From: Gemmatimonadota bacterium
GTDB taxonomy: Bacteria; JAAXHH01
DNA: 64,000 bases
Assembly (NCBI GenBank): GCA_009837395.1
Contig: VXTP01000046.1
Location: 1-64,000 of the forward strand
Reading direction: 5' to 3'
The translations under genes were made by a program, and so were the position numbers. Shown here in pieces: positions 1-64,000 of this stretch (positions are counted from its first letter, which is position 1; each line of letters opens with the position of its first letter). The notes beneath the pieces are model-generated. The model was not told the DNA's origin. It saw only the letters and a list, made by a program, of their open reading frames with translations, and ran no database searches.

Positions 1-41
1 GGCCGGGGTAGTGCGGTATCTTATTACGTACAGGCCAAGTG

Positions 42-437
42 TTAATTTATACCCAATTCCGGGAAATAGGTCTCGTAAAAACCGCGATCTCTGGTAAGAA
101 AGGCGTCTGCGGAAACCATTGCGTGAGCACCGATGAGGAAGTCTGTGATGATCCGATCCCTGGGTCCCCCCGCCTGCCGGTACCGCATCAAGCGCAACCC
201 CGCTTCGAAAGCAATTTCCGTATCGATGGGAGATGACCTCGCCCCAATCTCCCGCAAGGCGCCATCCAGGGTGTCCCGATCCTTGAAAGCCGGAACGAGT
301 TCCGCGTATACTACGTCGCACACGAGAATTGCGCCTCTGTCGTAGGCATCCCGAAGAGCATCCCTGGACGGCGATCCATACTGTTTATCTAAATGAAACA
401 CGTCCAACAGGATGTTAGTGTCGACAGCGGTGATCAT
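42..437 (-). CDS. vapC: VapC-type PIN-domain ribonuclease toxin
   Basis: 131-aa ORF starting MITAVDTNILLDVF, with acidic PIN residues and a late FLTRD; 4-bp overlap with the upstream AbrB-type antitoxin ORF. Confidence 0.85.
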   Translation of the reverse strand: MITAVDTNILLDVFHLDKQYGSPSRDALRDAYDRGAILVCDVVYAELVPAFKDRDTLDGALREIGARSSPIDTEIAFEAGLRLMRYRQAGGPRDRIITDFLIGAHAMVSADAFLTRDRGFYETYFPELGIN

Positions 438-649
438 CTTCCCCTGATCTCTTCGATGTACTCGTCAGTGTTTCCGCCACTGCCCAGAATGCCATAAACG
501 CGATCCACCGGATGTCGGGTCGTCGCACGTTTTTGTATCAGCAAGCCCTTCTCCGTAGGCGTGATCACCACTTCTACGTCACGATGCATTCCGAAACGGT
601 CTCTCAACCGTTTTGGTATGGTTATCTGTCCACGTTCGGATATTTTCAT
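434..649 (-). CDS. vapB: VapB-type antitoxin, AbrB/MazE swapped-hairpin DNA-binding
   Basis: 71-aa internal start MKISERGQITIPKRLRDRFGM; AbrB fold signature; overlaps vapC by 4 bp. The longer 245-aa ORF 434..1171 reads antisense through argR and is not the likely start. Confidence 0.8.
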   Translation of the reverse strand: MKISERGQITIPKRLRDRFGMHRDVEVVITPTEKGLLIQKRATTRHPVDRVYGILGSGGNTDEYIEEIRGR

Positions 650-770
650 ATTTTCTCCATATGAAATACGTATTACTAAATTCATACCATTATAGACTTC
701 ATCATACTGGTTTGTCAACCCGGATCTGAACTTTTCCAGTACTTTATTGGTTGATAATCGATGTTTTTTC

Positions 771-798
771 TTGACGAACTTCCAATCCTGCCTATATT
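771..798 (+). promoter_or_regulatory. candidate sigma70 promoter of argR (TTGACG - 16 bp - TATATT)
   Basis: TTGACG at 771-776 and TATATT at 793-798 in the divergent vapB/argR intergenic region. Confidence 0.5.
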
Positions 799-814
799 GC
801 GTCCGTGCAAGAAT

Positions 815-828
815 GGAATAATTATTCA
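815..828 (+). promoter_or_regulatory. candidate ARG box (ArgR operator)
   Basis: GGAATAATTATTCA matches the ARG box TGAATWWWWATTCA at 13/14 positions and contains a perfect 12-bp palindrome (816-827); lies just downstream of the candidate -10 and 31 bp before argR. Confidence 0.6.
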
Positions 829-859
829 TAAATTCACATAAATATATACCAAATCCATC

Positions 860-1327
860 ATGAACGCCAAGCACCAGCGACAGGGAACCATACGATCGCT
901 CATCGAGCGGGGGCACTTCCATACGCACAAGGAGGTGATCGCGGCCCTGCACACGGAAGGGATCGACGTCAACCAGGGCACGCTGTCCAAGGATTTCAAG
1001 GAACTGCACGTCATCAAGACGCGTCTCGCGGACGGGCAGTACAAGTACGTGCTTCCGCGCTACTACTCGGTGGAGACCCAGGACGAACTGGTCGAGCGGG
1101 AGATCCGGGATTTCGTCGTCAGCGCGGACGACGCGATGAACCAGGTCGTCCTGCAGACCTCCGCCGGCCACGCGTCCGGGGTGTGCGAGGCCATCGACCA
1201 GGCGGAATGGCCGGAGATCGTGGGCAGCGTCGCGGGCGAGAACACGATACTGCTGGTCACCAAGTCGACCGCGCAGGCCGGGAAAACGCTGAAGCGCGTC
1301 AAGGCCATCATGAAGCAGAAGCGGTGA
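860..1327 (+). CDS. argR: Arginine repressor ArgR
   Basis: 155 aa; N-terminal winged-helix (RHQRQGTIRSLIERG...TLSKDFKELHVIK-type) and C-terminal Arg-binding domain; directly upstream of argCBDH. Confidence 0.93.
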   Translation: MNAKHQRQGTIRSLIERGHFHTHKEVIAALHTEGIDVNQGTLSKDFKELHVIKTRLADGQYKYVLPRYYSVETQDELVEREIRDFVVSADDAMNQVVLQTSAGHASGVCEAIDQAEWPEIVGSVAGENTILLVTKSTAQAGKTLKRVKAIMKQKR

Positions 1328-1354
1328 AGCAGAAGAATTGAATCAGATGAGGAA

Positions 1355-2380
1355 ATGCACATGATAAGACTGGGTATCATCGGCGCGACGGGATATACGG
1401 GTATGGAACTGTACCGGCTGGCGTCACGACATTCCGGCATCGATGTCGCGTTCGCCACTTCGGAACAGTACACCGGTCGGAAACTCGGCGAGGTCTTTCC
1501 CCGGGTCGATCCGGACCGGGATATCACGCTGAGATCCCTGGATGGAATTGCGGACGAACCCGCTGACGTGGTCTGTTTCTGCACGCCGGACGGGGTGGCC
1601 ATGGACCGGGTCGGCGCCTTCCTGGACCGGGGCGTGCGCGTCGTGGACGTCAGTTCCGATTTCCGCTTTGACGACCCGGAGGTGTATACGTCCTGGTACA
1701 ACCGTCCGCACACCGCCCCGTCGCTCCTCTATTCCGCGGTCTACGGGATTCCCGAACTGAACCGGAACCGCATACGGACGGCCGATCTCGTGGGCAACCC
1801 CGGCTGCTATCCCACCGGCGTGATCCTCGGCCTGGCCCCGCTGCTCGAAGAGGGCGCGATCGACGCCGGGCAGATCATCGTGGACGCCAAGTCGGGCGTC
1901 AGCGGCGCCGGCCGGGGCCTGAAGCTGCGCAATCTCTACGTGGAGGTGAACGACAGCATCACTCCCTACAACATCGGCCATTCGCACCGCCACGTGGGGG
2001 AAATCGAACAGGAACTGTCCAGGTTCTCAGATGCGCGGCCCTACGTGGTTTTTTCGCCTCACCTGACGCCCATGAGCCGGGGCATCCTGGCGACGACCTA
2101 CGTGCGCGTGAAGAACGGCGCGACCAATAGTGACCTGGCGGCCCTGTACGAGCAGCGCTACGAAGGAGAGCCTTTCATCCGGCTGTCGCAGTCGGGCTAT
2201 CCCGAAACGCGCTTCGTGACCTGGACGAACTATTGCGACCTGCGCGTCGACCGGGTGGACGGATCGGACCTGGCTATCGTCACGTCCGCCATCGACAACC
2301 TGGTCAAGGGCGCCGCCGGCCAGGCGCTGCAGAACGTGAACGTCATGTGCGGCCTGGACGAAACGACGGGGCTGATCTAG
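1355..2380 (+). CDS. argC: N-acetyl-gamma-glutamyl-phosphate reductase
   Basis: IGATGYTGMELYRL N-terminus, GNPGCYPTG catalytic Cys motif. Confidence 0.95.
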   Translation: MHMIRLGIIGATGYTGMELYRLASRHSGIDVAFATSEQYTGRKLGEVFPRVDPDRDITLRSLDGIADEPADVVCFCTPDGVAMDRVGAFLDRGVRVVDVSSDFRFDDPEVYTSWYNRPHTAPSLLYSAVYGIPELNRNRIRTADLVGNPGCYPTGVILGLAPLLEEGAIDAGQIIVDAKSGVSGAGRGLKLRNLYVEVNDSITPYNIGHSHRHVGEIEQELSRFSDARPYVVFSPHLTPMSRGILATTYVRVKNGATNSDLAALYEQRYEGEPFIRLSQSGYPETRFVTWTNYCDLRVDRVDGSDLAIVTSAIDNLVKGAAGQALQNVNVMCGLDETTGLI

Positions 2381-2381
2381 T

Positions 2382-3170
2382 ATGGCACAAAACATCGTGG
2401 TAAAACTGGGTGGTGCGACGATCGAGCAGGACGGCGTGATCGAGGAGCTGGCCGCCGACCTCCGGGATTTGCCGGACGTTTTCCCGATCATCGTCCACGG
2501 CGGCGGTGCGGAGATCGGACGTTACCTGGAGCTGCTCGGCAAGGAGTTCACCTTCGTAAACGGCCTCCGGGTCACGGACGGCGACATGGTCGAAATCGTG
2601 GAGATGGTCCTGTCGGGCAAGGTCAACAAGGAACTGGTCTCGCGCTTCCAGCACAGCGGCGTGACTGCGCTCGGCGTAAGCGGGAAGGACATGGGCCTGC
2701 TGCGGGCGGAGAAATACCGGGAGGACGGCGTGGACATCGGCTTCGTGGGAGAGATCGTCGAGGTAAATACCGCCCTCTTCGATCTCTGCGCGTCGAACCA
2801 CGTTACGCCGGTCGTCTCCCCCATTTCGGGGGGCGTCAACGGGGAGACCTACAACGTCAACGCGGACCACGCCGCGCTGGACATCGCCCGGGCCGTGGCC
2901 TGCGACGACATCGTATTCATTTCGGACGTAGCCGGCATCTTCCGGTCCGACGGCCGGCCCGTTCGCAAGTTGACCCCCGAACTGGCCGACGCGTTGATCG
3001 AAGCGGGAGAAATCACGGGCGGGATGATCCCCAAGGTCCGCTCCGCCCTCGAGTGCCTGTCCTATGGCGTCCGCCGCGCCCGCATCATCGCTTGGCGGGG
3101 AGCCGGAACGCTGCGGAAGGAACTGGCATCGGAAGAGAGTGTTTTCGGAACGGTAGTGACGACGGGATAG
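2382..3170 (+). CDS. argB: Acetylglutamate kinase
   Basis: VVKLGGATIEQ, VHGGGAEI, NVNADHAA; amino acid kinase fold; directly follows argC. Confidence 0.95.
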   Translation: MAQNIVVKLGGATIEQDGVIEELAADLRDLPDVFPIIVHGGGAEIGRYLELLGKEFTFVNGLRVTDGDMVEIVEMVLSGKVNKELVSRFQHSGVTALGVSGKDMGLLRAEKYREDGVDIGFVGEIVEVNTALFDLCASNHVTPVVSPISGGVNGETYNVNADHAALDIARAVACDDIVFISDVAGIFRSDGRPVRKLTPELADALIEAGEITGGMIPKVRSALECLSYGVRRARIIAWRGAGTLRKELASEESVFGTVVTTG

Positions 3171-3233
3171 CGTCGTATTGCTATCGGTCGAGGCGAAGCA
3201 GTCGGCAGTAACCACCGAATGAAAGGATCAAGC

Positions 3234-4427
3234 ATGACTACCGAAGAGATCATCGCCCTGGAGGAACAGTACATCGCACCGACCTACGTGCGTCCGCCCG
3301 TCGTGTTCGACCGGGGCAGCGGCGCTTACGTATACGACCGCGAGGGCAGGCGGTATCTCGATTTCCTCGGCGGCATCGCGGTGAATTCCCTGGGCCACGG
3401 GGTACCGGAGATCATCGGCGCCGTGGCGCAGCAAACCGCGAAGCTGATGCACATCTCCAACCTGTACCACACGGAACCCCACGTGAAGCTCGCGAAGCTG
3501 CTGGTGGAAAACGCCTTCCCGGCCAGGGTTTTCTTCTGCAACAGCGGATCGGAATCCATCGAGGCGGCCCTCAAGTTCACCCGCCGGTGGGCGTCCGAAG
3601 CGGGCGGCGAAGCCAAGCACGAGATCGTGACCTTCGAGAACGCGTTTCACGGCCGGACCTACGGCGCCGTCAGCGCAACGGCCCAGCCCAAGTACCACGA
3701 GGGGTTCAAGCCCATGCTTCCGGGGATGGTCTACCTGCCCCTGAACGAGACTGAGCCCCTCGAAGAGGCCATATCGGCGGAGCGTACCGCGGCCGTGATG
3801 GTCGAGCCCGTCCAGGGCGAGGGCGGCGTGAACCCGGCGCACGTGGCATTCCTGCGGCATCTGCGCAAGTTGTGCGACGAACGCAAAGTCGCCCTGATCT
3901 TCGACGAGATCCAGTGCGGCCTGTGCCGCACGGGCAAGCTCTTCGCCTACCAGCACCACGGCATCGAGCCGGACGTCATGACCCTGGCCAAGCCGCTGGC
4001 CGGCGGCCTGCCCATCGGCGCCGTCATGATGAAGTCCCACATCGCCGAGGTCCTCAAGCCGGGCATGCACGGCTCCACCTTCGGGGCGAACCCGGTGGCC
4101 TGTCACGTGGCCCACGCCGTCGTCAGCAAGATGATCGACGAGGGGCTGGCGGACCGGGCCCTGGAAATGGGCGGCAAACTGACCGCCGGACTGAACGCCC
4201 TCGCCGAAACCCATACGGACATCAAGGAAGTCCGGGGTGCGGGCCTGTTGATCGGCGTGGAATTCGAAGACAAGGTAGGCGACCTCGTAAGCGCGTGCCG
4301 GGACGAGGGCCTGATCGTGGGAACGGCCGGGGACAACGTGCTCCGCTGCGCGCCGCCCCTGGTGATCGAGCAGCGGCACGTGGACGAAGCGCTCGGGATC
4401 ATCGGCGGCGTGCTGGACGCGCGGTAA
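3234..4427 (+). CDS. argD: Acetylornithine aminotransferase (class III PLP aminotransferase)
   Basis: FFCNSGSESIEAALKFTRRW, FDEIQCGLCRTGKLFAYQHHGIEPD; start at the ATG at 3234 with upstream AAAGGA. Confidence 0.93.
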   Translation: MTTEEIIALEEQYIAPTYVRPPVVFDRGSGAYVYDREGRRYLDFLGGIAVNSLGHGVPEIIGAVAQQTAKLMHISNLYHTEPHVKLAKLLVENAFPARVFFCNSGSESIEAALKFTRRWASEAGGEAKHEIVTFENAFHGRTYGAVSATAQPKYHEGFKPMLPGMVYLPLNETEPLEEAISAERTAAVMVEPVQGEGGVNPAHVAFLRHLRKLCDERKVALIFDEIQCGLCRTGKLFAYQHHGIEPDVMTLAKPLAGGLPIGAVMMKSHIAEVLKPGMHGSTFGANPVACHVAHAVVSKMIDEGLADRALEMGGKLTAGLNALAETHTDIKEVRGAGLLIGVEFEDKVGDLVSACRDEGLIVGTAGDNVLRCAPPLVIEQRHVDEALGIIGGVLDAR

Positions 4428-4443
4428 GCAGAACAGGAGCATC

Positions 4444-5808
4444 ATGACCGACAGCCGGGACGAAGCACTCAAACGACTCATGGATGATTTTCACGCGTCC
4501 ATCGACGCGGACCGCCGACTGTTCCGCGTGGACATCCGGGGCAGCATCGCCTATGCCCGCGGGCTGGTGCGCATCGGCGTGCTCACCGCCGATGAGGGCC
4601 GTGTAATCGAAAAGGCACTGGGCGAGATCGAAGGCGAGATCGAAAGCGGCGCCTATGCGCTGACCCGGGACCTGGAAGACATCCACATGGCCGTGGAGAA
4701 ACGCCTGATCGAGAAAGTGGGTCCCGTGGGCGGGAAGCTGCACACGGGCCGGAGCCGCAACGACCAGAACGCCACGGACGAGCGACTGTATCTTCGCGAG
4801 GTGGTGGACGACGTCTCCGGGCGGATCCGGGAATGCCAGGCCGCGCTGCTGGGGCTGGCCGAACGCACGGTGGATGTCGTCTTCCCCGGGTATACCCACC
4901 TGCAGCAGGCGCAGCCGATCCGGTTCGCCCACTACGCGCTTTCGCTCCTGTTCGGCCTCCAACGGGACCGGGAGCGTCTGGCGGACTGCCGGAAGCGGAT
5001 CAACGTCATGCCCCTCGGCGCCGGGGCGATGGCGGGCAGCGCCTTCCCGATCGACCGTGCGTTCCTGGCCGATGAACTGGGATTTGACGGCATCTCACCC
5101 AACAGCATCGACGCGGTGAGCGACCGCGATTACAACGTCGAGTTCCTCGCCGCCTGCACGACATTGATGATCCGTATCAGCCGGGCCTGCGAGGACCTGG
5201 TCATCTGGTCGTCCACGGAATTCGGGTACGTCACGCAGCATCCCCGGCTGGCCACGGGCAGCAGCATCATGCCGCAGAAGAAGAACCCGGACGCCGCCGA
5301 ACTGCTGAGGGGCAAGACCGGCCGCGTCGTGGGCAGCCTGATCTCCCTCGTCACCATGCTCAAGGGTCTGCCCCACACGTACAACAAGGACATGCAGGAT
5401 GAAAAGGAACCACTCTTCGACGCCATCGACACGGTGACCGTCGCGCTGACGGTCTTCACGGCGATCTGGGAGACGCTGGAGGTAAGAGGCGACCGGGTTG
5501 AAGAAAAAATGGACGACGCCATGCTGGCCACGGACCTGGCGGACTACCTGACCCGGTGCGGCGTGCCGTTCCGGGAAGGACACGGCATCGTGTCCGCGCT
5601 CGTGGACGAGGCCATGAACCGAGGCTGCAGCCTGCGGGACCTGCCGCTCGAGCTGTACCGCCAGCATTCGGAGCATTTCGATGAAGCCGTGATCGCCGGG
5701 CTCAGGTTCGATGACAGCGCCGACAAACGGGCCCTGCCCGGTGGGACCGGCCGCAAACCGGTCGAGCAACAGCTGGAACAGGCCCGTAAGATCCTGGCGC
5801 GCGGTTAA
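4444..5808 (+). CDS. argH: Argininosuccinate lyase
   Basis: GKLHTGRSRNDQNATDERLYLR, GSSIMPQKKNPDAAELLRGK fumarase/ASL signature. Confidence 0.95.
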   Translation: MTDSRDEALKRLMDDFHASIDADRRLFRVDIRGSIAYARGLVRIGVLTADEGRVIEKALGEIEGEIESGAYALTRDLEDIHMAVEKRLIEKVGPVGGKLHTGRSRNDQNATDERLYLREVVDDVSGRIRECQAALLGLAERTVDVVFPGYTHLQQAQPIRFAHYALSLLFGLQRDRERLADCRKRINVMPLGAGAMAGSAFPIDRAFLADELGFDGISPNSIDAVSDRDYNVEFLAACTTLMIRISRACEDLVIWSSTEFGYVTQHPRLATGSSIMPQKKNPDAAELLRGKTGRVVGSLISLVTMLKGLPHTYNKDMQDEKEPLFDAIDTVTVALTVFTAIWETLEVRGDRVEEKMDDAMLATDLADYLTRCGVPFREGHGIVSALVDEAMNRGCSLRDLPLELYRQHSEHFDEAVIAGLRFDDSADKRALPGGTGRKPVEQQLEQARKILARG

Positions 5809-5889
5809 GCGGCTGACACAGGCCCGGGAGATCATCGCGCGTGGTTAAGCAGCTGGAACAGGCCCACGAGATCCTGGCGAAGGATGCAA
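5770..5889 (+). repeat. 40-bp tandem triplication of the argH 3' end
   Basis: Three diverged units with exact 40-bp period: 5770-5809, 5810-5849, 5850-5889 (cagctggaacaggcccgtaagatcctggcgcgcggttaag and relatives). Confidence 0.9.
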
Positions 5890-5904
5890 TGGAGCAGAAC
5901 GATC

Positions 5905-6492
5905 ATGAATAAAGCGGACACAACCGGGTCGCCGGCATCGAACGGTAGCGACATCGTCATCCGCCCGGCCGTGATCGGGGACGTCCCCGAGATCATGGAG
6001 ATCCTCCAGCCCTACATCGAAGAGGACATCCTCCTTCCGGTGTCGGTCTACCGCCTCTTCGAGCAGATCCGGTATTTCGTCGTCGCCGAACGCGACGGAC
6101 AGGTGATCGGGTGCGGATCGCTCGTCATCATCTGGCACGACCTGGCGGAGGTGCGGTCGCTGGCCGTCCGGAGAGGATGCCAGGGCGGCGGAATCGGCGG
6201 GCGCATCGTAGACGAGCTGATCGTAGAGGCTGAGGAACTGGGCGTCGCCCGGGTCTTCGCCCTGACCTACGAGGCCAGCTTCTTCGGCCGTCACGGTTTC
6301 GAGGTGGTCGACCGCGATACCCTGCCGCACAAGGTCTGGAAGGACTGTACCAACTGCGCCCGTTTCACCCATTGCGACGAAATCGCCGTGGCCCGGACGC
6401 TGATCCCCGAAGACCAGCGGAAACCGGAACCCGCCCTGCCGGACATGCAGCAGGACCCCACGCTGATCATGCCTTCTCCCGCTCCCCGGTAA
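5905..6492 (+). CDS. GNAT N-acetyltransferase, ArgA-like (probable short-form amino-acid N-acetyltransferase)
   Basis: VIRPAVIGDVPEIMEILQPY...VRSLAVRRGCQGGGIGGRIVDELI (acetyl-CoA loop); adjacent to argH. Confidence 0.8.
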   Translation: MNKADTTGSPASNGSDIVIRPAVIGDVPEIMEILQPYIEEDILLPVSVYRLFEQIRYFVVAERDGQVIGCGSLVIIWHDLAEVRSLAVRRGCQGGGIGGRIVDELIVEAEELGVARVFALTYEASFFGRHGFEVVDRDTLPHKVWKDCTNCARFTHCDEIAVARTLIPEDQRKPEPALPDMQQDPTLIMPSPAPR

Positions 6493-6578
6493 CCCTACAC
6501 CCGCTCCCCGGAGACTCGTCACTCGCTTCCCGTTGACACGTCTTTAACCGGCCCAACAGCCGTGCCTGGACGCATCCC

Positions 6579-7763
6579 ATGTCGACCCACCTTACAGAAG
6601 CAGCGAACCAGCTTGGATGGTGGCTGCGGCTTCCCCCGACGAACTTGATCGATCGGGGTGATCACGTCCGATTCAGATACGCCCTCTACCAGATCATCCA
6701 CCAGACCGCGACCGTGCTATACGGGATGAACGGCTTGCCGGAAATCATGTACTATCCGTCGCGGCTCGAAGGCGCGCGCAACCGGTTGAACGGGTTGTCC
6801 CGCGCGCCGGAAAATGCGGGCGATGCCCTGTGGACGCTGGCGACCGAACGGGTACCTGAAAAGGCGTGGGCGGCCGCGTCCCGGCTGATGCGGGATACCC
6901 TGGCGTTGCTGAACGAATCCGGTGGCGATCATGGCGCGTTGGACCAGAATATCGAGGAAGGCTCTTTCAAGCCGGATCAATCCCGGGATCCTGGTGAGCT
7001 GTACGCCCTGGCCGCCGAGATCGCGGAAAGGATGCGGCTGCTCGAGGGAGCGAGCGCCGTGGCGCTGGGCGGATCTCTGGGAAGAGGATTCGCCGACCGC
7101 CAGTCGGACATCGACCTGCTCGTTTTCGGGCCGGGCATTCCCCGGGAGGACGTACGCCGCCGGTTTATCTCCACCTGGCCGGACATACGCCACGGGCCCT
7201 TGATCGAGCCGGCCTGCGACAGCGTGGTGCTCGACGGGGCGATGGTCCACATCCGTTACTGGACCAGGCAGACCGTGGAAGATATGCTGGCGGCGTTTCC
7301 CAGGCCGCCCAGGCCACCCGAGCAACGGATCCTTGCCGAGGAGTTGCAGAACTGCCACTCCCTGGTCGATTCGGATGGGCGGCTGAGGGTGTGGAAAGAG
7401 GTGCTCGGGCGCCTGCCCGATGAACTGGTGAAGTCAGTTATTGCTGAAGCACAGCATCGGCTGCCCCTGTTTCGGGACCAGTGGCGAAAGGCGCAAGACG
7501 TCGACGACCGGATTCACCTCTACTGCCTGGCCAACCAGGCTCTGAACGATTTGCTGATCGCTCTGTACATGCGGAACGGGCGGTTTCTGAGTACGCCGCG
7601 ATGGGTGCACAAAGATACACCCGTATTCGATGATGGGCCGCCAGATGTGGTAGGGCGGTTGTCGCCGTTTGTTGATTGGATCAACGACGGGGAAGATACG
7701 ACAGCGAGATGGCAGGTTTTGGAGGGATTGTGGGGTGAGTTGGTGGATCTGGTGCCTCTGTAG
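6579..7763 (+). CDS. Nucleotidyltransferase-fold protein with helical flanking domains (DUF4037-like)
   Basis: GGSLGRGFADRQSDIDLLVFG is a GSxxxGx(5)SDIDL nucleotidyltransferase motif. Confidence 0.65.
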   Translation: MSTHLTEAANQLGWWLRLPPTNLIDRGDHVRFRYALYQIIHQTATVLYGMNGLPEIMYYPSRLEGARNRLNGLSRAPENAGDALWTLATERVPEKAWAAASRLMRDTLALLNESGGDHGALDQNIEEGSFKPDQSRDPGELYALAAEIAERMRLLEGASAVALGGSLGRGFADRQSDIDLLVFGPGIPREDVRRRFISTWPDIRHGPLIEPACDSVVLDGAMVHIRYWTRQTVEDMLAAFPRPPRPPEQRILAEELQNCHSLVDSDGRLRVWKEVLGRLPDELVKSVIAEAQHRLPLFRDQWRKAQDVDDRIHLYCLANQALNDLLIALYMRNGRFLSTPRWVHKDTPVFDDGPPDVVGRLSPFVDWINDGEDTTARWQVLEGLWGELVDLVPL

Positions 7764-7839
7764 CCACATCGACTGCTTGAAACTTGAAACGCTCTTCATA
7801 ACAGATCGTTTAGTAAATCGTGAGATCTCGTTTAGCATA

Positions 7840-10800
7840 CTAATGCGGCATTGTTACAATAGCTGCGATTCTCCTAGCGATTTCCATGAAGTAGTGAACT
7901 TCTTGGGGCTTGAGTGCTCGCCCGAGTACATCGTGTTCTCGGTAGGATAGCCATTTCTTAAGTACCTGATAGCCACCAAGCTTGTAGTTCCAAACCGTAG
8001 CGGGTACGTTACGCCAGAAGGCGTGGTCATTCAAATACACGTCCACTGTGTCTGCACCTAGCGCGGATATCGCCGGTCCAAGTACGGCGCGTTCGTCATT
8101 CGTATACTCTCGCTTGACGACATGGCCATGGCCAGGCATTACTGCTTCTCCAGTACCCCAATGACCCCACCCCGCTGTGACGATGAAATCATCGTTGGAC
8201 ATATTGCGGCCGTGGCTGGTGGCAGGCACCGCAACCGAGGTGATCTCTGGGCGTATCGCACCATGGGTAATACCTGGGACCGGTGCATCAGGATTCAAAA
8301 GGCGGGCAAGTTCACAACCTCGGTTTGCCGATTCTGCAAGCATTTCTGCGGCACTCTCAATATTCCCGGTAGACCACCCGGGCAGCGGGATACGCGGCCA
8401 TTCCATTGCAAGCGCACCGGCATTAGCCTCTCGGTAGTCTGGGCTGTGAAGAACGGCAAGGATGTGATGAAACAAGTCTTCTGGTTCTGCGCCTATACGT
8501 TGGAGATAGCGTTGGCTGGCTTCAGATAAATTTGGGTAACGTTTTGTCCTGTATGGTCCAACTCTGGGGACGTTGTAATTTAGATAAATGGGGAACCAAA
8601 CTGCTGTACGCTCAATTAGATGCATAGCGCCAAAGTGTTGAGTAACTACAGTCTGTGGTTCTGTTGCATCCTTACGAAGATGCTGAGCCGCACACAGCCA
8701 CAGATTACCCTCAAACAAATGGCGTTTGTAGTCCGCTCGTTTGTCGTTTAGGAGTTTGGTGTTTGCTTCCCAATATAGCCAACGGACATCGAAAGGCCTG
8801 TAGGCGAAGCGGATGAACCCGGACTCGCTCGGTCCACCAAGTGTGAGTAACGTTTCTCGCGTAGATCGGGCGTCATAGTTTGTAGCAGTTCTCATGATAA
8901 CAGGATATCTTTGAGCAATCACCTCATGACTCAAATTTTCGTCGTAATAATCGGAGATGCGTACTTCTAGTCTACTGCGATCGATATCGACAAGAAACGA
9001 ATCCCGGTTGGTCTTTGCGCCTGGAAATGAGACCGGGTAAAGTTCAGTTAGCGTAGGCCAATCGAACCAGTTCTTACTAACAGCGGTTCGCACGAACGGC
9101 AGACCAAGCGGTAACGGGGGCTTGATGTGATCGTAAAGTGCGTCTGGGTCAGACGTTGCCGTCGCCATCAGTTCCTCTCGTTTAGTGCGTCCCCATAAGT
9201 TGCGAAATCCGATCTCCTTTGCTGGGGTATGATTAACCTTCCGCACCAAGGTTGTAATGGCCGTTCCCACCTGTATACCAACCGGATCGCTGGGTGTTGA
9301 AAAGATACTTGGATCTGGCGAACCATCGGGCGTGACCTTTCCAGTTTTGTATTTATCACCATTAAGGCAGTCAATCCGAATCGAGTCGAATACATCTAGA
9401 AAGCGTTCTCTCATTCCAGCGAATGACATCCCGTCAAGCCATGAATAGTTGGAAATAAAGCAGACCACCCCCTGCCCCGTCTTCTCTGCTATGCGCCTTT
9501 CAGCCATACGGAAGAACCGAACGTATAGATCAATCAAGCCCTTACTTTTTTTCAACTTTACTTTACGAGTCTTGCGATATGCTTCGAAGAGTTCGCGTTC
9601 TTCGTCAATCGTAACACCTGCAAAGGCATTGTAGGGCGGATTCCCTAAGATCACCAAAACCGGCGTTTCCTGCTTCACTCGCTCTGCCCGGTCACGTTCT
9701 TCTTCCAGTTCAGGGAACGGCAGCAGATTCGTAGTCTGCGGTTCCCAGCCGGTCAGCGCGTTGGTTAAGTAGACTTGGGCTCGTTCGATACTGTCATCGG
9801 CCAACCTCGCGTCTAGTGCCTGCATCGTCAACCCGATCTGAAGATGAGATACGACAAATGGCGCGGGCATTATCTCGAAACCAAACACCCGTTCCAATGC
9901 CGCGTGTTTTACACGAGAACCGGTAAGCGCGCCTAGTCCACGGTTTTTAAGATTGTTGGCGATTTGGCGCAATACCTCCGCTAAAAACGCTCCGGTACCG
10001 CAGCATGGATCTAACACATAGACGTTGTCTGCAGCCAGACCCTCTACGATTCCAAGATCATCTTGGAGCGCTCTATCTACCCGCTGAACCATGTAACGTA
10101 CGACTTCGATCGGCGTATACCATACACCTAATTGCTTCCGCAAATCTGGGTCGAAGGCTTGAAGAAAGGGTTCGTAAAAATAGGTTACTGCTTCACCTTC
10201 ATTGAAACGAGCGAAGAAAGCTGTTCGGTTCACACGATTTAGGGCTACTGACGTCCAGTCCAACACTTCCACCAAACCAAGAGGTTGTAGTCGGTCGGGT
10301 TGTGAAAGTTGTTGGAACAATGCCTGCATGATTGGGGCTCGTAGATGCCAGACCGATTCTCGCCAATTGAAGCGTCCATCAGGCGGTGGTGTCTGTCGTG
10401 CCCATAAAACCCATGCGGAAAAGATGCCGTAAAAAAGCGTCTGGACCAACGTTGAATGAAAAAAACGAACGCCTTTTTCCCCTTCGAAACGGACACCAAG
10501 TGCTGCTTCTAGTGCCAAACGTAACGATTCCAGCGACTGAGATTCATTGACGGCTTCGACGCGAGAGAGTCCGTCACGCGCGTACGATGCGAGTAACCAA
10601 GCCAAATCCTTAGGTTCAGCAAGTGTTGTACGATGTGACAGCGCACGGGAGAGATACTCACCTAATCCCATGCTAACTTGTCGGGCAAAAGAACGCGGAG
10701 TCTCCAATCGGTGATCGAACTCCTCAACGGAACCGGCCAACTGAAAGCACTCTAATATCATCTGCTTTCCTGTGTCGTCCTCCCCAACTAAAACGAATTC

Positions 10801-11181
10801 ACGAGTGTCTGTCACCAACACTTGCTGATAGCGAGACCAATATCGGGCGACCTGTTCACCAACTGCTGTTTCCGTTGCGTCTCCATCGAGAGCCTTCACC
10901 TCTACTACACCACGTTCCGGCACCTGACCTGTACGTGGTCTGCCCTTCCTAACTTGATTTGCAGTAAAAAGGCCGAAATCAGGATGGCCCGCCCCAAGAT
11001 CAGCAAGCTCTCCAACGCAATAGACCTTTGGATTGAGCATTCCACCGATGGCGTTCAGCAGATTTGCGAGTGGCCCGTAACTAGACCGTTCCCCGGTCGC
11101 TGCTCCGGTCGCATGTATCCGTCGAAGATCTGCAAAATAGACCTCGACCGCAGCAGTAAGTTTACTGTTGGTTCCAGTCAT
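7840..11181 (-). CDS. Type ISP/IIG-like restriction-modification enzyme: N-terminal nuclease-like region, N6-adenine methyltransferase, C-terminal specificity domain
   Basis: 1113 aa; VLDPCCGTGAFL (motif I), LGNPPYNAF (motif IV NPPY), C-terminal GYQVLKKWLSYRE typical of ISP-type C-termini; N-terminal HPDFGLF...GVVEVKAL resembles a PD-(D/E)XK core. Confidence 0.75.
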   Translation of the reverse strand: MTGTNSKLTAAVEVYFADLRRIHATGAATGERSSYGPLANLLNAIGGMLNPKVYCVGELADLGAGHPDFGLFTANQVRKGRPRTGQVPERGVVEVKALDGDATETAVGEQVARYWSRYQQVLVTDTREFVLVGEDDTGKQMILECFQLAGSVEEFDHRLETPRSFARQVSMGLGEYLSRALSHRTTLAEPKDLAWLLASYARDGLSRVEAVNESQSLESLRLALEAALGVRFEGEKGVRFFHSTLVQTLFYGIFSAWVLWARQTPPPDGRFNWRESVWHLRAPIMQALFQQLSQPDRLQPLGLVEVLDWTSVALNRVNRTAFFARFNEGEAVTYFYEPFLQAFDPDLRKQLGVWYTPIEVVRYMVQRVDRALQDDLGIVEGLAADNVYVLDPCCGTGAFLAEVLRQIANNLKNRGLGALTGSRVKHAALERVFGFEIMPAPFVVSHLQIGLTMQALDARLADDSIERAQVYLTNALTGWEPQTTNLLPFPELEEERDRAERVKQETPVLVILGNPPYNAFAGVTIDEERELFEAYRKTRKVKLKKSKGLIDLYVRFFRMAERRIAEKTGQGVVCFISNYSWLDGMSFAGMRERFLDVFDSIRIDCLNGDKYKTGKVTPDGSPDPSIFSTPSDPVGIQVGTAITTLVRKVNHTPAKEIGFRNLWGRTKREELMATATSDPDALYDHIKPPLPLGLPFVRTAVSKNWFDWPTLTELYPVSFPGAKTNRDSFLVDIDRSRLEVRISDYYDENLSHEVIAQRYPVIMRTATNYDARSTRETLLTLGGPSESGFIRFAYRPFDVRWLYWEANTKLLNDKRADYKRHLFEGNLWLCAAQHLRKDATEPQTVVTQHFGAMHLIERTAVWFPIYLNYNVPRVGPYRTKRYPNLSEASQRYLQRIGAEPEDLFHHILAVLHSPDYREANAGALAMEWPRIPLPGWSTGNIESAAEMLAESANRGCELARLLNPDAPVPGITHGAIRPEITSVAVPATSHGRNMSNDDFIVTAGWGHWGTGEAVMPGHGHVVKREYTNDERAVLGPAISALGADTVDVYLNDHAFWRNVPATVWNYKLGGYQVLKKWLSYREHDVLGRALKPQEVHYFMEIARRIAAIVTMPH

Positions 11182-11322
11182 AGTTTCGTGATAATTAAAG
11201 GCGACTTAATGGTGATCAGGAGGGACAATGTGAAAGAGAGAGGAGGTGCGTTTGACAAAGCCGTGTGATTCCTACTAATATGTCAATTTCTTACTAAACA
11301 GCGCGTTTTTGATTCTCTTTCC

Positions 11323-12510
11323 TCAACCTTTACTGTCACCTTGGTGAAATATAACCCGTACAAACTTGTTATCTCTGTTTTGACTAAGCTCTGGCTCAGT
11401 GCCGTTGAATTCTCGCATCGCTTTCCGCATCAATGGCCAAACTCTACCCCGTCGTTCCATATACCCACTATCTAAGACGAAATTCGCCATTAACTCGTTT
11501 CTGGACCTGGGATGAGCTCCTGCCCTAACACTTTCAGTACTCATATGATTGGGAAGCGTTCCGGGACTAGTCACAACTATGCAGTTTCTGAATACCTCCA
11601 AAAGTACCATCGATCCTGTAATCGCATAGTCTCTGTGAACAACTGAATTTACGACGGCCTCCCTCATTGCAGGCAATGGAAGCAATAAGCGATCTTCACG
11701 AACCAAACCATGATATGTCTCGAATCTCGCCAGGCTTTTGAACCAGCCAACTGCTCTGTCGATTTGTTCGTTAAGTCTCCCCTTCGCTTCCGATACTTGC
11801 AGAACGCTGGATGACCTGTCGTTACCTTCGTATGCAACACATTCAATCCAGAAACTACTTGTTTGTGGATAGCTTTGGGGTGTTTTCCCAAATGCTAGTA
11901 CTCCATACAACGTAGCGTACCACTTTCCACCGATCTCTTTTACAACACCCCTGGTATGGAGATCTTCTTCATCAGAAGGTTGAGGTTCTGATTCAGTATC
12001 TAGGCCTAGAGTGTTTAAGTATGAACGGAAGACTTGGATATCGATATCTACCGGAGATGCTGCTTGAATTGTACGTTCCTCAGTCAGTACATATCCAAAG
12101 ACGTTAAACAGTTCCTGTCGTTCCTGTGCTGACGGTTCAACACTACTTCGTGCACGGCGGACCCAGACCCGACCATCGTAGTACAAAGGCTCAAAGCCGC
12201 GTTGCTTCGGTACTTCGATCCAGTGTACCCAACCCCTTGGGTCTTCATGACATCCCAACCGTGCGTTGACTGGCGTACTACAACCTGATTGCAGAAAGGA
12301 CGTCAAGCGCTCTTGGAGTTGTTCGTTGTTTTCACTAACACCAACGATTTCTTGCGAACCATCTTCTACTCCAAGAATAACTACGCCACCGTATGTGTTT
12401 GCAAAGGCACAGACTGCCTTGCCAACACTACGTCTATCGTATCCGCGTTTGAACTCTGTCGTTTCGTTTTCCCCTACTTCAATGAGTTCAAGTATATCCA
12501 GCCATTCCAT
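11323..12510 (-). CDS. AlbA_2/Schlafen-type putative DNA- or RNA-binding ATPase-like protein
   Basis: ETTEFKRGYDRRSVGKAVCAFANTYGGVVILGVEDGSQEIVGV is the AlbA_2 signature; HRDYAITGSMVLLEVFRNCIVVTSPGTLP typical of the C-terminal part. Confidence 0.8.
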   Translation of the reverse strand: MEWLDILELIEVGENETTEFKRGYDRRSVGKAVCAFANTYGGVVILGVEDGSQEIVGVSENNEQLQERLTSFLQSGCSTPVNARLGCHEDPRGWVHWIEVPKQRGFEPLYYDGRVWVRRARSSVEPSAQERQELFNVFGYVLTEERTIQAASPVDIDIQVFRSYLNTLGLDTESEPQPSDEEDLHTRGVVKEIGGKWYATLYGVLAFGKTPQSYPQTSSFWIECVAYEGNDRSSSVLQVSEAKGRLNEQIDRAVGWFKSLARFETYHGLVREDRLLLPLPAMREAVVNSVVHRDYAITGSMVLLEVFRNCIVVTSPGTLPNHMSTESVRAGAHPRSRNELMANFVLDSGYMERRGRVWPLMRKAMREFNGTEPELSQNRDNKFVRVIFHQGDSKG

Positions 12511-12519
12511 GGCTTGACC

Positions 12520-13653
12520 TCAGAAACCGTACTTTATTTGCCTAAGTCGGAATGCGTCATCACCACCATCTACTGTTCTAACGATTGCATCCCTGATGGT
12601 GGGCTTCTCAATCGCACCTGCTTCAGCAACTCGTCCCTGGTTTGCAGTTGCTTCGAGTTGTATTACCTGATCAGCGTCTCCGTTAACCACAATATCGGCA
12701 TTGTGAGTTGCTACGATAATCTGACGTCGTCCTTTTAGCTTCTTCAGTGCCGGAAGTACAGTTTCGGATAAGAAACGGTTATCGAGTTCGTCTTCAGGTT
12801 GATCGATCACTAAAGGACGTCCATCGTTAGTTTGTAACAGAAGTGACAAAAGAACACTAACGCGTTGTCCACCTGAAAGATCGTCGAGCCGACGGAAATC
12901 TCCATCGTCAAGTTTTAACTCTAGTATATAGCGGTCGCGACAACTTATCGCTGCTAGTTCTCTTTGTCGTGATCTAATCATCGAATCACGAAACGTGGAT
13001 TGTACCGCTTTACTCATTCTTAATTTCGACAACTCGTCGTTTTTCAACGCTATGAGTAGTGTTTCTGGTGAGGGCCTCAGATCTTTACTTAATTCATTCC
13101 ACCATCGTGTAATCCCTCTTTGACTAAGTTTGAGCACAAAACTCTCGAGTTGTGCTCTGTCGCCATGATCAATACGTCGTGCCGTGATTTTGCCACCAAA
13201 CTCATTCTGAACAGTGTTTAGAATTCGATCGAATGCAACTCTCTGTTGTGCGACCAGATTTCTTCTGTCGGCTAATTGGCCTTCGAAAGAATGTTCCGCA
13301 TTCTTGAGCTTTGCATGAACTTCATCGAGATTAGCTTTATAACTTTCAAGAAGGGATGACTGTCGACTCAAAGCCTGAAACTCTTTTATCCTTGTACCAT
13401 CATATCCCAGTTCGGCGAGGTTTTGGTCCACTTTAATGCGAACTGCATGTTCATGTTCTCTCAACCTTTCCACAACGAACTTGCTGAATCTGTCTGCTGA
13501 ATTCAACTCGTCCTGTGCCGAGCGTAAATGGGATCGTATCCTTTCCCAACGATCTCTAAACTCTGTTTCATTCACATCTACTCCTGCGATTCGCAATGTG
13601 TCTTTGTGCTCAAACTGTATCACATTGGCTAAGTAATCGTCAAAAACCGGCAA
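12520..13653 (-). CDS. C-terminal half of PHP-SMC/RecF-like ATPase (TrlF-type architecture)
   Basis: Signature LSGGQRVSVLLSLLLQ, Walker B PLVIDQPEDELDN, H-loop ATHNAD; coiled-coil N-terminal part; apparent TTG start. Open reading continues 5' in frame to the stop at 13726-13728. Confidence 0.8.
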   Translation of the reverse strand: MPVFDDYLANVIQFEHKDTLRIAGVDVNETEFRDRWERIRSHLRSAQDELNSADRFSKFVVERLREHEHAVRIKVDQNLAELGYDGTRIKEFQALSRQSSLLESYKANLDEVHAKLKNAEHSFEGQLADRRNLVAQQRVAFDRILNTVQNEFGGKITARRIDHGDRAQLESFVLKLSQRGITRWWNELSKDLRPSPETLLIALKNDELSKLRMSKAVQSTFRDSMIRSRQRELAAISCRDRYILELKLDDGDFRRLDDLSGGQRVSVLLSLLLQTNDGRPLVIDQPEDELDNRFLSETVLPALKKLKGRRQIIVATHNADIVVNGDADQVIQLEATANQGRVAEAGAIEKPTIRDAIVRTVDGGDDAFRLRQIKYGF

Positions 13654-13693
13654 ATCAGTAATCTGGGTAGACTGAAGAGTTTGGTTGAGATCC

Positions 13694-15316
13694 TTACCAA
13701 ATATCTTGTATTGACTTCCTGTATTCTAGCCAACCTTGCAAGGATCGCGAGACACGATGCAGTTCGTCGATCCCAGCGTCTGAAAACGCCTTGATTTCTT
13801 CGGTCGCCGTTTGACTGCGTTCCCAAGCTTGTTCTGCTTCAGCGAGATCTCCATCAAGTTTCGCGAGATAATCGACAGTACTATTTAGTTCTTGGTCCAA
13901 AACACTGAGTTGGTTCTCACGTGCTTCGATTTCCTGCGTTTCTATTACTACCAGACGGCTGAGTATCCTTTCTATCGCTTCCGGTTCTTGTGCTAATCGC
14001 TGCAATTCGTTTTGGGTGAAGAATTCCGCTGGCCACCTGTCATAGTCTGGTGCTGTAGAGTCAGTACCTGGACATTCTAACTCAATCTCGGGAGATCCCC
14101 CCAGAAACCTGTCTCTTCCACGTTTTTCCACTTGAGTTTTAAGACTATCGTTTGTGGGCATCGGTGCATTAACGTGTACACGAAGTCCATCTAGAAAGGT
14201 GCTCTTTCCAGTCATGCTACCACCGATGAGGCAGGTAAGATCCGGACTTAAGTCGAATCGACATTTGGGATTGTCTTTACTACCACCAAAAAACGATGCC
14301 TTCCCCGACACAGAAACCGATTTCAGCCAAGGTCGTTCAGTAACTGTTACATCAGGAGGACTTTCGATTTCCTTCAGATTACCGTCAACATCTGGCTCGT
14401 ATCCAATACGGATTCTAGACTCATTTGCAACAAAGGCTTGGCGAAGGGCCTCAATTCTAGGGCTAGCGAGTTTTAGCCAAACATGACGCCTGCCTATATC
14501 AACGACACTGTACGCGTCACTTCCGTGGAAGAAAGCTTGATGATGCTCGTTCATCGCTTTCTCTAGCCAAGGTCTGTTTTTTAATGTTGTAATTGGTAAC
14601 TTCTCGTCGGCTAGTTCCAGACCAGCCACTTCCCCTAGTTGAAATAGTGATAAAACTTGTCCTTTTTGAGCACCAAATAGGCCTTTGTCTTGTTCTATAT
14701 GAGGAGCTAGTACGATATAATCCCAACTTTCGGTTTCATATTGATGGTCTTTTGTATCTTGTATCTGTAAGCCGCGGAGTCTACTGAAAGCCTCTTCAGC
14801 ACGGATACTGGAAATTTGTAGAGTGTTTTCGCTCCAGATGGATGACACGTTTCCCATGACTAAGTCAAATGCCTTAAAGAATTTCTCAAGACCTATTTCA
14901 GGATCAAAAAGGAAAAGCAGATGAAGTCCTGACTTACCTTGATTGAGTGAAGGTTCAAAGCCGGGGAACACAGCGTATATTTTTTCTCTATAAGGCCTGC
15001 CATCGGTGTCTACACCGTTGCTCCATACATCTACGATCTTCCAGACAGCACTTAAATTTGTCGTTCTATTGATGATTGGCGAATGAGGCGTGAGACCGAG
15101 GACCCTCACGTTGCGTTCCACGGCACTCTGAAGAAACCTGTGAGCATAGGCCTCGATTGTCTCTTCTGAGTCAGGTGGTCCGTTTACATCGTTGGGGAAC
15201 TTCGCCTTGCCCCCTGGCAAATCATCTACTGTATGAATATGAAGATCTGCCTTAAACCACCGTGCTCCGGGGACATCACGATGCCAGTTTTCGGAAATAA
15301 ACCTTTCAAATTTCAT
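13694..15316 (-). CDS. N-terminal half of PHP-SMC/RecF-like ATPase: PHP domain + Walker A
   Basis: WFKADLHIHTVDD (PHP metal motif), Walker A IGGSMTGKSTFLDGL; lacks ABC signature and Walker B, which are in the next ORF. Confidence 0.8.
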   Translation of the reverse strand: MKFERFISENWHRDVPGARWFKADLHIHTVDDLPGGKAKFPNDVNGPPDSEETIEAYAHRFLQSAVERNVRVLGLTPHSPIINRTTNLSAVWKIVDVWSNGVDTDGRPYREKIYAVFPGFEPSLNQGKSGLHLLFLFDPEIGLEKFFKAFDLVMGNVSSIWSENTLQISSIRAEEAFSRLRGLQIQDTKDHQYETESWDYIVLAPHIEQDKGLFGAQKGQVLSLFQLGEVAGLELADEKLPITTLKNRPWLEKAMNEHHQAFFHGSDAYSVVDIGRRHVWLKLASPRIEALRQAFVANESRIRIGYEPDVDGNLKEIESPPDVTVTERPWLKSVSVSGKASFFGGSKDNPKCRFDLSPDLTCLIGGSMTGKSTFLDGLRVHVNAPMPTNDSLKTQVEKRGRDRFLGGSPEIELECPGTDSTAPDYDRWPAEFFTQNELQRLAQEPEAIERILSRLVVIETQEIEARENQLSVLDQELNSTVDYLAKLDGDLAEAEQAWERSQTATEEIKAFSDAGIDELHRVSRSLQGWLEYRKSIQDIW

Positions 15317-15562
15317 GCTCTGAATCTCCAGAAACCACTCATAAAACGACCACGGAAATTCCCATGGTTGAATACCTATTGGCAGTCCAATATATGCATC
15401 AAAGTAGAATTAGTCAAAATTGCTGGTACATAGTCCATTCGTTAGTTTTGCTTTACGTAAAACCATCAGTTATTAAATAGTGAGTCTATTTTGTGGCAGT
15501 CCGAACGAATGGAATCTCCCAAAGTGAATCTGTAAATCTTTAATTTGGGACCATTTTTCCAA

Positions 15563-16021
15563 CTAAATCCTCAATTCCAATCCATCCTCTGTCTGCCTCA
15601 AGCCCTCTTCCACCAGATCGTCGGTAATCCGGACGACTACGCCGGATCCCGAATCGCCGACAGGCTCGAAGGATATGCCGAGGTTTCCGTCCCTGCCCCC
15701 GGCCTGCGTGATTTCGACCACGAGCCGGTTGCGATCGGATGAGAACGTATCGAGCAGGCCTTCAGGCACGTCGACGTCATCCACGACGACAGTCAAGCCC
15801 TCAGCGTCCCACGATTCGATCACCCCGCCGAACCGGCTCAACGTCCATACGACCGGTTCATTCTCTTTCGAATTGAGTGAAACGATCCGTTCGTTCTCCA
15901 TCACGACGCCGATCCGATCGCCGGCAACAAGCAGATGGGTGAGATCTTCCTTCGGTCCGCCGCATCCTATAGCGATCAGCAGTGCAGAAAGAACGAAGCC
16001 ACACGTGCTTTTGGGGTACAT
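15563..16021 (-). CDS. Putative lipoprotein of unknown function
   Basis: MYPKSTCGFVLSALLIAIGCGG: signal peptide with lipobox-like IAIGC. Confidence 0.6.
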   Translation of the reverse strand: MYPKSTCGFVLSALLIAIGCGGPKEDLTHLLVAGDRIGVVMENERIVSLNSKENEPVVWTLSRFGGVIESWDAEGLTVVVDDVDVPEGLLDTFSSDRNRLVVEITQAGGRDGNLGISFEPVGDSGSGVVVRITDDLVEEGLRQTEDGLELRI

Positions 16022-16041
16022 GGTCGTCTCCCGGATGTAGC

Positions 16042-16097
16042 GCGCCGCCAAGGTTGCGCCGCCAGGGTCGCGCCGCCAGGGTCGCGCCGCCAGTGTT
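16042..16097. repeat. 14-bp tandem repeat, 4 copies (GCGCCGCCAGGGTC)
   Basis: Units 16042-16055, 16056-16069, 16070-16083, 16084-16097 between two minus-strand genes. Confidence 0.9.
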
Positions 16098-16116
16098 CGC
16101 GTGAATCCCGCCTGGA

Positions 16117-17127
16117 TCACGCCTCCACGATATACCGTTCCACGTCCACGAGGGCCCCCTCCCGGCGTGCCGAATCCCATCCGGCCAGGATCGGCGCGAG
16201 CGAACGGAGCCCGTCGCGGTAATCGCTCAGTAGCAGATCCGGGTCGTTCGACCGGACCGCCTCGACAAAGGCCTGGTCCTGGGCCAGCCAGGGGTCGAAG
16301 GGATCGGCCTCGTAGACGACCTCGTCATTCACCTCGATCCGTTCGTAACCGAAAACCCCCAGCCTCCCGCCGTCGAAGTAGATCTTGAAATAGGGCTCTT
16401 CGCCCGGGCCGGTCGGATCGGATTCGATGAAGGTCAGCGTCGCCGTGGCGCCTTCCGACAATTGGTAATGGAAGGACGAGGAAAGAGGGGTGTGGTATTC
16501 CTCCGGATGGTACAGGAATGCCTGGGCCTTGAGGACGTCCTGCCCCGTCATGAACCGGGTGTAGTCCGTGGCGTGCACGCCCCAGTCGAAGAAGCGGATG
16601 CCGCCTTTCTCCACCTGGTGCGACCATGCGGTGGGGGCAACGGCGGCCGGTTTCGGGTTATGCGAGATCTGCTGAAAGCGGACGTGCACGACGCGCTTGT
16701 CCCGGAGCAGCCGCCGGGCTTCCTGGAAGATCGGCCGGTACCGTTCCCGGAAGCCTACCGTGCTGATGACGCCGCCCTTCTGAACGGCCGCATCGATCCG
16801 CTTTGCTAGGGCCATGTCCAGAGCCTGGGGTTTCTCGCTGAAGAGCTGGATGCCGAGTACGGCCGCGGCGATCTCCACGTCGGTGCGGGCGAAGGCCGGC
16901 ACGATGGACCAGAGGGCGTCGAGGTCTTCGGCCTCCAGCATCGCGTGGGCGTCCGTGTAGGTACGGGCGACACCGAACTGCGCAGCCGCTTCGCGAAGCG
17001 CGTCTTCATTGATATCGCACAGCGCCGCGATCTCGACGCCGTCGATCCGGCTCAGGTTGGGCAGGTGGGTGGCCTGTGCGAACCGGCCGGTTCCGTAGAC
17101 GGCCACGCGGACGGGTCTGTCGGGCAT
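16117..17127 (-). CDS. Gfo/Idh/MocA family oxidoreductase
   Basis: RVAVYGTGRFAQATHLPNL (Rossmann) and FSEKPQALDMALAKRI (EKP motif). Confidence 0.9.
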   Translation of the reverse strand: MPDRPVRVAVYGTGRFAQATHLPNLSRIDGVEIAALCDINEDALREAAAQFGVARTYTDAHAMLEAEDLDALWSIVPAFARTDVEIAAAVLGIQLFSEKPQALDMALAKRIDAAVQKGGVISTVGFRERYRPIFQEARRLLRDKRVVHVRFQQISHNPKPAAVAPTAWSHQVEKGGIRFFDWGVHATDYTRFMTGQDVLKAQAFLYHPEEYHTPLSSSFHYQLSEGATATLTFIESDPTGPGEEPYFKIYFDGGRLGVFGYERIEVNDEVVYEADPFDPWLAQDQAFVEAVRSNDPDLLLSDYRDGLRSLAPILAGWDSARREGALVDVERYIVEA

Positions 17128-17153
17128 GGGGTGCTCCTGTGTGCTACAGTGTG

Positions 17154-18194
17154 CTACACAACCGGCATTTCCACGCCGAGTCCGGCCGCGGTTTCCGAGA
17201 TCGTGTTCCAGGTCTTGTCCGGAATGTAGATGCCCTCGGCGAGCCGCTGGCGTCGGACGTCCTCTTCGATTTCGCCCGGGGCGTATACCCTTTCGAACCC
17301 CGGCAGGGGTTTCGCCGAACCCACGTAGGCGACGTGGGCTTCGATTTCCGCCTTGTAGTCGGCCGGGTCCATGAAGGCCCCGATGTCCAGTGCGGCGATC
17401 AGGATCCCGCCGCCGCCCTTGCCGCCCGTGCACCCGGCGTTCGACAGGGGGCCGATGATCATCTCGATCATCATGGCCAGCCCGTGTCCCTTGTGGCCGA
17501 ACTGCAGGCCGCCCAGGGGCAGCACGGCCACCTGGTCCGGCTCGGCGTGGTACCGGCTGCCGTCGTTCACGTAGCGGCCCTGCTGGTCGATCAGCCAGCC
17601 GTCCGGCATGGGCTCGCCGCGCTCGATCTTCTGTTCCACCTTGCCGCCCGCGACCACGCTGAGCGTCATGTCCAGCATGAGCGGCGGACCCTTCTCCCGG
17701 GGCACGGCGAAGGCGATGGGCTCGGGGCGCAGGCGCCGGTCGGCGCTGCCGTAGGGCGCCACGAATTCACCGCCGCCGTTCAAACCCACCATGCCGATCA
17801 TGCCCTGTTCGGCGATCCGCGGGGTGAAGTCGCCCAGCCGGCCGATGTGGGAAACATTCCGCAGGGCGATCATGCCGATCGTGGCTTTGCGCGCCTTTTC
17901 CACCGCCAGGTACAGGGCCTTCGTCACCGCCACGATGCCGTTGGCGCCGTTCCCGTCGATCTGCGCGAATCCGGGCCGGTCCGCCACCACGATATGGTCT
18001 TCCCAGGGCCTGTAATCCTCCTGGAGGGACGGGACGTACCGGGGCATGAACCACACGCCATGTGAATCGTGCCCGAGCAGGTTGCTGGTCGTCAGGTGAT
18101 CGGCGAGTATATGGGCGTCTTCCGCCGGAATGCCGGTCGCCTCGAAGATCGCGCGGCTCAGGCAGTTTAGCTTATCGAAGGGCACTACGGGCAT
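17154..18194 (-). CDS. Malate/L-lactate dehydrogenase family (Ldh_2) oxidoreductase
   Basis: GHDSHGVWFMPRY, GNGANGIVAVTKAL, GHKGHGLAMMIEM; start MPVVPFDKL at 18194. Confidence 0.9.
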   Translation of the reverse strand: MPVVPFDKLNCLSRAIFEATGIPAEDAHILADHLTTSNLLGHDSHGVWFMPRYVPSLQEDYRPWEDHIVVADRPGFAQIDGNGANGIVAVTKALYLAVEKARKATIGMIALRNVSHIGRLGDFTPRIAEQGMIGMVGLNGGGEFVAPYGSADRRLRPEPIAFAVPREKGPPLMLDMTLSVVAGGKVEQKIERGEPMPDGWLIDQQGRYVNDGSRYHAEPDQVAVLPLGGLQFGHKGHGLAMMIEMIIGPLSNAGCTGGKGGGGILIAALDIGAFMDPADYKAEIEAHVAYVGSAKPLPGFERVYAPGEIEEDVRRQRLAEGIYIPDKTWNTISETAAGLGVEMPVV

Positions 18195-18400
18195 GGATCG
18201 ACTCCTGTGATTTCCGTAAGCGTGGCGAGGTGGGAAGTGGATACATCCTATATATTCGGTCTTGTAATGAAAATAGTCTTCTACTGATGCATTGGAAAGA
18301 AAACGAATCCATATACGAGAACTCATGCTTAAATAACCACTGAATATACAAATGCCACTCCCAATAGAATTCATTCCGATTAAGGAAGAGGAACAGTGAA

Positions 18401-18568
18401 ATGCCAAAAACACCCCAACCTCCAGAAAAAGGGTACGGGCCAACTCGCAGGAACATAAACCCACGGGGATTCAGGCCGAAACCTAATCCGAACAGACCTG
18501 CGAATCCGAAACCTCCCAATGTGGGTAGTGCCCTAAAGCCACCCCCCCCAAACCCAGGTAGTCCCTAA
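18401..18568 (+). CDS. 55-aa Pro/Asn/Arg-rich peptide MPKTPQPPEKGYGPTRRNINPRGFRPKPNPNRPANPKPPNVGSALKPPPPNPGSP
   Basis: My own translation (below the ORF track length cut-off); AAGGAAGAGGA Shine-Dalgarno-like stretch before the ATG; intrinsic terminator just downstream. Confidence 0.5.
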   Translation: MPKTPQPPEKGYGPTRRNINPRGFRPKPNPNRPANPKPPNVGSALKPPPPNPGSP

Positions 18569-18597
18569 AGCCCTAAATCCAACATTGACTGAAACTC

Positions 18598-18628
18598 AAA
18601 CCCCGCTTCCCGGAGCGGGGTTTGTTTT
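18598..18628 (+). terminator. Intrinsic terminator
   Basis: AAACCCCGCT TCCCGG AGCGGGGTTT followed by GTTTTATT: perfect 10-bp stem and T-tract. Confidence 0.9.
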
Positions 18629-18687
18629 ATTAGAAAGGATAGTTCAAGTGTTTCCAAAGTCGTTGACAATCAGATTTGCGAATGCCC

Positions 18688-18716
18688 TTGACACGCCAGA
18701 CTGACATGTCTAAATT
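18688..18716 (+). promoter_or_regulatory. candidate sigma70 promoter (TTGACA - 17 bp - TAAATT)
   Basis: TTGACA 18688-18693, TAAATT 18711-18716, in the long intergenic region upstream of groES. Confidence 0.4.
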
Positions 18717-18963
18717 GGCCTGTTGCGTTATTTTGGCAATGCCATTATGGCACTATTGGCGGAATATGACAGATTGGCAGAAAACGAGGGGCGTGGGGCA
18801 GTACTACCTGGTGTTTCGCTGCAATGTGCATAACACCATAAATTCCAACTATTTAAACTTTAGTAACCAGGTTTTGTAAGCGGTGTACTCCATCGTGGCA
18901 CGGATATTGCAATAAAGAAAGCGGACGAGATTATCGTTCACTATGTTGCTGATTTCAAAACGT

Positions 18964-18981
18964 GCTGATTTCAAAATCAGC
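18964..18981. promoter_or_regulatory. Perfect inverted repeat GCTGATTT-CA-AAATCAGC upstream of groES
   Basis: 18-bp palindrome 33 bp before groES; the 13-mer GCTGATTTCAAAA also occurs at 18948-18960. Confidence 0.6.
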
Positions 18982-19013
18982 GTTCTTATCACCATTGAAA
19001 GGAGCAGGAAGCA

Positions 19014-19301
19014 ATGAACGTACAACCTTTGGGCGACCGGGTCCTGGTCAAACGCCTCGAGGAAGAAGAGGTACAGCGCGGCGGTATCATCATCCCCGAT
19101 ACGGCCAAGGAAAAGCCTCAGCAGGGCGAGGTCGTGGCGGCCGGTCCGGGGCGCGTCGGCGACAACGGCGACCGCGTGTCGCTGGAAGTCAAGGTCGGCG
19201 ACAAGATCCTCTTTGGCAAGTACTCCGGCACGGAAGTCAATCTGGATGATTCCGAATACCTCATGATGCGGGAAGAGGACATCCTGGGTATTGTGTCGTA
19301 G
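19014..19301 (+). CDS. groES: Co-chaperonin GroES
   Basis: [46 protein letters not shown]. Confidence 0.98.
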
Positions 19302-19348
19302 ATCATCGAGTGTCCGAACCGTAACCTTTAAGGTCCGGTTACGGCTGA

Positions 19349-21031
<1,683 letters not shown>

Positions 21032-21071
21032 GCCTCCAGACCATCCTGCCGGGCAGTTCTGGTACGTGAAG

Positions 21072-21108
21072 ACCGGCGTCGGCTAACCCAGTCGACGCCG
21101 GTTTTGTT
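21072..21108 (+). terminator. Intrinsic terminator of groESL
   Basis: ACCGGCGTCG-(11 nt)-CGACGCCGGT followed by TTTTGTT. Confidence 0.85.
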
Positions 21109-21120
21109 AGGAAGGAACGC

Positions 21121-21507
21121 ATGCCTACCTATCAGTATCGTTGCAACGAATGCAGCCACGAGTTCTCCGAGTTCCAGTCGATCACGGCGGATCCTCTGTC
21201 CACGTGTCCGGAATGCGGCTGTGCCGTGAAACGCCTCATCAGCGGTGGAGCGGGCTTCCTGTTCAAGGGCGATGGATTCTACACCACGGACTACCGGAGC
21301 GAGAACTACAAGCAGGCCGAGAAGGCCGACCGGGAATCCTCGTCGTCCGGGTCCGACGGGTCCAAATCCGACGGCACCAAGTCCGACGCCAAGTCCAGCG
21401 GCGGGTCCTCCGACGCGTCCGGTTCCGGTGACAAGTCGAAATCCGAAGCTTCCTCGAAGACCGATTCGTCTTCCGGCCAGCCTGGCCAGCCTGGCCAATC
21501 TGGCTAG
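21121..21507 (+). CDS. FmdB-family zinc ribbon protein with Ser/Asp/Lys-rich tail
   Basis: MPTYQYRCNECSHEFSEFQSITADPLSTCPECG; tail ends GQPGQPGQSG. Confidence 0.88.
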   Translation: MPTYQYRCNECSHEFSEFQSITADPLSTCPECGCAVKRLISGGAGFLFKGDGFYTTDYRSENYKQAEKADRESSSSGSDGSKSDGTKSDAKSSGGSSDASGSGDKSKSEASSKTDSSSGQPGQPGQSG

Positions 21508-21552
21508 CAAGGTCCGCCTGGTCCGGCCGGTCCGTCCGGCTCCAACTGAAGG

Positions 21553-22568
<1,016 letters not shown>

Positions 22569-22572
<4 letters not shown>

Positions 22573-23450
22573 TACCCAGGCAGATCATCCAGAAGATCCG
22601 GCAGATCGAGATCCGGACCAAGCATCTCGTGAACGACGTGTTCAGCGGCGAGTACCACAGCGTCTTCAAGGGGCGCGGCATGGAGTTCGCCGAGGTGCGC
22701 GAATACGAACCTGGCGACGAGATCCGGTCGATCGACTGGAACGTAACCGCCCGCCTGGGACGTCCCTATATCAAGCGGTTCATCGAGGAACGGGAGCTGA
22801 CGGTCATTCTCATGGCCGACGTCAGCGCATCGGGCCATTTCGGCACGGTGAACCAGATGAAGAGCGAGATCACCGCGGAGATCTGCGCGCTGCTGGCCTA
22901 CGCGGCGATCCAGAACAACGACCGCGTCGGCCTGCTCATGTTCACCGACCAGATCGAGAAGTACATCCCGCCGAAGAAGGGCCGGACCCATATCCTGCGG
23001 GTGATCCGGGAAGTGTTATACAACCAGCCCGGTCACACCGGCACCGACCTGACGCAGGCGCTTGAATACCTGAACCGGCTGCTGACGCGCCGGAGCATCG
23101 TCTTCATCCTGTCCGATTTCCTGACCGAGGACTACATGAAGCCACTGCGCGTGGCCAGCAAGCGTCACGACGTGGTCGCGGTCACGATCACGGACCCGAG
23201 GGAACTCAGCCTGCCTAGCGTCGGCCTGATCGAGCTGCAGGACGCGGAGACGGGAGAAGAGGTACTCGTCGACACCGGCGACGCCGGCTGGCGCAGGCAG
23301 TATGCCGAGTACAACGAAGCCCTCCGCAAAGCGCGCGACCAGCAGTTCAGGGTGACCGGCGTGGATGCCATCCACATCCGCACGGACGAGCCCTATATCG
23401 ATCCGCTGCTGCAGTTCTTTAAGCTGCGCGAACGCAAATTCGCACGGTGA
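22569..23450 (+). CDS. DUF58 domain-containing protein (VWA-like)
   Basis: GEYHSVFKGRGMEFAEVREYEPGDEIRSIDWNVTARLGRPYIKRFIEERE; TTG start overlapping the moxR stop. Confidence 0.92.
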
Positions 23451-23468
23451 TCGGATGGCAACAAAGGC

Positions 23469-23497
23469 TTGCTTTACATCACTTTGTGCCATAAATT
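23469..23497 (+). promoter_or_regulatory. candidate sigma70 promoter (TTGCTT - 17 bp - TAAATT)
   Basis: TTGCTT 23469-23474 and TAAATT 23492-23497 in the only sizeable gap of the moxR-bat run. Confidence 0.4.
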
Positions 23498-23562
23498 AGG
23501 ATACTTTGAAAATCGCCGCGCGTTTCGCGCGCAGGTTGTGACGACGGCGTTGGGAGCCTGAC

Positions 23563-24510
23563 GTGATCGAAGTAAAGGACCTGACCAAGAAGTACGGAAA
23601 TTTTACCGCGGTCCGGGACGTGAGTTTCGAGGTCGAAAAGGGCGAGATCCTCGGGTTCCTTGGACCGAACGCCGCGGGCAAGACCACGACCATGCGGGTG
23701 CTGACGTGCTTCATGCCCGCGACGGCCGGCACCGCCCGGGTGGCGGGTTTCGATACCTTCAGCCAGTCCCTCGACGTGCGCCGCAGGGTGGGATACCTGC
23801 CGGAGAACGTACCCCTCTACCTTGACATGCGGGTCCGCCCCTACCTGGAGTTCATCGCCAAGATCAAGGACATCCCGTCCCGCGATCGCAAGAAGGCCGT
23901 CAACCGCGTGATCGAGCTGGCCGCCCTGGAAGAGGTCGAGCACCGGATCGTCGGCCACTGTTCCAAGGGGTATCGCCAGCGGGTGGGCCTGGCCCAGGCG
24001 CTGATCCACGATCCGGACGTCCTGATCCTGGACGAGCCGACCAACGGCCTCGACCCCAAGCAGATCAACGAGGTCCGGGAGGTGATCAAGGGCCTGGCCG
24101 GGGACCATACCATCATTCTGAGCAGCCATATTCTGCCCGAGGTGAGCAAGACCTGTGAGCGCGTGGTCATCATCGACCAGGGCCGGATCGTGGCCGGGGA
24201 CACGCCGGCCAACCTCGATGCGCAATTGCGAGGTTCGCAGTCCATTTCCGCGCAGATCCGGGGACCGGTCAGCGAGGTGATGGACCTGTTGAAGGAGAAG
24301 GATGGCGTCGTGGACGTGAAGACCAGGTCTTCCCTCGGCGACGGCCTTTGGCAGTACGAAATCGACGTCGTTCCGGGACGGGATCTCCGTTCCGAGGTGG
24401 CAACCTCGGTGGTCGGAAGCAACTGGGACCTCGTGGAACTCACCACGGCCGGCATGAGCCTGGAGGAGATCTTCCTCGAGCTGACGACCCAGGAAGAGGA
24501 GGGCGACTGA
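23563..24510 (+). CDS. ABC transporter ATP-binding protein (GldA-like)
   Basis: GFLGPNAAGKTTTMRVLTCFM, SKGYRQRVGLAQALIHDPDVLILDEPTNGLDP. Confidence 0.92.
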   Translation: MIEVKDLTKKYGNFTAVRDVSFEVEKGEILGFLGPNAAGKTTTMRVLTCFMPATAGTARVAGFDTFSQSLDVRRRVGYLPENVPLYLDMRVRPYLEFIAKIKDIPSRDRKKAVNRVIELAALEEVEHRIVGHCSKGYRQRVGLAQALIHDPDVLILDEPTNGLDPKQINEVREVIKGLAGDHTIILSSHILPEVSKTCERVVIIDQGRIVAGDTPANLDAQLRGSQSISAQIRGPVSEVMDLLKEKDGVVDVKTRSSLGDGLWQYEIDVVPGRDLRSEVATSVVGSNWDLVELTTAGMSLEEIFLELTTQEEEGD

Positions 24511-24512
24511 CG

Positions 24513-25286
24513 ATGCAGGGATTGCTGGCCATATGGGGACGTGAATTGAAGGCCTATTTCATTTCACCCATCTTCTACGCCCTTTCGACCGTATTTATTT
24601 TTTTCATAAGTCTCATGTTTTTCAGTTTTTTACAGCAATACACCCAGTATTTCATGCAGGTCGCGCAGTACCCGACCATGATGGAGCGCATCAACATCAA
24701 CGAGATGATCATGCGCCCGCTGTTCAATACCATGAGTTTCGTGGCAGTACTGATCATGATGCCAATGCTAACAATGCGTATTCTCTCCGAGGAAAAGAAG
24801 ACCGGCACGATCGAGCTGCTGCTGACCTCGCCGGTCCGCGACTGGCACGTGATCCTGGGCAAGTTCCTGGCGGCCTTCACCCTGTACACGGCCATGATCG
24901 GGCTGACGATCATCTACCCGCTGGTGCTCCAGGTATACGGCGATCCCGACTGGGATCCCATATGGGCCGGCTACCTCGGTCTTGTTCTCCTCGGGGGCGG
25001 GGTGATCACCATCGGGCTCTTCGCCTCTTCGCTGACGGAGAACCAGATCGTGGCTGCCGTGGTCTGCTTCGGCGCCGCGCTTATACTCTGGATACTGGAT
25101 GTTGTGGCGGAGTCGATGACCGGAACTCTGGGCGAGGTGGTCGGATACCTGTCCGTGCTGAGGCACTACAATACCTTCGAGATGGGCATCATCGACTCGG
25201 CGGACTGCCTCTTTTTCCTGAGTTTCATTTTCCTGGGCCTTTTCATCACGGTCCGATCGGTTGAATCGACGCGATGGCGAGGTTGA
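24513..25286 (+). CDS. ABC-2 type permease (GldF-like)
   Basis: MQGLLAIWGRELKAYFISPIFYALSTVFIFFISLMFF, EEKKTGTIELLLTSPV. Confidence 0.9.
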   Translation: MQGLLAIWGRELKAYFISPIFYALSTVFIFFISLMFFSFLQQYTQYFMQVAQYPTMMERININEMIMRPLFNTMSFVAVLIMMPMLTMRILSEEKKTGTIELLLTSPVRDWHVILGKFLAAFTLYTAMIGLTIIYPLVLQVYGDPDWDPIWAGYLGLVLLGGGVITIGLFASSLTENQIVAAVVCFGAALILWILDVVAESMTGTLGEVVGYLSVLRHYNTFEMGIIDSADCLFFLSFIFLGLFITVRSVESTRWRG

Positions 25287-25359
25287 CGCCGGTCCCGAAT
25301 GGACGACCGGTCCCGCGCTTTCAAGTTGTCTGAAATCTGAATTGGGGAGATAACCGTAC

Positions 25360-26979
25360 ATGAGGAGTCTCGTTTCAACCGCCGGATACCTGGGGCTCAT
25401 CCTGATCGTAGTCAGTGGGTATCTCTACGCCTCGGATGCGACGACTCCGCGCACGGCCCTGATCGTCCTGCTGGCCGGCCTGGCGCTCGGATCGGCCTGG
25501 CTGGTCCTGGAGTGGGAGACGGTGTGGAACCTGCTGGGGCGGCGCACTACGCGGTACGGCGCCAACACCGCGGTCCTGGTCCTGCTGGTGATCGGCATCC
25601 TGGCCTTCCTGAACCTGATCGGCGCGCGGTACTCCCAGCGGTACGACACGACGGCCAACAAGCGGTTCAGCCTCGCGGACCTGTCCATCAGCGTGTTGGA
25701 AGAGCTGGAACAGGACGTCCACATCGTTGGATTCTTTAGATCCAGCGGGCCCGAAGCCATGCAACAGCACCAGATCGACGACATGCTGAATCAGTTTCAG
25801 TACCACTCGGAACACATCACCTACGAATTTGTAGACCCCGATCGCGAGCCCAGCATCGCCCGCCAGTACAATATCTCCGCCTACGGAACGATCGTGTTCG
25901 AGAGCGAAGACAAAACCGAGCACATCAACCGCTACCTTGAGTCGAGCGTGACCAACGCGCTGGTCAAGGTCACGCGGGAAGGCCAGAAGACCATCTACTT
26001 CCTGGAAGGGCACGGCGAGCACAACGTCAACCTGACCGACCAGGCCGGCTACAACAGGTTGCTCCAGCTGCTCGAGGACCAAAATTACATCGTCCGGAGC
26101 TTTTCGCTACTCCGCGAAGTAGAAGTCCCGGCGGACTGCAGCGTCCTCGTGGTGGCGGGTCCCCGGACCAATCTGGTGGGCAACGAGCAGGAAGCCATTC
26201 GCGACTACCTGGACCGCGGCGGCCGCGCCCTGTTCCTGATCAATCCCGACTTTCATAGTGAAAGCGCCGATCTGTCGGCGCTCCTCGCCCACTGGAAGGT
26301 GCGGATCGGCGAGAACGTTGTGATCGACGAGAGCGCCGTGGGTCGCTTGCCCGGCATGGATAGATTCATGCCGGCCGTCATTCAGTACCCGGCCCATCCT
26401 ATCACGCGCCCGCTCGGCAGCACCGTGAGTTTCTTCCCGCTGGTGCGGTCCGTCGAGCCGGCATCGGCCTCCGACGATACCGTGGAGATACAGACCATCG
26501 CCATGACAGGCCCCCGCAGCTGGGCGGAGACCACACTACCGGGATCGGTCGAAGAAGACATTGAGTACGTACCCGTGCTGGACCCCGATACTGACGAGCC
26601 CGGTCCCATTTCGATCGCCGTGGCCATCACGGCCGTCCCCAGGGCGCTGCCTCGCAGGGACATGCGGACGCTGACGCCCCAGGAGATGGCGATGCGGCCG
26701 GAGGAGCACGAGCTGAAGACCCGCATCGTGGTCGTCGGCACATCATCCTTCGCGTCCAATGCCCACATCATACGGGGGGGCAACGGCGACCTGGCCCTGA
26801 ACATCCTCAACTGGCTCGCCCAGGAGGAGGACCTGCTCGCGATCCGGCCCAAGTCCAGCGACACCAGGCTGGTTCAGATCTCGCTGAGCCAGATGCGGGA
26901 TATCTTCATCGTCACCGGCATCCTGTCGCCCATCGGCATCCTGATCGCGGGCGTCGTGGTGTGGTGGAGAAGGAAATAG
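25360..26979 (+). CDS. GldG-like ABC-type auxiliary protein
   Basis: N-terminal TM helices, ARYSQRYDTTANKRFSLADLS, long extracytoplasmic region, C-terminal TM before WWRRK. Confidence 0.85.
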   Translation: MRSLVSTAGYLGLILIVVSGYLYASDATTPRTALIVLLAGLALGSAWLVLEWETVWNLLGRRTTRYGANTAVLVLLVIGILAFLNLIGARYSQRYDTTANKRFSLADLSISVLEELEQDVHIVGFFRSSGPEAMQQHQIDDMLNQFQYHSEHITYEFVDPDREPSIARQYNISAYGTIVFESEDKTEHINRYLESSVTNALVKVTREGQKTIYFLEGHGEHNVNLTDQAGYNRLLQLLEDQNYIVRSFSLLREVEVPADCSVLVVAGPRTNLVGNEQEAIRDYLDRGGRALFLINPDFHSESADLSALLAHWKVRIGENVVIDESAVGRLPGMDRFMPAVIQYPAHPITRPLGSTVSFFPLVRSVEPASASDDTVEIQTIAMTGPRSWAETTLPGSVEEDIEYVPVLDPDTDEPGPISIAVAITAVPRALPRRDMRTLTPQEMAMRPEEHELKTRIVVVGTSSFASNAHIIRGGNGDLALNILNWLAQEEDLLAIRPKSSDTRLVQISLSQMRDIFIVTGILSPIGILIAGVVVWWRRK

Positions 26980-26992
26980 GAGGCGAAGCGCC

Positions 26993-28771
26993 GTGAGCGG
27001 TGGACGGTACACGATCGTGCTGGCCGTGATCCTGGGATTGCTGGCGGCAGTTTTCTTCCTCTTCGTGCTCGAGGAAGAAGAAGTCGCGGTAGCCGAGCGC
27101 GTGTTCGAGCTCAACGCGGAAGAGGTCGTCGAGATCAAGGTTGCCGTGAACGGCGCGGTCACCACGATCGAGAAGGTCCCGTTGGAAGGCTGGGTGATTA
27201 CCGATCCGGTCCGCTACGCGGCGGACCCGGACATCGTGGTTACGCTGCTGCGGGAATTCTCCGCCCTGTCCCCGGCCCGGACCATCGCCGATTCGGCGGA
27301 GGTCCTGGCGGAGTATGGCCTCGAGCAGCCGTCGGCGTCCGTCGAGGTCATCCGGGGTCTCGACAGCCCCATGGTATTGCAGCTGGGAGACGTGAACCCG
27401 ACGGGCGCGGCCCATTACGCCGTGGAACAGGGCACGCGGCGCGTGTTTCTCATCTCCGCGCAGATCAACGGGAACCTGCGCAAGACGACCGATGCACTGC
27501 GGGACCGCAGGCTGATGCGGGTCGAACAGAACGAGGTGGAGGAGATTGTCCTCGAAAAGGGCGGCCGCCGCGTCGTCCTAAGGCTGGACCCCTTCGGGAC
27601 CTGGCGCGTGGAAGCGCCTTACCGGCTGCCGGCGGAGCGCGATGAAGTGATCAACGCGTTAAGTACGATCATCAACACCACGGCCGTTACCTTTGTCGAC
27701 GACGCGCCGTCTTCGCTTGCAGGATACGGCCTGGCGGATCCGGTGATGTCGGCGACCGTGAAATCCGGCGACGGCAGCGTCCTCCATACGCTATCACTGG
27801 GCAATGAGGAGATGGGCCAGGTCTACGCCATGACCAGCGAAAGGCGCAACGTGTATTCGGTCTCGATGTCGGTTCCGCGGCAGCTGGACCGGGAGCCCGA
27901 TTTCTACCGGCGCCTCACGGCCTTCGATTTCCGGTCCCACAGGGTCCCCACTTTTTCGATGAACATCGGAGACGAGAACGTTGCCCTGGTCAAGCATGCC
28001 TTCGAGGACTGGCGGATGACGTCGCCTTACGAGCTGAGAGCGAATGACCAGTTCATCACGGCCATGCTGGACAGCCTGGAGATCATGCGCGTGCGGGACC
28101 ACATCCCGGCGACGGCCGCGAACAGAGCGACATACGGTTTCGAGCAACCGGTCGCCCGCCTTTCGCTTACGATCGATGACCGGGTGAACCCCCAGGAAAT
28201 CATGGTCGGGTCGGACTCCGGCGACGGGCAGTTCACCTACGTCATGGATCCGGCGGAAGAATGGATCTACGCGGTGGACGCCGCCAGCCTGCAGCGCATG
28301 CCGGCTTCCGCGATCGAGTTGCGCGACAACAAGATCCTGCGGTTCAAGGGCTACGAGGTACACATGTTCGAAGTGGTCACGGCCGACGAACGGCTGCGGG
28401 TGCGCCGCGACCAGAAGCAGAGAGTCGTGTGGAAACTGGAAGAGCCTTCCACGGGCGACGCGGACGCGATCTCGGTCGGCCGGGCCTTCAGCGAACTGGA
28501 TTCATTGTATTCGGAGGCCTTCGTAACGGCGGACCCCGAAGCGGACCTGGCAACCTTCGGACTGGACCGGCCGGTCATGGAACTGACGTTGCAGGTCGGG
28601 GGGCGGGACAACGTTCCGGAAGAGCGCCTGTCACTCATCGTAGGCAAATCCCTCCCCGGCGACGAAAACCTGGTCTACGTCAAGCAAAGGAACAGCCCCG
28701 TCGTTTCCCTGGCCAGGGCCGGGTTCATCGCCCGGATCAACGAAATGGTCGCCCAGACACCGAAATCGTGA
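26993..28771 (+). CDS. DUF4340 domain-containing protein
   Basis: Repeated LEKG...W.VEAPYRLPAERDEVINALSTI and GLADP/GLDRP units; follows gldG-like gene; GTG start. Confidence 0.82.
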   Translation: MSGGRYTIVLAVILGLLAAVFFLFVLEEEEVAVAERVFELNAEEVVEIKVAVNGAVTTIEKVPLEGWVITDPVRYAADPDIVVTLLREFSALSPARTIADSAEVLAEYGLEQPSASVEVIRGLDSPMVLQLGDVNPTGAAHYAVEQGTRRVFLISAQINGNLRKTTDALRDRRLMRVEQNEVEEIVLEKGGRRVVLRLDPFGTWRVEAPYRLPAERDEVINALSTIINTTAVTFVDDAPSSLAGYGLADPVMSATVKSGDGSVLHTLSLGNEEMGQVYAMTSERRNVYSVSMSVPRQLDREPDFYRRLTAFDFRSHRVPTFSMNIGDENVALVKHAFEDWRMTSPYELRANDQFITAMLDSLEIMRVRDHIPATAANRATYGFEQPVARLSLTIDDRVNPQEIMVGSDSGDGQFTYVMDPAEEWIYAVDAASLQRMPASAIELRDNKILRFKGYEVHMFEVVTADERLRVRRDQKQRVVWKLEEPSTGDADAISVGRAFSELDSLYSEAFVTADPEADLATFGLDRPVMELTLQVGGRDNVPEERLSLIVGKSLPGDENLVYVKQRNSPVVSLARAGFIARINEMVAQTPKS

Positions 28772-28772
28772 C

Positions 28773-29768
28773 ATGAGGCGGCATGCGGTGAGGCGTTCCT
28801 GTATACTCGCCACCGTCCTGGTGGCCGTCGTGACGGACCCGGTCGACACCGGAGCCTTCCCGGGACCGCAGGAAGAAGATCCCGGGTTTTCGATCGAGGC
28901 CTCGGTGGACCGCGACCGGATTACCGTGGGCGATCCCTTCCTGTACCGGGTCACCGTGAAGAGTCCCGCCAACTCCGCGATCGAATGGCCGGAATCCGGG
29001 ACGCCTCCGGAAGGTTTCGATCTCCTGTCCTTCGAGCATGCGGGACCCCTGTCCGGACCCGGCGGCGCGAACATCGATCTGCTCCGGTACGAACTCACCC
29101 TGTATCGGACGGGCGAGCATTCCATCCCGCCCTTTTCGCTCAAGTGCGTCCTGTCGGACGGCACCGAAATATCCGCCGAATCGGAGGCCATTCCGTTTTC
29201 CGTCGTCAGCGTGATCGATGATGATGCCTCGGATATACGCGATCTGAAGTCTCCGGTGGGCATCCCCGGCGGGGCGCCCTGGTATTACTGGCTGATCGCC
29301 GGACTGGCGTTGCTCGCCGTCGCGGCGGCCGTATTCCTTTACATCAGGCGCCGGAGGAACCGGGAGGACCCGCAAGGCACGGTCCCGGCGATCGAACGCC
29401 CGCCCGAAGAGATCGCCCTGGAAGAACTGGAACGGCTGGCCCTGAAGGAGTGGCTGACCCAGGGACGCGTGAAAGCCCACTATTCCGCGCTGTCGGAAAT
29501 CCTGCGCCGGTACCTGTCCGGGCGCTACGGGATAGCCGCGATGGAATACACGACTTCCGAGCTGCTGGCGGCATTGAACGCGCGCCAGGTCGGCCACGAA
29601 GAATCCCGGGTCGTCCGGGAACTCTTCGAAGAATGCGACATGGTCAAATTCGCCAGGTTTACGCCGAAATCGCATCGCCAGTCGCTTTCGCTGCGGGAGG
29701 GACGGGAGATCGTCGAGCGGACACGCCCGCCTGAAGTGTCGGAAGTCACTGAGCCGGCAAAGGATTGA
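28773..29768 (+). CDS. BatD/DUF4381-like membrane protein
   Basis: N-terminal signal, Ig-like region, central TM (WYYWLIAGLALLAVAAAVFLYIRRRR), C-terminal YSALSEILRRYLSGRYGIAAMEYTTSE. Confidence 0.7.
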   Translation: MRRHAVRRSCILATVLVAVVTDPVDTGAFPGPQEEDPGFSIEASVDRDRITVGDPFLYRVTVKSPANSAIEWPESGTPPEGFDLLSFEHAGPLSGPGGANIDLLRYELTLYRTGEHSIPPFSLKCVLSDGTEISAESEAIPFSVVSVIDDDASDIRDLKSPVGIPGGAPWYYWLIAGLALLAVAAAVFLYIRRRRNREDPQGTVPAIERPPEEIALEELERLALKEWLTQGRVKAHYSALSEILRRYLSGRYGIAAMEYTTSELLAALNARQVGHEESRVVRELFEECDMVKFARFTPKSHRQSLSLREGREIVERTRPPEVSEVTEPAKD

Positions 29769-29774
29769 TGCCCC

Positions 29775-30782
29775 ATGTTCTTTTCCACACCCTTGATCCT
29801 GGTGCTTCTCGCGATCATTCCGGTGCTCCTGTGGACGTACCGCCGTCGATTGAAGGCACGCCGGGGCGGACTGAGCTTCTCGGATATCTCCTTTGTCCAG
29901 CGATTGAAACCCGCGTCCGCCTTGAAGTACCGCCACGTTCCCACCGCACTGCGCACCGTGGCCATCGGCCTGGCCATCCTCGCCCTGGCCCGCCCGCAGA
30001 CGGGTACCGAAGGCGCGGAAGTGATGACGGAGGGGATCGACATCGTTCTGGCGCTCGATATATCCGGGAGCATGGGGGCGGAAGACTACAAGCCCCGCAA
30101 CCGCCTTTTCGTGGCCAAGTCCGTGATCTCCGACTTTATCCGGGAACGGACGAACGACCGGATCGGCATGGTGGTTTTTGCGGGACGGAGCTTCACCCAG
30201 TGCCCGCTGACGCTGGATTACGACGTGCTGCTCGGCCTGCTGGACCAGGTGGAGATCGGGTTGACCGAAGACGGTACGGCCATCGGGATGGGCATTGCCA
30301 ATTCCGTCAACCGGCTTCGGCAGAGCGCCGCCGAAAGCAAAGTGGTCATTCTGCTTACCGACGGCGTGAACAACACAGGAGCGATCGACCCCATCACCGC
30401 GGCCAAGGCGGCCGGCGCGCTGGGGATCAAGATCTACTCGATCGGGATCGGGAAAGAGGGCGGCGCGCCCATCCCGGTCGACGACCCCGTACTGGGCCGC
30501 ACGTACGCGCGCAACCGGGACGGCAGCCTCGCCCTCACGGAAATCGATGAAGGCACGCTCAGGGAGGTCGCGCGGATCACGGGTGGGTTCTATTTCAAGG
30601 CGACCGATGCCGAGATGCTGTCTCACATCTACCAGCGGATAGACGCGTTGGAACGCACGGAGATGGAGGTCATCGCCTACTCGAGGTACACCGAACTGTT
30701 CGGGTATTTCCTTTTTCCGGCCATGTTTCTCTTACTGGCGGATATCGTGCTGTCGCACACCCGGCTGAGAAGACTGCCGTAG
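29775..30782 (+). CDS. batA: VWA-domain protein, BatA-like
   Basis: VLALDISGSMGAEDYKPRNRLFVAKSVISDFI MIDAS motif; N- and C-terminal TM helices. Confidence 0.88.
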   Translation: MFFSTPLILVLLAIIPVLLWTYRRRLKARRGGLSFSDISFVQRLKPASALKYRHVPTALRTVAIGLAILALARPQTGTEGAEVMTEGIDIVLALDISGSMGAEDYKPRNRLFVAKSVISDFIRERTNDRIGMVVFAGRSFTQCPLTLDYDVLLGLLDQVEIGLTEDGTAIGMGIANSVNRLRQSAAESKVVILLTDGVNNTGAIDPITAAKAAGALGIKIYSIGIGKEGGAPIPVDDPVLGRTYARNRDGSLALTEIDEGTLREVARITGGFYFKATDAEMLSHIYQRIDALERTEMEVIAYSRYTELFGYFLFPAMFLLLADIVLSHTRLRRLP

Positions 30783-30825
30783 CACGTACGGCCCGGTGGC
30801 GGCGTGTATCGGCCGAGGAGCCGAC

Positions 30826-31836
30826 ATGCAGTTTGCACAACCTGAATTCCTCTATCTCCTGGCGGCCGCGCCCCTGCTCGTCCTGTTCTTCGCCGCGCGG
30901 TTCCGGCGCAGGCGCGAAGCCCTCAGGCAGCTGGGAGAACCGGAACTGATCGGCAGGCTGTCCCGTTCAACCGTGGCGAGAAGACAGTCGGTCAAGGCTG
31001 TCCTCGTGCTCCTCGCCCTGGTCTGTTTCGTGCTGGCCCTGGCTCGCCCGCAGTTCGGGACCCGGTCGGAAACCGTGCGCCAGACCGGGTTCTCGGTCAT
31101 GGCCGCGCTGGACGTTTCCAACAGCATGCTGGCCGAGGATGTCCGGCCGAACCGCCTCATACGGGCCAAGTACGCCGTCCGGTCCCTTGTAGGGAAGCTT
31201 CGTAACGACCGGATCGGCCTGGTGGTATTCGCCGGGTCCGCTTTTCTCCAGTGCCCGCTGACCACCGATTACAGCATCGTGGATCTGTTTCTGGACGGCA
31301 TCGATACCCGGACCGTGGGTACCCAGGGTACGGCCATCGCGGAGGCGCTGCGCATCGCGGGCCGGTCGTTTCGGCAGGACCACGAGGGGTACAAGGCCGT
31401 CGTGCTGATCACCGACGGAGAAGACCACCAGGAAGACCCGCTCGCCGTCGCTTCGGAGCTGGCCGCCCAGGGGGTCCGCGTCTACGTGGTGGGCATCGGC
31501 ACGCCGCAGGGGGTACCCATACCGGTCACGGGCGAGGACGGCAGGGTCGCCGGCCATATGCGGGACCGGTCCGGCGCAGTGGTCATGAGCCGCCTGGACG
31601 AGTCCACGCTGCGACATATCGCGGAAACGACCGGAGGAGCTTACTACAGGGCCTCGCCCGGTGGAGAGGAGATGGACCTGGTATACGACACCATCGCGTC
31701 ACTGGAGAAAGCGGAGTTCGAGAGCAGAGAATTTACGCAGTACGTTGAACGTTTCCAGTATATATTGTTTTTCGGCCTGCTGCTCCTGGTTGCGGACACC
31801 GTGATCCGGGACCGCGGCCTGCTCGACGAATCGTAG
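30826..31836 (+). CDS. batB: VWA-domain protein, BatB-like
   Basis: MAALDVSNSMLAEDVRPNRLIRAKYAV; LITDGEDHQEDP; ATG at 30826. Confidence 0.88.
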   Translation: MQFAQPEFLYLLAAAPLLVLFFAARFRRRREALRQLGEPELIGRLSRSTVARRQSVKAVLVLLALVCFVLALARPQFGTRSETVRQTGFSVMAALDVSNSMLAEDVRPNRLIRAKYAVRSLVGKLRNDRIGLVVFAGSAFLQCPLTTDYSIVDLFLDGIDTRTVGTQGTAIAEALRIAGRSFRQDHEGYKAVVLITDGEDHQEDPLAVASELAAQGVRVYVVGIGTPQGVPIPVTGEDGRVAGHMRDRSGAVVMSRLDESTLRHIAETTGGAYYRASPGGEEMDLVYDTIASLEKAEFESREFTQYVERFQYILFFGLLLLVADTVIRDRGLLDES

Positions 31837-31854
31837 GGAACGGAACCCGAAGCC

Positions 31855-32568
31855 ATGAGCGCAATCCTGGTCATCCTGTTGTTTCTCGGCTGGCAGCCGG
31901 CCGTGAAGAACGCCCGCGGCAACGAACTGTATCAACAGGAAAAATACGATGAGGCGCTGGCGGCCTATGAGGAGGCGCTGGCGGAGGACGGCGAGAACCC
32001 GGCACTGCATTACAACCGGGGCAACGCGCTGTACCGCTCCGACCAGTATCCCTCGGCCGTACAGGCCTACGCGAACGCGCTGGACGGCGAGGCGCCGGTC
32101 GGTGGACGGGCCCAGTACAACATGGGTAACAGCCTCTATCGCATGGGTCTGCTGAAGGATTCCATCGAGGCCTACAAAGCGGGCCTGCGGATCGAGCCGG
32201 ACGATATCGACATGAAATACAACCTGGAATACGTGATGCGGCAGCTTCAGCAGCAGGAGGAACAGGAACGCAGGAACGCGCAGGACCGGCAGGAGGACCC
32301 GGAAGACCAGGCCAGCCAGGAAGGCCAGGCGGACCAGGACAACCCGGAAGACCCGGACGAACGGGAAGACCCGGACGACCGGAACAACGGGGGACCGGAA
32401 CCCGATGAAGAGGACAGCCCGGAAGCGCCTCCGCCGCCCCGTGAAGGGGAACTGAGCAGGGCGGAGGCGGAACGCCTGCTGAACGCCCTGAACAGGGACG
32501 AGCAGGACATCCAGCGCCGGCTGCGCAGACAACAGGCCACGCAGGTCAATCCGGAGAAAGACTGGTAA
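31855..32568 (+). CDS. batC: TPR protein, BatC-like
   Basis: N-terminal TM, TPRs (YNRGNALYRSDQYPSAVQAYANAL), acidic Glu/Asp/Gln-rich tail; follows batAB. Confidence 0.8.
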   Translation: MSAILVILLFLGWQPAVKNARGNELYQQEKYDEALAAYEEALAEDGENPALHYNRGNALYRSDQYPSAVQAYANALDGEAPVGGRAQYNMGNSLYRMGLLKDSIEAYKAGLRIEPDDIDMKYNLEYVMRQLQQQEEQERRNAQDRQEDPEDQASQEGQADQDNPEDPDEREDPDDRNNGGPEPDEEDSPEAPPPPREGELSRAEAERLLNALNRDEQDIQRRLRRQQATQVNPEKDW

Positions 32569-32570
32569 CC

Positions 32571-32629
32571 GGTCCGGGGGCCGGGCGGTCCGGGGGCCGG
32601 GCGGACCAGGCCGACCAGGCGGACCAGGC
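32571..32629. repeat. 16-bp x2 plus 9-bp x3 tandem repeats immediately after batC
   Basis: ggtccgggggccgggc at 32571-32586 and 32587-32602, then ggaccaggc/cgaccaggc/ggaccaggc. Confidence 0.9.
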
Positions 32630-32656
32630 AGGCCGGAGAATCGCGATGGTAGCGCA

Positions 32657-34066
32657 ATGATCGTCATGAAATTCGGCGGCACTTCCGTAGGCGGCGTGGA
32701 GGCCATTCGACAAGTCGTCGAGATCGTCGCAAAGTACCGCGAACACGATACAGTGGTGGTCCTGTCCGCCATGAGCAAGGTGACCGACGCCCTCCGTGAC
32801 ATGGCGGCGCAGGCCTGCGAGGGAACGGAGCCCACGGCCTCCCTCTCGGCGCTGAGAAAACGTCACGACGAGACGATCCGCGCCCTGGCCGATGGAGAAG
32901 AGCGGAAACAGGCCCTCGAGGTCTGTGCCGGGCTCATCGACGAACTGTCTGGCATCCTGCACGGCATCACGCTGCTCAGGGAGCTTTCCCCTCGTTCGGT
33001 CGACCTGGTCAGCTCCTTCGGCGAGCGCCTTTCCGTGGTCGTCGTCTCGGCCGCGCTCAGATCGGCCGGCCTGTCGTCCCTGCCCGTCGATGCGCGGGAG
33101 TATGTGAAGACGAACGAGCGCTACACCGAGGCAGAGGTGAATTTCGCCGAGACGGACCGGCGGCTTTCGGCGGGCCTGGCGCCGATGGTATCTGGGGGCC
33201 AGATTCCGATCGTTACCGGGTTTATCGGATCCACCGACGAAGGCGTGACCACGACCCTCGGGCGGGGCGCCTCGGATTACACCGCCTCCCTGGTCGCCAG
33301 CGCGCTGCAGGCGGAGGAAGTCTGGATCTGGACGGACGTGGACGGTGCGATGACGGCCGACCCGAGGATCGTCGAGGACGCCCGCGTCCTCAAGGAGATT
33401 TCGTATCTCGAGGCTTCGGAGATGTCCTATTTCGGCGCCAAGGTACTCCATCCCATGACCATGCTGCCCGCGGTGAAACAGGAGATTCCCATCCGGATAC
33501 GGAACACCTTCCGGACCGAGCACGGCGGTACGCTCATCACTTCGCGCACCCGCTCCGCACCGCTGGGCGTAAAAGCCGTAACGAGTATCGACCGGCTCTG
33601 CCTGATCATGGTCGAGGGCACCAACCTGAGCCGGACGCCGGATACCCACGCGCGGCTGTTCAAGACCACGGCGGACCGCAAGACCCAGGTCGTCATGATC
33701 ACACAGGCTTCCTCCGAGCACGACATCTGCCTGGTCGTCGGCGAAGGAGACAGCCCGGGAACGGTCAAGGCGCTGAAGGAAGAATTTCGTCACGAGGTCG
33801 CCGAAGGCAGCCTGGAGGAAATCTCGGTTCAATCCGACCTGGCCGTGGTGGCCGTGGTCGGCGGCGGCATGAAGGGCACCCCGGGCATCGCGGCCCGCAC
33901 ATTCGGCATTCTCGGCGAACACGGAATAAACATCATCGCCATCGCCCAGGGTTCGTCGGAGCTGAACATTTCATTTATCATCGGCCGGGACGACCTGCGG
34001 AAGACGGTTCAACTGGTGCACGCGTCATTCGGACTGGGAGGGGACGGAGATTTTGAGCACGATTAA
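32657..34066 (+). CDS. Aspartate kinase (monofunctional, with ACT region)
   Basis: MIVMKFGGTSVGGVEAIRQVV, TLGRGASDYTASLVASAL, GMKGTPGIAARTFGILGEHGINI. Confidence 0.93.
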   Translation: MIVMKFGGTSVGGVEAIRQVVEIVAKYREHDTVVVLSAMSKVTDALRDMAAQACEGTEPTASLSALRKRHDETIRALADGEERKQALEVCAGLIDELSGILHGITLLRELSPRSVDLVSSFGERLSVVVVSAALRSAGLSSLPVDAREYVKTNERYTEAEVNFAETDRRLSAGLAPMVSGGQIPIVTGFIGSTDEGVTTTLGRGASDYTASLVASALQAEEVWIWTDVDGAMTADPRIVEDARVLKEISYLEASEMSYFGAKVLHPMTMLPAVKQEIPIRIRNTFRTEHGGTLITSRTRSAPLGVKAVTSIDRLCLIMVEGTNLSRTPDTHARLFKTTADRKTQVVMITQASSEHDICLVVGEGDSPGTVKALKEEFRHEVAEGSLEEISVQSDLAVVAVVGGGMKGTPGIAARTFGILGEHGINIIAIAQGSSELNISFIIGRDDLRKTVQLVHASFGLGGDGDFEHD

Positions 34067-35177
34067 CCTGTTTCAATTCGGCAAGGGCAATATCGGCGGG
34101 GCCTTGATCCGGCAGGTGGCGGACCGCGCCGGCTCCCTGGCCGAAGCTACCGGTCTTTCCTTTGAATACATCGGCATCTGCGGCCGGAACCATCTGGTTT
34201 TCGATCCAGGGGGACTCAATACGGCGTTAAGCGGCCCCGGCGGCCTGGACCGGTTGCTCGAAGACGGGGACATTCGCGAGGACTACCCGGGCGCGGCCGC
34301 CATGATCGATCGCCTGCTGGGCGGTCCGGGCGGTCCGGGCGATCCGCCCGGGAACCTGTGCGTTGTCGACACCACGTCCGCCGAAATGACGGAAGTGCAT
34401 CTGGCCTGCCTTCGCCGGGGCGTCCCGGTCGTGACGGCCAACAAGAAGCCCATCACCGACCGGAGCGCCGCCTACGAAGAGATCCGGCGGCTGGGCCGCG
34501 CCGATCGGATGCGGTACTGGTACGAAACGACCGCCGGCGCCGGCCTGCCCATCGTCAGCACCGTCAGAGAACTGGTGGATACCGGGGACGTGGTAACGCG
34601 GATCGCGGGATGTCTGAGCGGCACGCTGGGATACATCTGTTCCCAGCTAGACCACGGCCGGACTTTCTCCGAGATCGTGAGGGAGGCAAAGGAACTCGGT
34701 TACACGGAACCCGATCCACGGGACGACCTGAACGGGATGGACGTGGCCAGGAAGGCCTTGATCCTGGCCCGTGAGATCGGATACCGCCTTGAACTCGACG
34801 ACCTGGAGATCGAGGGCATGGTCTCCGATGCACTGCTGGACGCACCGTCGGTGGATGCGTTCATGGCCATGCTGACCGGAGAAGACGCGGCCTACGCGCA
34901 GCGGGTCGAATCCGGCGGAGATCGCGGCCAGGTGCTGCGGTACGTCGCCACGGTGGGGGACGGCACGTGCCGGGTAGGCCTCGAAAACGTGGACCGGGAC
35001 AGCCCCCTGGGAAGCCTGGCCGGCCCGGACAACATGGTCGTGTGCACCACGAAACGGTACCGGGACAACCCGCTGATCGTGCGGGGACCGGGCGCGGGGC
35101 CGGAGGTCACGGCGGGCGGCCTGTTCGGAGACCTGATCAAGGCGGCCAGGGCGCTGCCGGGCGGCGATCATCCATGA
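34053..35177 (+). CDS. hom: Homoserine dehydrogenase
   Basis: [65 protein letters not shown]; overlaps the kinase ORF. Confidence 0.92.
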
Positions 35178-35204
35178 CCTTCATACCAGATCCGGGAGCA
35201 TGAA

Positions 35205-36263
35205 ATGTCGACGAATAAAATCAAAGTAGGGGTCCTTGGCGCTACCGGGGCGGTCGGGCAGCGGTTCGTCCAGTTGCTCGAAGACCATCCGTGGTTCAGG
35301 ATAACCGCCGTCGCGGCCTCGGAGCGGTCGGCCGGAAAACCCTACGCGGAAGCCGTGACCTGGCGGCTGGACACGCCGGTCCCGGAGGCCGTGCGCGCGA
35401 TGCCCGTTGCGCTTTGCGAACCGGGACTGGACTGCGACCTGGTGTTCTCGGGCCTGGATTCCGCGGTGGCCGGCCCCATCGAGGCAGCCTTCGCGGCGGC
35501 CGACTACCCCGTCGTCAGCAATTCGAAGAATCACCGCATGGACGAGGACGTGCCGCTGCTCGTTCCCGAAGTCAACGGGGACCACTGCGCGATCATCGAC
35601 TATCAGCGCAAACGCAGGGGGTATGGCCGCGGGTTCATCGCGACCAATCCGAACTGTTCCACCATCGGTCTTACAATGGCGCTCAAGCCGATCGTCGACC
35701 ACTTCGGCATACGGCAGGTCGCGGTCACCACACTGCAGGCCCTGTCCGGGGCCGGTTACCCGGGCGTCCCCTCCCTCGAGATCCTCGATAACGTGCTGCC
35801 GTACATCGGGGAAGAAGAAGACAAGATGGAGCGAGAAACCCTGAAGCTGCTGGGCAGGTTCAGGGACAACCGGATCGAGCATGCCGGAATCGTCGTCAGC
35901 GCACAGTGCAACCGGGTACACGTCCAGGACGGCCACATGGAATGCGTTTCCGTCGCCCTGGAGAACAAGACCGATACGGACGGTTTCGCCGAAGCGCTTC
36001 GCAACCACCGGGGATCGCCCCAGGAACTCGGCCTGCCCTTCGCTCCCGCGCGACCGGTCATCGTGCGCGAGGAACCGGACCGGCCGCAGCCGAGGATGGA
36101 CCGCGACGCCGAAAACGGCATGGCCGTGACGGTGGGCCGGATCCGGCCCTGTCCGGTGCTGGACATGAAATTCGTGGTACTTTCGCACAACACCGTCCGG
36201 GGGGCCGCGGGTACGTCCATCCTGAACGCGGAGTTCCTGCGGACCCAGGGATACCTGGATTGA
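35205..36263 (+). CDS. asd: Aspartate-semialdehyde dehydrogenase
   Basis: [43 protein letters not shown]. Confidence 0.94.
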
Positions 36264-36267
36264 ACCC

Positions 36268-38196
36268 ATGAAACGGTGCATGCAGACCGGTCTCATCGTA
36301 TTGCTGCTGTTCGGAGCACGGGCCGTGCCGGGTCAGGAAGTCTCGGTCACGGCCGAGGTGAGCCGAACCCGTATGACCATCGACGAGACGCTGATCCTGA
36401 CGGTTTCGGTCTCCGGGTCCGAACTGGGTGACGTCCCGAAACCCGTCCTGCCCGACATGCAGCCCTTCATTGTCATCGGCAGCACGTCTTCCTCCTCCTC
36501 CAGCTTCAACCTGGTGAACGGCAAACTTTCCTCCTCCCGGTCCGTGCGGTTCATCTACCAGTTGAAACCCCGGAGGACGGGCACCTTCGTCATCGACGCG
36601 GCCGAAGTGACGCTTGACGGCGTCGCCCACGAAACGACGCCGATCACGATAGAGGTTACGCCGGGCGCATCGGGTTCTTCGCAACCGGGCGCATCCCGTG
36701 CCGCGCCGACCGGCGGTTCACCGTCTTCGGCCGCGGGCCAGTCATCGACCGCGGGTCAGTCATCGGCCACGGGTTCGTCGCAGGATGCCGCGGCCACGCC
36801 GGACCTGGAGAATACGGTCTACATCCGGACCAACCTGGACAAGCGGCGGGCCTACCTGGGTGAGCAGGTGACGGTGACCTATACGCTCTACACCCGTCTG
36901 GGCCTGTCGAACGCCCGTTACGACGTGGTCCCGACCTACACCGGCTTCTGGATGGAGGAGCTTTTCTCCGCCCATCACCTCGACTTCAAGGAAGAGATCA
37001 TCGGCGGCCGGAGGTACGCCGTTGCAACGCTGCGCACGATCGCCCTTTTCCCCACCGTGACGGGGGAATTGACCCTCGAGCCGCTGTCTATGATCTGTGA
37101 CGTGCAGGCCGAACGGTCCCGCAGAAGTCTCTTCGACAGCTTCCTCTCCGATCCCTTCGACACCTTTTTCTCGAATACGCGCCAGATCAGGGTGGTGTCC
37201 GGCGAGCAGACCGTGCGGGTGCTGCCGCTGCCGGGTGAGGGCCGCCCCGACGGTTTCCGCAACGCGGTGGGCGACTTCTCGCTCAAGGCGATGGTGGATC
37301 AGGCCACCACGGAAGTGAACCGGCCCGTGACGCTGACGATCGAGCTGACCGGAGAAGGCAACCTGAAGACCGTGGAGGATCCCGAACTGCCGCCGCTCGG
37401 TGATGTCAAGGAATACCAGTCCGGCAACCGGGCGGAATACGCGTCAGGCAGGCTGCGGATTTCCGGTACCAAGACCTGGGATCACGTGCTCATCCCCACG
37501 GTACCCGGCGACCATACCATCGCTTCGCTGGCCTTTCCCTTCTTCGATCCCGATACGGACGCCTACCGGGTTACGACGACCGAACCGATAACGATTTCCG
37601 TCCTGCCGGCCAGCGGAACGCAGGCGGCCGTCGTCGGCATGCCGCGCAGATCGGTCGTCCGGCAGATACGCGAAGATATCCACTACATCAAACCCGAAAC
37701 GGTCTACCTGGGCGATCAGGGCGAGGTCCTGTTCCGGTCGACCTGGTACCTGCTGCTGCATGGCCTGCCCGTCGCGGCGATCCTGGCGACGGTCCTGTAC
37801 CGATCCCACGCCCATCGCCTGCGGCGTGACGCCGGTTTCGCCCGGCGCCGCCGGGCTAGAAACACCGCCATCGGCCTGCTGCGCCGTTCCCGGGAGCAGC
37901 TGGAACAAAGTGCGCTCGACCAGGCCTTCACCGGCATTTCCAACGCGTTGTACGGTTACGTCGCCGACAGGTGCAACCTCCCGACGGCCGGCCTGACGTC
38001 CCCCCGCGTCGTCGAGCTGCTCAGGGAACGGGGCGTGGACGAAGACACTGCCGCCCTGGTCAGGGACTGCCTCGACGCCTGCGACCTGGCCCGGTTCGCC
38101 CCGACGGCGCATACGGCGGAACATGCCGGCGACCTGCACGACAAGGCCCGGAGAGGTATCGAATCCATCGAATCCCAGCTATCCCGAGACCGTTGA
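36268..38196 (+). CDS. batD: BatD (oxygen-tolerance type) protein
   Basis: VSVTAEVSRTRMTIDETLILTVSVSGS; FSLKAMVDQATTEVNRPVTLTIELTGEGNLKTVEDPELPP typical of BatD. Confidence 0.85.
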   Translation: MKRCMQTGLIVLLLFGARAVPGQEVSVTAEVSRTRMTIDETLILTVSVSGSELGDVPKPVLPDMQPFIVIGSTSSSSSSFNLVNGKLSSSRSVRFIYQLKPRRTGTFVIDAAEVTLDGVAHETTPITIEVTPGASGSSQPGASRAAPTGGSPSSAAGQSSTAGQSSATGSSQDAAATPDLENTVYIRTNLDKRRAYLGEQVTVTYTLYTRLGLSNARYDVVPTYTGFWMEELFSAHHLDFKEEIIGGRRYAVATLRTIALFPTVTGELTLEPLSMICDVQAERSRRSLFDSFLSDPFDTFFSNTRQIRVVSGEQTVRVLPLPGEGRPDGFRNAVGDFSLKAMVDQATTEVNRPVTLTIELTGEGNLKTVEDPELPPLGDVKEYQSGNRAEYASGRLRISGTKTWDHVLIPTVPGDHTIASLAFPFFDPDTDAYRVTTTEPITISVLPASGTQAAVVGMPRRSVVRQIREDIHYIKPETVYLGDQGEVLFRSTWYLLLHGLPVAAILATVLYRSHAHRLRRDAGFARRRRARNTAIGLLRRSREQLEQSALDQAFTGISNALYGYVADRCNLPTAGLTSPRVVELLRERGVDEDTAALVRDCLDACDLARFAPTAHTAEHAGDLHDKARRGIESIESQLSRDR

Positions 38197-38216
38197 AAGC
38201 CACCCCGATACCCCAT

Positions 38217-39131
38217 ATGCGCGCGGATGGCCCGCCGGCGTCCGCCTCGAACCCGGACCGGAGACCGGAAGCCCGGGGTTTTCGACACCTGGTCGCGGGG
38301 GCTCGACGCCCGGTCGCGGGGGCTCGACGCCCGGTCGCGGGGGCTCGACGCCTGGTCCCAGGGCCGGGTGTGGCCCGGGGGATATGTCTGGTCGTCCTGG
38401 CCATCGCGCTTGCGGCCACTGGTTGCGCCGACGACCAGGTGGACCGGCAGACCGCGGAGTTGTACCGTCAGGGCAACCTGCTGTACGAGGGCGGGAGATT
38501 CCCGGAGGCCAGCCGGACGTACGAACGCATCATTGAACGCGGGGTACGCAATGGGCACGTGTACTACAACCTGGGGAACGCCTATTACAAGCAGGATCGA
38601 ATCGGCCTGGCCATCCTGGCGTACGAGCGGGCGACACGCCTCATGCCCCGGGACGAGGACCTGCACAACAACCTGGACCTCGCGAAGGAACGGACGACGG
38701 ACCAGATCGCGGGCGAAGTGCCTTGGTTCGGCCGGCAGGCGCTTGACGGCGTGACGGTGAACGAAGCCACGGTCGCCGCCACCTCGGCCGGGTTCCTCGC
38801 GTCGCTGGCGCTGGTGGGCTTTCTGCTCGCTAGCCGGCCGCGCACACGGTCCGTGACCGGATACGCGCTCCTGGTCTCCTGCCTCGTGCTGCTCGTGGCC
38901 GCCGGTTTCCTTGGCATCAAGATCTACGACAGCCTGGTGAACGAGGAGGCGATCGTCCTGCGGTCGACGGCCGTGGTCAGAACGGGTCCCGACGTATCAT
39001 CCGAACCGGTTTTCACGCTGCACGAAGGCGCCAAGGTCCAGCTGGTCGAACACCGGGACGACTGGCTCCGAATCCGCCTGCCGGACGGAAAGAACGGTTG
39101 GCTGTCACAGGACGATCTCGAGGGGATCTGA
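38217..39131 (+). CDS. batE: BatE-like TPR + SH3 membrane protein
   Basis: AATGCADDQ lipobox-like, TPR (YYNLGNAYYKQDRIGLAILAYERA), two TMs, C-terminal SH3 (VVRTGPDVSSEPVFTLHEGAKV). Confidence 0.75.
   Translation: MRADGPPASASNPDRRPEARGFRHLVAGARRPVAGARRPVAGARRLVPGPGVARGICLVVLAIALAATGCADDQVDRQTAELYRQGNLLYEGGRFPEASRTYERIIERGVRNGHVYYNLGNAYYKQDRIGLAILAYERATRLMPRDEDLHNNLDLAKERTTDQIAGEVPWFGRQALDGVTVNEATVAATSAGFLASLALVGFLLASRPRTRSVTGYALLVSCLVLLVAAGFLGIKIYDSLVNEEAIVLRSTAVVRTGPDVSSEPVFTLHEGAKVQLVEHRDDWLRIRLPDGKNGWLSQDDLEGI
38291..38353. repeat. 21-bp in-frame tandem repeat x3 in batE 5' region
   Basis: ggtcgcgggggctcgacgccc at 38291, 38312, 38333; encodes (V/L)AGARRP. Confidence 0.9.
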
Positions 39132-39198
39132 CACGCGACGCGCCATCCCCGATTCAGTCTGAGCATTCAAATTCTCCACAGGACGACGGAACACACCC

Positions 39199-40398
39199 AT
39201 GTTTACTTCCATTTCCGCACCGCAGACCGAACGCATCGATCCCGGAGACCAGGCCTACTGGTCCCAGGTCCGGTCCCAGTTCATGCTGGAGCCGGGCCAC
39301 GCCTATCTCAACAACGCCGCCCTGGGCATGCCTCCCAAGCCCGTTCGGGATGCCGTCGCCGCGGGATTCCGCCTGATGTCCGAGAACCCGTCGAAGGCCA
39401 AGCGGGATTTCCACGGCTACATCGAGACCGAGCTCAGGCCGGCCATGGCGGGTTTCCTGGGTGCGGAGACGGGTGAAATCGCCCTGGCGCGCAATGCGAC
39501 CGAGGGACTCTACCATATCGTCAACGGACTGGACCTGGCGCCGGGGGACGGGGTCCTGATGACCACGCAGGAGCATCCCAGCGCGGTACGGCCCTGGAAG
39601 GTACGGGCGGAAAGATACGGTATCGAGGTCCGGGAAGTCCTTATCCCCAGCCCGCTGGTGGGAGCGGACGACATCCTGGAGCGTATCTCCGCGGCGATCG
39701 ACGGGCGGACGAAAGTGCTCTTCTTCTGTCACGTCACCCGGGGGGGATACCTGTATCCGGTCGGAAGACTCTGCGCCATGGCCAGGGAGCACGGGCTGAT
39801 TACGGCCGTCGACGGCGCCCAGGCGGTGGGGATGCTGGACGTCGACCTGGCCGAGGTCGGCAGCGACCTGTACACCAACAGCCTGCACAAATGGTTCCTG
39901 GGTCCCGCCGGCACGGGATTCCTCCATGTCAGCCGCGCCATGCAGCCCTCCTTCAGCACCCTCTACGCACCCGCGGCCGAACCGGGCGGCGACGCGCGCC
40001 GTTACGAAATCCAGGGCACCTACGACCTGCCCGTGCGCGCGGCCCTCGGCACCGCCCTGGACTTCCTGAACCGCATCGGAATAGGCAATATCGAGCGGCG
40101 CCTGCGCATGCTGTCGGACTACCTGAGAAAGGCCCTCCTGGAAGTTCCCGGACTGCGGCTGCTCACCAGCCTGTCCCACGACATCTCGTCTCCGGGATCC
40201 ACCATCTTCGAGTTCGACGGGATCGACGCTGCGCGGTGGCGCGGTCCCATGGAGGAGGAAGCACGACTCCACGTGGACGATCACGACCGGGACGGCCACC
40301 GGGGCCTTCGCGTCTCCACCCACTACTACAACACGACGGACGAAATCGACCGGTGCGTCGACAAGCTGAAGGAACTGGCACGGCGGGAGGGGCGTTAA
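39199..40398 (+). CDS. Class V aminotransferase / cysteine desulfurase-like protein
   Basis: LNNAALGMPPKPVRDA, TAVDGAQAVGMLDVDLAEVGSDLYTNSLHKWFLGPAGTGFLHV (PLP Lys). Confidence 0.9.
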   Translation: MFTSISAPQTERIDPGDQAYWSQVRSQFMLEPGHAYLNNAALGMPPKPVRDAVAAGFRLMSENPSKAKRDFHGYIETELRPAMAGFLGAETGEIALARNATEGLYHIVNGLDLAPGDGVLMTTQEHPSAVRPWKVRAERYGIEVREVLIPSPLVGADDILERISAAIDGRTKVLFFCHVTRGGYLYPVGRLCAMAREHGLITAVDGAQAVGMLDVDLAEVGSDLYTNSLHKWFLGPAGTGFLHVSRAMQPSFSTLYAPAAEPGGDARRYEIQGTYDLPVRAALGTALDFLNRIGIGNIERRLRMLSDYLRKALLEVPGLRLLTSLSHDISSPGSTIFEFDGIDAARWRGPMEEEARLHVDDHDRDGHRGLRVSTHYYNTTDEIDRCVDKLKELARREGR

Positions 40399-40406
40399 GC
40401 GCGCCC

Positions 40407-40458
40407 GGCGCTTCCAGCCGTGCAGCCCGGCCGGCGCTACCAGCCGTACAGCCCGGCC
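40407..40458. repeat. 26-bp direct tandem duplication downstream of class V aminotransferase
   Basis: ggcgcttccagccgtgcagcccggcc / ggcgctaccagccgtacagcccggcc (24/26 identical). Confidence 0.9.
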
Positions 40459-40505
40459 CGGCGGACACGCTGCCGCACCTTGTACCTGGCCACCAGACCG
40501 CCGGT

Positions 40506-41225
40506 TCAGACCTCGTACCCCAACTCGGCCAGCGCTTCGCCCAGCAGGTCCATCGGAAGCGCGCCTTCGGCCTTCTTCCACCGCCCCACCGCTTCGGGCC
40601 GCACGACGATACGGCTGAGGGGGATGCCGAGATAGGCTTCAAGCCGGCGGAGGGTCTCTTCCTGTTTCAGCACGAAATCTTCGAACCGGACGGTCACGAG
40701 GTGGCCGGGCACCGGCGTCGCCTTCATGAGCCGGTACTGGTACAGCCACGAAATCGCCCGCTGCCGCCTGATGTCCGCCGTGTCCGGATACGCAATGCCG
40801 AAGTCGCCGAGATCGTCCGTCCTGTGCGGGGCGAGGATGCCGTCCCTGGGGTCCCGGATCCAGTGGATGTACCGGATATCGGGATACATGCGGACGATCC
40901 ACGGATAGATGAGCGTGGTTTCCGGCAGTTTCCAACCGCGGAACGGGGCACTGTTTTCCAGCACGTCCCCCAGGTAGGTTTTCACTTTCTCCACGAATCC
41001 AGGGTCGATGTCCATCTCCAGCGCCTTCGAGAAATCCCAGGAAGTGCCGCCGGTCCATCTGACGTACTTCGCGAAGATTCGGCAGGCGTCATACAGGTCG
41101 TGCGGTGGCACCTTGTCGCCCGAGGCGTTGATCGTCCGGCCCATGTAGACACCGCTTGTGTAGAGCGTGTGAGACATGGTCCGCGTACCGGAGTGCCCCC
41201 GGCCAATAATGGTAATGAATGGCAT
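40506..41225 (-). CDS. Sulfotransferase-like P-loop protein
   Basis: ITIIGRGHSGTRTMSHTLY (5'-PSB-like loop), YIHWIRDPRDGI, VRFEDFVLKQEETLRRLEAYLGIP. Confidence 0.75.
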   Translation of the reverse strand: MPFITIIGRGHSGTRTMSHTLYTSGVYMGRTINASGDKVPPHDLYDACRIFAKYVRWTGGTSWDFSKALEMDIDPGFVEKVKTYLGDVLENSAPFRGWKLPETTLIYPWIVRMYPDIRYIHWIRDPRDGILAPHRTDDLGDFGIAYPDTADIRRQRAISWLYQYRLMKATPVPGHLVTVRFEDFVLKQEETLRRLEAYLGIPLSRIVVRPEAVGRWKKAEGALPMDLLGEALAELGYEV

Positions 41226-41464
41226 AGTCTGGACCCGGTGTACGGTGACGGCCGTCTAAAAAGATTCGCGAACAAAGATCCGATATCGACAGGAGGATCA
41301 ATGCCAGGTTGTGAATGGATACATCGAACGATTATATTACATGCCGTCGCCGAATACAGACAGGCTTAAAACCTTGCATGCATGTATACTTCGCGGTGAA
41401 AGAGTGCGGGGGTCGAGCCCGTAAAGGCCCCCGGTCTTCAGATGCACGGAAAGGCGCATCGATT

Positions 41465-42805
41465 TTGACTGGCCATATAAAACGTTCCGTACTGACAGTC
41501 GTCCTGTGCGGGCTGTGCCTGCCCATCGCATCCTGTGGCGATAAGGGGCCCACGGACTCCCATTCCCAGGTTCCTGCACGCGTAACCGTTACGCCATCGC
41601 AACTGAACCTGAAAGTCGGTGATACGGCGGAGCCAACGGTCACGGTGCGGGACCAGGACAACGCCCGGATCACGAATCCGATTCTGAGTTGGTCGATCAG
41701 TGCTCCTCAGGTCGTCAGCGTAAACAGCCAGGGCGTGATAACGGCGCTGTCGGCGGGAGGCGCCGTCGTCACCGTCATGTCGGGCAGCGCGTCGGCGGTC
41801 ATACGGGTGAATGTACGGCCGGTGAGCAAAGACGAGGCGGCCCTTGCCGCTTTTTACGAAGCCATGGGAGGTTCCCGGTGGTCGAACAACGAAAACTGGT
41901 TGAGTTCCCGGCCCGTGGGCGACTGGTACGGGGTCACGGTCAATGCGGAAGGCCGTGTAGTAGAACTGGTTCTTGATCGAAACGGTCTGCGCGGGGTATT
42001 GCCGCCGGAACTGGGGGACCTCGACGAGCTTCAAAGGCTCGAGCTCTGGGATATTGGCATCAAGGGCGAGATACCTGATGAGCTGGGTCGATTGGACCAA
42101 CTCCGGACGTTGATCATCACTATGTCCACAGTCAGCGGCAATATCCCTTCATCTTTGGGGGAACTCCGGAACCTTACCACGCTGTATCTGCCTGGTAATC
42201 AGCTGACCGGCGAGATTCCTTCGACACTGGGGAACCTGTCTAATCTCTATTATCTGGTACTGTCCAATAACAGGTTAAGTGGCGAAATCCCCCGATCTAT
42301 GGGGAACTTCGGCAGACTCAATTGGTTACGGTTGAATCACAATCAACTCAGTGGCGCGATACCAGCATCGCTGGGTGGACTTCCCGGGCTTGAGACCCTG
42401 GATCTGTCACACAATAGTTTATCGGGGAGCATCCCGCCGGAACTGGGTAACCTCTCGAACCTTACCTTCCTGCATCTCGGCAACAACGGACTGCAAGGTC
42501 AGATCCCACCGCAGCTGGGCGCACTGCGCGCGCTTGAACGGGCTTTCCTCTCATCCAACCTGCTTAGCGGTCCAGTCCCACCCGGGCTGGGCGGGATGAC
42601 AAGTCTCTGGCAATTGGATCTCAGCAACAATACGCAACTGGCGGGTCCATTGCCCATCGAGCTCGTCAACCTCACCAACCTCCGTGCACTATGGTTGACC
42701 GGGACCGGTCTGTGCGCGCCACTCGCCCCCGACTTTCAGGCCTGGTTGGCCAGGGTGGATCAAGGCGCTGGATTGCAGGGCGTGGTCAACTGCCTGACGA
42801 ACTAG
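41465..42805 (+). CDS. Lipoprotein with Big2-type Ig domain and plant-type leucine-rich repeats
   Basis: TTG start giving MTGHIKRSVLTVVLCGLCLPIASCGDKG (lipobox); VTVTPSQLNLKVGDTAEPTVTVRDQDN...; about 9 LRRs of type NxLSGxIPxxLGxLxxLxxLxLxx. Confidence 0.85.
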   Translation: MTGHIKRSVLTVVLCGLCLPIASCGDKGPTDSHSQVPARVTVTPSQLNLKVGDTAEPTVTVRDQDNARITNPILSWSISAPQVVSVNSQGVITALSAGGAVVTVMSGSASAVIRVNVRPVSKDEAALAAFYEAMGGSRWSNNENWLSSRPVGDWYGVTVNAEGRVVELVLDRNGLRGVLPPELGDLDELQRLELWDIGIKGEIPDELGRLDQLRTLIITMSTVSGNIPSSLGELRNLTTLYLPGNQLTGEIPSTLGNLSNLYYLVLSNNRLSGEIPRSMGNFGRLNWLRLNHNQLSGAIPASLGGLPGLETLDLSHNSLSGSIPPELGNLSNLTFLHLGNNGLQGQIPPQLGALRALERAFLSSNLLSGPVPPGLGGMTSLWQLDLSNNTQLAGPLPIELVNLTNLRALWLTGTGLCAPLAPDFQAWLARVDQGAGLQGVVNCLTN

Positions 42806-42814
42806 GATGGTCCG

Positions 42815-43498
42815 TCAGACCCGGATCTTCGACAGGGAGATATGCCCGCTGAAGCACTGGTCGATATCGGAGCCAGGCTTCCGGTGCCGTTCGTGATAGA
42901 TCCCTTTATGCAGGTAACCGTCTTCGGTCGGCGTGAACGTGATGCGGAAGGGACTCGTGTCCACCGGAGTGGATTTGACCTCCAGGCGGGTTTCGTCGTG
43001 ATCCGGGTGGGGGAGGTTGACGTTGTAGAAAACCCCGGTTTCCGGGTCCTCGCGCAGCAGGCGTTCCAGGACCGGCCGCAGCCGTTCCGCGGCCAGCGGC
43101 CAGTCGATCTCCCGGCTGTCCGCCGTGTAGTGGGACAGCGCCATGGCCTTGCAGCCGTGGATGGCGGCCTCCCTGGCGGCGGCCACCGTGCCTGATTCGT
43201 AGACGTCCACTCCGAGATTGCCCCCGTTGTTGATTCCGGACAGCAACCAGTCCCCGTCGGTCGCTAGCTGGTTGACCGCCAGGCGCGCACAGTCGGCGGG
43301 CGTGCCCCATACCCTGTACCGGCGGCCCCCGAGCTCATCCACGCGAATAGGCTGGTTGTTGGTCAGCTGGTGTGCCGCGCCCGACTGTACTTCCGCCGGC
43401 GCAACCACGACCACGTCGCCCCATTGCGCCGCCAGGTCCTCGAGTGTAAGCAGGCCAGGTGCCTCTATACCGTCGTCGTTGGTGACAATGAGTTTCAC
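42815..43498 (-). CDS. surE: 5'/3'-nucleotidase SurE
   Basis: MKLIVTNDDGIEAPGLLTLEDL, LSGINNGGNLGVDVYESGTVAAAREAAIHG. Confidence 0.95.
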   Translation of the reverse strand: MKLIVTNDDGIEAPGLLTLEDLAAQWGDVVVVAPAEVQSGAAHQLTNNQPIRVDELGGRRYRVWGTPADCARLAVNQLATDGDWLLSGINNGGNLGVDVYESGTVAAAREAAIHGCKAMALSHYTADSREIDWPLAAERLRPVLERLLREDPETGVFYNVNLPHPDHDETRLEVKSTPVDTSPFRITFTPTEDGYLHKGIYHERHRKPGSDIDQCFSGHISLSKIRV

Positions 43499-43504
43499 AG
43501 CGGC

Positions 43505-43804
43505 CTACTTGCTCTGGGCAGTGGATTCTCCGGTCGGTCTGGACGGTCCGCCATGCGGTTCGGATGGGCCGGATGAGCGCGAGCCGGTTGCGTGCGGGCC
43601 GGTTGCGTGCGGGTCGCCCGTGCTGCTCGATTCCCCGTGGTCGCCCGTGCCGCCCGATTCCCCTTGGTCGCCCGTGCCCTTCAACCGGCGCCAGCAGGGA
43701 TAGATCACGCGGACTAAAGGATAAATCGTCAGGACGGCGAGTACGCCGCTGATGCACTGTATGGCGCGGGCCAGGCGTAGATTGTGCTTTCTTCTCATAC
43801 ACAT
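43505..43804 (-). CDS. Small membrane protein with low-complexity tail
   Basis: 99 aa, one TM (CISGVLAVLTIYPLVRVIY) then GTGDQGESGGTGDHGESSSTGDPHATGPHATG; 6 bp upstream of surE. Confidence 0.45.
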   Translation of the reverse strand: MCMRRKHNLRLARAIQCISGVLAVLTIYPLVRVIYPCWRRLKGTGDQGESGGTGDHGESSSTGDPHATGPHATGSRSSGPSEPHGGPSRPTGESTAQSK

Positions 43805-43998
43805 CTCGTCGATGTGGCATTAAAAAGCGACCGGTCCCGGGTACTGACCGATCGCGAAATACGCTAGTCGTCTGAACGCCGCTTGTCAAGCCGATTCAAG
43901 AGGTCCGGTCCGAAACCGCCGGGACGCCTGAGGCGGTACCGGACGAGGAGTGCGGACCGAAGGCGGCGGTCGTGCGGTTCGAAGCGGCACGTCACATA

Positions 43999-44706
43999 CT
44001 ATCCGTCTTCTGCGGGAAGCTCGGGACGTCCTTCGGGCATGATGAAGGCCATGAAGAGGTAGATCAGCGTTACCGTTCCAATGGAAAACAGAAAAGCGAT
44101 AAAGAACCCGATACGCACCAGCGTGGGGTCCAGGTTGAAGGCATCCGCAAGGCCGTTGCACACGCCGAAGATCTTCTTGCCTTCATTCAGCCTGTACAGC
44201 CGTCGATGTTTGAAGAACTCCATGATCTGCCCTCTGTAGACGAACAAAATGAATACCGCGGCGCCGATGGCCACGATGGGAACCATGGGCAGGAAGAAGG
44301 AGAATCGCCCGTAATCCGGTGCATAGGACCAGGTCAGTACGATCACGGCCAGCAGGATGAACAGGCCGCCCAGGACCATGCTGTTGTTCCGGTTGGTGGG
44401 CTGGTTCTCCACAACCTGCCGCACGTCCTGTTCCGGCTGGTCCGAATTCCCTGGATCGGCGGGCGAATCAGAGGCCGCCGCGGGGGCCGCCGCGGCGGCC
44501 AAGCCCGGATCCCGCGGTATAATGAAGACACAGACCAGGTATGCCAGAAAGACGAAGGGGCCGAATACCGGCAAGGTGATGACCGTGAAGGCCACCATGG
44601 CGATACGCAGCACGGAAGCGTCCACGTCGAAGTACTCGGCCAGGCCGCCGCAGATGCCGCTGATCATCCGGTTGGATGCGGATCTGTAGAGTGTCTTGTC
44701 GGGCAC
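43999..44706 (-). CDS. Membrane protein with two PspC domains
   Basis: LYRSASNRMISGICGGLAEYFDVDASVLRI and LYRLNEGKKIFGVCNGLADAFNLDPTLVRI; GTG start at 44706. Confidence 0.85.
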   Translation of the reverse strand: MPDKTLYRSASNRMISGICGGLAEYFDVDASVLRIAMVAFTVITLPVFGPFVFLAYLVCVFIIPRDPGLAAAAAPAAASDSPADPGNSDQPEQDVRQVVENQPTNRNNSMVLGGLFILLAVIVLTWSYAPDYGRFSFFLPMVPIVAIGAAVFILFVYRGQIMEFFKHRRLYRLNEGKKIFGVCNGLADAFNLDPTLVRIGFFIAFLFSIGTVTLIYLFMAFIMPEGRPELPAEDG

Positions 44707-44713
44707 GGCTGTG

Positions 44714-45223
44714 TTACCTTTCCTCTTTTCCCGGCGCCTGCGGTTCTTCCGCGGCCGGCGCCTGCGGTTCTTCCGCGGCCGGTGGGCTTGCGGGTTGGGC
44801 CGGCGGGCTAGCGGGTTGGACCGGCGGCAGGACCTCCCTGGCATTGTTCCTGTTGTGTTGCAACCTGGCGCGCACGATCAGGCCGATGCCCACGAACAGC
44901 AGGACGAAGCCGAAGAACTCCACGTCGCTCGCGATGACCGTGGCCAGGCCGATGCCCACCAGGAGTACGACGAAAAGAGAAGGCGCGCCGGTCTCGTGCT
45001 TCCTGGCTTCGATGTAAATCCCATTCTCGATCATCGCCATGCGTTCCTGGTGTCTGATTTCCCGTCCTCTTTTCAAATACCCCAGCAACGCGCAGAAGAT
45101 GCCCAGACCGAAGGGGATGGCAATGGCCGCGATGGCTGCCTCATCGTAGCGCAGATTCGCGAGGACAACGACCATGACGCATACGCTGATGAAAAACACC
45201 GCCCAGGCCTTCCAGCTATCCAT
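44714..45223 (-). CDS. Small integral membrane protein with Pro/Ala/Glu-rich repeat tail
   Basis: MDSWKAWAVFFISVCVMVVVLANL; four hydrophobic segments; tail PPVQPASPPAQPASPPAAEEPQAPAAEEPQAPGKEER. Confidence 0.6.
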   Translation of the reverse strand: MDSWKAWAVFFISVCVMVVVLANLRYDEAAIAAIAIPFGLGIFCALLGYLKRGREIRHQERMAMIENGIYIEARKHETGAPSLFVVLLVGIGLATVIASDVEFFGFVLLFVGIGLIVRARLQHNRNNAREVLPPVQPASPPAQPASPPAAEEPQAPAAEEPQAPGKEER

Positions 45224-45498
45224 ATCCTGCCTCCGATCGGAGATCGCCCCGCCAGTCGACCAACCTGACCTCAACTGCTTCTCAAGGTTTCGACACGAAA
45301 GTCGATCGATTTGTTTCAGAAACTAAAAGTTAAATTGATTTGCCGTTACCGCCATAAGAAAAGCATGACCGTATGCTGAAACATTTGTAGATTCCAGATA
45401 GTCATATAAGCAATAGGGATACCGACCGGGATCCCTTAAGGGGTCGAATCTGTCGGGCGAAACGGCCCTGTTCATGGCTGTGATGCGCTTGAGACAGG

Positions 45499-46098
45499 AT
45501 GAGGCGACCCATGGATTTGAGCGATGAGGAGCTCGTCGCAAGGGCCCGGGAGGGAGACCGGCCGGCCTTCGCCCGCCTCGTCGAGCGGCACAGCGTTTCC
45601 GTATTCAACCTGACGCTGCGGATCGTCGGGAACCGGGAAGACGCGGAAGAGGCCGCGCAGGACGTGTTCGTCCGCGCTTACAGAAGCCTCGACCGGTTTC
45701 GCGGGGATTCCAGGTTCTCAACGTGGCTTTACCGCATCGCCGTCAACGTAAGCCTGAGTTCGGCGCGTCGTTCCCGGCGGGATCTGTCCACCACTTCCCT
45801 TTCGGAACCGGAGGACGACGAAGACGGATTGCCGATGCAGTTGCCCGATCCGTCGGCGGACCCCGCGGAACGGTTCGAGCAGGCTGAATTCAGGGACCAG
45901 GTAAGAAACATGGTGGCGGCGCTTCCGCCTATTTACAGCGCGGTGATTTCGATGTATCATATGCAAAGCCTGTCTTACGACGAGATCGCGGAAGCGCTGG
46001 AACTGCCGATCGGTACCGTCAAGGCCCGGCTGTTCCGCGCCCGTGCCGCGTTGCGGAAGCTGATCTACCGGTCCATCGAGCCCGATACGCTGAGTTAG
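45499..46098 (+). CDS. ECF RNA polymerase sigma factor
   Basis: DEELVARAREGDRPAFARLVERHSVSVFNLTLRIVGNREDAEEAAQDVFVRAYRSLDRF; sigma4 ALELPIGTVKARLFRARAAL. Confidence 0.95.
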   Translation: MRRPMDLSDEELVARAREGDRPAFARLVERHSVSVFNLTLRIVGNREDAEEAAQDVFVRAYRSLDRFRGDSRFSTWLYRIAVNVSLSSARRSRRDLSTTSLSEPEDDEDGLPMQLPDPSADPAERFEQAEFRDQVRNMVAALPPIYSAVISMYHMQSLSYDEIAEALELPIGTVKARLFRARAALRKLIYRSIEPDTLS

Positions 46099-46126
46099 GC
46101 ACTGGACCCGGCATCCCCGGAACCGA

Positions 46127-46711
46127 ATGATCATGAACTGCGAATCTGCACAAAGAATGGTGTATGAGGCGGTCGACCGGGCGCTTTCCCCGGATGAGCG
46201 CCGCATGTTGGATGCCCACCTGGCAGGCTGCGAACGCTGCAGGGCGGAGGCGGCGGTGCTCGACGCGTTGATCGAAACGGTCGAAACGGCCCCGGCCGCC
46301 AAACCCACCGAAGCCTTCCTGGCCAACGTGATGGCGCAGCTGCCCGCGCCTCCGCCGTCATCGTGGTTCGCGCCGGCCCTGGTCTTTCCCCGTCTCGTCT
46401 TCGTCTTTACGCTGGCCGCCGCCGCACTGGTGTGGCTGTACCGTGCGTCACTCTCTGAAATCGTGGGCAACTTCCCGCCCGTTCAGACAGTGTCCGGTCC
46501 GGTGACGACCGCGATTCGAGATATCCAGGCATATCTGCAAGCACAGGCGGGCGCAGTCCTGAACCACCTTCCGATCCCGGCCTCCACTTCGGTCGAATGG
46601 GGTTCCATGCTGTTGGTCGCTACCACTCTCGCGGTCGGCTACCTGCTCATACGCGCGGCCGAGAACCCGGATGTCGGCCGTACGAGCTTCCGGATCGGCA
46701 GACGGTACTGA
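46127..46711 (+). CDS. Anti-sigma factor with zinc-finger (ZAS) domain and TM helices
   Basis: HLAGCERCRAE (HxxxCxxC), TM segment; immediately follows ECF sigma. Confidence 0.85.
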   Translation: MIMNCESAQRMVYEAVDRALSPDERRMLDAHLAGCERCRAEAAVLDALIETVETAPAAKPTEAFLANVMAQLPAPPPSSWFAPALVFPRLVFVFTLAAAALVWLYRASLSEIVGNFPPVQTVSGPVTTAIRDIQAYLQAQAGAVLNHLPIPASTSVEWGSMLLVATTLAVGYLLIRAAENPDVGRTSFRIGRRY

Positions 46712-46907
46712 AACGCCTGCCCGCACGGGCCGAACAGCCGTCGCGCATCCTGCCCGGGAACCCCCGCTTCGCACCCGCGAACCGGGCTCTTCCCCTCCCG
46801 CATACCTGTTGACATTCCGCGCCTTAATCGTTTTATTTCACCCTGTTGCATACGGTTTGCAAAGGCGGCGGATTCCCCTGCTTTCGGGATGACCGGGCGG
46901 TTTCTAT

Positions 46908-48725
46908 ATGTCGACGGAACACATTCGCAACTTCTCCATCATCGCGCATATCGATCACGGCAAATCGACGCTGGCGGATCGACTGCTGGAGATGACGGGC
47001 ACCGTGTCTCCCCTGAAAATGCGCGCCCAGATGCTCGATAATCTCGACCTGGAGCGGGAGCGGGGCATCACGATCAAGGCCCACGCGATCCGCATGTCCT
47101 ACGATGCGCCGGACGGACGGTCTTTTGCGTTGAATCTGATCGATACCCCCGGTCACGTCGATTTTTCCTACGAGGTTTCCCGGAGCCTCGCGGCCTGTGA
47201 AGGCGCGCTTCTGATCGTGGACGCCGTACAGGGCATCGAGGCGCAGACGATCAGCAATCTGTACCTGGCCCTGGAGAACGACCTGACCATCATCCCGGTC
47301 GTCAACAAGATCGATCTGCCCAACGCGCGGGTCGACGTCGTGACGGGCCAGATCGTGGATCTGCTGGGCGTCGACCCCGATGATATCGTACTGACCAGTG
47401 CGAGGGACGGTATCGGGGTCGAAGCGGTGCTGGAGGCCATCCTGGACCGTATCCCGCCCCCGGAACCCGATGACGGTCCCTTGCGCGCCCTCATCTTCGA
47501 TTCGATCTTCGATCAATACAGGGGCGCGGTGCCCTACGTACGCGTCGTGAGCGGCGAAATAAAGCCGGGCATGCAAATCAGGATGTGCTCCAATGACAAG
47601 CAGTTCGAAGTCGCCGAGACCGGGGTGCTCCGTTTCGACAAGGCCCCCGTGGACGCGCTCACGGCCGGGGAGGTCGGCTATCTGATCGGGAACATCCGCA
47701 ACGTGGCCGACGCCAGCGTGGGCGACACGGTCACCGACGCCGCCCGGCCCTGTGACGAACCACTGCCCGGGTACCGGGAGGCCAAGTCCATGGTGTTCAG
47801 CGGGCTCTACCCGGCGACTTCGGAAGATTACGAACCGCTGAAGGAAGCCCTCGAGAAGTACCAGTTGAACGACGCCGCCCTGGTGTATGAACCCGAGACT
47901 TCGGTGGCCCTGGGATTCGGCTTTCGCTGCGGATTCCTCGGACTGCTCCACATGGAAGTCGTGCAGGAGCGGCTCGAACGGGAATACGGGCTCACGATCC
48001 TGGCCACCATGCCGAGCGTGGAGTACCGGATCACGACCACCGCCGGCGAAGTGCTCATGGTGGACAACCCGGCCGACATGCCTGAAGCCTCGTACATCGA
48101 CGCCGTGGAGGAGCCGTTTATCCAGGCCCAGATCGTCGTCCCGCACGACTACATCGGAAATATCATGAAACTGACCCGGGACCGGCGGGGCGTCTACAAG
48201 GCCATGGAATACCTCGACCCGACCCGGGTCGCCCTGCAGTACGAACTGCCGCTGTCGGAGATCGTCTTCGACTTCTACGACCGGTTGAAATCGATCAGCC
48301 GCGGATACGCTTCCTTCGACTACGACTTCCTGGAATACCGCACCTCGCCCCTGGTCAGGCTGAACCTGCTGCTCAACGGCGACCTGGTGGATGCCCTGTC
48401 GATCATCATCCACAAGGACAAGGCCTACGAGTGGGGCCGCGAGCTGTGCCAGCGGCTGCGCAAGATCATACCGCGGCAGATGTTCGAGGTCGCCGTCCAG
48501 GCCGCCATCGGCGGCCGCGTCATCGCGCGGGAGTCGATCCGTCCCCTGCGCAAGAACGTCACGGCCAAATGCTACGGTGGTGACATCACCCGGAAGCGCA
48601 AGCTTCTGGAACGGCAGAAGGAGGGCAAGCGGCGCATGAAGCAGGTGGGCAACGTCGAAGTGCCGCAGGAAGCCTTCCTGGCGGTACTGGATATACGGGG
48701 CGAAGGCGCGGCCGTGGGAGGCTGA
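46908..48725 (+). CDS. lepA: Elongation factor 4 LepA
   Basis: [47 protein letters not shown]-terminal [22 protein letters not shown]-type motif. Confidence 0.98.
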
Positions 48726-48809
48726 ACATCCGGACCGGGATGTCCGGACCAGGTCCGGGCGGGTGGCACAGTCCGGGCCGGTGGCGCGGTCCCTGGAGGA
48801 TTCGAACTC

Positions 48810-49517
48810 TTGGCAAGAAACAAGTCGCTTCTCAGAGAGTACGTGGAAATCCTGCTGTTCACCGTACTGCTCTTCCTCTTCATACGGGCGGAGGTCGTCC
48901 AGGCGTTTCGCATACCGTCGGAGTCCATGGAAGCCACCCTCCAGGTGGGAGACTTCCTGCTGGTCAACAAGTTCATCTACGGTCCCGGTATTCCTTTTAC
49001 CGATATACGCATGCCCGCCTGGCGTGATCCCGAACCCGGCGATATCCTGGTGTTTCCCTATCCCCGCAACCCGGCGCAGATGTTCATCAAGCGATGCATC
49101 GCCGTCTCCGGCCAGAAGGTGGAAATCCGGGACAAGCGCGTATACGTGGACGACGTGATGGTGGAGAATCCGCCGCAGGTCAAGTTCGATGACCCGTCGG
49201 TCAGGGCGGCGACCCGAAGCACGAGGGACAACTGGGGTCCCAAGATCGTCCCCGCGGACGCCCTGTTCGTCATGGGGGACAACCGGGACTACAGTTCCGA
49301 CAGCAGGTACTGGGGATTCGTGGACCGGGAGGACGTGGTGGGCAACGCCTTCATCATCTACTGGTCCTGGGAACGCCACCGCGAGGACCCCGAACTGGTG
49401 TGGCAGTCGTCCAGGCCCCTGGAGAGCGTCGCCTCGCTGGTCTACGTACTGGGGTACAACATCGTGCATGTTCCGTGGCGGGTCCGCTGGAACCGCATCG
49501 GAAGAATCGTCATGTAG
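48810..49517 (+). CDS. lepB: Signal peptidase I
   Basis: AFRIPSESMEATLQVGDFLLVNKF, KRCIAVSGQKVEIRD, VMGDNRDYSSDSRYWGFV; TTG start. Confidence 0.95.
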   Translation: MARNKSLLREYVEILLFTVLLFLFIRAEVVQAFRIPSESMEATLQVGDFLLVNKFIYGPGIPFTDIRMPAWRDPEPGDILVFPYPRNPAQMFIKRCIAVSGQKVEIRDKRVYVDDVMVENPPQVKFDDPSVRAATRSTRDNWGPKIVPADALFVMGDNRDYSSDSRYWGFVDREDVVGNAFIIYWSWERHREDPELVWQSSRPLESVASLVYVLGYNIVHVPWRVRWNRIGRIVM

Positions 49518-49555
49518 ATCGGGGCGCAATCACAGCAGATAGGGGCGCAAACCCA

Positions 49556-50689
49556 TTGGCCGGCCTCTACGTTCATATTCCCTTCTGCAGCCACGCCTGT
49601 CCATACTGCGATTTCTCCTTTGAATTGCTCAAAGGCGGCCGGGTGGACGAGCTGCTGGCCGCCCTGGACACCGAGGCGGAGCGGCGCGGCCGCGAATCGC
49701 CCTGGACCGACGGCGTCTTCGAGACCGTCTTCCTGGGGGGCGGCACACCCACCTGCCTCACGGACCGCCAGCTGGACCGCGTCTTCCGTACGATCCATGA
49801 GCGGTTCCGGGTCGCCCCCCATGCCGAGATCACGGTGGAAGCGAACCCGGAAACGGTCACCATCCCCAAGCTGAAACGGCTACGCGGACTCGGTGTCGAC
49901 CGGATCTCCATCGGCGTCCAATCCTTCTCCCGCGACATCCTGCTGAAACTGGGGCGTCGTCACACGGCGGACCGGGCCGAAAAGGCGTTTGCGTCCGCCA
50001 GGGAAGCCGGTTTCCGGAACGTCAATCTCGATCTCATGTTCGGCGTGCCCGGCCAGTCGGCGGCGGACTGGGCGGATACGCTGGAACGGGCGGTTGCGCT
50101 GGACCCCGAGCATCTTTCGGTCTACGGCCTGACGATCGAGCCGGGAACGGAATACGCCCGGCTGGCGGAACAGGGCGCGCTGGACCTGCCGGACGAAGGG
50201 CGGCACACGGACCTGTATTTCCAGGCCCTGGACCGGCTTTCCGACGCCGGTTTCCGGCAGTATGAGATCTCCAATCTGGCGAAACCGGGTTTTGCATGCA
50301 GGCACAACGTATCCTGCTGGAAGGGCGGCGATTACCTGGGACTGGGGCCGTCGGCCCACACGCGCATGGACGGACGGAGACTCGCCAATGCGCGCGGCCT
50401 CGCCGACTACCTGCATGCCATGGATGAACGGGGAGAAGCCACCGACATGGATGAAACGCTTTCGGTGGACGAACGTATACACGAGTATATCCTGCTGAGC
50501 CTGAGATCCGTGGATGGCCTGGACACCCGGGTGTTTCGAGACCGCTACGGGGACGACGCCATGGACGAACGGGACCCGGCCATCCATGCCCTGTCCGGCG
50601 AGGGGTTCCTCGCGAAACGCGGATCGCGGCTCTGCCTGACCCGGAAAGGACTGGCCCTGGCCGACAGCGTCTGTGAATATTTCATGTAG
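49556..50689 (+). CDS. hemW: HemW-type radical SAM protein (coproporphyrinogen III oxidase-like)
   Basis: GLYVHIPFCSHACPYCDFSF (CxxxCxxC), GGGTPTCL; probable TTG start at 49556. Confidence 0.9.
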   Translation: MAGLYVHIPFCSHACPYCDFSFELLKGGRVDELLAALDTEAERRGRESPWTDGVFETVFLGGGTPTCLTDRQLDRVFRTIHERFRVAPHAEITVEANPETVTIPKLKRLRGLGVDRISIGVQSFSRDILLKLGRRHTADRAEKAFASAREAGFRNVNLDLMFGVPGQSAADWADTLERAVALDPEHLSVYGLTIEPGTEYARLAEQGALDLPDEGRHTDLYFQALDRLSDAGFRQYEISNLAKPGFACRHNVSCWKGGDYLGLGPSAHTRMDGRRLANARGLADYLHAMDERGEATDMDETLSVDERIHEYILLSLRSVDGLDTRVFRDRYGDDAMDERDPAIHALSGEGFLAKRGSRLCLTRKGLALADSVCEYFM

Positions 50690-50712
50690 GCCATGCAGAA
50701 AGTGAAAACGGC

Positions 50713-51801
50713 ATGAAGAAGATCAGAGTGGGTATCCTGTGCGGGGGCCGGTCGGCGGAACACCAGGTCTCGTTGCAGTCGGCCCGGAATATCGTCGACG
50801 CCATCGACCGGGACCGGTACGAGGTCGTGCTGATCGGCATCGACCGTACCGGGCAGTGGCACCTGGGCGACTCGGCGGGATTCCTGCTCAACGCACACGA
50901 TCCGAAGCAGATCGCCCTGAACCGCCTGAGCGAGACGGTGACCCTCGCTCCCGGGGCACCCAGCGACCCGGTGACCACCACGACGACGCACCGCCCGGCC
51001 GGAAACATCGACGTCATTTTCCCCGTGCTTCACGGCCCCTTCGGCGAGGACGGCACGGTACAGGGCCTGCTCAAGCTGGCCAATCTGCCCTTTGTCGGTT
51101 CAGGTGTCCTGGGATCGGCGGTGTCCATGGACAAGGACGTGATGAAGCGCCTGCTGCGGGATGCGGGTATCGCCATCGCCGAATTCATGGCCTTCGTATC
51201 CTCCGAGCGTAACCGGATCTCCTTCGATGAAGTACGGGGTCGGCTGGGCATGCCCTGTTTCATCAAGCCCGCCAACCTGGGTTCCTCCGTCGGCATCACC
51301 AAGGCCCATGATGCCCGTGAATTCGAAGCGGGCGTGCGGGAAGCGTTCCGGCACGACCGGAAGATCCTGGTGGAAGAGTGCGTAAGCGGCCGCGAGATCG
51401 AATGCGCCGTGCTGGGGAATGCCCGGCCCGAAGCATCCGGCCTGGGCGAGGTACGGCCCACCCATGAGTTCTATTCTTACGAGGCGAAGTACATCGACGA
51501 GCACGGCGCCGAACTGGATATTCCGGCCAGATTGCCGCCGGAATTGACGGAGGAGATCCGCGCGACCGCCGTAAAGGCCCACAGGGTGTTGGCCTGCGAA
51601 GGCATGTCCCGGGTGGACTTTTTCCTGAAGGAGGACGGCGAAGTCCTGGTCAACGAGCTCAATACCATTCCCGGGTTCACCCGGATCAGCATGTTTCCCA
51701 AGCTGTGGGAAGTCGCTGGCGTTTCCTACGCCGACCTGATCGACCGCCTGATCCAGCTCGCGCTGGAGCGGTTCGATGAAGAGGAATCGCTCGAAACGTA
51801 G
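50713..51801 (+). CDS. ddl: D-alanine--D-alanine ligase
   Basis: KIRVGILCGGRSAEHQVSLQSARNIVDAI, HGPFGEDGTVQGLLKLANLPFVGSGVLGSAVSMDK. Confidence 0.96.
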   Translation: MKKIRVGILCGGRSAEHQVSLQSARNIVDAIDRDRYEVVLIGIDRTGQWHLGDSAGFLLNAHDPKQIALNRLSETVTLAPGAPSDPVTTTTTHRPAGNIDVIFPVLHGPFGEDGTVQGLLKLANLPFVGSGVLGSAVSMDKDVMKRLLRDAGIAIAEFMAFVSSERNRISFDEVRGRLGMPCFIKPANLGSSVGITKAHDAREFEAGVREAFRHDRKILVEECVSGREIECAVLGNARPEASGLGEVRPTHEFYSYEAKYIDEHGAELDIPARLPPELTEEIRATAVKAHRVLACEGMSRVDFFLKEDGEVLVNELNTIPGFTRISMFPKLWEVAGVSYADLIDRLIQLALERFDEEESLET

Positions 51802-51837
51802 CCGGAGCGCAGGAGGTTCGGTCCGGCCGTACCTCGC

Positions 51838-51877
51838 TGCGCCTGGTCGCGCCTGGCTGCGCCTGGCCGCGCCTGGT
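51838..51877. repeat. 10-bp tandem repeat x4 (YGCGCCTGGY) downstream of ddl
   Basis: tgcgcctggt cgcgcctggc tgcgcctggc cgcgcctggt. Confidence 0.9.
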
Positions 51878-51911
51878 GTATGGTTGTTTCACATACTTTT
51901 TTATATTGTCA

Positions 51912-51948
51912 ATGTTGATTGAAATAAAAATCAACATAAGTTTTTTTT
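51912..51948 (+). terminator. A+T-rich intrinsic terminator-like hairpin
   Basis: ATGTTGATT-(8 nt)-AATCAACAT perfect 9-bp stem followed by AAGTTTTTTTT. Confidence 0.65.
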
Positions 51949-52105
51949 GGGACATACCCCGGGCCCAACATCATGGTAACGTATGTGGTCCTGGTCGTGG
52001 TCGGCGCAGGCGCAGGCGTAATCCGGCCCGGAATTCGCTTGACATGGCGCCGGCCGCCGGGTTAAAATACCCTGTGCAGCGGTCGTCTTCGGTCCTGCCC
52101 ATCCC

Positions 52106-52178
52106 GCGGGAATAGCTCAGTTGGCAGAGCATCAGCTTCCCAAGCTGAGGGTCGCGGGTTCGAGCCCCGTTTCCCGCC
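52106..52178 (+). tRNA. tRNA-Gly(CCC)
   Basis: GCGGGAA...TTCCCGC acceptor, TAGCTCAGTTGG D-arm, anticodon arm TCAGC-TTCCCAA-GCTGA (anticodon CCC), T-arm GCGGG-TTCGAGC-CCCGT. Confidence 0.93.
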
Positions 52179-52233
52179 TGGCTGCCCTGTGGCGTTCCGG
52201 TCCACAGGGCGTTTTATTGTGAGGGAGGTTCCT

Positions 52234-52857
52234 GTGAGCAGAACGGCGGCAAGCTTGGCTGGCCTCGGACTGGTCATAGCGGCCCTGGGGTTCGCGGGGT
52301 GCGGCGCGAAGACCATGCAGTATTCCGGTTCGCTCGATACGCCCGAGGCCGAATACGCGAAGGCGCTGAGCCTGCTGGAATCGGGCGCCCATGACGAGGC
52401 GGAAGCGGCATTGCGCAGGACGATGCAGCTCGATGACGGCTACGCGCCGGCCTACGTGGGGATGAGCCGCCTGCTCCTTGAGCGGGGAGAAGTCAAGGAG
52501 GCGATCCGGTACGTGCACATGGCCAGGATCAGGGACGTGGACTACGTGCCCTGCTGGCTGATGGCCGCCCGACTTTATGACGCCGCCGGCCAGTACGAAG
52601 CGGCGGTGGCCGAATTCCGGGAGGCAATTACCAGGGACAAAGACCGTTTGTGGGCGGTGGAAAGTTATTTCGACCTGGCCCGCAGCCTGGAGAAGCTGGA
52701 CAGGCTGGAAGAGGCCCACGACGCCTACATGGAGGTGATCACCCTGGACCCTCTCCATCTCGAGGCCCGTTCCTCGGTGACACGCATCTGGAAGACCCTG
52801 GGCCCTGAATTCCTGATGCGCCTGCGCTACGAGAACCGGGACATCATCCTTCCTTGA
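52234..52857 (+). CDS. TPR-repeat lipoprotein
   Basis: GTG start MSRTAASLAGLGLVIAALGFAGCGAK (lipobox FAGC), TPR motifs. Confidence 0.8.
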   Translation: MSRTAASLAGLGLVIAALGFAGCGAKTMQYSGSLDTPEAEYAKALSLLESGAHDEAEAALRRTMQLDDGYAPAYVGMSRLLLERGEVKEAIRYVHMARIRDVDYVPCWLMAARLYDAAGQYEAAVAEFREAITRDKDRLWAVESYFDLARSLEKLDRLEEAHDAYMEVITLDPLHLEARSSVTRIWKTLGPEFLMRLRYENRDIILP

Positions 52858-53656
52858 TGAGGTCCTGGATAAACTGGACGGACCGCGCCAGCGTCTCCCT
52901 TCTCTCCGTTTCACTGTCCCCGGTGATGCCGCATTCATAGGCCAGGTATCCGTCGAAACCGATGTCCCTGAGGGCGGACAGCCCCGCCTTCCAGTCGATG
53001 TCTCCGGAGCCCGGTTCCTGGCGGGTGTTGTCGGCCATGTGCACGTGGCCCACGTAACGGCGTCCGATGCGCCTGAGCGTGGCCGGCGTGTCCGTCTCCT
53101 CGATGTGCATGTGGAAGAAGTCGCACAGCAGGCTGGCTGACGGCGGATCGCCGGCCCGTTGAATGATCTCGATGCCCCGCTCCTGCTGCCTGAGCAGGTG
53201 CTCCTCGTAGCGGTTCAACGGTTCCAGCAATACCTTCGTCTGCTGCTCTGCGGCGAATGCGGCCAGGTCCCGAACGATCTCCGTCAGCAGCTGCATTTCC
53301 AGGGTGACGGCGTCGGCCAGCGGCGTGAGGTCGGGGAGGCGCGGCGGCCCGAATATGGGCGGCAGGATGAGACCGACGGCGCCGAAATGCCCGCACACCT
53401 GCAGGTTCTCCTTCGCCTCGGCAATGCTGTGGTTCCGCTTGTCGGCGTCCGGGTCCAGGAAGTCGAAGGTGCCCTGGCCGCAGAGCGAAACGAGCCGGAT
53501 GGCGCGGTTCCGCAGCGCGGATTCCAGTTCGTCGATCCGCCGGGCCGGACCCCTTCCGGAGACCTCGAGGCCTTCGACGTTCAATGACTCGGCGAAATCC
53601 AGTTTCTCGTCGAGCGTGCCGCCGGGGAGCAGGCTTTCCTGCAGGGCGATTTTCAT
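52844..53656 (-). CDS. Sugar phosphate isomerase/epimerase (xylose isomerase-like TIM barrel)
   Basis: LLEPLNRYEEHLLRQ, CDFFHMHIEE, GHVHMADNTRQEPGSGDIDW. Confidence 0.88.
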   Translation of the reverse strand: MKIALQESLLPGGTLDEKLDFAESLNVEGLEVSGRGPARRIDELESALRNRAIRLVSLCGQGTFDFLDPDADKRNHSIAEAKENLQVCGHFGAVGLILPPIFGPPRLPDLTPLADAVTLEMQLLTEIVRDLAAFAAEQQTKVLLEPLNRYEEHLLRQQERGIEIIQRAGDPPSASLLCDFFHMHIEETDTPATLRRIGRRYVGHVHMADNTRQEPGSGDIDWKAGLSALRDIGFDGYLAYECGITGDSETERRETLARSVQFIQDLIKEG

Positions 53657-54366
53657 TACTTCTCCTTGGGTTGGGTCGGACTGTGCCGGCCAGGCGTGTC
53701 CATGGGTTTCGAGGTGTTCCAGACCGTGGATGTATCGGGCACATCCGCGTTCCGGTAGGTGGGGATGAAGGACCAGCGCTCCCGGCCGGACCGGTTCGGA
53801 TGGGAACTGTGCAGCAGCCGGTCGTGGAACACCAGCACGTCCCCCTGTTTCATTTCCACGTCGATGATGGTTTCGCCCTCGAGCTCATCGTCCGAGACGC
53901 GGTTGGTGAATCCCCTGGCGTCCCGTACGGACGCATGATCCCGCTTCCGGCGGTGGGAGCCGGGAATGACCCGCAGGCAGCCGTTTTCCGTGGTCGCGTC
54001 TTCGAGCGCGATCCAGGCGGACCACTTGGTCGCGCCGCCCCAGTACGCCTGGTCCTGGTGCCACGGCGAAGCGAAGTGGACCGACGGGGACTTGAACACG
54101 GGCTTCGCGCTGAGGAACTCGATACGCGGGCCGATCAGCGGCCGCAGGATGGCCGCCATTCGGAGGTCGCGGGAAACCGACGCGAAGCGGACCGGGATGT
54201 TGTCGCACATCCACACGTGAACGCCCGACGGCCCCGAGGTGCTTTCCACCAGCTCCTTCGCCGCGGTCTTGCAGGCCGCCATTTCCTCCGCCGTGAAAAC
54301 GGATTCGACGAGGAGGAAACCGTTCGCCGCGAAGGATAAAGGAGCCCCGTCCGGCACCTTGAGCAT
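53656..54366 (-). CDS. Phytanoyl-CoA dioxygenase (PhyH) family protein
   Basis: PWHQDQAYWG (HxD), CLRVIPGSHRR, VLVFHDRLLHSSHPN. Confidence 0.9.
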   Translation of the reverse strand: MLKVPDGAPLSFAANGFLLVESVFTAEEMAACKTAAKELVESTSGPSGVHVWMCDNIPVRFASVSRDLRMAAILRPLIGPRIEFLSAKPVFKSPSVHFASPWHQDQAYWGGATKWSAWIALEDATTENGCLRVIPGSHRRKRDHASVRDARGFTNRVSDDELEGETIIDVEMKQGDVLVFHDRLLHSSHPNRSGRERWSFIPTYRNADVPDTSTVWNTSKPMDTPGRHSPTQPKEK

Positions 54367-54384
54367 ACCCGCCTCCCTGAAGCG

Positions 54385-56100
54385 CTAGTGTGAGTCCCTG
54401 GCGACCGGCGCGCCGCTTCCGCCGACCAGGAAATCGAAGTCCACGCCACGGTCGGCCTGGAGCACGTGGTCCACGTACAGCCGGCAGTATCCCCGGTCCA
54501 TCGCGGGGTCCGGCGGCGACCAGCGGGCTCGCCTTCGGGCCAGTTCATCCTCGGGCACTTCGAGTTCGAGGCGGCGCTGCCCGACGTCCAGCGCGATCAT
54601 GTCGCCGTCCTGCACGAGGGCCAGCGTGCCGCCCGCGGCGGCTTCCGGCGCCGTGTGAAGCACGACGGTGCCGAAGGCCGTGCCGCTCATGCGCGCGTCG
54701 GATATGCGGACCATGTCCGTGACGCCCCGCTGCAGCAGTTTCGACGGCAGGGGCATGTTCCCCACCTCGGCCATGCCCGGATATCCCTTCGGTCCGCAGT
54801 TCTTCAGCACCAGGACGTCATCGGCTTCCACGTCGAGGTCCGGATCGTCGATGCGATCGTGGAGGTCTTCGATGTTCTCGAACACCACGGCGCGGCCTCG
54901 GTGCCGCATCAGTCCGGGCGACGCCGCCGAGGGCTTGATGATGGCGCCGTCGGGACACAGGTTGCCCCGGAGCACGGCGAGTCCTCCGGTCGGAGTCAAC
55001 GGAGCGTCCAGCGTCCGGATCACGTCCCGGTCGTGACAGGGCGCATCGGCCGTGTTCTCACCGATGGTCCTGCCGTTCACGGTCCGGGCATCTCGATGGA
55101 TCAGGTCGCCCAGTTCGCGGATCACGGTCGGCAATCCACCGGCGTAGTAGAAATCTTCCATCAGATACTTGCCCGACGGCATCAGGTTCACGATGCACGG
55201 GACGTCGCAGCCCAGCTCGTCCCAGTCCTGCAGGGAGAGATCGACGCCGAGGCGGCCCGCGATGGCCAGCAGGTGCACCACCGAGTTGGTGGATCCCCCG
55301 ACGGCCCCGACGACCCGGATGGCGTTCTCCAGGGCCTCGCGCGTGACGATGCGGGACATGCGCAGGTCCTCCCGGACCATCTCCACTACGCGCGCGCCCG
55401 CTTCGTGGGCTAGCTTCATCCGCCGGGCATCGGCCGCGGGGATGGCGGCGTTGCCGGGCATGCCCAGGCCCAGCGCCTCCACGACGCTGGCCATGGTGGA
55501 GGCCGTGCCCATGGTCATGCAGTGGCCCGTGGACCGGTTCATGCAGGATTCCGCTTCGAGGAACTCCTCCTCGCTCATCGTCCCGGCGCGCACCTCGTCG
55601 CTGAACTTGTAGACGTCCGTGCCGGACCCGATATTCCGCCCCCTGAACCGGCCGTTGAGCATGGGCCCGCCCGAGATGGCCAGGGTGGGCAGGTCGCAGC
55701 TCGCCGCGCCCATGAGCAGGGCCGGGGTGGTCTTGTCGCAACCGACGAGCAGGATGACCCCGTCGAGGGGATTGGCCCGGATGGTCTCTTCCACGTCCAT
55801 GCTGACCAGGTTACGGAAGAGCATGGTGGTGGGCCGCATGAGGGGTTCGCCCAGGGACATGACGGGGAATTCGACCGGGAACCCGCCCGCTTCGTAGACG
55901 CCCCGGCGCACCCGCTCCGCGATGGTCCTGAAATGGGCGTTGCACGGCGTCAGTTCCGACCAGGTGTTGCAGATGCCGATGACGGGCCGGCCGTCGAAGA
56001 CGTGGTCCGGAAGCCCCTGGTTCTTCATCCAGCTTCGATGTATGAACCCCACTTTGTCCCTGGGTCCGAACCAGCGGGCGCTGCGAAGAGACGATGACAT
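54385..56100 (-). CDS. IlvD/Edd family dehydratase (dihydroxy-acid or sugar-acid dehydratase)
   Basis: VGCDKTTPALLMGAASCDLPTLAISGGPM, SCMNRSTGHCMTMGTASTM, KNCGPKGYPGMAEVGNMPLP; start MSSSLRSARW at 56100. Confidence 0.93.
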   Translation of the reverse strand: MSSSLRSARWFGPRDKVGFIHRSWMKNQGLPDHVFDGRPVIGICNTWSELTPCNAHFRTIAERVRRGVYEAGGFPVEFPVMSLGEPLMRPTTMLFRNLVSMDVEETIRANPLDGVILLVGCDKTTPALLMGAASCDLPTLAISGGPMLNGRFRGRNIGSGTDVYKFSDEVRAGTMSEEEFLEAESCMNRSTGHCMTMGTASTMASVVEALGLGMPGNAAIPAADARRMKLAHEAGARVVEMVREDLRMSRIVTREALENAIRVVGAVGGSTNSVVHLLAIAGRLGVDLSLQDWDELGCDVPCIVNLMPSGKYLMEDFYYAGGLPTVIRELGDLIHRDARTVNGRTIGENTADAPCHDRDVIRTLDAPLTPTGGLAVLRGNLCPDGAIIKPSAASPGLMRHRGRAVVFENIEDLHDRIDDPDLDVEADDVLVLKNCGPKGYPGMAEVGNMPLPSKLLQRGVTDMVRISDARMSGTAFGTVVLHTAPEAAAGGTLALVQDGDMIALDVGQRRLELEVPEDELARRRARWSPPDPAMDRGYCRLYVDHVLQADRGVDFDFLVGGSGAPVARDSH

Positions 56101-56156
56101 GCATGCTCCTGACTTTGATCGGTGGATGGCCTGGACGCCGACCAGGCCGCCTGGAG

Positions 56157-56927
56157 TTACCCGGTCCGCCCGGTCCGCCCGGTCCGCCCGGTCCGCCCGG
56201 TCTGCCCGGTCCGCCCGATCCGCCCGTCCGACTTGGCCCGTCCGGTCCGCCTGGCCGCCGACCACGCCGCGCGCAGCGTGGAAGGCGCAAGGAAGAACCG
56301 GATGAAGGGAAGGAACAGGGTGACGGGAATGACACGGATCTCGCCCCGGCCATCCAGCTCGAATACCGCCTCGTCGAAATCGGGTTCGACCCGCAGCCGC
56401 ACGCGCTCGGCGCCGTGGAGGAATCCGGTAAAGGCGCAGAAAGTACCCCAGAGGCGGCCCGTGTCACAGGGATTGTCCAGTCCGAAACGGCCCGCGACAT
56501 GCAGGGACACGAATCGAACGCACCTGGCCATGTCACGCAGGAACCTCAGCACGCACCGGACAAATCCCCTCGTCTTCAGTACCCGGCGCAAGCGTTCCAC
56601 CGGAGCACGTTTTCCGTCGGCCTTACGGTCGGCCGAAGTGCGCGCGGACGGGGCCTCCGGTCCGCCTGGTTCGTCTGCTTCACCTGATTCGGCCGACTCG
56701 GCCGCCGCACGGGCCGGACGCCTGCGCTTTCGCTTTCGACGGGCGCCGGTCGATAGGGAAGGACTGACGCGGAGCAGGCCGAACAGCCACCCGAACGTGA
56801 TCCTGCCCGAGAAGTCCTCCCTGCGAACGACCGAGAAGGAGATCGTCACGGGAATCGCCAGGAGCATCAGCACCGAAAGCAGGACGGCGACCGGTATGAG
56901 CAGATAGAGTTCGAAGTTCGGAATCAA
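56157..56927 (-). CDS. DUF2953 domain-containing membrane protein with (RTG)n C-terminal tail
   Basis: MIPNFELYLLIPVAVLLSVLMLLAIPVTISFSVV, RVEPDFDEAVFELDGRGEIRV; tail GRIGRTGQTGRTGRTGRTGRTG from a 9-bp repeat. Confidence 0.7.
   Translation of the reverse strand: MIPNFELYLLIPVAVLLSVLMLLAIPVTISFSVVRREDFSGRITFGWLFGLLRVSPSLSTGARRKRKRRRPARAAAESAESGEADEPGGPEAPSARTSADRKADGKRAPVERLRRVLKTRGFVRCVLRFLRDMARCVRFVSLHVAGRFGLDNPCDTGRLWGTFCAFTGFLHGAERVRLRVEPDFDEAVFELDGRGEIRVIPVTLFLPFIRFFLAPSTLRAAWSAARRTGRAKSDGRIGRTGQTGRTGRTGRTGRTG
56163..56225. repeat. 9-bp tandem repeat GGTCCGCCC, 7 units
   Basis: Seven units from 56163 (five exact, plus GGTCTGCCC and GATCCGCCC). Confidence 0.95.
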
Positions 56928-57286
56928 GGTTCAGCTTTCTTTTCCGATCGGTGTTTCAACCACCGGTCCAGCACCGACTTCACGAGATCCGCCATCGAGT
57001 TCGTGGCCGAGGAGAAACCGGACTGGCCCGCCATGCGCTCCAGGTGGACTTCCCCGTCACTGACGACCAGCACGGCCACCGGTTGTACGCCGCCGCCGCC
57101 GCCGCTGCCGCCCCGGTCCCCTTCCTTTCCCGATGTGCCGCCTCCGCCGAAGCCGTAACCGAGCCTGACCAGGGGGACGACCGTCGTATTCCCGACCTCC
57201 ACGGGATCGCCGACGACGGACTGCGCCCGGGTCATCTCCCTCATTTCACTCAGTGTGGTCTTTATCAGGTTTTCCAGGTCAGCCAT
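56924..57286 (-). CDS. GerW/YtfJ-family sporulation-type protein
   Basis: MADLENLIKTTLSEMREMTRAQSVVGDPVEVGNTTVVPLVRLGYGFGGGG. Confidence 0.85.
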   Translation of the reverse strand: MADLENLIKTTLSEMREMTRAQSVVGDPVEVGNTTVVPLVRLGYGFGGGGTSGKEGDRGGSGGGGGVQPVAVLVVSDGEVHLERMAGQSGFSSATNSMADLVKSVLDRWLKHRSEKKAEP

Positions 57287-57350
57287 GCAAGGCCTCCAAT
57301 TGGTTATCGGTGCGGCTGTCCGGTCGCCGGGTGCGTCGCGGATGATCCCG

Positions 57351-58061
57351 TCAGTCGCCCCACAGTTCCTCGAGGCGGCGGTCACGGCCGCAGTTGTACC
57401 GGTAGAACTTGTACCGCAACGGGTTCTTGATGTAGTAATCCTGATGGTATTCTTCGGCCCGGTAAAACGTCGACGCGGGGGTGACCTCGGTCACCACGCG
57501 GTCGAACCGGCCGGAATCGATGATCTTCTGCCTGGATGCCTCGGCCAGCGCTTTCTGCTCGGCGTCGTGATAGAAGACCCCGGCGCGGTACTGGTTGCCC
57601 CTGTCACAGAACTGACGGTCGTCCACCGTGGGATCGATGTTCACCCAGAAGACGTCCAGCAGTTCCTGGTAGGTAATCTTCGACGGGTCGTAACGGACCT
57701 CCATGGCTTCGGTGTGTCCCGTACGGCCGGTGGTTACCTGCCCGTAAGTGGGATTTGGCGTTGTCCCGCCGATATAACCCGCGATGGTCGAAATGACGCC
57801 ATCCAATTCGTCGTAGGGCGGCTCCATGCACCAGAAACAGCCCCCGGCAAAGGTCGCCAGCGCGATCTCACCGGTCTGCCTGGTCTGCTCGGTCGCCAGC
57901 GCGATTTCTCCGGTCTGCCCGGTCTGCCCGGTCTGCCCGGTCTGCCTGGTCTCGCCGGATCGCGGTGCGGGCTCGCCGCCGGGCCGGGCCACGGTGTACA
58001 TGGTTAAGGCTAAAAGTGCAGCGATGAGCGCGATCGGCAGGACACGCTTCGCATTGAACAT
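57351..58061 (-). CDS. msrA: Peptide-methionine (S)-S-oxide reductase MsrA with N-terminal anchor and QTG-repeat linker
   Basis: ATFAGGCFWCMEPPY, GYIGGTTPNPTYGQVTTGRTGHTEAMEVRYDP; N-terminal TM. Confidence 0.95.
   Translation of the reverse strand: MFNAKRVLPIALIAALLALTMYTVARPGGEPAPRSGETRQTGQTGQTGQTGEIALATEQTRQTGEIALATFAGGCFWCMEPPYDELDGVISTIAGYIGGTTPNPTYGQVTTGRTGHTEAMEVRYDPSKITYQELLDVFWVNIDPTVDDRQFCDRGNQYRAGVFYHDAEQKALAEASRQKIIDSGRFDRVVTEVTPASTFYRAEEYHQDYYIKNPLRYKFYRYNCGRDRRLEELWGD
57874..57956. repeat. 39-bp duplication and 9-bp tandem repeats (GGTCTGCCC) in msrA linker
   Basis: gtcgccagcgcgat recurs 39 bp apart just before this array; ggtctgccc units at 57912, 57921, 57930, 57939 (cct variant). 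Confidence 0.9.
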
Positions 58062-58113
58062 GGGGGTCTCCTTTCACGATACACGGACCCGTCCGGATTG
58101 CATGGGGACCGTT

Positions 58114-61100
58114 CTAGCCGAACAGGCTCAACTGGTCCGTCGGTTTGGACTTGGCTTTTTTGCGCTGGCGCCGTTTCGGTTTCTGCGTACTGTCGTACTG
58201 CTTCAACTGTTCTTCAATGTCGGTCAGGAAGGGTGACGGCCGGGTGGAACGCACCTCCCCGAACAGCATGCGCTTCCCGGACCGAACCAGGTAAAGCCGT
58301 TCTTTCGCCCGGGTCATGGCCACGTAGAACAGGCGGCGCTCCTCGTCCACGTCCGCCGCCTCACCGCCGTGTTGCAGGGGCACCAGCCCGTCTTCGCACC
58401 CCACGACGAAGACGACCGGGAATTCGAGCCCCTTGGCCGCGTGCAGAGTCATGAGGTTAACATGCTCCGACGCTTCGCCGAAAGCGTCGTATTCCTGGCT
58501 GAGCAGCAGCTTGTCGAGCATGACCGGCAATTCCGTTTCGATTCGGGCGTACCGGGTGAGCTCGCGAAGGCTGTCATCCGCCCTGGGATAACGCCACTTC
58601 AGCTTGTCCCAGATGGATGAGCGCGCCAGGTTCTCCAATATATGGGCTGCCGTCCGCTTCTCCAGGTCCGAATTGATCGTCTTCAGGTCGCTCAACAGGG
58701 CTTCCACGCCGTTCCTGGATCGCTTCATGAGCAGGCGGGGGTGATCCATCAGTTCCGCCACGTGGTCGATCGTGATCTGGTTGCGTTTTTTCCAGAGTTC
58801 CTCGATGAGTTCCACGGTCCGGTCCCCCAGCCCGTCGATCGTCGAAGACAGGCACCGCAGCGCCGAGCCGGTGGTGACGGTCCGTCCGTCGCCCAGTTGA
58901 AGCAGGGTAACGATCTCCTGCACGCCCGGCCGGTTGATGAGGGACGTATCCCCTGCTACGTGGTACGGTATTCCGCTGCGTTCAAAGGCTGCCACCAGGG
59001 CGGTATTCTGACTGTTCACCCGGTACAGTACGGCGATGTCGCCGAAGGATCGCTCCTCGCCCGGGTCCGCCCCGTGTTCCAACCGTCCCGAGTCCTGGGA
59101 GAAATGGCTGGTGCCGCCCACCATGCGTTCGATCTGGTGCACGACGTACTCGGCTTCGGCACGGTCCGACCGGGTCTCCCGGATGACCAGGCGTCCCTGG
59201 ACGTAGAGCGCGGCGACCGGCGGTGGCGCCGTCGAAGGGCCGGAAGCGCGCACGACCTGGGACGAGGCGTCGAGCAAGGTAGCCGCGGAACGGTAGTTCT
59301 CGCTGAGGTACCGAACCTCCGCCCCGGGGAAGTCTTCCTCGAAAGAGTGGAAGTAACGGGTGTCCGCTCCGCGAAAACCATAGATCGCCTGGTTGGGATC
59401 ACCGATGGCGGTCATCCGCGCGCCGCCTTCCACCAGGATCTTCAGCAGGTCGTGCTGGGCCGGATTGATGTCCTGATACTCGTCCACGAAAATGTGGTGG
59501 TACCGCTCGTACACACTCTGCCGGAACCGTTCGTCCGACCTCAGGAGCTTCGTGGTTTCCAGGATGACATCGTCAAAATCAAGGAGCCCGTGCCGTCGCA
59601 GGAGCCGGGTGTATGCCGAGACCGCTTCCGGGATTTCACCGCTGCGGCCCGACGCCTTCCATCGGGCGACCTCCTCCAGCCGCGTCCTTCGTTGCACGGC
59701 GTTGTCCAGCGGCCATTGCGCGCGGGCCAGCCGGTCCTGGTCGTCGGGCGTTGCCACGCTCAGGCTGAAGGGGATGCTCGCGTGGCGAGACCACTGGCGC
59801 ATCAGGGCGAGACAGATCCCGTGGAAGGTGCCGACCATGGCGTTCGTGCCGCCCATGTCGTCCTGCCCGTCAAGCAGTGCGCCCAGTCGCGCCTTCAGCT
59901 CCCCGGCGGCCTTGTTGGTAAAGGTCACGGCCAGCATGCGGCCGGGCGTGGTTTCGTGACGCGCCAGGTAGGCCATGCGGTGGGTCAGCGTGTGGGTCTT
60001 TCCGGTACCGGGCCCCGCCACGATGAGCAGGTGTCCTTCGCTGTGTGTTACGGCCTTCTGCTGATCTTCATTGAGCGGACCGCCCATCGAGGTCGCGTCT
60101 TCCGAAGCTTCATGCGCTTCCAGGACGGTCACGGATGGTGCGGTTTCGTGAGGCGTCGCGGAAGGGCCGGTCACGTCCGGGGCTGACTCTACCAGGCCCG
60201 TTCCGTCCGGGGCTGTCTCTACCGGGTCCGACACGTCCGGGGCTGTCTCTACCGGGTCCGCGGCCGTCGTCGTCTTCGAAACGGCCGGCACCGGAAACTC
60301 GACGTCGGCCTTCCCGACCGCGACGTCGGCCTTCCCGACCGCGATGCCGGCCTTCCCGTTGGTGCTTGCCGGGGACGCTTCCTCCACTTCCGGCGTGTCG
60401 ATCTCCCTCACCTCCGGCGTATCGTCCGGTACGGGATCCGCACGAACCGGCTTCTTCTCCTTCACGGGAAGATCTTCAAGCAGGGCGATCTGCGTGTCGG
60501 CTCCCAGCCGGTCTTCCGGGTTGAACAACTTGATCACCCCGTAGTCTCCGTCATACCCCGGAAGGATATCCACCTCTCCGACGCGCATGCGGCGAATGCC
60601 CTCGGCGATCAGGGCACCGCCGACCTGCGCGATGTCGTCTTCCGGTATGTCCAGGAGGATGTCGAGTTCGCTGCCCAGACGCGAGACCATGGCCTGGTAA
60701 ACCGTGTCCACCGTCTTGGTTCCGGGTCCGACCTGTTTCGCCTCGCCGATGATCTCGGGCAGGGGTATCACGCTGAAAAAGTGGCGTGAGCGGGGAGGCT
60801 TCTTCCCCTCTTTGCGGTCTGCAAGCTCCTCCACGCGGGCCATGACCCCCACGGTCACGGGCTTGCCGCAATCCGGACACAGGCCCTTTGCGTCGATCGT
60901 TTCCCTCGGGTGCATCCTTCTTTCGCATTTCCTGTGCCCGTCAAAGTGGTACTTGCCCTCTTCGGGATAGAACTCCACTGTCCCGGTCAGTCCTTCGTCT
61001 TCCGGATCGGACAGGGCGCTGTAGATCGCGGGATAGTCGCATGACGTATCGAACAGGGTGGTTTCCCGGCCCAGCTTTCCGGGCGAATGGGCGTCGGAGT

Positions 61101-61761
61101 TCGATACGAGCACGTAGGGGTCGAGCTGCTCCAGCCGCCAGTTCATGAGCGGATCGGACGACAGGCCGGTTTCGACGGCGAAGATGTGCTCGGTAAGGTC
61201 GCCGTAACAGTCCGATATCCGGTCGAATCCTCCCCGGGATCCCAGGGCCGAGAACCAGGGCGTCCAGACGTGGGCGGGGATGAGGCAGGCCATCGGGTCG
61301 GTCTCGAGGGTGATCTCCAGCAGGTCCCTCGAGTCCAGTCCCAGGATGGGCCGTCCGTCCGATCGGATATTGCCGATGGCGCCCAGGCGGGCCTGCAGGG
61401 TTTTGGCGGCCTCGAATCCGGGCGCCAGGATGATGTTGTGTACTTTTCGCACGCGGCCGAGCCGCTTGTAGATGTTCGATATCTCGACCGTCAGCATGAA
61501 ACGGACCGGCGCACGGCAGGCGGCCGGCACCTGGCCGTCCATCGTCCTCTCGAACTCGGGCTTCAGCCGGAACAGGCCCTCCTCGGCCGGTTGCAGTTTC
61601 TCCTCCAGCTCATCCATCCAGCCCGGGTGTACGAAATCCCCGGTGCCCACCACCCGGATGCCCTTCAGCTGGGCCCACTTGTACAGGTGCTCCAGGTCCA
61701 GGTTCTTGCTGGTCGCTCTCGAGTAATGGGAGTGGAGATGCAGATCGGCGTGGAAGGGCAA
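58114..61761 (-). CDS. Endonuclease Q (PHP)-UvrD/Rep-type helicase fusion with C-terminal QLSLFG clamp-like motif
   Basis: N-terminal HADLHLHSHYSRATSKNLDLEHL...VGTGDFVHPGW...VSNSDAHSPGK and C-x-C/CPDC zinc-finger region (EndoQ/TIGR00375-like); then LNEDQQKAVTH...VAGPGTGKTHTLTHR, HIFVDEYQDINPAQ, LMTLHAAKGLEFPVVFVVG, RRLFYVAMTRAKERL (SF1A helicase motifs); C-terminus TDQLSLFG. Confidence 0.9.
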   Translation of the reverse strand: MPFHADLHLHSHYSRATSKNLDLEHLYKWAQLKGIRVVGTGDFVHPGWMDELEEKLQPAEEGLFRLKPEFERTMDGQVPAACRAPVRFMLTVEISNIYKRLGRVRKVHNIILAPGFEAAKTLQARLGAIGNIRSDGRPILGLDSRDLLEITLETDPMACLIPAHVWTPWFSALGSRGGFDRISDCYGDLTEHIFAVETGLSSDPLMNWRLEQLDPYVLVSNSDAHSPGKLGRETTLFDTSCDYPAIYSALSDPEDEGLTGTVEFYPEEGKYHFDGHRKCERRMHPRETIDAKGLCPDCGKPVTVGVMARVEELADRKEGKKPPRSRHFFSVIPLPEIIGEAKQVGPGTKTVDTVYQAMVSRLGSELDILLDIPEDDIAQVGGALIAEGIRRMRVGEVDILPGYDGDYGVIKLFNPEDRLGADTQIALLEDLPVKEKKPVRADPVPDDTPEVREIDTPEVEEASPASTNGKAGIAVGKADVAVGKADVEFPVPAVSKTTTAADPVETAPDVSDPVETAPDGTGLVESAPDVTGPSATPHETAPSVTVLEAHEASEDATSMGGPLNEDQQKAVTHSEGHLLIVAGPGTGKTHTLTHRMAYLARHETTPGRMLAVTFTNKAAGELKARLGALLDGQDDMGGTNAMVGTFHGICLALMRQWSRHASIPFSLSVATPDDQDRLARAQWPLDNAVQRRTRLEEVARWKASGRSGEIPEAVSAYTRLLRRHGLLDFDDVILETTKLLRSDERFRQSVYERYHHIFVDEYQDINPAQHDLLKILVEGGARMTAIGDPNQAIYGFRGADTRYFHSFEEDFPGAEVRYLSENYRSAATLLDASSQVVRASGPSTAPPPVAALYVQGRLVIRETRSDRAEAEYVVHQIERMVGGTSHFSQDSGRLEHGADPGEERSFGDIAVLYRVNSQNTALVAAFERSGIPYHVAGDTSLINRPGVQEIVTLLQLGDGRTVTTGSALRCLSSTIDGLGDRTVELIEELWKKRNQITIDHVAELMDHPRLLMKRSRNGVEALLSDLKTINSDLEKRTAAHILENLARSSIWDKLKWRYPRADDSLRELTRYARIETELPVMLDKLLLSQEYDAFGEASEHVNLMTLHAAKGLEFPVVFVVGCEDGLVPLQHGGEAADVDEERRLFYVAMTRAKERLYLVRSGKRMLFGEVRSTRPSPFLTDIEEQLKQYDSTQKPKRRQRKKAKSKPTDQLSLFG
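60172..60261. repeat. 30-bp tandem repeat x3 in EndoQ-UvrD linker
   Basis: Units 60172-60201, 60202-60231, 60232-60261; encodes DPVETAPDVS-type repeats. Confidence 0.9.
60301..60363. repeat. 21-bp tandem repeat x3 in EndoQ-UvrD linker
   Basis: gacgtcggccttcccgaccgc at 60301 and 60322, diverged third copy at 60343; encodes AVGKADV repeats. Confidence 0.9.
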
Positions 61762-61952
61762 GGCGTTCCCCTGTTCGTTGATCCGTCACGGATTCCGTCC
61801 GCCGCAAGTACCCTGTTTCTGGTCCTTCCGGCGTTGCCGCACCTGCTTTGAAAGATGGGGGAATACGCGGGTACGGGCAAGGAGTTTGTAGGGTTCGTGC
61901 GAGGTGGTGCGGGCGAGGTGGCCAGGGCGTCCGGGCAAGGTGGCCCAGGCGG

Positions 61953-64000
61953 TCAGGAAGCCGGCGATTCGGCCGTTTCGCCCGGTTCCAGGACCTGTCC
62001 GCTCAGCCGGTTCCGGACACTGGACAGGACGGCGAGGCCGTCTTCAAGGATGTAGTAGCAGATGGGCACCAGGATCAGCGTGATGGCGGTCGCGAACAGC
62101 ACGCCGAAACCGAGGGATATGGCCATGGGGATGAGAAACTGCGCCTGGAGGCTCCGCTCCATCAGGATCGGAACAAGCCCGGCGAAGGTCGTGATCGAGG
62201 TCAGCAGCACGGGCCGGAAACGGGCAACCCCTGCGTTCCTGATGATCTCGTGCAGGTCCGCGTCGGGTCCCGCACGGTCGCGTCCGCGGTTGATGAAGTC
62301 CACCAGCACCAGGCTGTTGTTCACTACGACGCCGGACAACGCGACGATGCCGAAGAGGGAGAGCAGCGAAATCGCGAATCCCATGATCAGATGGCCCAGG
62401 ACCGCCCCCACGATGCCGAAGGGGATGACGCTCATGATGATCATGGGCTGCACGTAGGACTTGAAGGGGATGGCCAGCAGTCCGTAGATCACGAGCAGGG
62501 CGACCAGGAACCCGAAGCTCAGGCTTTCGATGGACTCCTGCTGGTTGCGCTGCTGTCCCTCCAGCGTATAGGTCAGGCCCGGGTACCTGGCCATCAGCGA
62601 CGGCAGGTAAGACGACGTGAGGTCGATGAGAATGTCATTGGAACTGGCGACGGCGTCGTTCACGTCGGCGGTGACGGTGATGACGCGCTTCCGGTCCGTC
62701 CGCCGTATGCTGGAGTAACCCCGTCCCATCTCCGCCTGCGCCGCGAGCGAGAAGGGCACTTCGATGCCGGCCGGCGTCCGTATGCGCATGTTTTCCATGT
62801 CGCCCAGGGACCGTCTTTCCGATTCGGGATAACGCACCATCACGCGGACGTCGTCCCGGCCCCGCTGGATCCGCTGGGCTTCTTCACCGAAGAAGGCCTG
62901 TCGGACCTGCCGGGACAACCCCGCCATGGTGATGCCGAGGGCCTCGCCTTCGGGTGTTACGTTCAGCCTGATCTCCTGCTTGCCCGGTCTGAAATCGTCC
63001 GCCACGTCCATGACGCCGTCGTAATTCGCCACGGTGCCTTTCAACTCGGCGGTCGCCTGCAGCAGCGCTTCGGGATCGGGACTGGACAGTTCGATGTTGA
63101 TCGCCTCGCCCGCGTTGAACAGGGAGGAGGTGAATGAAAGTTCCACGACATCGGGAATCGGACCGATGAGCTCCCGCCAGCGGTTCACGATTTCCTCGCC
63201 GCTGATGTTCCGGGTTTCCGACGGGGAAAGGCCCAGTACGACCTCACCGATGTGGGAGGACCGGGCGGACCCGACTATGCCCCCCGCGTTCTGCTGCGCC
63301 CGGGCGGCGTTTGGCTGTTCGCCGATGGCCGCCATGATGTTCCGTATGACCTCGGTATCGCTCCCGGGGTCGTCGCGGGCGATTTCGTCGCCGACCTGTC
63401 TCTGAAGCAGTACGGCGCTTTCTTCGATCACCCCGATATACCGGTCGGTGACCTCGGCGGGCGTACCCTCCGCCAGGGTAAGGTGGGCCGAGACGAATTC
63501 ATTCTCCACGGTCGGGAAAAACACGAAGCGGAGGATGCCGCCGGCCACAAGCCCGGTGGTGAGGATGATCGCGCCGACGCCGATGGACAGGGTGAGGTAC
63601 CGCCAGGAGAGGGCCTTCTTCAACAGGGGAACGTAGACGCCGTCCACGAATCGACGGAGATACCGGGCCACGTTGTCCTGCAGTTCGTACAGCCACTTGT
63701 CGGCGTAGAAGAGCACGAGGTAGAAGGGCCTGACCATCAGGAACGTACGGGGCAGCGGACTTTCCTTCTTCTTCGGTTGACCGTGGCGCAGGTGAGTGGG
63801 CAGAATGAGCAGGGACTCGATCAGGGAGAAAAGCAGCATGAGGATGATCACGATGGGGAAAATCTCGAAGAATTTCCCCATGAGCCCGTCCACGAAGAAC
63901 ATGGGCATAAAGGCGACGATGGTCGTCAGGACCGCGAAGGTAATGGGCTTGGCGATCTCCTGTACGCCCATTCGTGCGGCCGTCGCGGGCTCCACCCCCT
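61953..64000 (-). CDS. RND efflux transporter permease (AcrB/HAE1 type), C-terminal part; N-terminus outside the window
   Basis: KPITFAVLTTIVAFMPMFFVDGLMGKFFEIFPIVIILMLLFSLIESLLILPTHL; VALSGVVVNNSLVLVDFINRGR; PVLLTSITTFAGLVPILMERSLQAQFLIPMAISLGFGVLFAT. Confidence 0.93.
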   Translation of the reverse strand, partial: GVEPATAARMGVQEIAKPITFAVLTTIVAFMPMFFVDGLMGKFFEIFPIVIILMLLFSLIESLLILPTHLRHGQPKKKESPLPRTFLMVRPFYLVLFYADKWLYELQDNVARYLRRFVDGVYVPLLKKALSWRYLTLSIGVGAIILTTGLVAGGILRFVFFPTVENEFVSAHLTLAEGTPAEVTDRYIGVIEESAVLLQRQVGDEIARDDPGSDTEVIRNIMAAIGEQPNAARAQQNAGGIVGSARSSHIGEVVLGLSPSETRNISGEEIVNRWRELIGPIPDVVELSFTSSLFNAGEAINIELSSPDPEALLQATAELKGTVANYDGVMDVADDFRPGKQEIRLNVTPEGEALGITMAGLSRQVRQAFFGEEAQRIQRGRDDVRVMVRYPESERRSLGDMENMRIRTPAGIEVPFSLAAQAEMGRGYSSIRRTDRKRVITVTADVNDAVASSNDILIDLTSSYLPSLMARYPGLTYTLEGQQRNQQESIESLSFGFLVALLVIYGLLAIPFKSYVQPMIIMSVIPFGIVGAVLGHLIMGFAISLLSLFGIVALSGVVVNNSLVLVDFINRGRDRAGPDADLHEIIRNAGVARFRPVLLTSITTFAGLVPILMERSLQAQFLIPMAISLGFGVLFATAITLILVPICYYILEDGLAVLSSVRNRLSGQVLEPGETAESPAS

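Follow-up and report, generated by a model that had tools for sequence, protein, structure and literature searches.

We found that one uninterrupted open reading frame of 1215 aa in the window (the whole stretch of 64,000 nucleotides that was analysed) joins an Endonuclease Q (EndoQ) module to a UvrD-type helicase and ends in ...TDQLSLFG, a predicted clamp-binding tail. The two halves have conserved catalytic residues and conserved clamp peptides, and are inherited jointly or as adjacent genes. The fusion looks like a candidate self-contained repair starter. Judging from its sequence, we think it likely that it serves as a chromosomal, glycosylase-independent initiator of repair at deaminated bases (uracil, hypoxanthine, xanthine) and abasic sites.

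Domain architecture of the fused protein

The first-pass annotation had described this reading frame while omitting its strand; it lies on the minus strand, and all sequence motifs quoted there, including the terminal TDQLSLFG, were found in the translated protein. The features are as follows.

58114..61761, minus strand: EndoQ-UvrD fusion, whole gene (1215 aa; TTG start at 61761, stop codon at 58114-58116)
60523..61761, minus strand: Endonuclease Q module, residues 1-413 (PHP fold; TIGR00375 and PfuEndoQ matches, AlphaFold model)
60868..60936, minus strand: putative EndoQ zinc-binding segment, residues 276-298 (H276, C279, C295, C298; from alignment)
60478..60492, minus strand: internal clamp-binding-like peptide QIALL, residues 424-428 (offset of 7 residues in the region scanned beyond EndoQ)
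60082..60477, minus strand: linker, residues 429-560 (disordered and fast-evolving, with two minisatellites)
60300-60358: minisatellite in the linker, 21 bp x 2.8
60172-60260: minisatellite in the linker, 30 bp x 3
58222..60081, minus strand: UvrD/PcrA/Rep-like SF1A helicase, residues 561-1180 (Pfam, NCBIfam, fold match, motifs)
58120..58134, minus strand: predicted C-terminal beta-clamp-binding pentapeptide QLSLF, residues 1210-1214, in a basic disordered tail

The position of the start codon is common to relatives, which have an in-frame TTG or ATG there. Selection acts on both folded parts of the fusion: dN/dS within the genus was ~0.05-0.09 in the EndoQ part, ~0.11-0.15 in the helicase and as much as ~0.43-0.68 in the linker, whose pLDDT was below 50 in the model of a close orthologue.

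As had been proposed, the N-terminal ~410 residues are EndoQ. The profile search matched NCBIfam TIGR00375 over its full length with residues 5-410 (E 4e-51), and the solved PfuEndoQ chains (5zb8/7k30) matched residues 4-420 (E 1e-47; 3e-49 with the domain alone). The AlphaFold model of this module had a pLDDT of 94.9 and a TM of 0.82-0.89 to PfuEndoQ (best E 7.6e-38), the top PDB matches being PfuEndoQ 5zb8 and the DNA complex 7k30. The metal ligands (H8, H10, D42, E93, H108, H164, E197, D223 and H225) and the selectivity residues (H164, G199 and S201), whose presence had been in question, are invariant in 87-89 of 89 relatives. According to a review from which we drew the pocket-residue assignments (PMC8307549), mutation of E76, H84 or H139 abolishes PfuEndoQ activity, and H139, G169 and S171 sterically exclude T and A. 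These five residues align to E93, H108, H164, G199 and S201 of the window protein, and are invariant in 89/89 relatives.

The proposed Cys-rich zinc finger differs in one ligand. Its three Cys are kept in 89/89 bacterial relatives, but the first of the four Cys of PfuEndoQ is replaced by His276 (87/89), a possible ligand, giving HCCC instead of CCCC. The TIGR00375 score, 174.5 bits, is below the curated cut-off of 326.6, and the window protein is not filed under this equivalog. This cut-off is no marker of activity, since not one of 148 Desulfobacterota genomes passed it, even those with free EndoQ, and of three matching control genomes (B. subtilis, M. jannaschii and M. acetivorans) one also fell short. 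Compared with free EndoQ (PF1551/TK0887, the M. acetivorans and Bacillus enzymes), the fusion has the same fold, the same metal ligands and pocket residues and a putative zinc-binding segment, and differs in its helicase, the His for the first zinc Cys, the sub-cut-off TIGR00375 score and the extra clamp peptide that ends the helicase.

A complete UvrD-type SF1A helicase in the C-terminal part, also claimed earlier, was recovered by Pfam (UvrD-helicase, residues 563-812, E 2e-63; UvrD_C, residues 819-1159, E 2e-43). All helicase motifs are present (GPGTGKT, DEYQD, GDPNQAIYGFRG, ENYRS, LHAAKGLEF and VAMTRAK), and motifs I-VI are kept in 70-74 of 74 relatives. The best fold matches of this half were UvrD-DNA complexes (TMt ~0.8), and the motifs and overall fold are those of UvrD/PcrA/Rep helicases (2is6, 1pjr, 4c2t). 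From the superfamily, ATP-dependent 3'-to-5' translocation is expected. None of the NCBIfam equivalog cut-offs was reached (PcrA, 383 against 911 bits; Rep, 322 against 951; UvrD, 320 against 1144), and because the scores are so far below them, the fused helicase appears to be a separate subfamily. In the helicase tree, the fused helicases fell outside the canonical group. UvrD/PcrA-type matches occurred in 21/21 sampled genomes, and a separate canonical PcrA was found in the window's genome and in most sampled carriers, which rules out the fusion as a UvrD/PcrA replacement.

Clamp-binding peptides

The usual C-terminal end of PcrA is replaced in the fusion by the basic tail with QLSLF, which is disordered in the model of the close orthologue. 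Conservation of this peptide in orthologues, on which the earlier proposal had been made to depend, was seen across ~13 phyla: a relaxed C-terminal clamp motif was found in 87/92 intact fusions, compared with 13/1566 among other ORFs and 2.2% when the tails were shuffled. The strict form Q[LM][SD]LF ends 23 of the 92, and the Gln is invariant in an alignment of 45 proteins. The C-terminal motif is also carried by 23/29 EndoQ proteins without a helicase in the same ORF, and by one of 18 sampled non-fused helicases, the one being a partner-type helicase from Omnitrophota.

A second, internal clamp-like peptide sits where free EndoQ ends, the place at which the free enzymes carry theirs (PMC4858679). 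The pattern Q-x-x-[LM]-[FLI] occurs at this position in 59/101 fusions, compared with 2.2% after shuffling. It reads QTSLF in two other Latescibacterota genera, is weak in the window protein (QIALL), and is unrecognisable in ~40% of fusions. Neither this peptide nor the breadth of the family figured in the first-pass annotation.

PCNA stimulates archaeal EndoQ via a PIP box at the C terminus, and the clamp-motif consensus is found in bacterial EndoQs (PMC4858679). As in the EndoQ-PCNA repair of Thermococcales (PMC4858679), the fusion is predicted to anchor a damage-nicking enzyme to the sliding clamp by a short peptide at its end; it differs in having a DnaN-type bacterial peptide, two peptides in many members, and the helicase within the same chain.

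Distribution, split versions and co-occurring repair enzymes

We found the fusion in 15 of the 16 Ca. Latescibacterota genomes examined (the phylum of the window) and in ~12 other phyla, and the same domain order recurs in the majority of the 80 top-ranking GTDB relatives. This recurrence shows that the fusion is neither due to chance nor a local feature. Among the carriers are Micromonospora isolates and Desulfonema magnum, the latter in its complete chromosome, and an assembly artefact or a one-off fusion is ruled out by recurrence in so many genomes. In a survey of 148 Desulfobacterota genomes, we counted 42 fused and 60 free EndoQ; EndoQ with a clamp motif is thus common in certain bacterial groups (Latescibacterota, Desulfobacterota).

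EndoQ and UvrD also occur as adjacent genes, in loci L045, L047, L056 and L141; in L045, L047 and L141, both split products end in a clamp peptide. In the EndoQ tree, rooted on archaeal EndoQ, 80 fused and four operon rows group with six solo rows (SH-aLRT 96), and separate solo forms fall outside the fused group. The split versions encoded side by side support a coupling of the predicted nick, unwinding and clamp binding.

In nine deltaproteobacterial loci, dnaN lies 0.5-3.4 kb from the fusion, with gyrB in the same loci; beyond these two genes, we found no recurrent neighbours across phyla. Typing of the neighbouring genes in the window gave an AcrB-type transporter, MsrA, YtfJ, DUF2953, a dehydratase (IlvD/Edd) and PhyH, and none is GajA or a defence gene. 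No relative was found in viral contigs or phage records, and no plasmid record covered 80%, which speaks against a mobile or phage origin.

The first-pass annotation suggested that the protein could bypass uracil-DNA glycosylase (UDG) and proposed a survey of whether its hosts lack ung, nfi or mug. As a general rule this fails for UDG, which is present in all 16 Latescibacterota and in 44 of 45 fusion genomes from elsewhere; a general replacement of UDG is ruled out, and since almost every genome with the fusion also has UDG, the pathway would usually be redundant for uracil. What stands is that EndoV is absent from 16/16 Latescibacterota, and that six Desulfobacterota genomes that lack both UDG and EndoV, from two lineages, retain the fusion. 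In the Desulfobacterota, UDG was missing from 6/42 genomes with the fusion and 1/106 others (Fisher p 0.002), an association that shrinks to the two lineages on the tree and is significant only before kinship is taken into account. The last tree was built without L198-L203, the six of 15 later loci in which a simple motif search gave no EndoQ ORF. An anticorrelation with EndoV (13/42 against 22/44 in EndoQ-less genomes) was a weak trend only (p 0.08, uncorrected for kinship). In lineages without UDG or EndoV, the role of EndoQ might be read from mutation spectra.

Proposed function and its alternatives

We infer the following model, from the substrates, incision side and helicase polarity to clamp binding and the order of steps. 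The EndoQ module would flip out the damaged nucleotide, hold it in its pocket and cut the strand 5' of the lesion; this would expose a 3'-OH, and the downstream strand would carry the lesion at its 5' edge. The tethered UvrD module (SF1A, expected to move 3' to 5') would then load at the nick on the intact strand and displace the lesion-bearing downstream strand as a 5' flap. DnaN would hold the protein via the C-terminal peptide and, in many members, the peptide after EndoQ, allowing Pol I or Pol III to extend the 3'-OH; the flap would then be trimmed and the nick ligated.

The EndoQ discovery paper (PMC4357722) put forward two courses for the step after the nick: the strand is displaced, or EndoQ and EndoV act together and a helicase, not named there, carries out the removal. 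The presence of the fusion across ~13 phyla, together with the adjacent split genes, names a candidate helicase for this step. The excision model of that paper (Figure 10) likewise places a helicase after EndoQ incision, but also needs EndoV; because Latescibacterota have no EndoV, displacement of the strand from one nick seems the more likely course there.

The replication fork offers another setting, in which AP sites, oxidised pyrimidines or blocked ends at stalled forks would be the main substrates, the helicase would be chiefly a fork-restart motor, and activity on deaminated bases would be secondary. The range of PfuEndoQ extends to AP sites and some oxidised pyrimidines (PMC8307549), uracil is already dealt with by UDG in nearly all hosts, and clamp tethering is consistent with a fork role. 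However, the residues that keep out T and A while admitting U and hypoxanthine are invariant, which a relaxed choice of lesions would not need, and EndoV is absent from the whole phylum; we consider this reading improbable. Slightly less probable still is a defence role, in which the fusion would nick and unwind phage DNA containing uracil or unusual bases. Gabija likewise pairs a nuclease with a UvrD-like helicase, PADLOC GajB models match the helicase half (best 3e-87), and a possible antiviral role has been raised for Bacillus EndoQ, which is insensitive to Ugi (review PMC8307549). But GajB too is UvrD-like, the helicase is a better match to PcrA (3e-114), the EndoQ half matched no PADLOC model, and the nuclease is EndoQ, not GajA. 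The fusion is instead a conserved chromosomal gene, kept in 15/16 genomes of the phylum, and its typed neighbours, the dnaN and gyrB of the nine loci, and the viral, phage and plasmid records all speak against a defence context.

The long, disordered, fast-evolving linker and the split genes of some lineages could also mean that the fusion only co-expresses and tethers two independent repair enzymes, EndoQ nicking and the UvrD half serving nucleotide excision or mismatch repair. We regard this as very unlikely: all 21 sampled genomes have UvrD/PcrA-type matches, the window's genome has its own canonical PcrA, the fused helicases stand outside the canonical group, and random pairing would hardly retain the same partners over ~13 phyla.

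We therefore favour a repair initiator for deaminated and abasic sites, of which no published description as an EndoQ-UvrD fusion was found in the literature searched. More tentatively, and with the odds somewhat against it, the fusion may represent a widespread glycosylase-free pathway for deaminated bases in which one protein nicks, peels off the strand and bridges to the clamp via two peptides, and which would be the only known starter in some lineages without UDG and EndoV. An EndoQ version that nicks and peels might have practical use; EndoQ itself has reportedly already been applied in a deamination assay.

Domain architecture and active-site residues

The EndoQ-UvrD fusion is encoded by one gene in the window:

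61761 to 58114, minus strand: EndoQ-UvrD fusion gene, TTG start, 1215 aa

The first-pass annotation had placed EndoQ, UvrD and QLSLF in one polypeptide at 58114-61761 without giving a strand; place and parts were borne out, and the coding strand is the minus strand. Residues 5-410 matched TIGR00375, the EndoQ model, over its full length (E 4e-51; 174.5 bits, below its curated cut-off of 326.6 bits), the solved Pyrococcus EndoQ (PfuEndoQ) matched the protein at E 1e-47, residues 563-1159 matched both UvrD domains, and the C-terminal end is QLSLFG. The neighbouring genes are an AcrB-type transporter, MsrA, YtfJ, DUF2953, IlvD/Edd and PhyH, with no repair-related gene among those that could be typed. 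Arrays of 9-bp units (CCCGGTCCG / CCGGTCTGC; window 56160-56259 and 57852-57958) occupy the ends of neighbouring genes, giving MsrA and the DUF2953 protein runs of Thr-Gly-Gln and Thr-Gly-Arg.

PfuEndoQ activity is lost in E76A, H84A or H139A, and H139, G169 and S171 exclude T and A from its pocket (PMC8307549). In our alignment, E76, H84, H139, G169 and S171 correspond to window E93, H108, H164, G199 and S201, all invariant in 89/89 relatives. H10, D42, E197, D223 and H225 were also found in 89/89, and H8 in 87/89, so that the metal and base-recognition residues expected of an EndoQ are present. The Cys-rich putative zinc segment noted earlier has its first Cys replaced by His276 (window 60934-60936), a swap shared by 87 of 89 bacterial EndoQ domains. 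An AlphaFold model of the EndoQ half (pLDDT 94.9) retrieved PfuEndoQ and its dU-DNA complex from the PDB with TM 0.82-0.89, other PHP proteins being far behind. Because the catalytic and pocket residues are conserved and the predicted fold is confidently PfuEndoQ-like, the EndoQ half shows no sign of being a dead domain.

The SF1A motifs are complete in the window protein and conserved in 70-74 of 74 full-length fusions. The closest folds to the helicase half are UvrD-DNA complexes; in score this half falls well short of the PcrA, UvrD and Rep cut-offs. In a helicase tree with midpoint rooting only, canonical PcrA/UvrD-type sequences grouped with the operon helicase of L141, a split locus (SH-aLRT 97), apart from the fused forms. 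The window's genome carries a separate canonical PcrA besides the fusion.

Clamp peptides and linker

The terminal QLSLF proved to be conserved in orthologues. Of 92 intact fusions, 87 carry a relaxed motif, Q-x-x-[LMI]-[FLI] within the last 15 residues, as do 23 of 29 EndoQ proteins without a helicase in the same ORF; control frequencies were 2.2% of shuffled tails and 13/1566 other ORFs. Across an alignment of 45 proteins, the Gln of this motif does not vary. Among 18 non-fused helicases sampled, one had the motif, an Omnitrophota partner-type helicase.

We also found a second, internal clamp-like peptide, missed in the first-pass annotation, in 59 of 101 fusions (versus 2.2% in shuffles). 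In the stretch scanned beyond the EndoQ domain it sits 7 residues in, at the point where free EndoQ has its own terminal peptide; in two other Latescibacterota genera it reads QTSLF. These sequences are most simply read as a fusion of two clamp-binding proteins in which neither lost its peptide. The linker is fast-evolving and contains two minisatellites. In the window, the internal peptide and these repeats are:

residues 424-428 of the protein: internal clamp-like peptide, QIALL
60172-60260: in-frame minisatellite, 30 bp x 3.0
60300-60358: in-frame minisatellite, 21 bp x 2.8

A full-length model of a close orthologue predicts disorder in both the linker (423-495) and the C-terminal tail (1127-1150), as expected for linear motifs. 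Linker length differs between close relatives.

In nine deltaproteobacterial loci (L058, L060, L063, L081, L082, L085, L087, L091 and L107), dnaN and the fusion are divergently oriented and 0.5-3.4 kb apart, and all nine share a gyrB cluster. Some have unknown small proteins between fusion and dnaN.

Distribution and split forms

Among the matches listed, a Candidatus Latescibacterota MAG is the nearest relative with a name (93% over EndoQ), which places the window in that phylum. In that phylum, the fusion was present in 15 of 16 genomes and four of five genera; the remaining genome is 83% complete. A GTDB alignment search with the EndoQ part confirmed at least 576 relatives among 592 candidate stretches. 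The best 80 of these, analysed further, are mostly fusions, of about 970-1180 aa where no contig end cuts them. By record titles, they come from Latescibacterota, KSB1, Fibrobacterota, Chloroflexota, Thermodesulfobacteriota, Myxococcota, Binatota, Gemmatimonadota, Actinomycetota, Planctomycetota, Elusimicrobiota, Pseudomonadota and Bacteroidota. Desulfonema magnum carries the fusion on a complete isolate chromosome. Even sampling of genomes showed the fusion to be common in Desulfobacterota: of 148 genomes, 42 had it, 60 had a free EndoQ, in 2 the copy was cut and 44 lacked EndoQ. It was rare in Actinomycetota (3/199, centre included) and Pseudomonadota (8-9/199 by open-frame length, centre included).

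Four loci encode EndoQ and UvrD as separate neighbouring genes:

L045 7992-10904: adjoining genes, Omnitrophota; products end QLTLF/QMTLF
L047 7971-10953: adjoining genes, Omnitrophota; products end QLTLF/QLKLF
L141 3485-6791: adjoining genes, Desulfobacterota; products end QLSLF/QMKLF
L056 50-3534: side by side; helicase peptide terminal, EndoQ peptide (QKTLF) internal

Both products thus bear a terminal clamp peptide in three of the four (L045, L047, L141). In the EndoQ tree, whose archaeal root sits on a very long branch and is to be taken with caution, one group (SH-aLRT 96) comprised 80 fused, 4 operon and 6 solo sequences, and separate EndoQ fell outside it. Within the group L141 branches at the base; the Omnitrophota splits are nested and so look like later fissions of the fusion. 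At 503-561 aa, the partner helicases of Omnitrophota (L045 9366-10904, L047 9271-10953, L183) are far smaller than canonical UvrD.

No description of an EndoQ-UvrD fusion was found in the literature searched, where coverage of subscription papers is thin. The individual parts (EndoQ, UvrD, clamp peptide) are known, and Shiraishi et al. (PMC4858679) had already reported bacterial EndoQ homologues with a clamp consensus. What appears undescribed is the joining of these parts, how widely it occurs, the pairing of peptides and the split operons.

Proposed mechanism and relation to UDG and EndoV

Past the domain anatomy, we infer the following steps. The EndoQ cut would leave a 3'-OH on one side and, on the other, a downstream strand whose 5' edge carries the lesion. 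SF1A motors translocate 3'-to-5'. On the intact strand, such a motor would advance in the 5'-to-3' direction of the nicked strand, and the helicase half could peel the lesion off as a 5' flap. The discovery paper left two routes after EndoQ: the strand is displaced, or EndoV makes a second cut, with removal by an unnamed helicase (PMC4357722). Through its clamp peptides the enzyme may stay associated with clamp and polymerase, as archaeal EndoQ does through PCNA (PMC4858679).

The earlier idea that the protein could bypass uracil-DNA glycosylase (UDG) does not hold generally: the UDG superfamily was present in 16/16 Latescibacterota and 44/45 other fusion genomes. EndoV was found in 0/16 Latescibacterota genomes. 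Among the 148 Desulfobacterota, seven genomes are without UDG, and six of the seven have the fusion and are also without EndoV (fusion vs UDG absence, Fisher p 0.002, uncorrected). These six (loci L161, L194-L197, L162; genomes G208, G102, G136, G162, G186, G192) fall on the EndoQ tree as a clade of five and one separate, that is, two lineages. Since UDG is nearly always present, EndoV is missing from the Latescibacterota set and two lineages have neither, gene content suggests that for uracil the fusion usually provides an additional route, that for hypoxanthine it may be the main one where EndoV is absent, and that it is a candidate sole repair starter in the two Desulfobacterota lineages. 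One of the six genomes is nearly single-contig.
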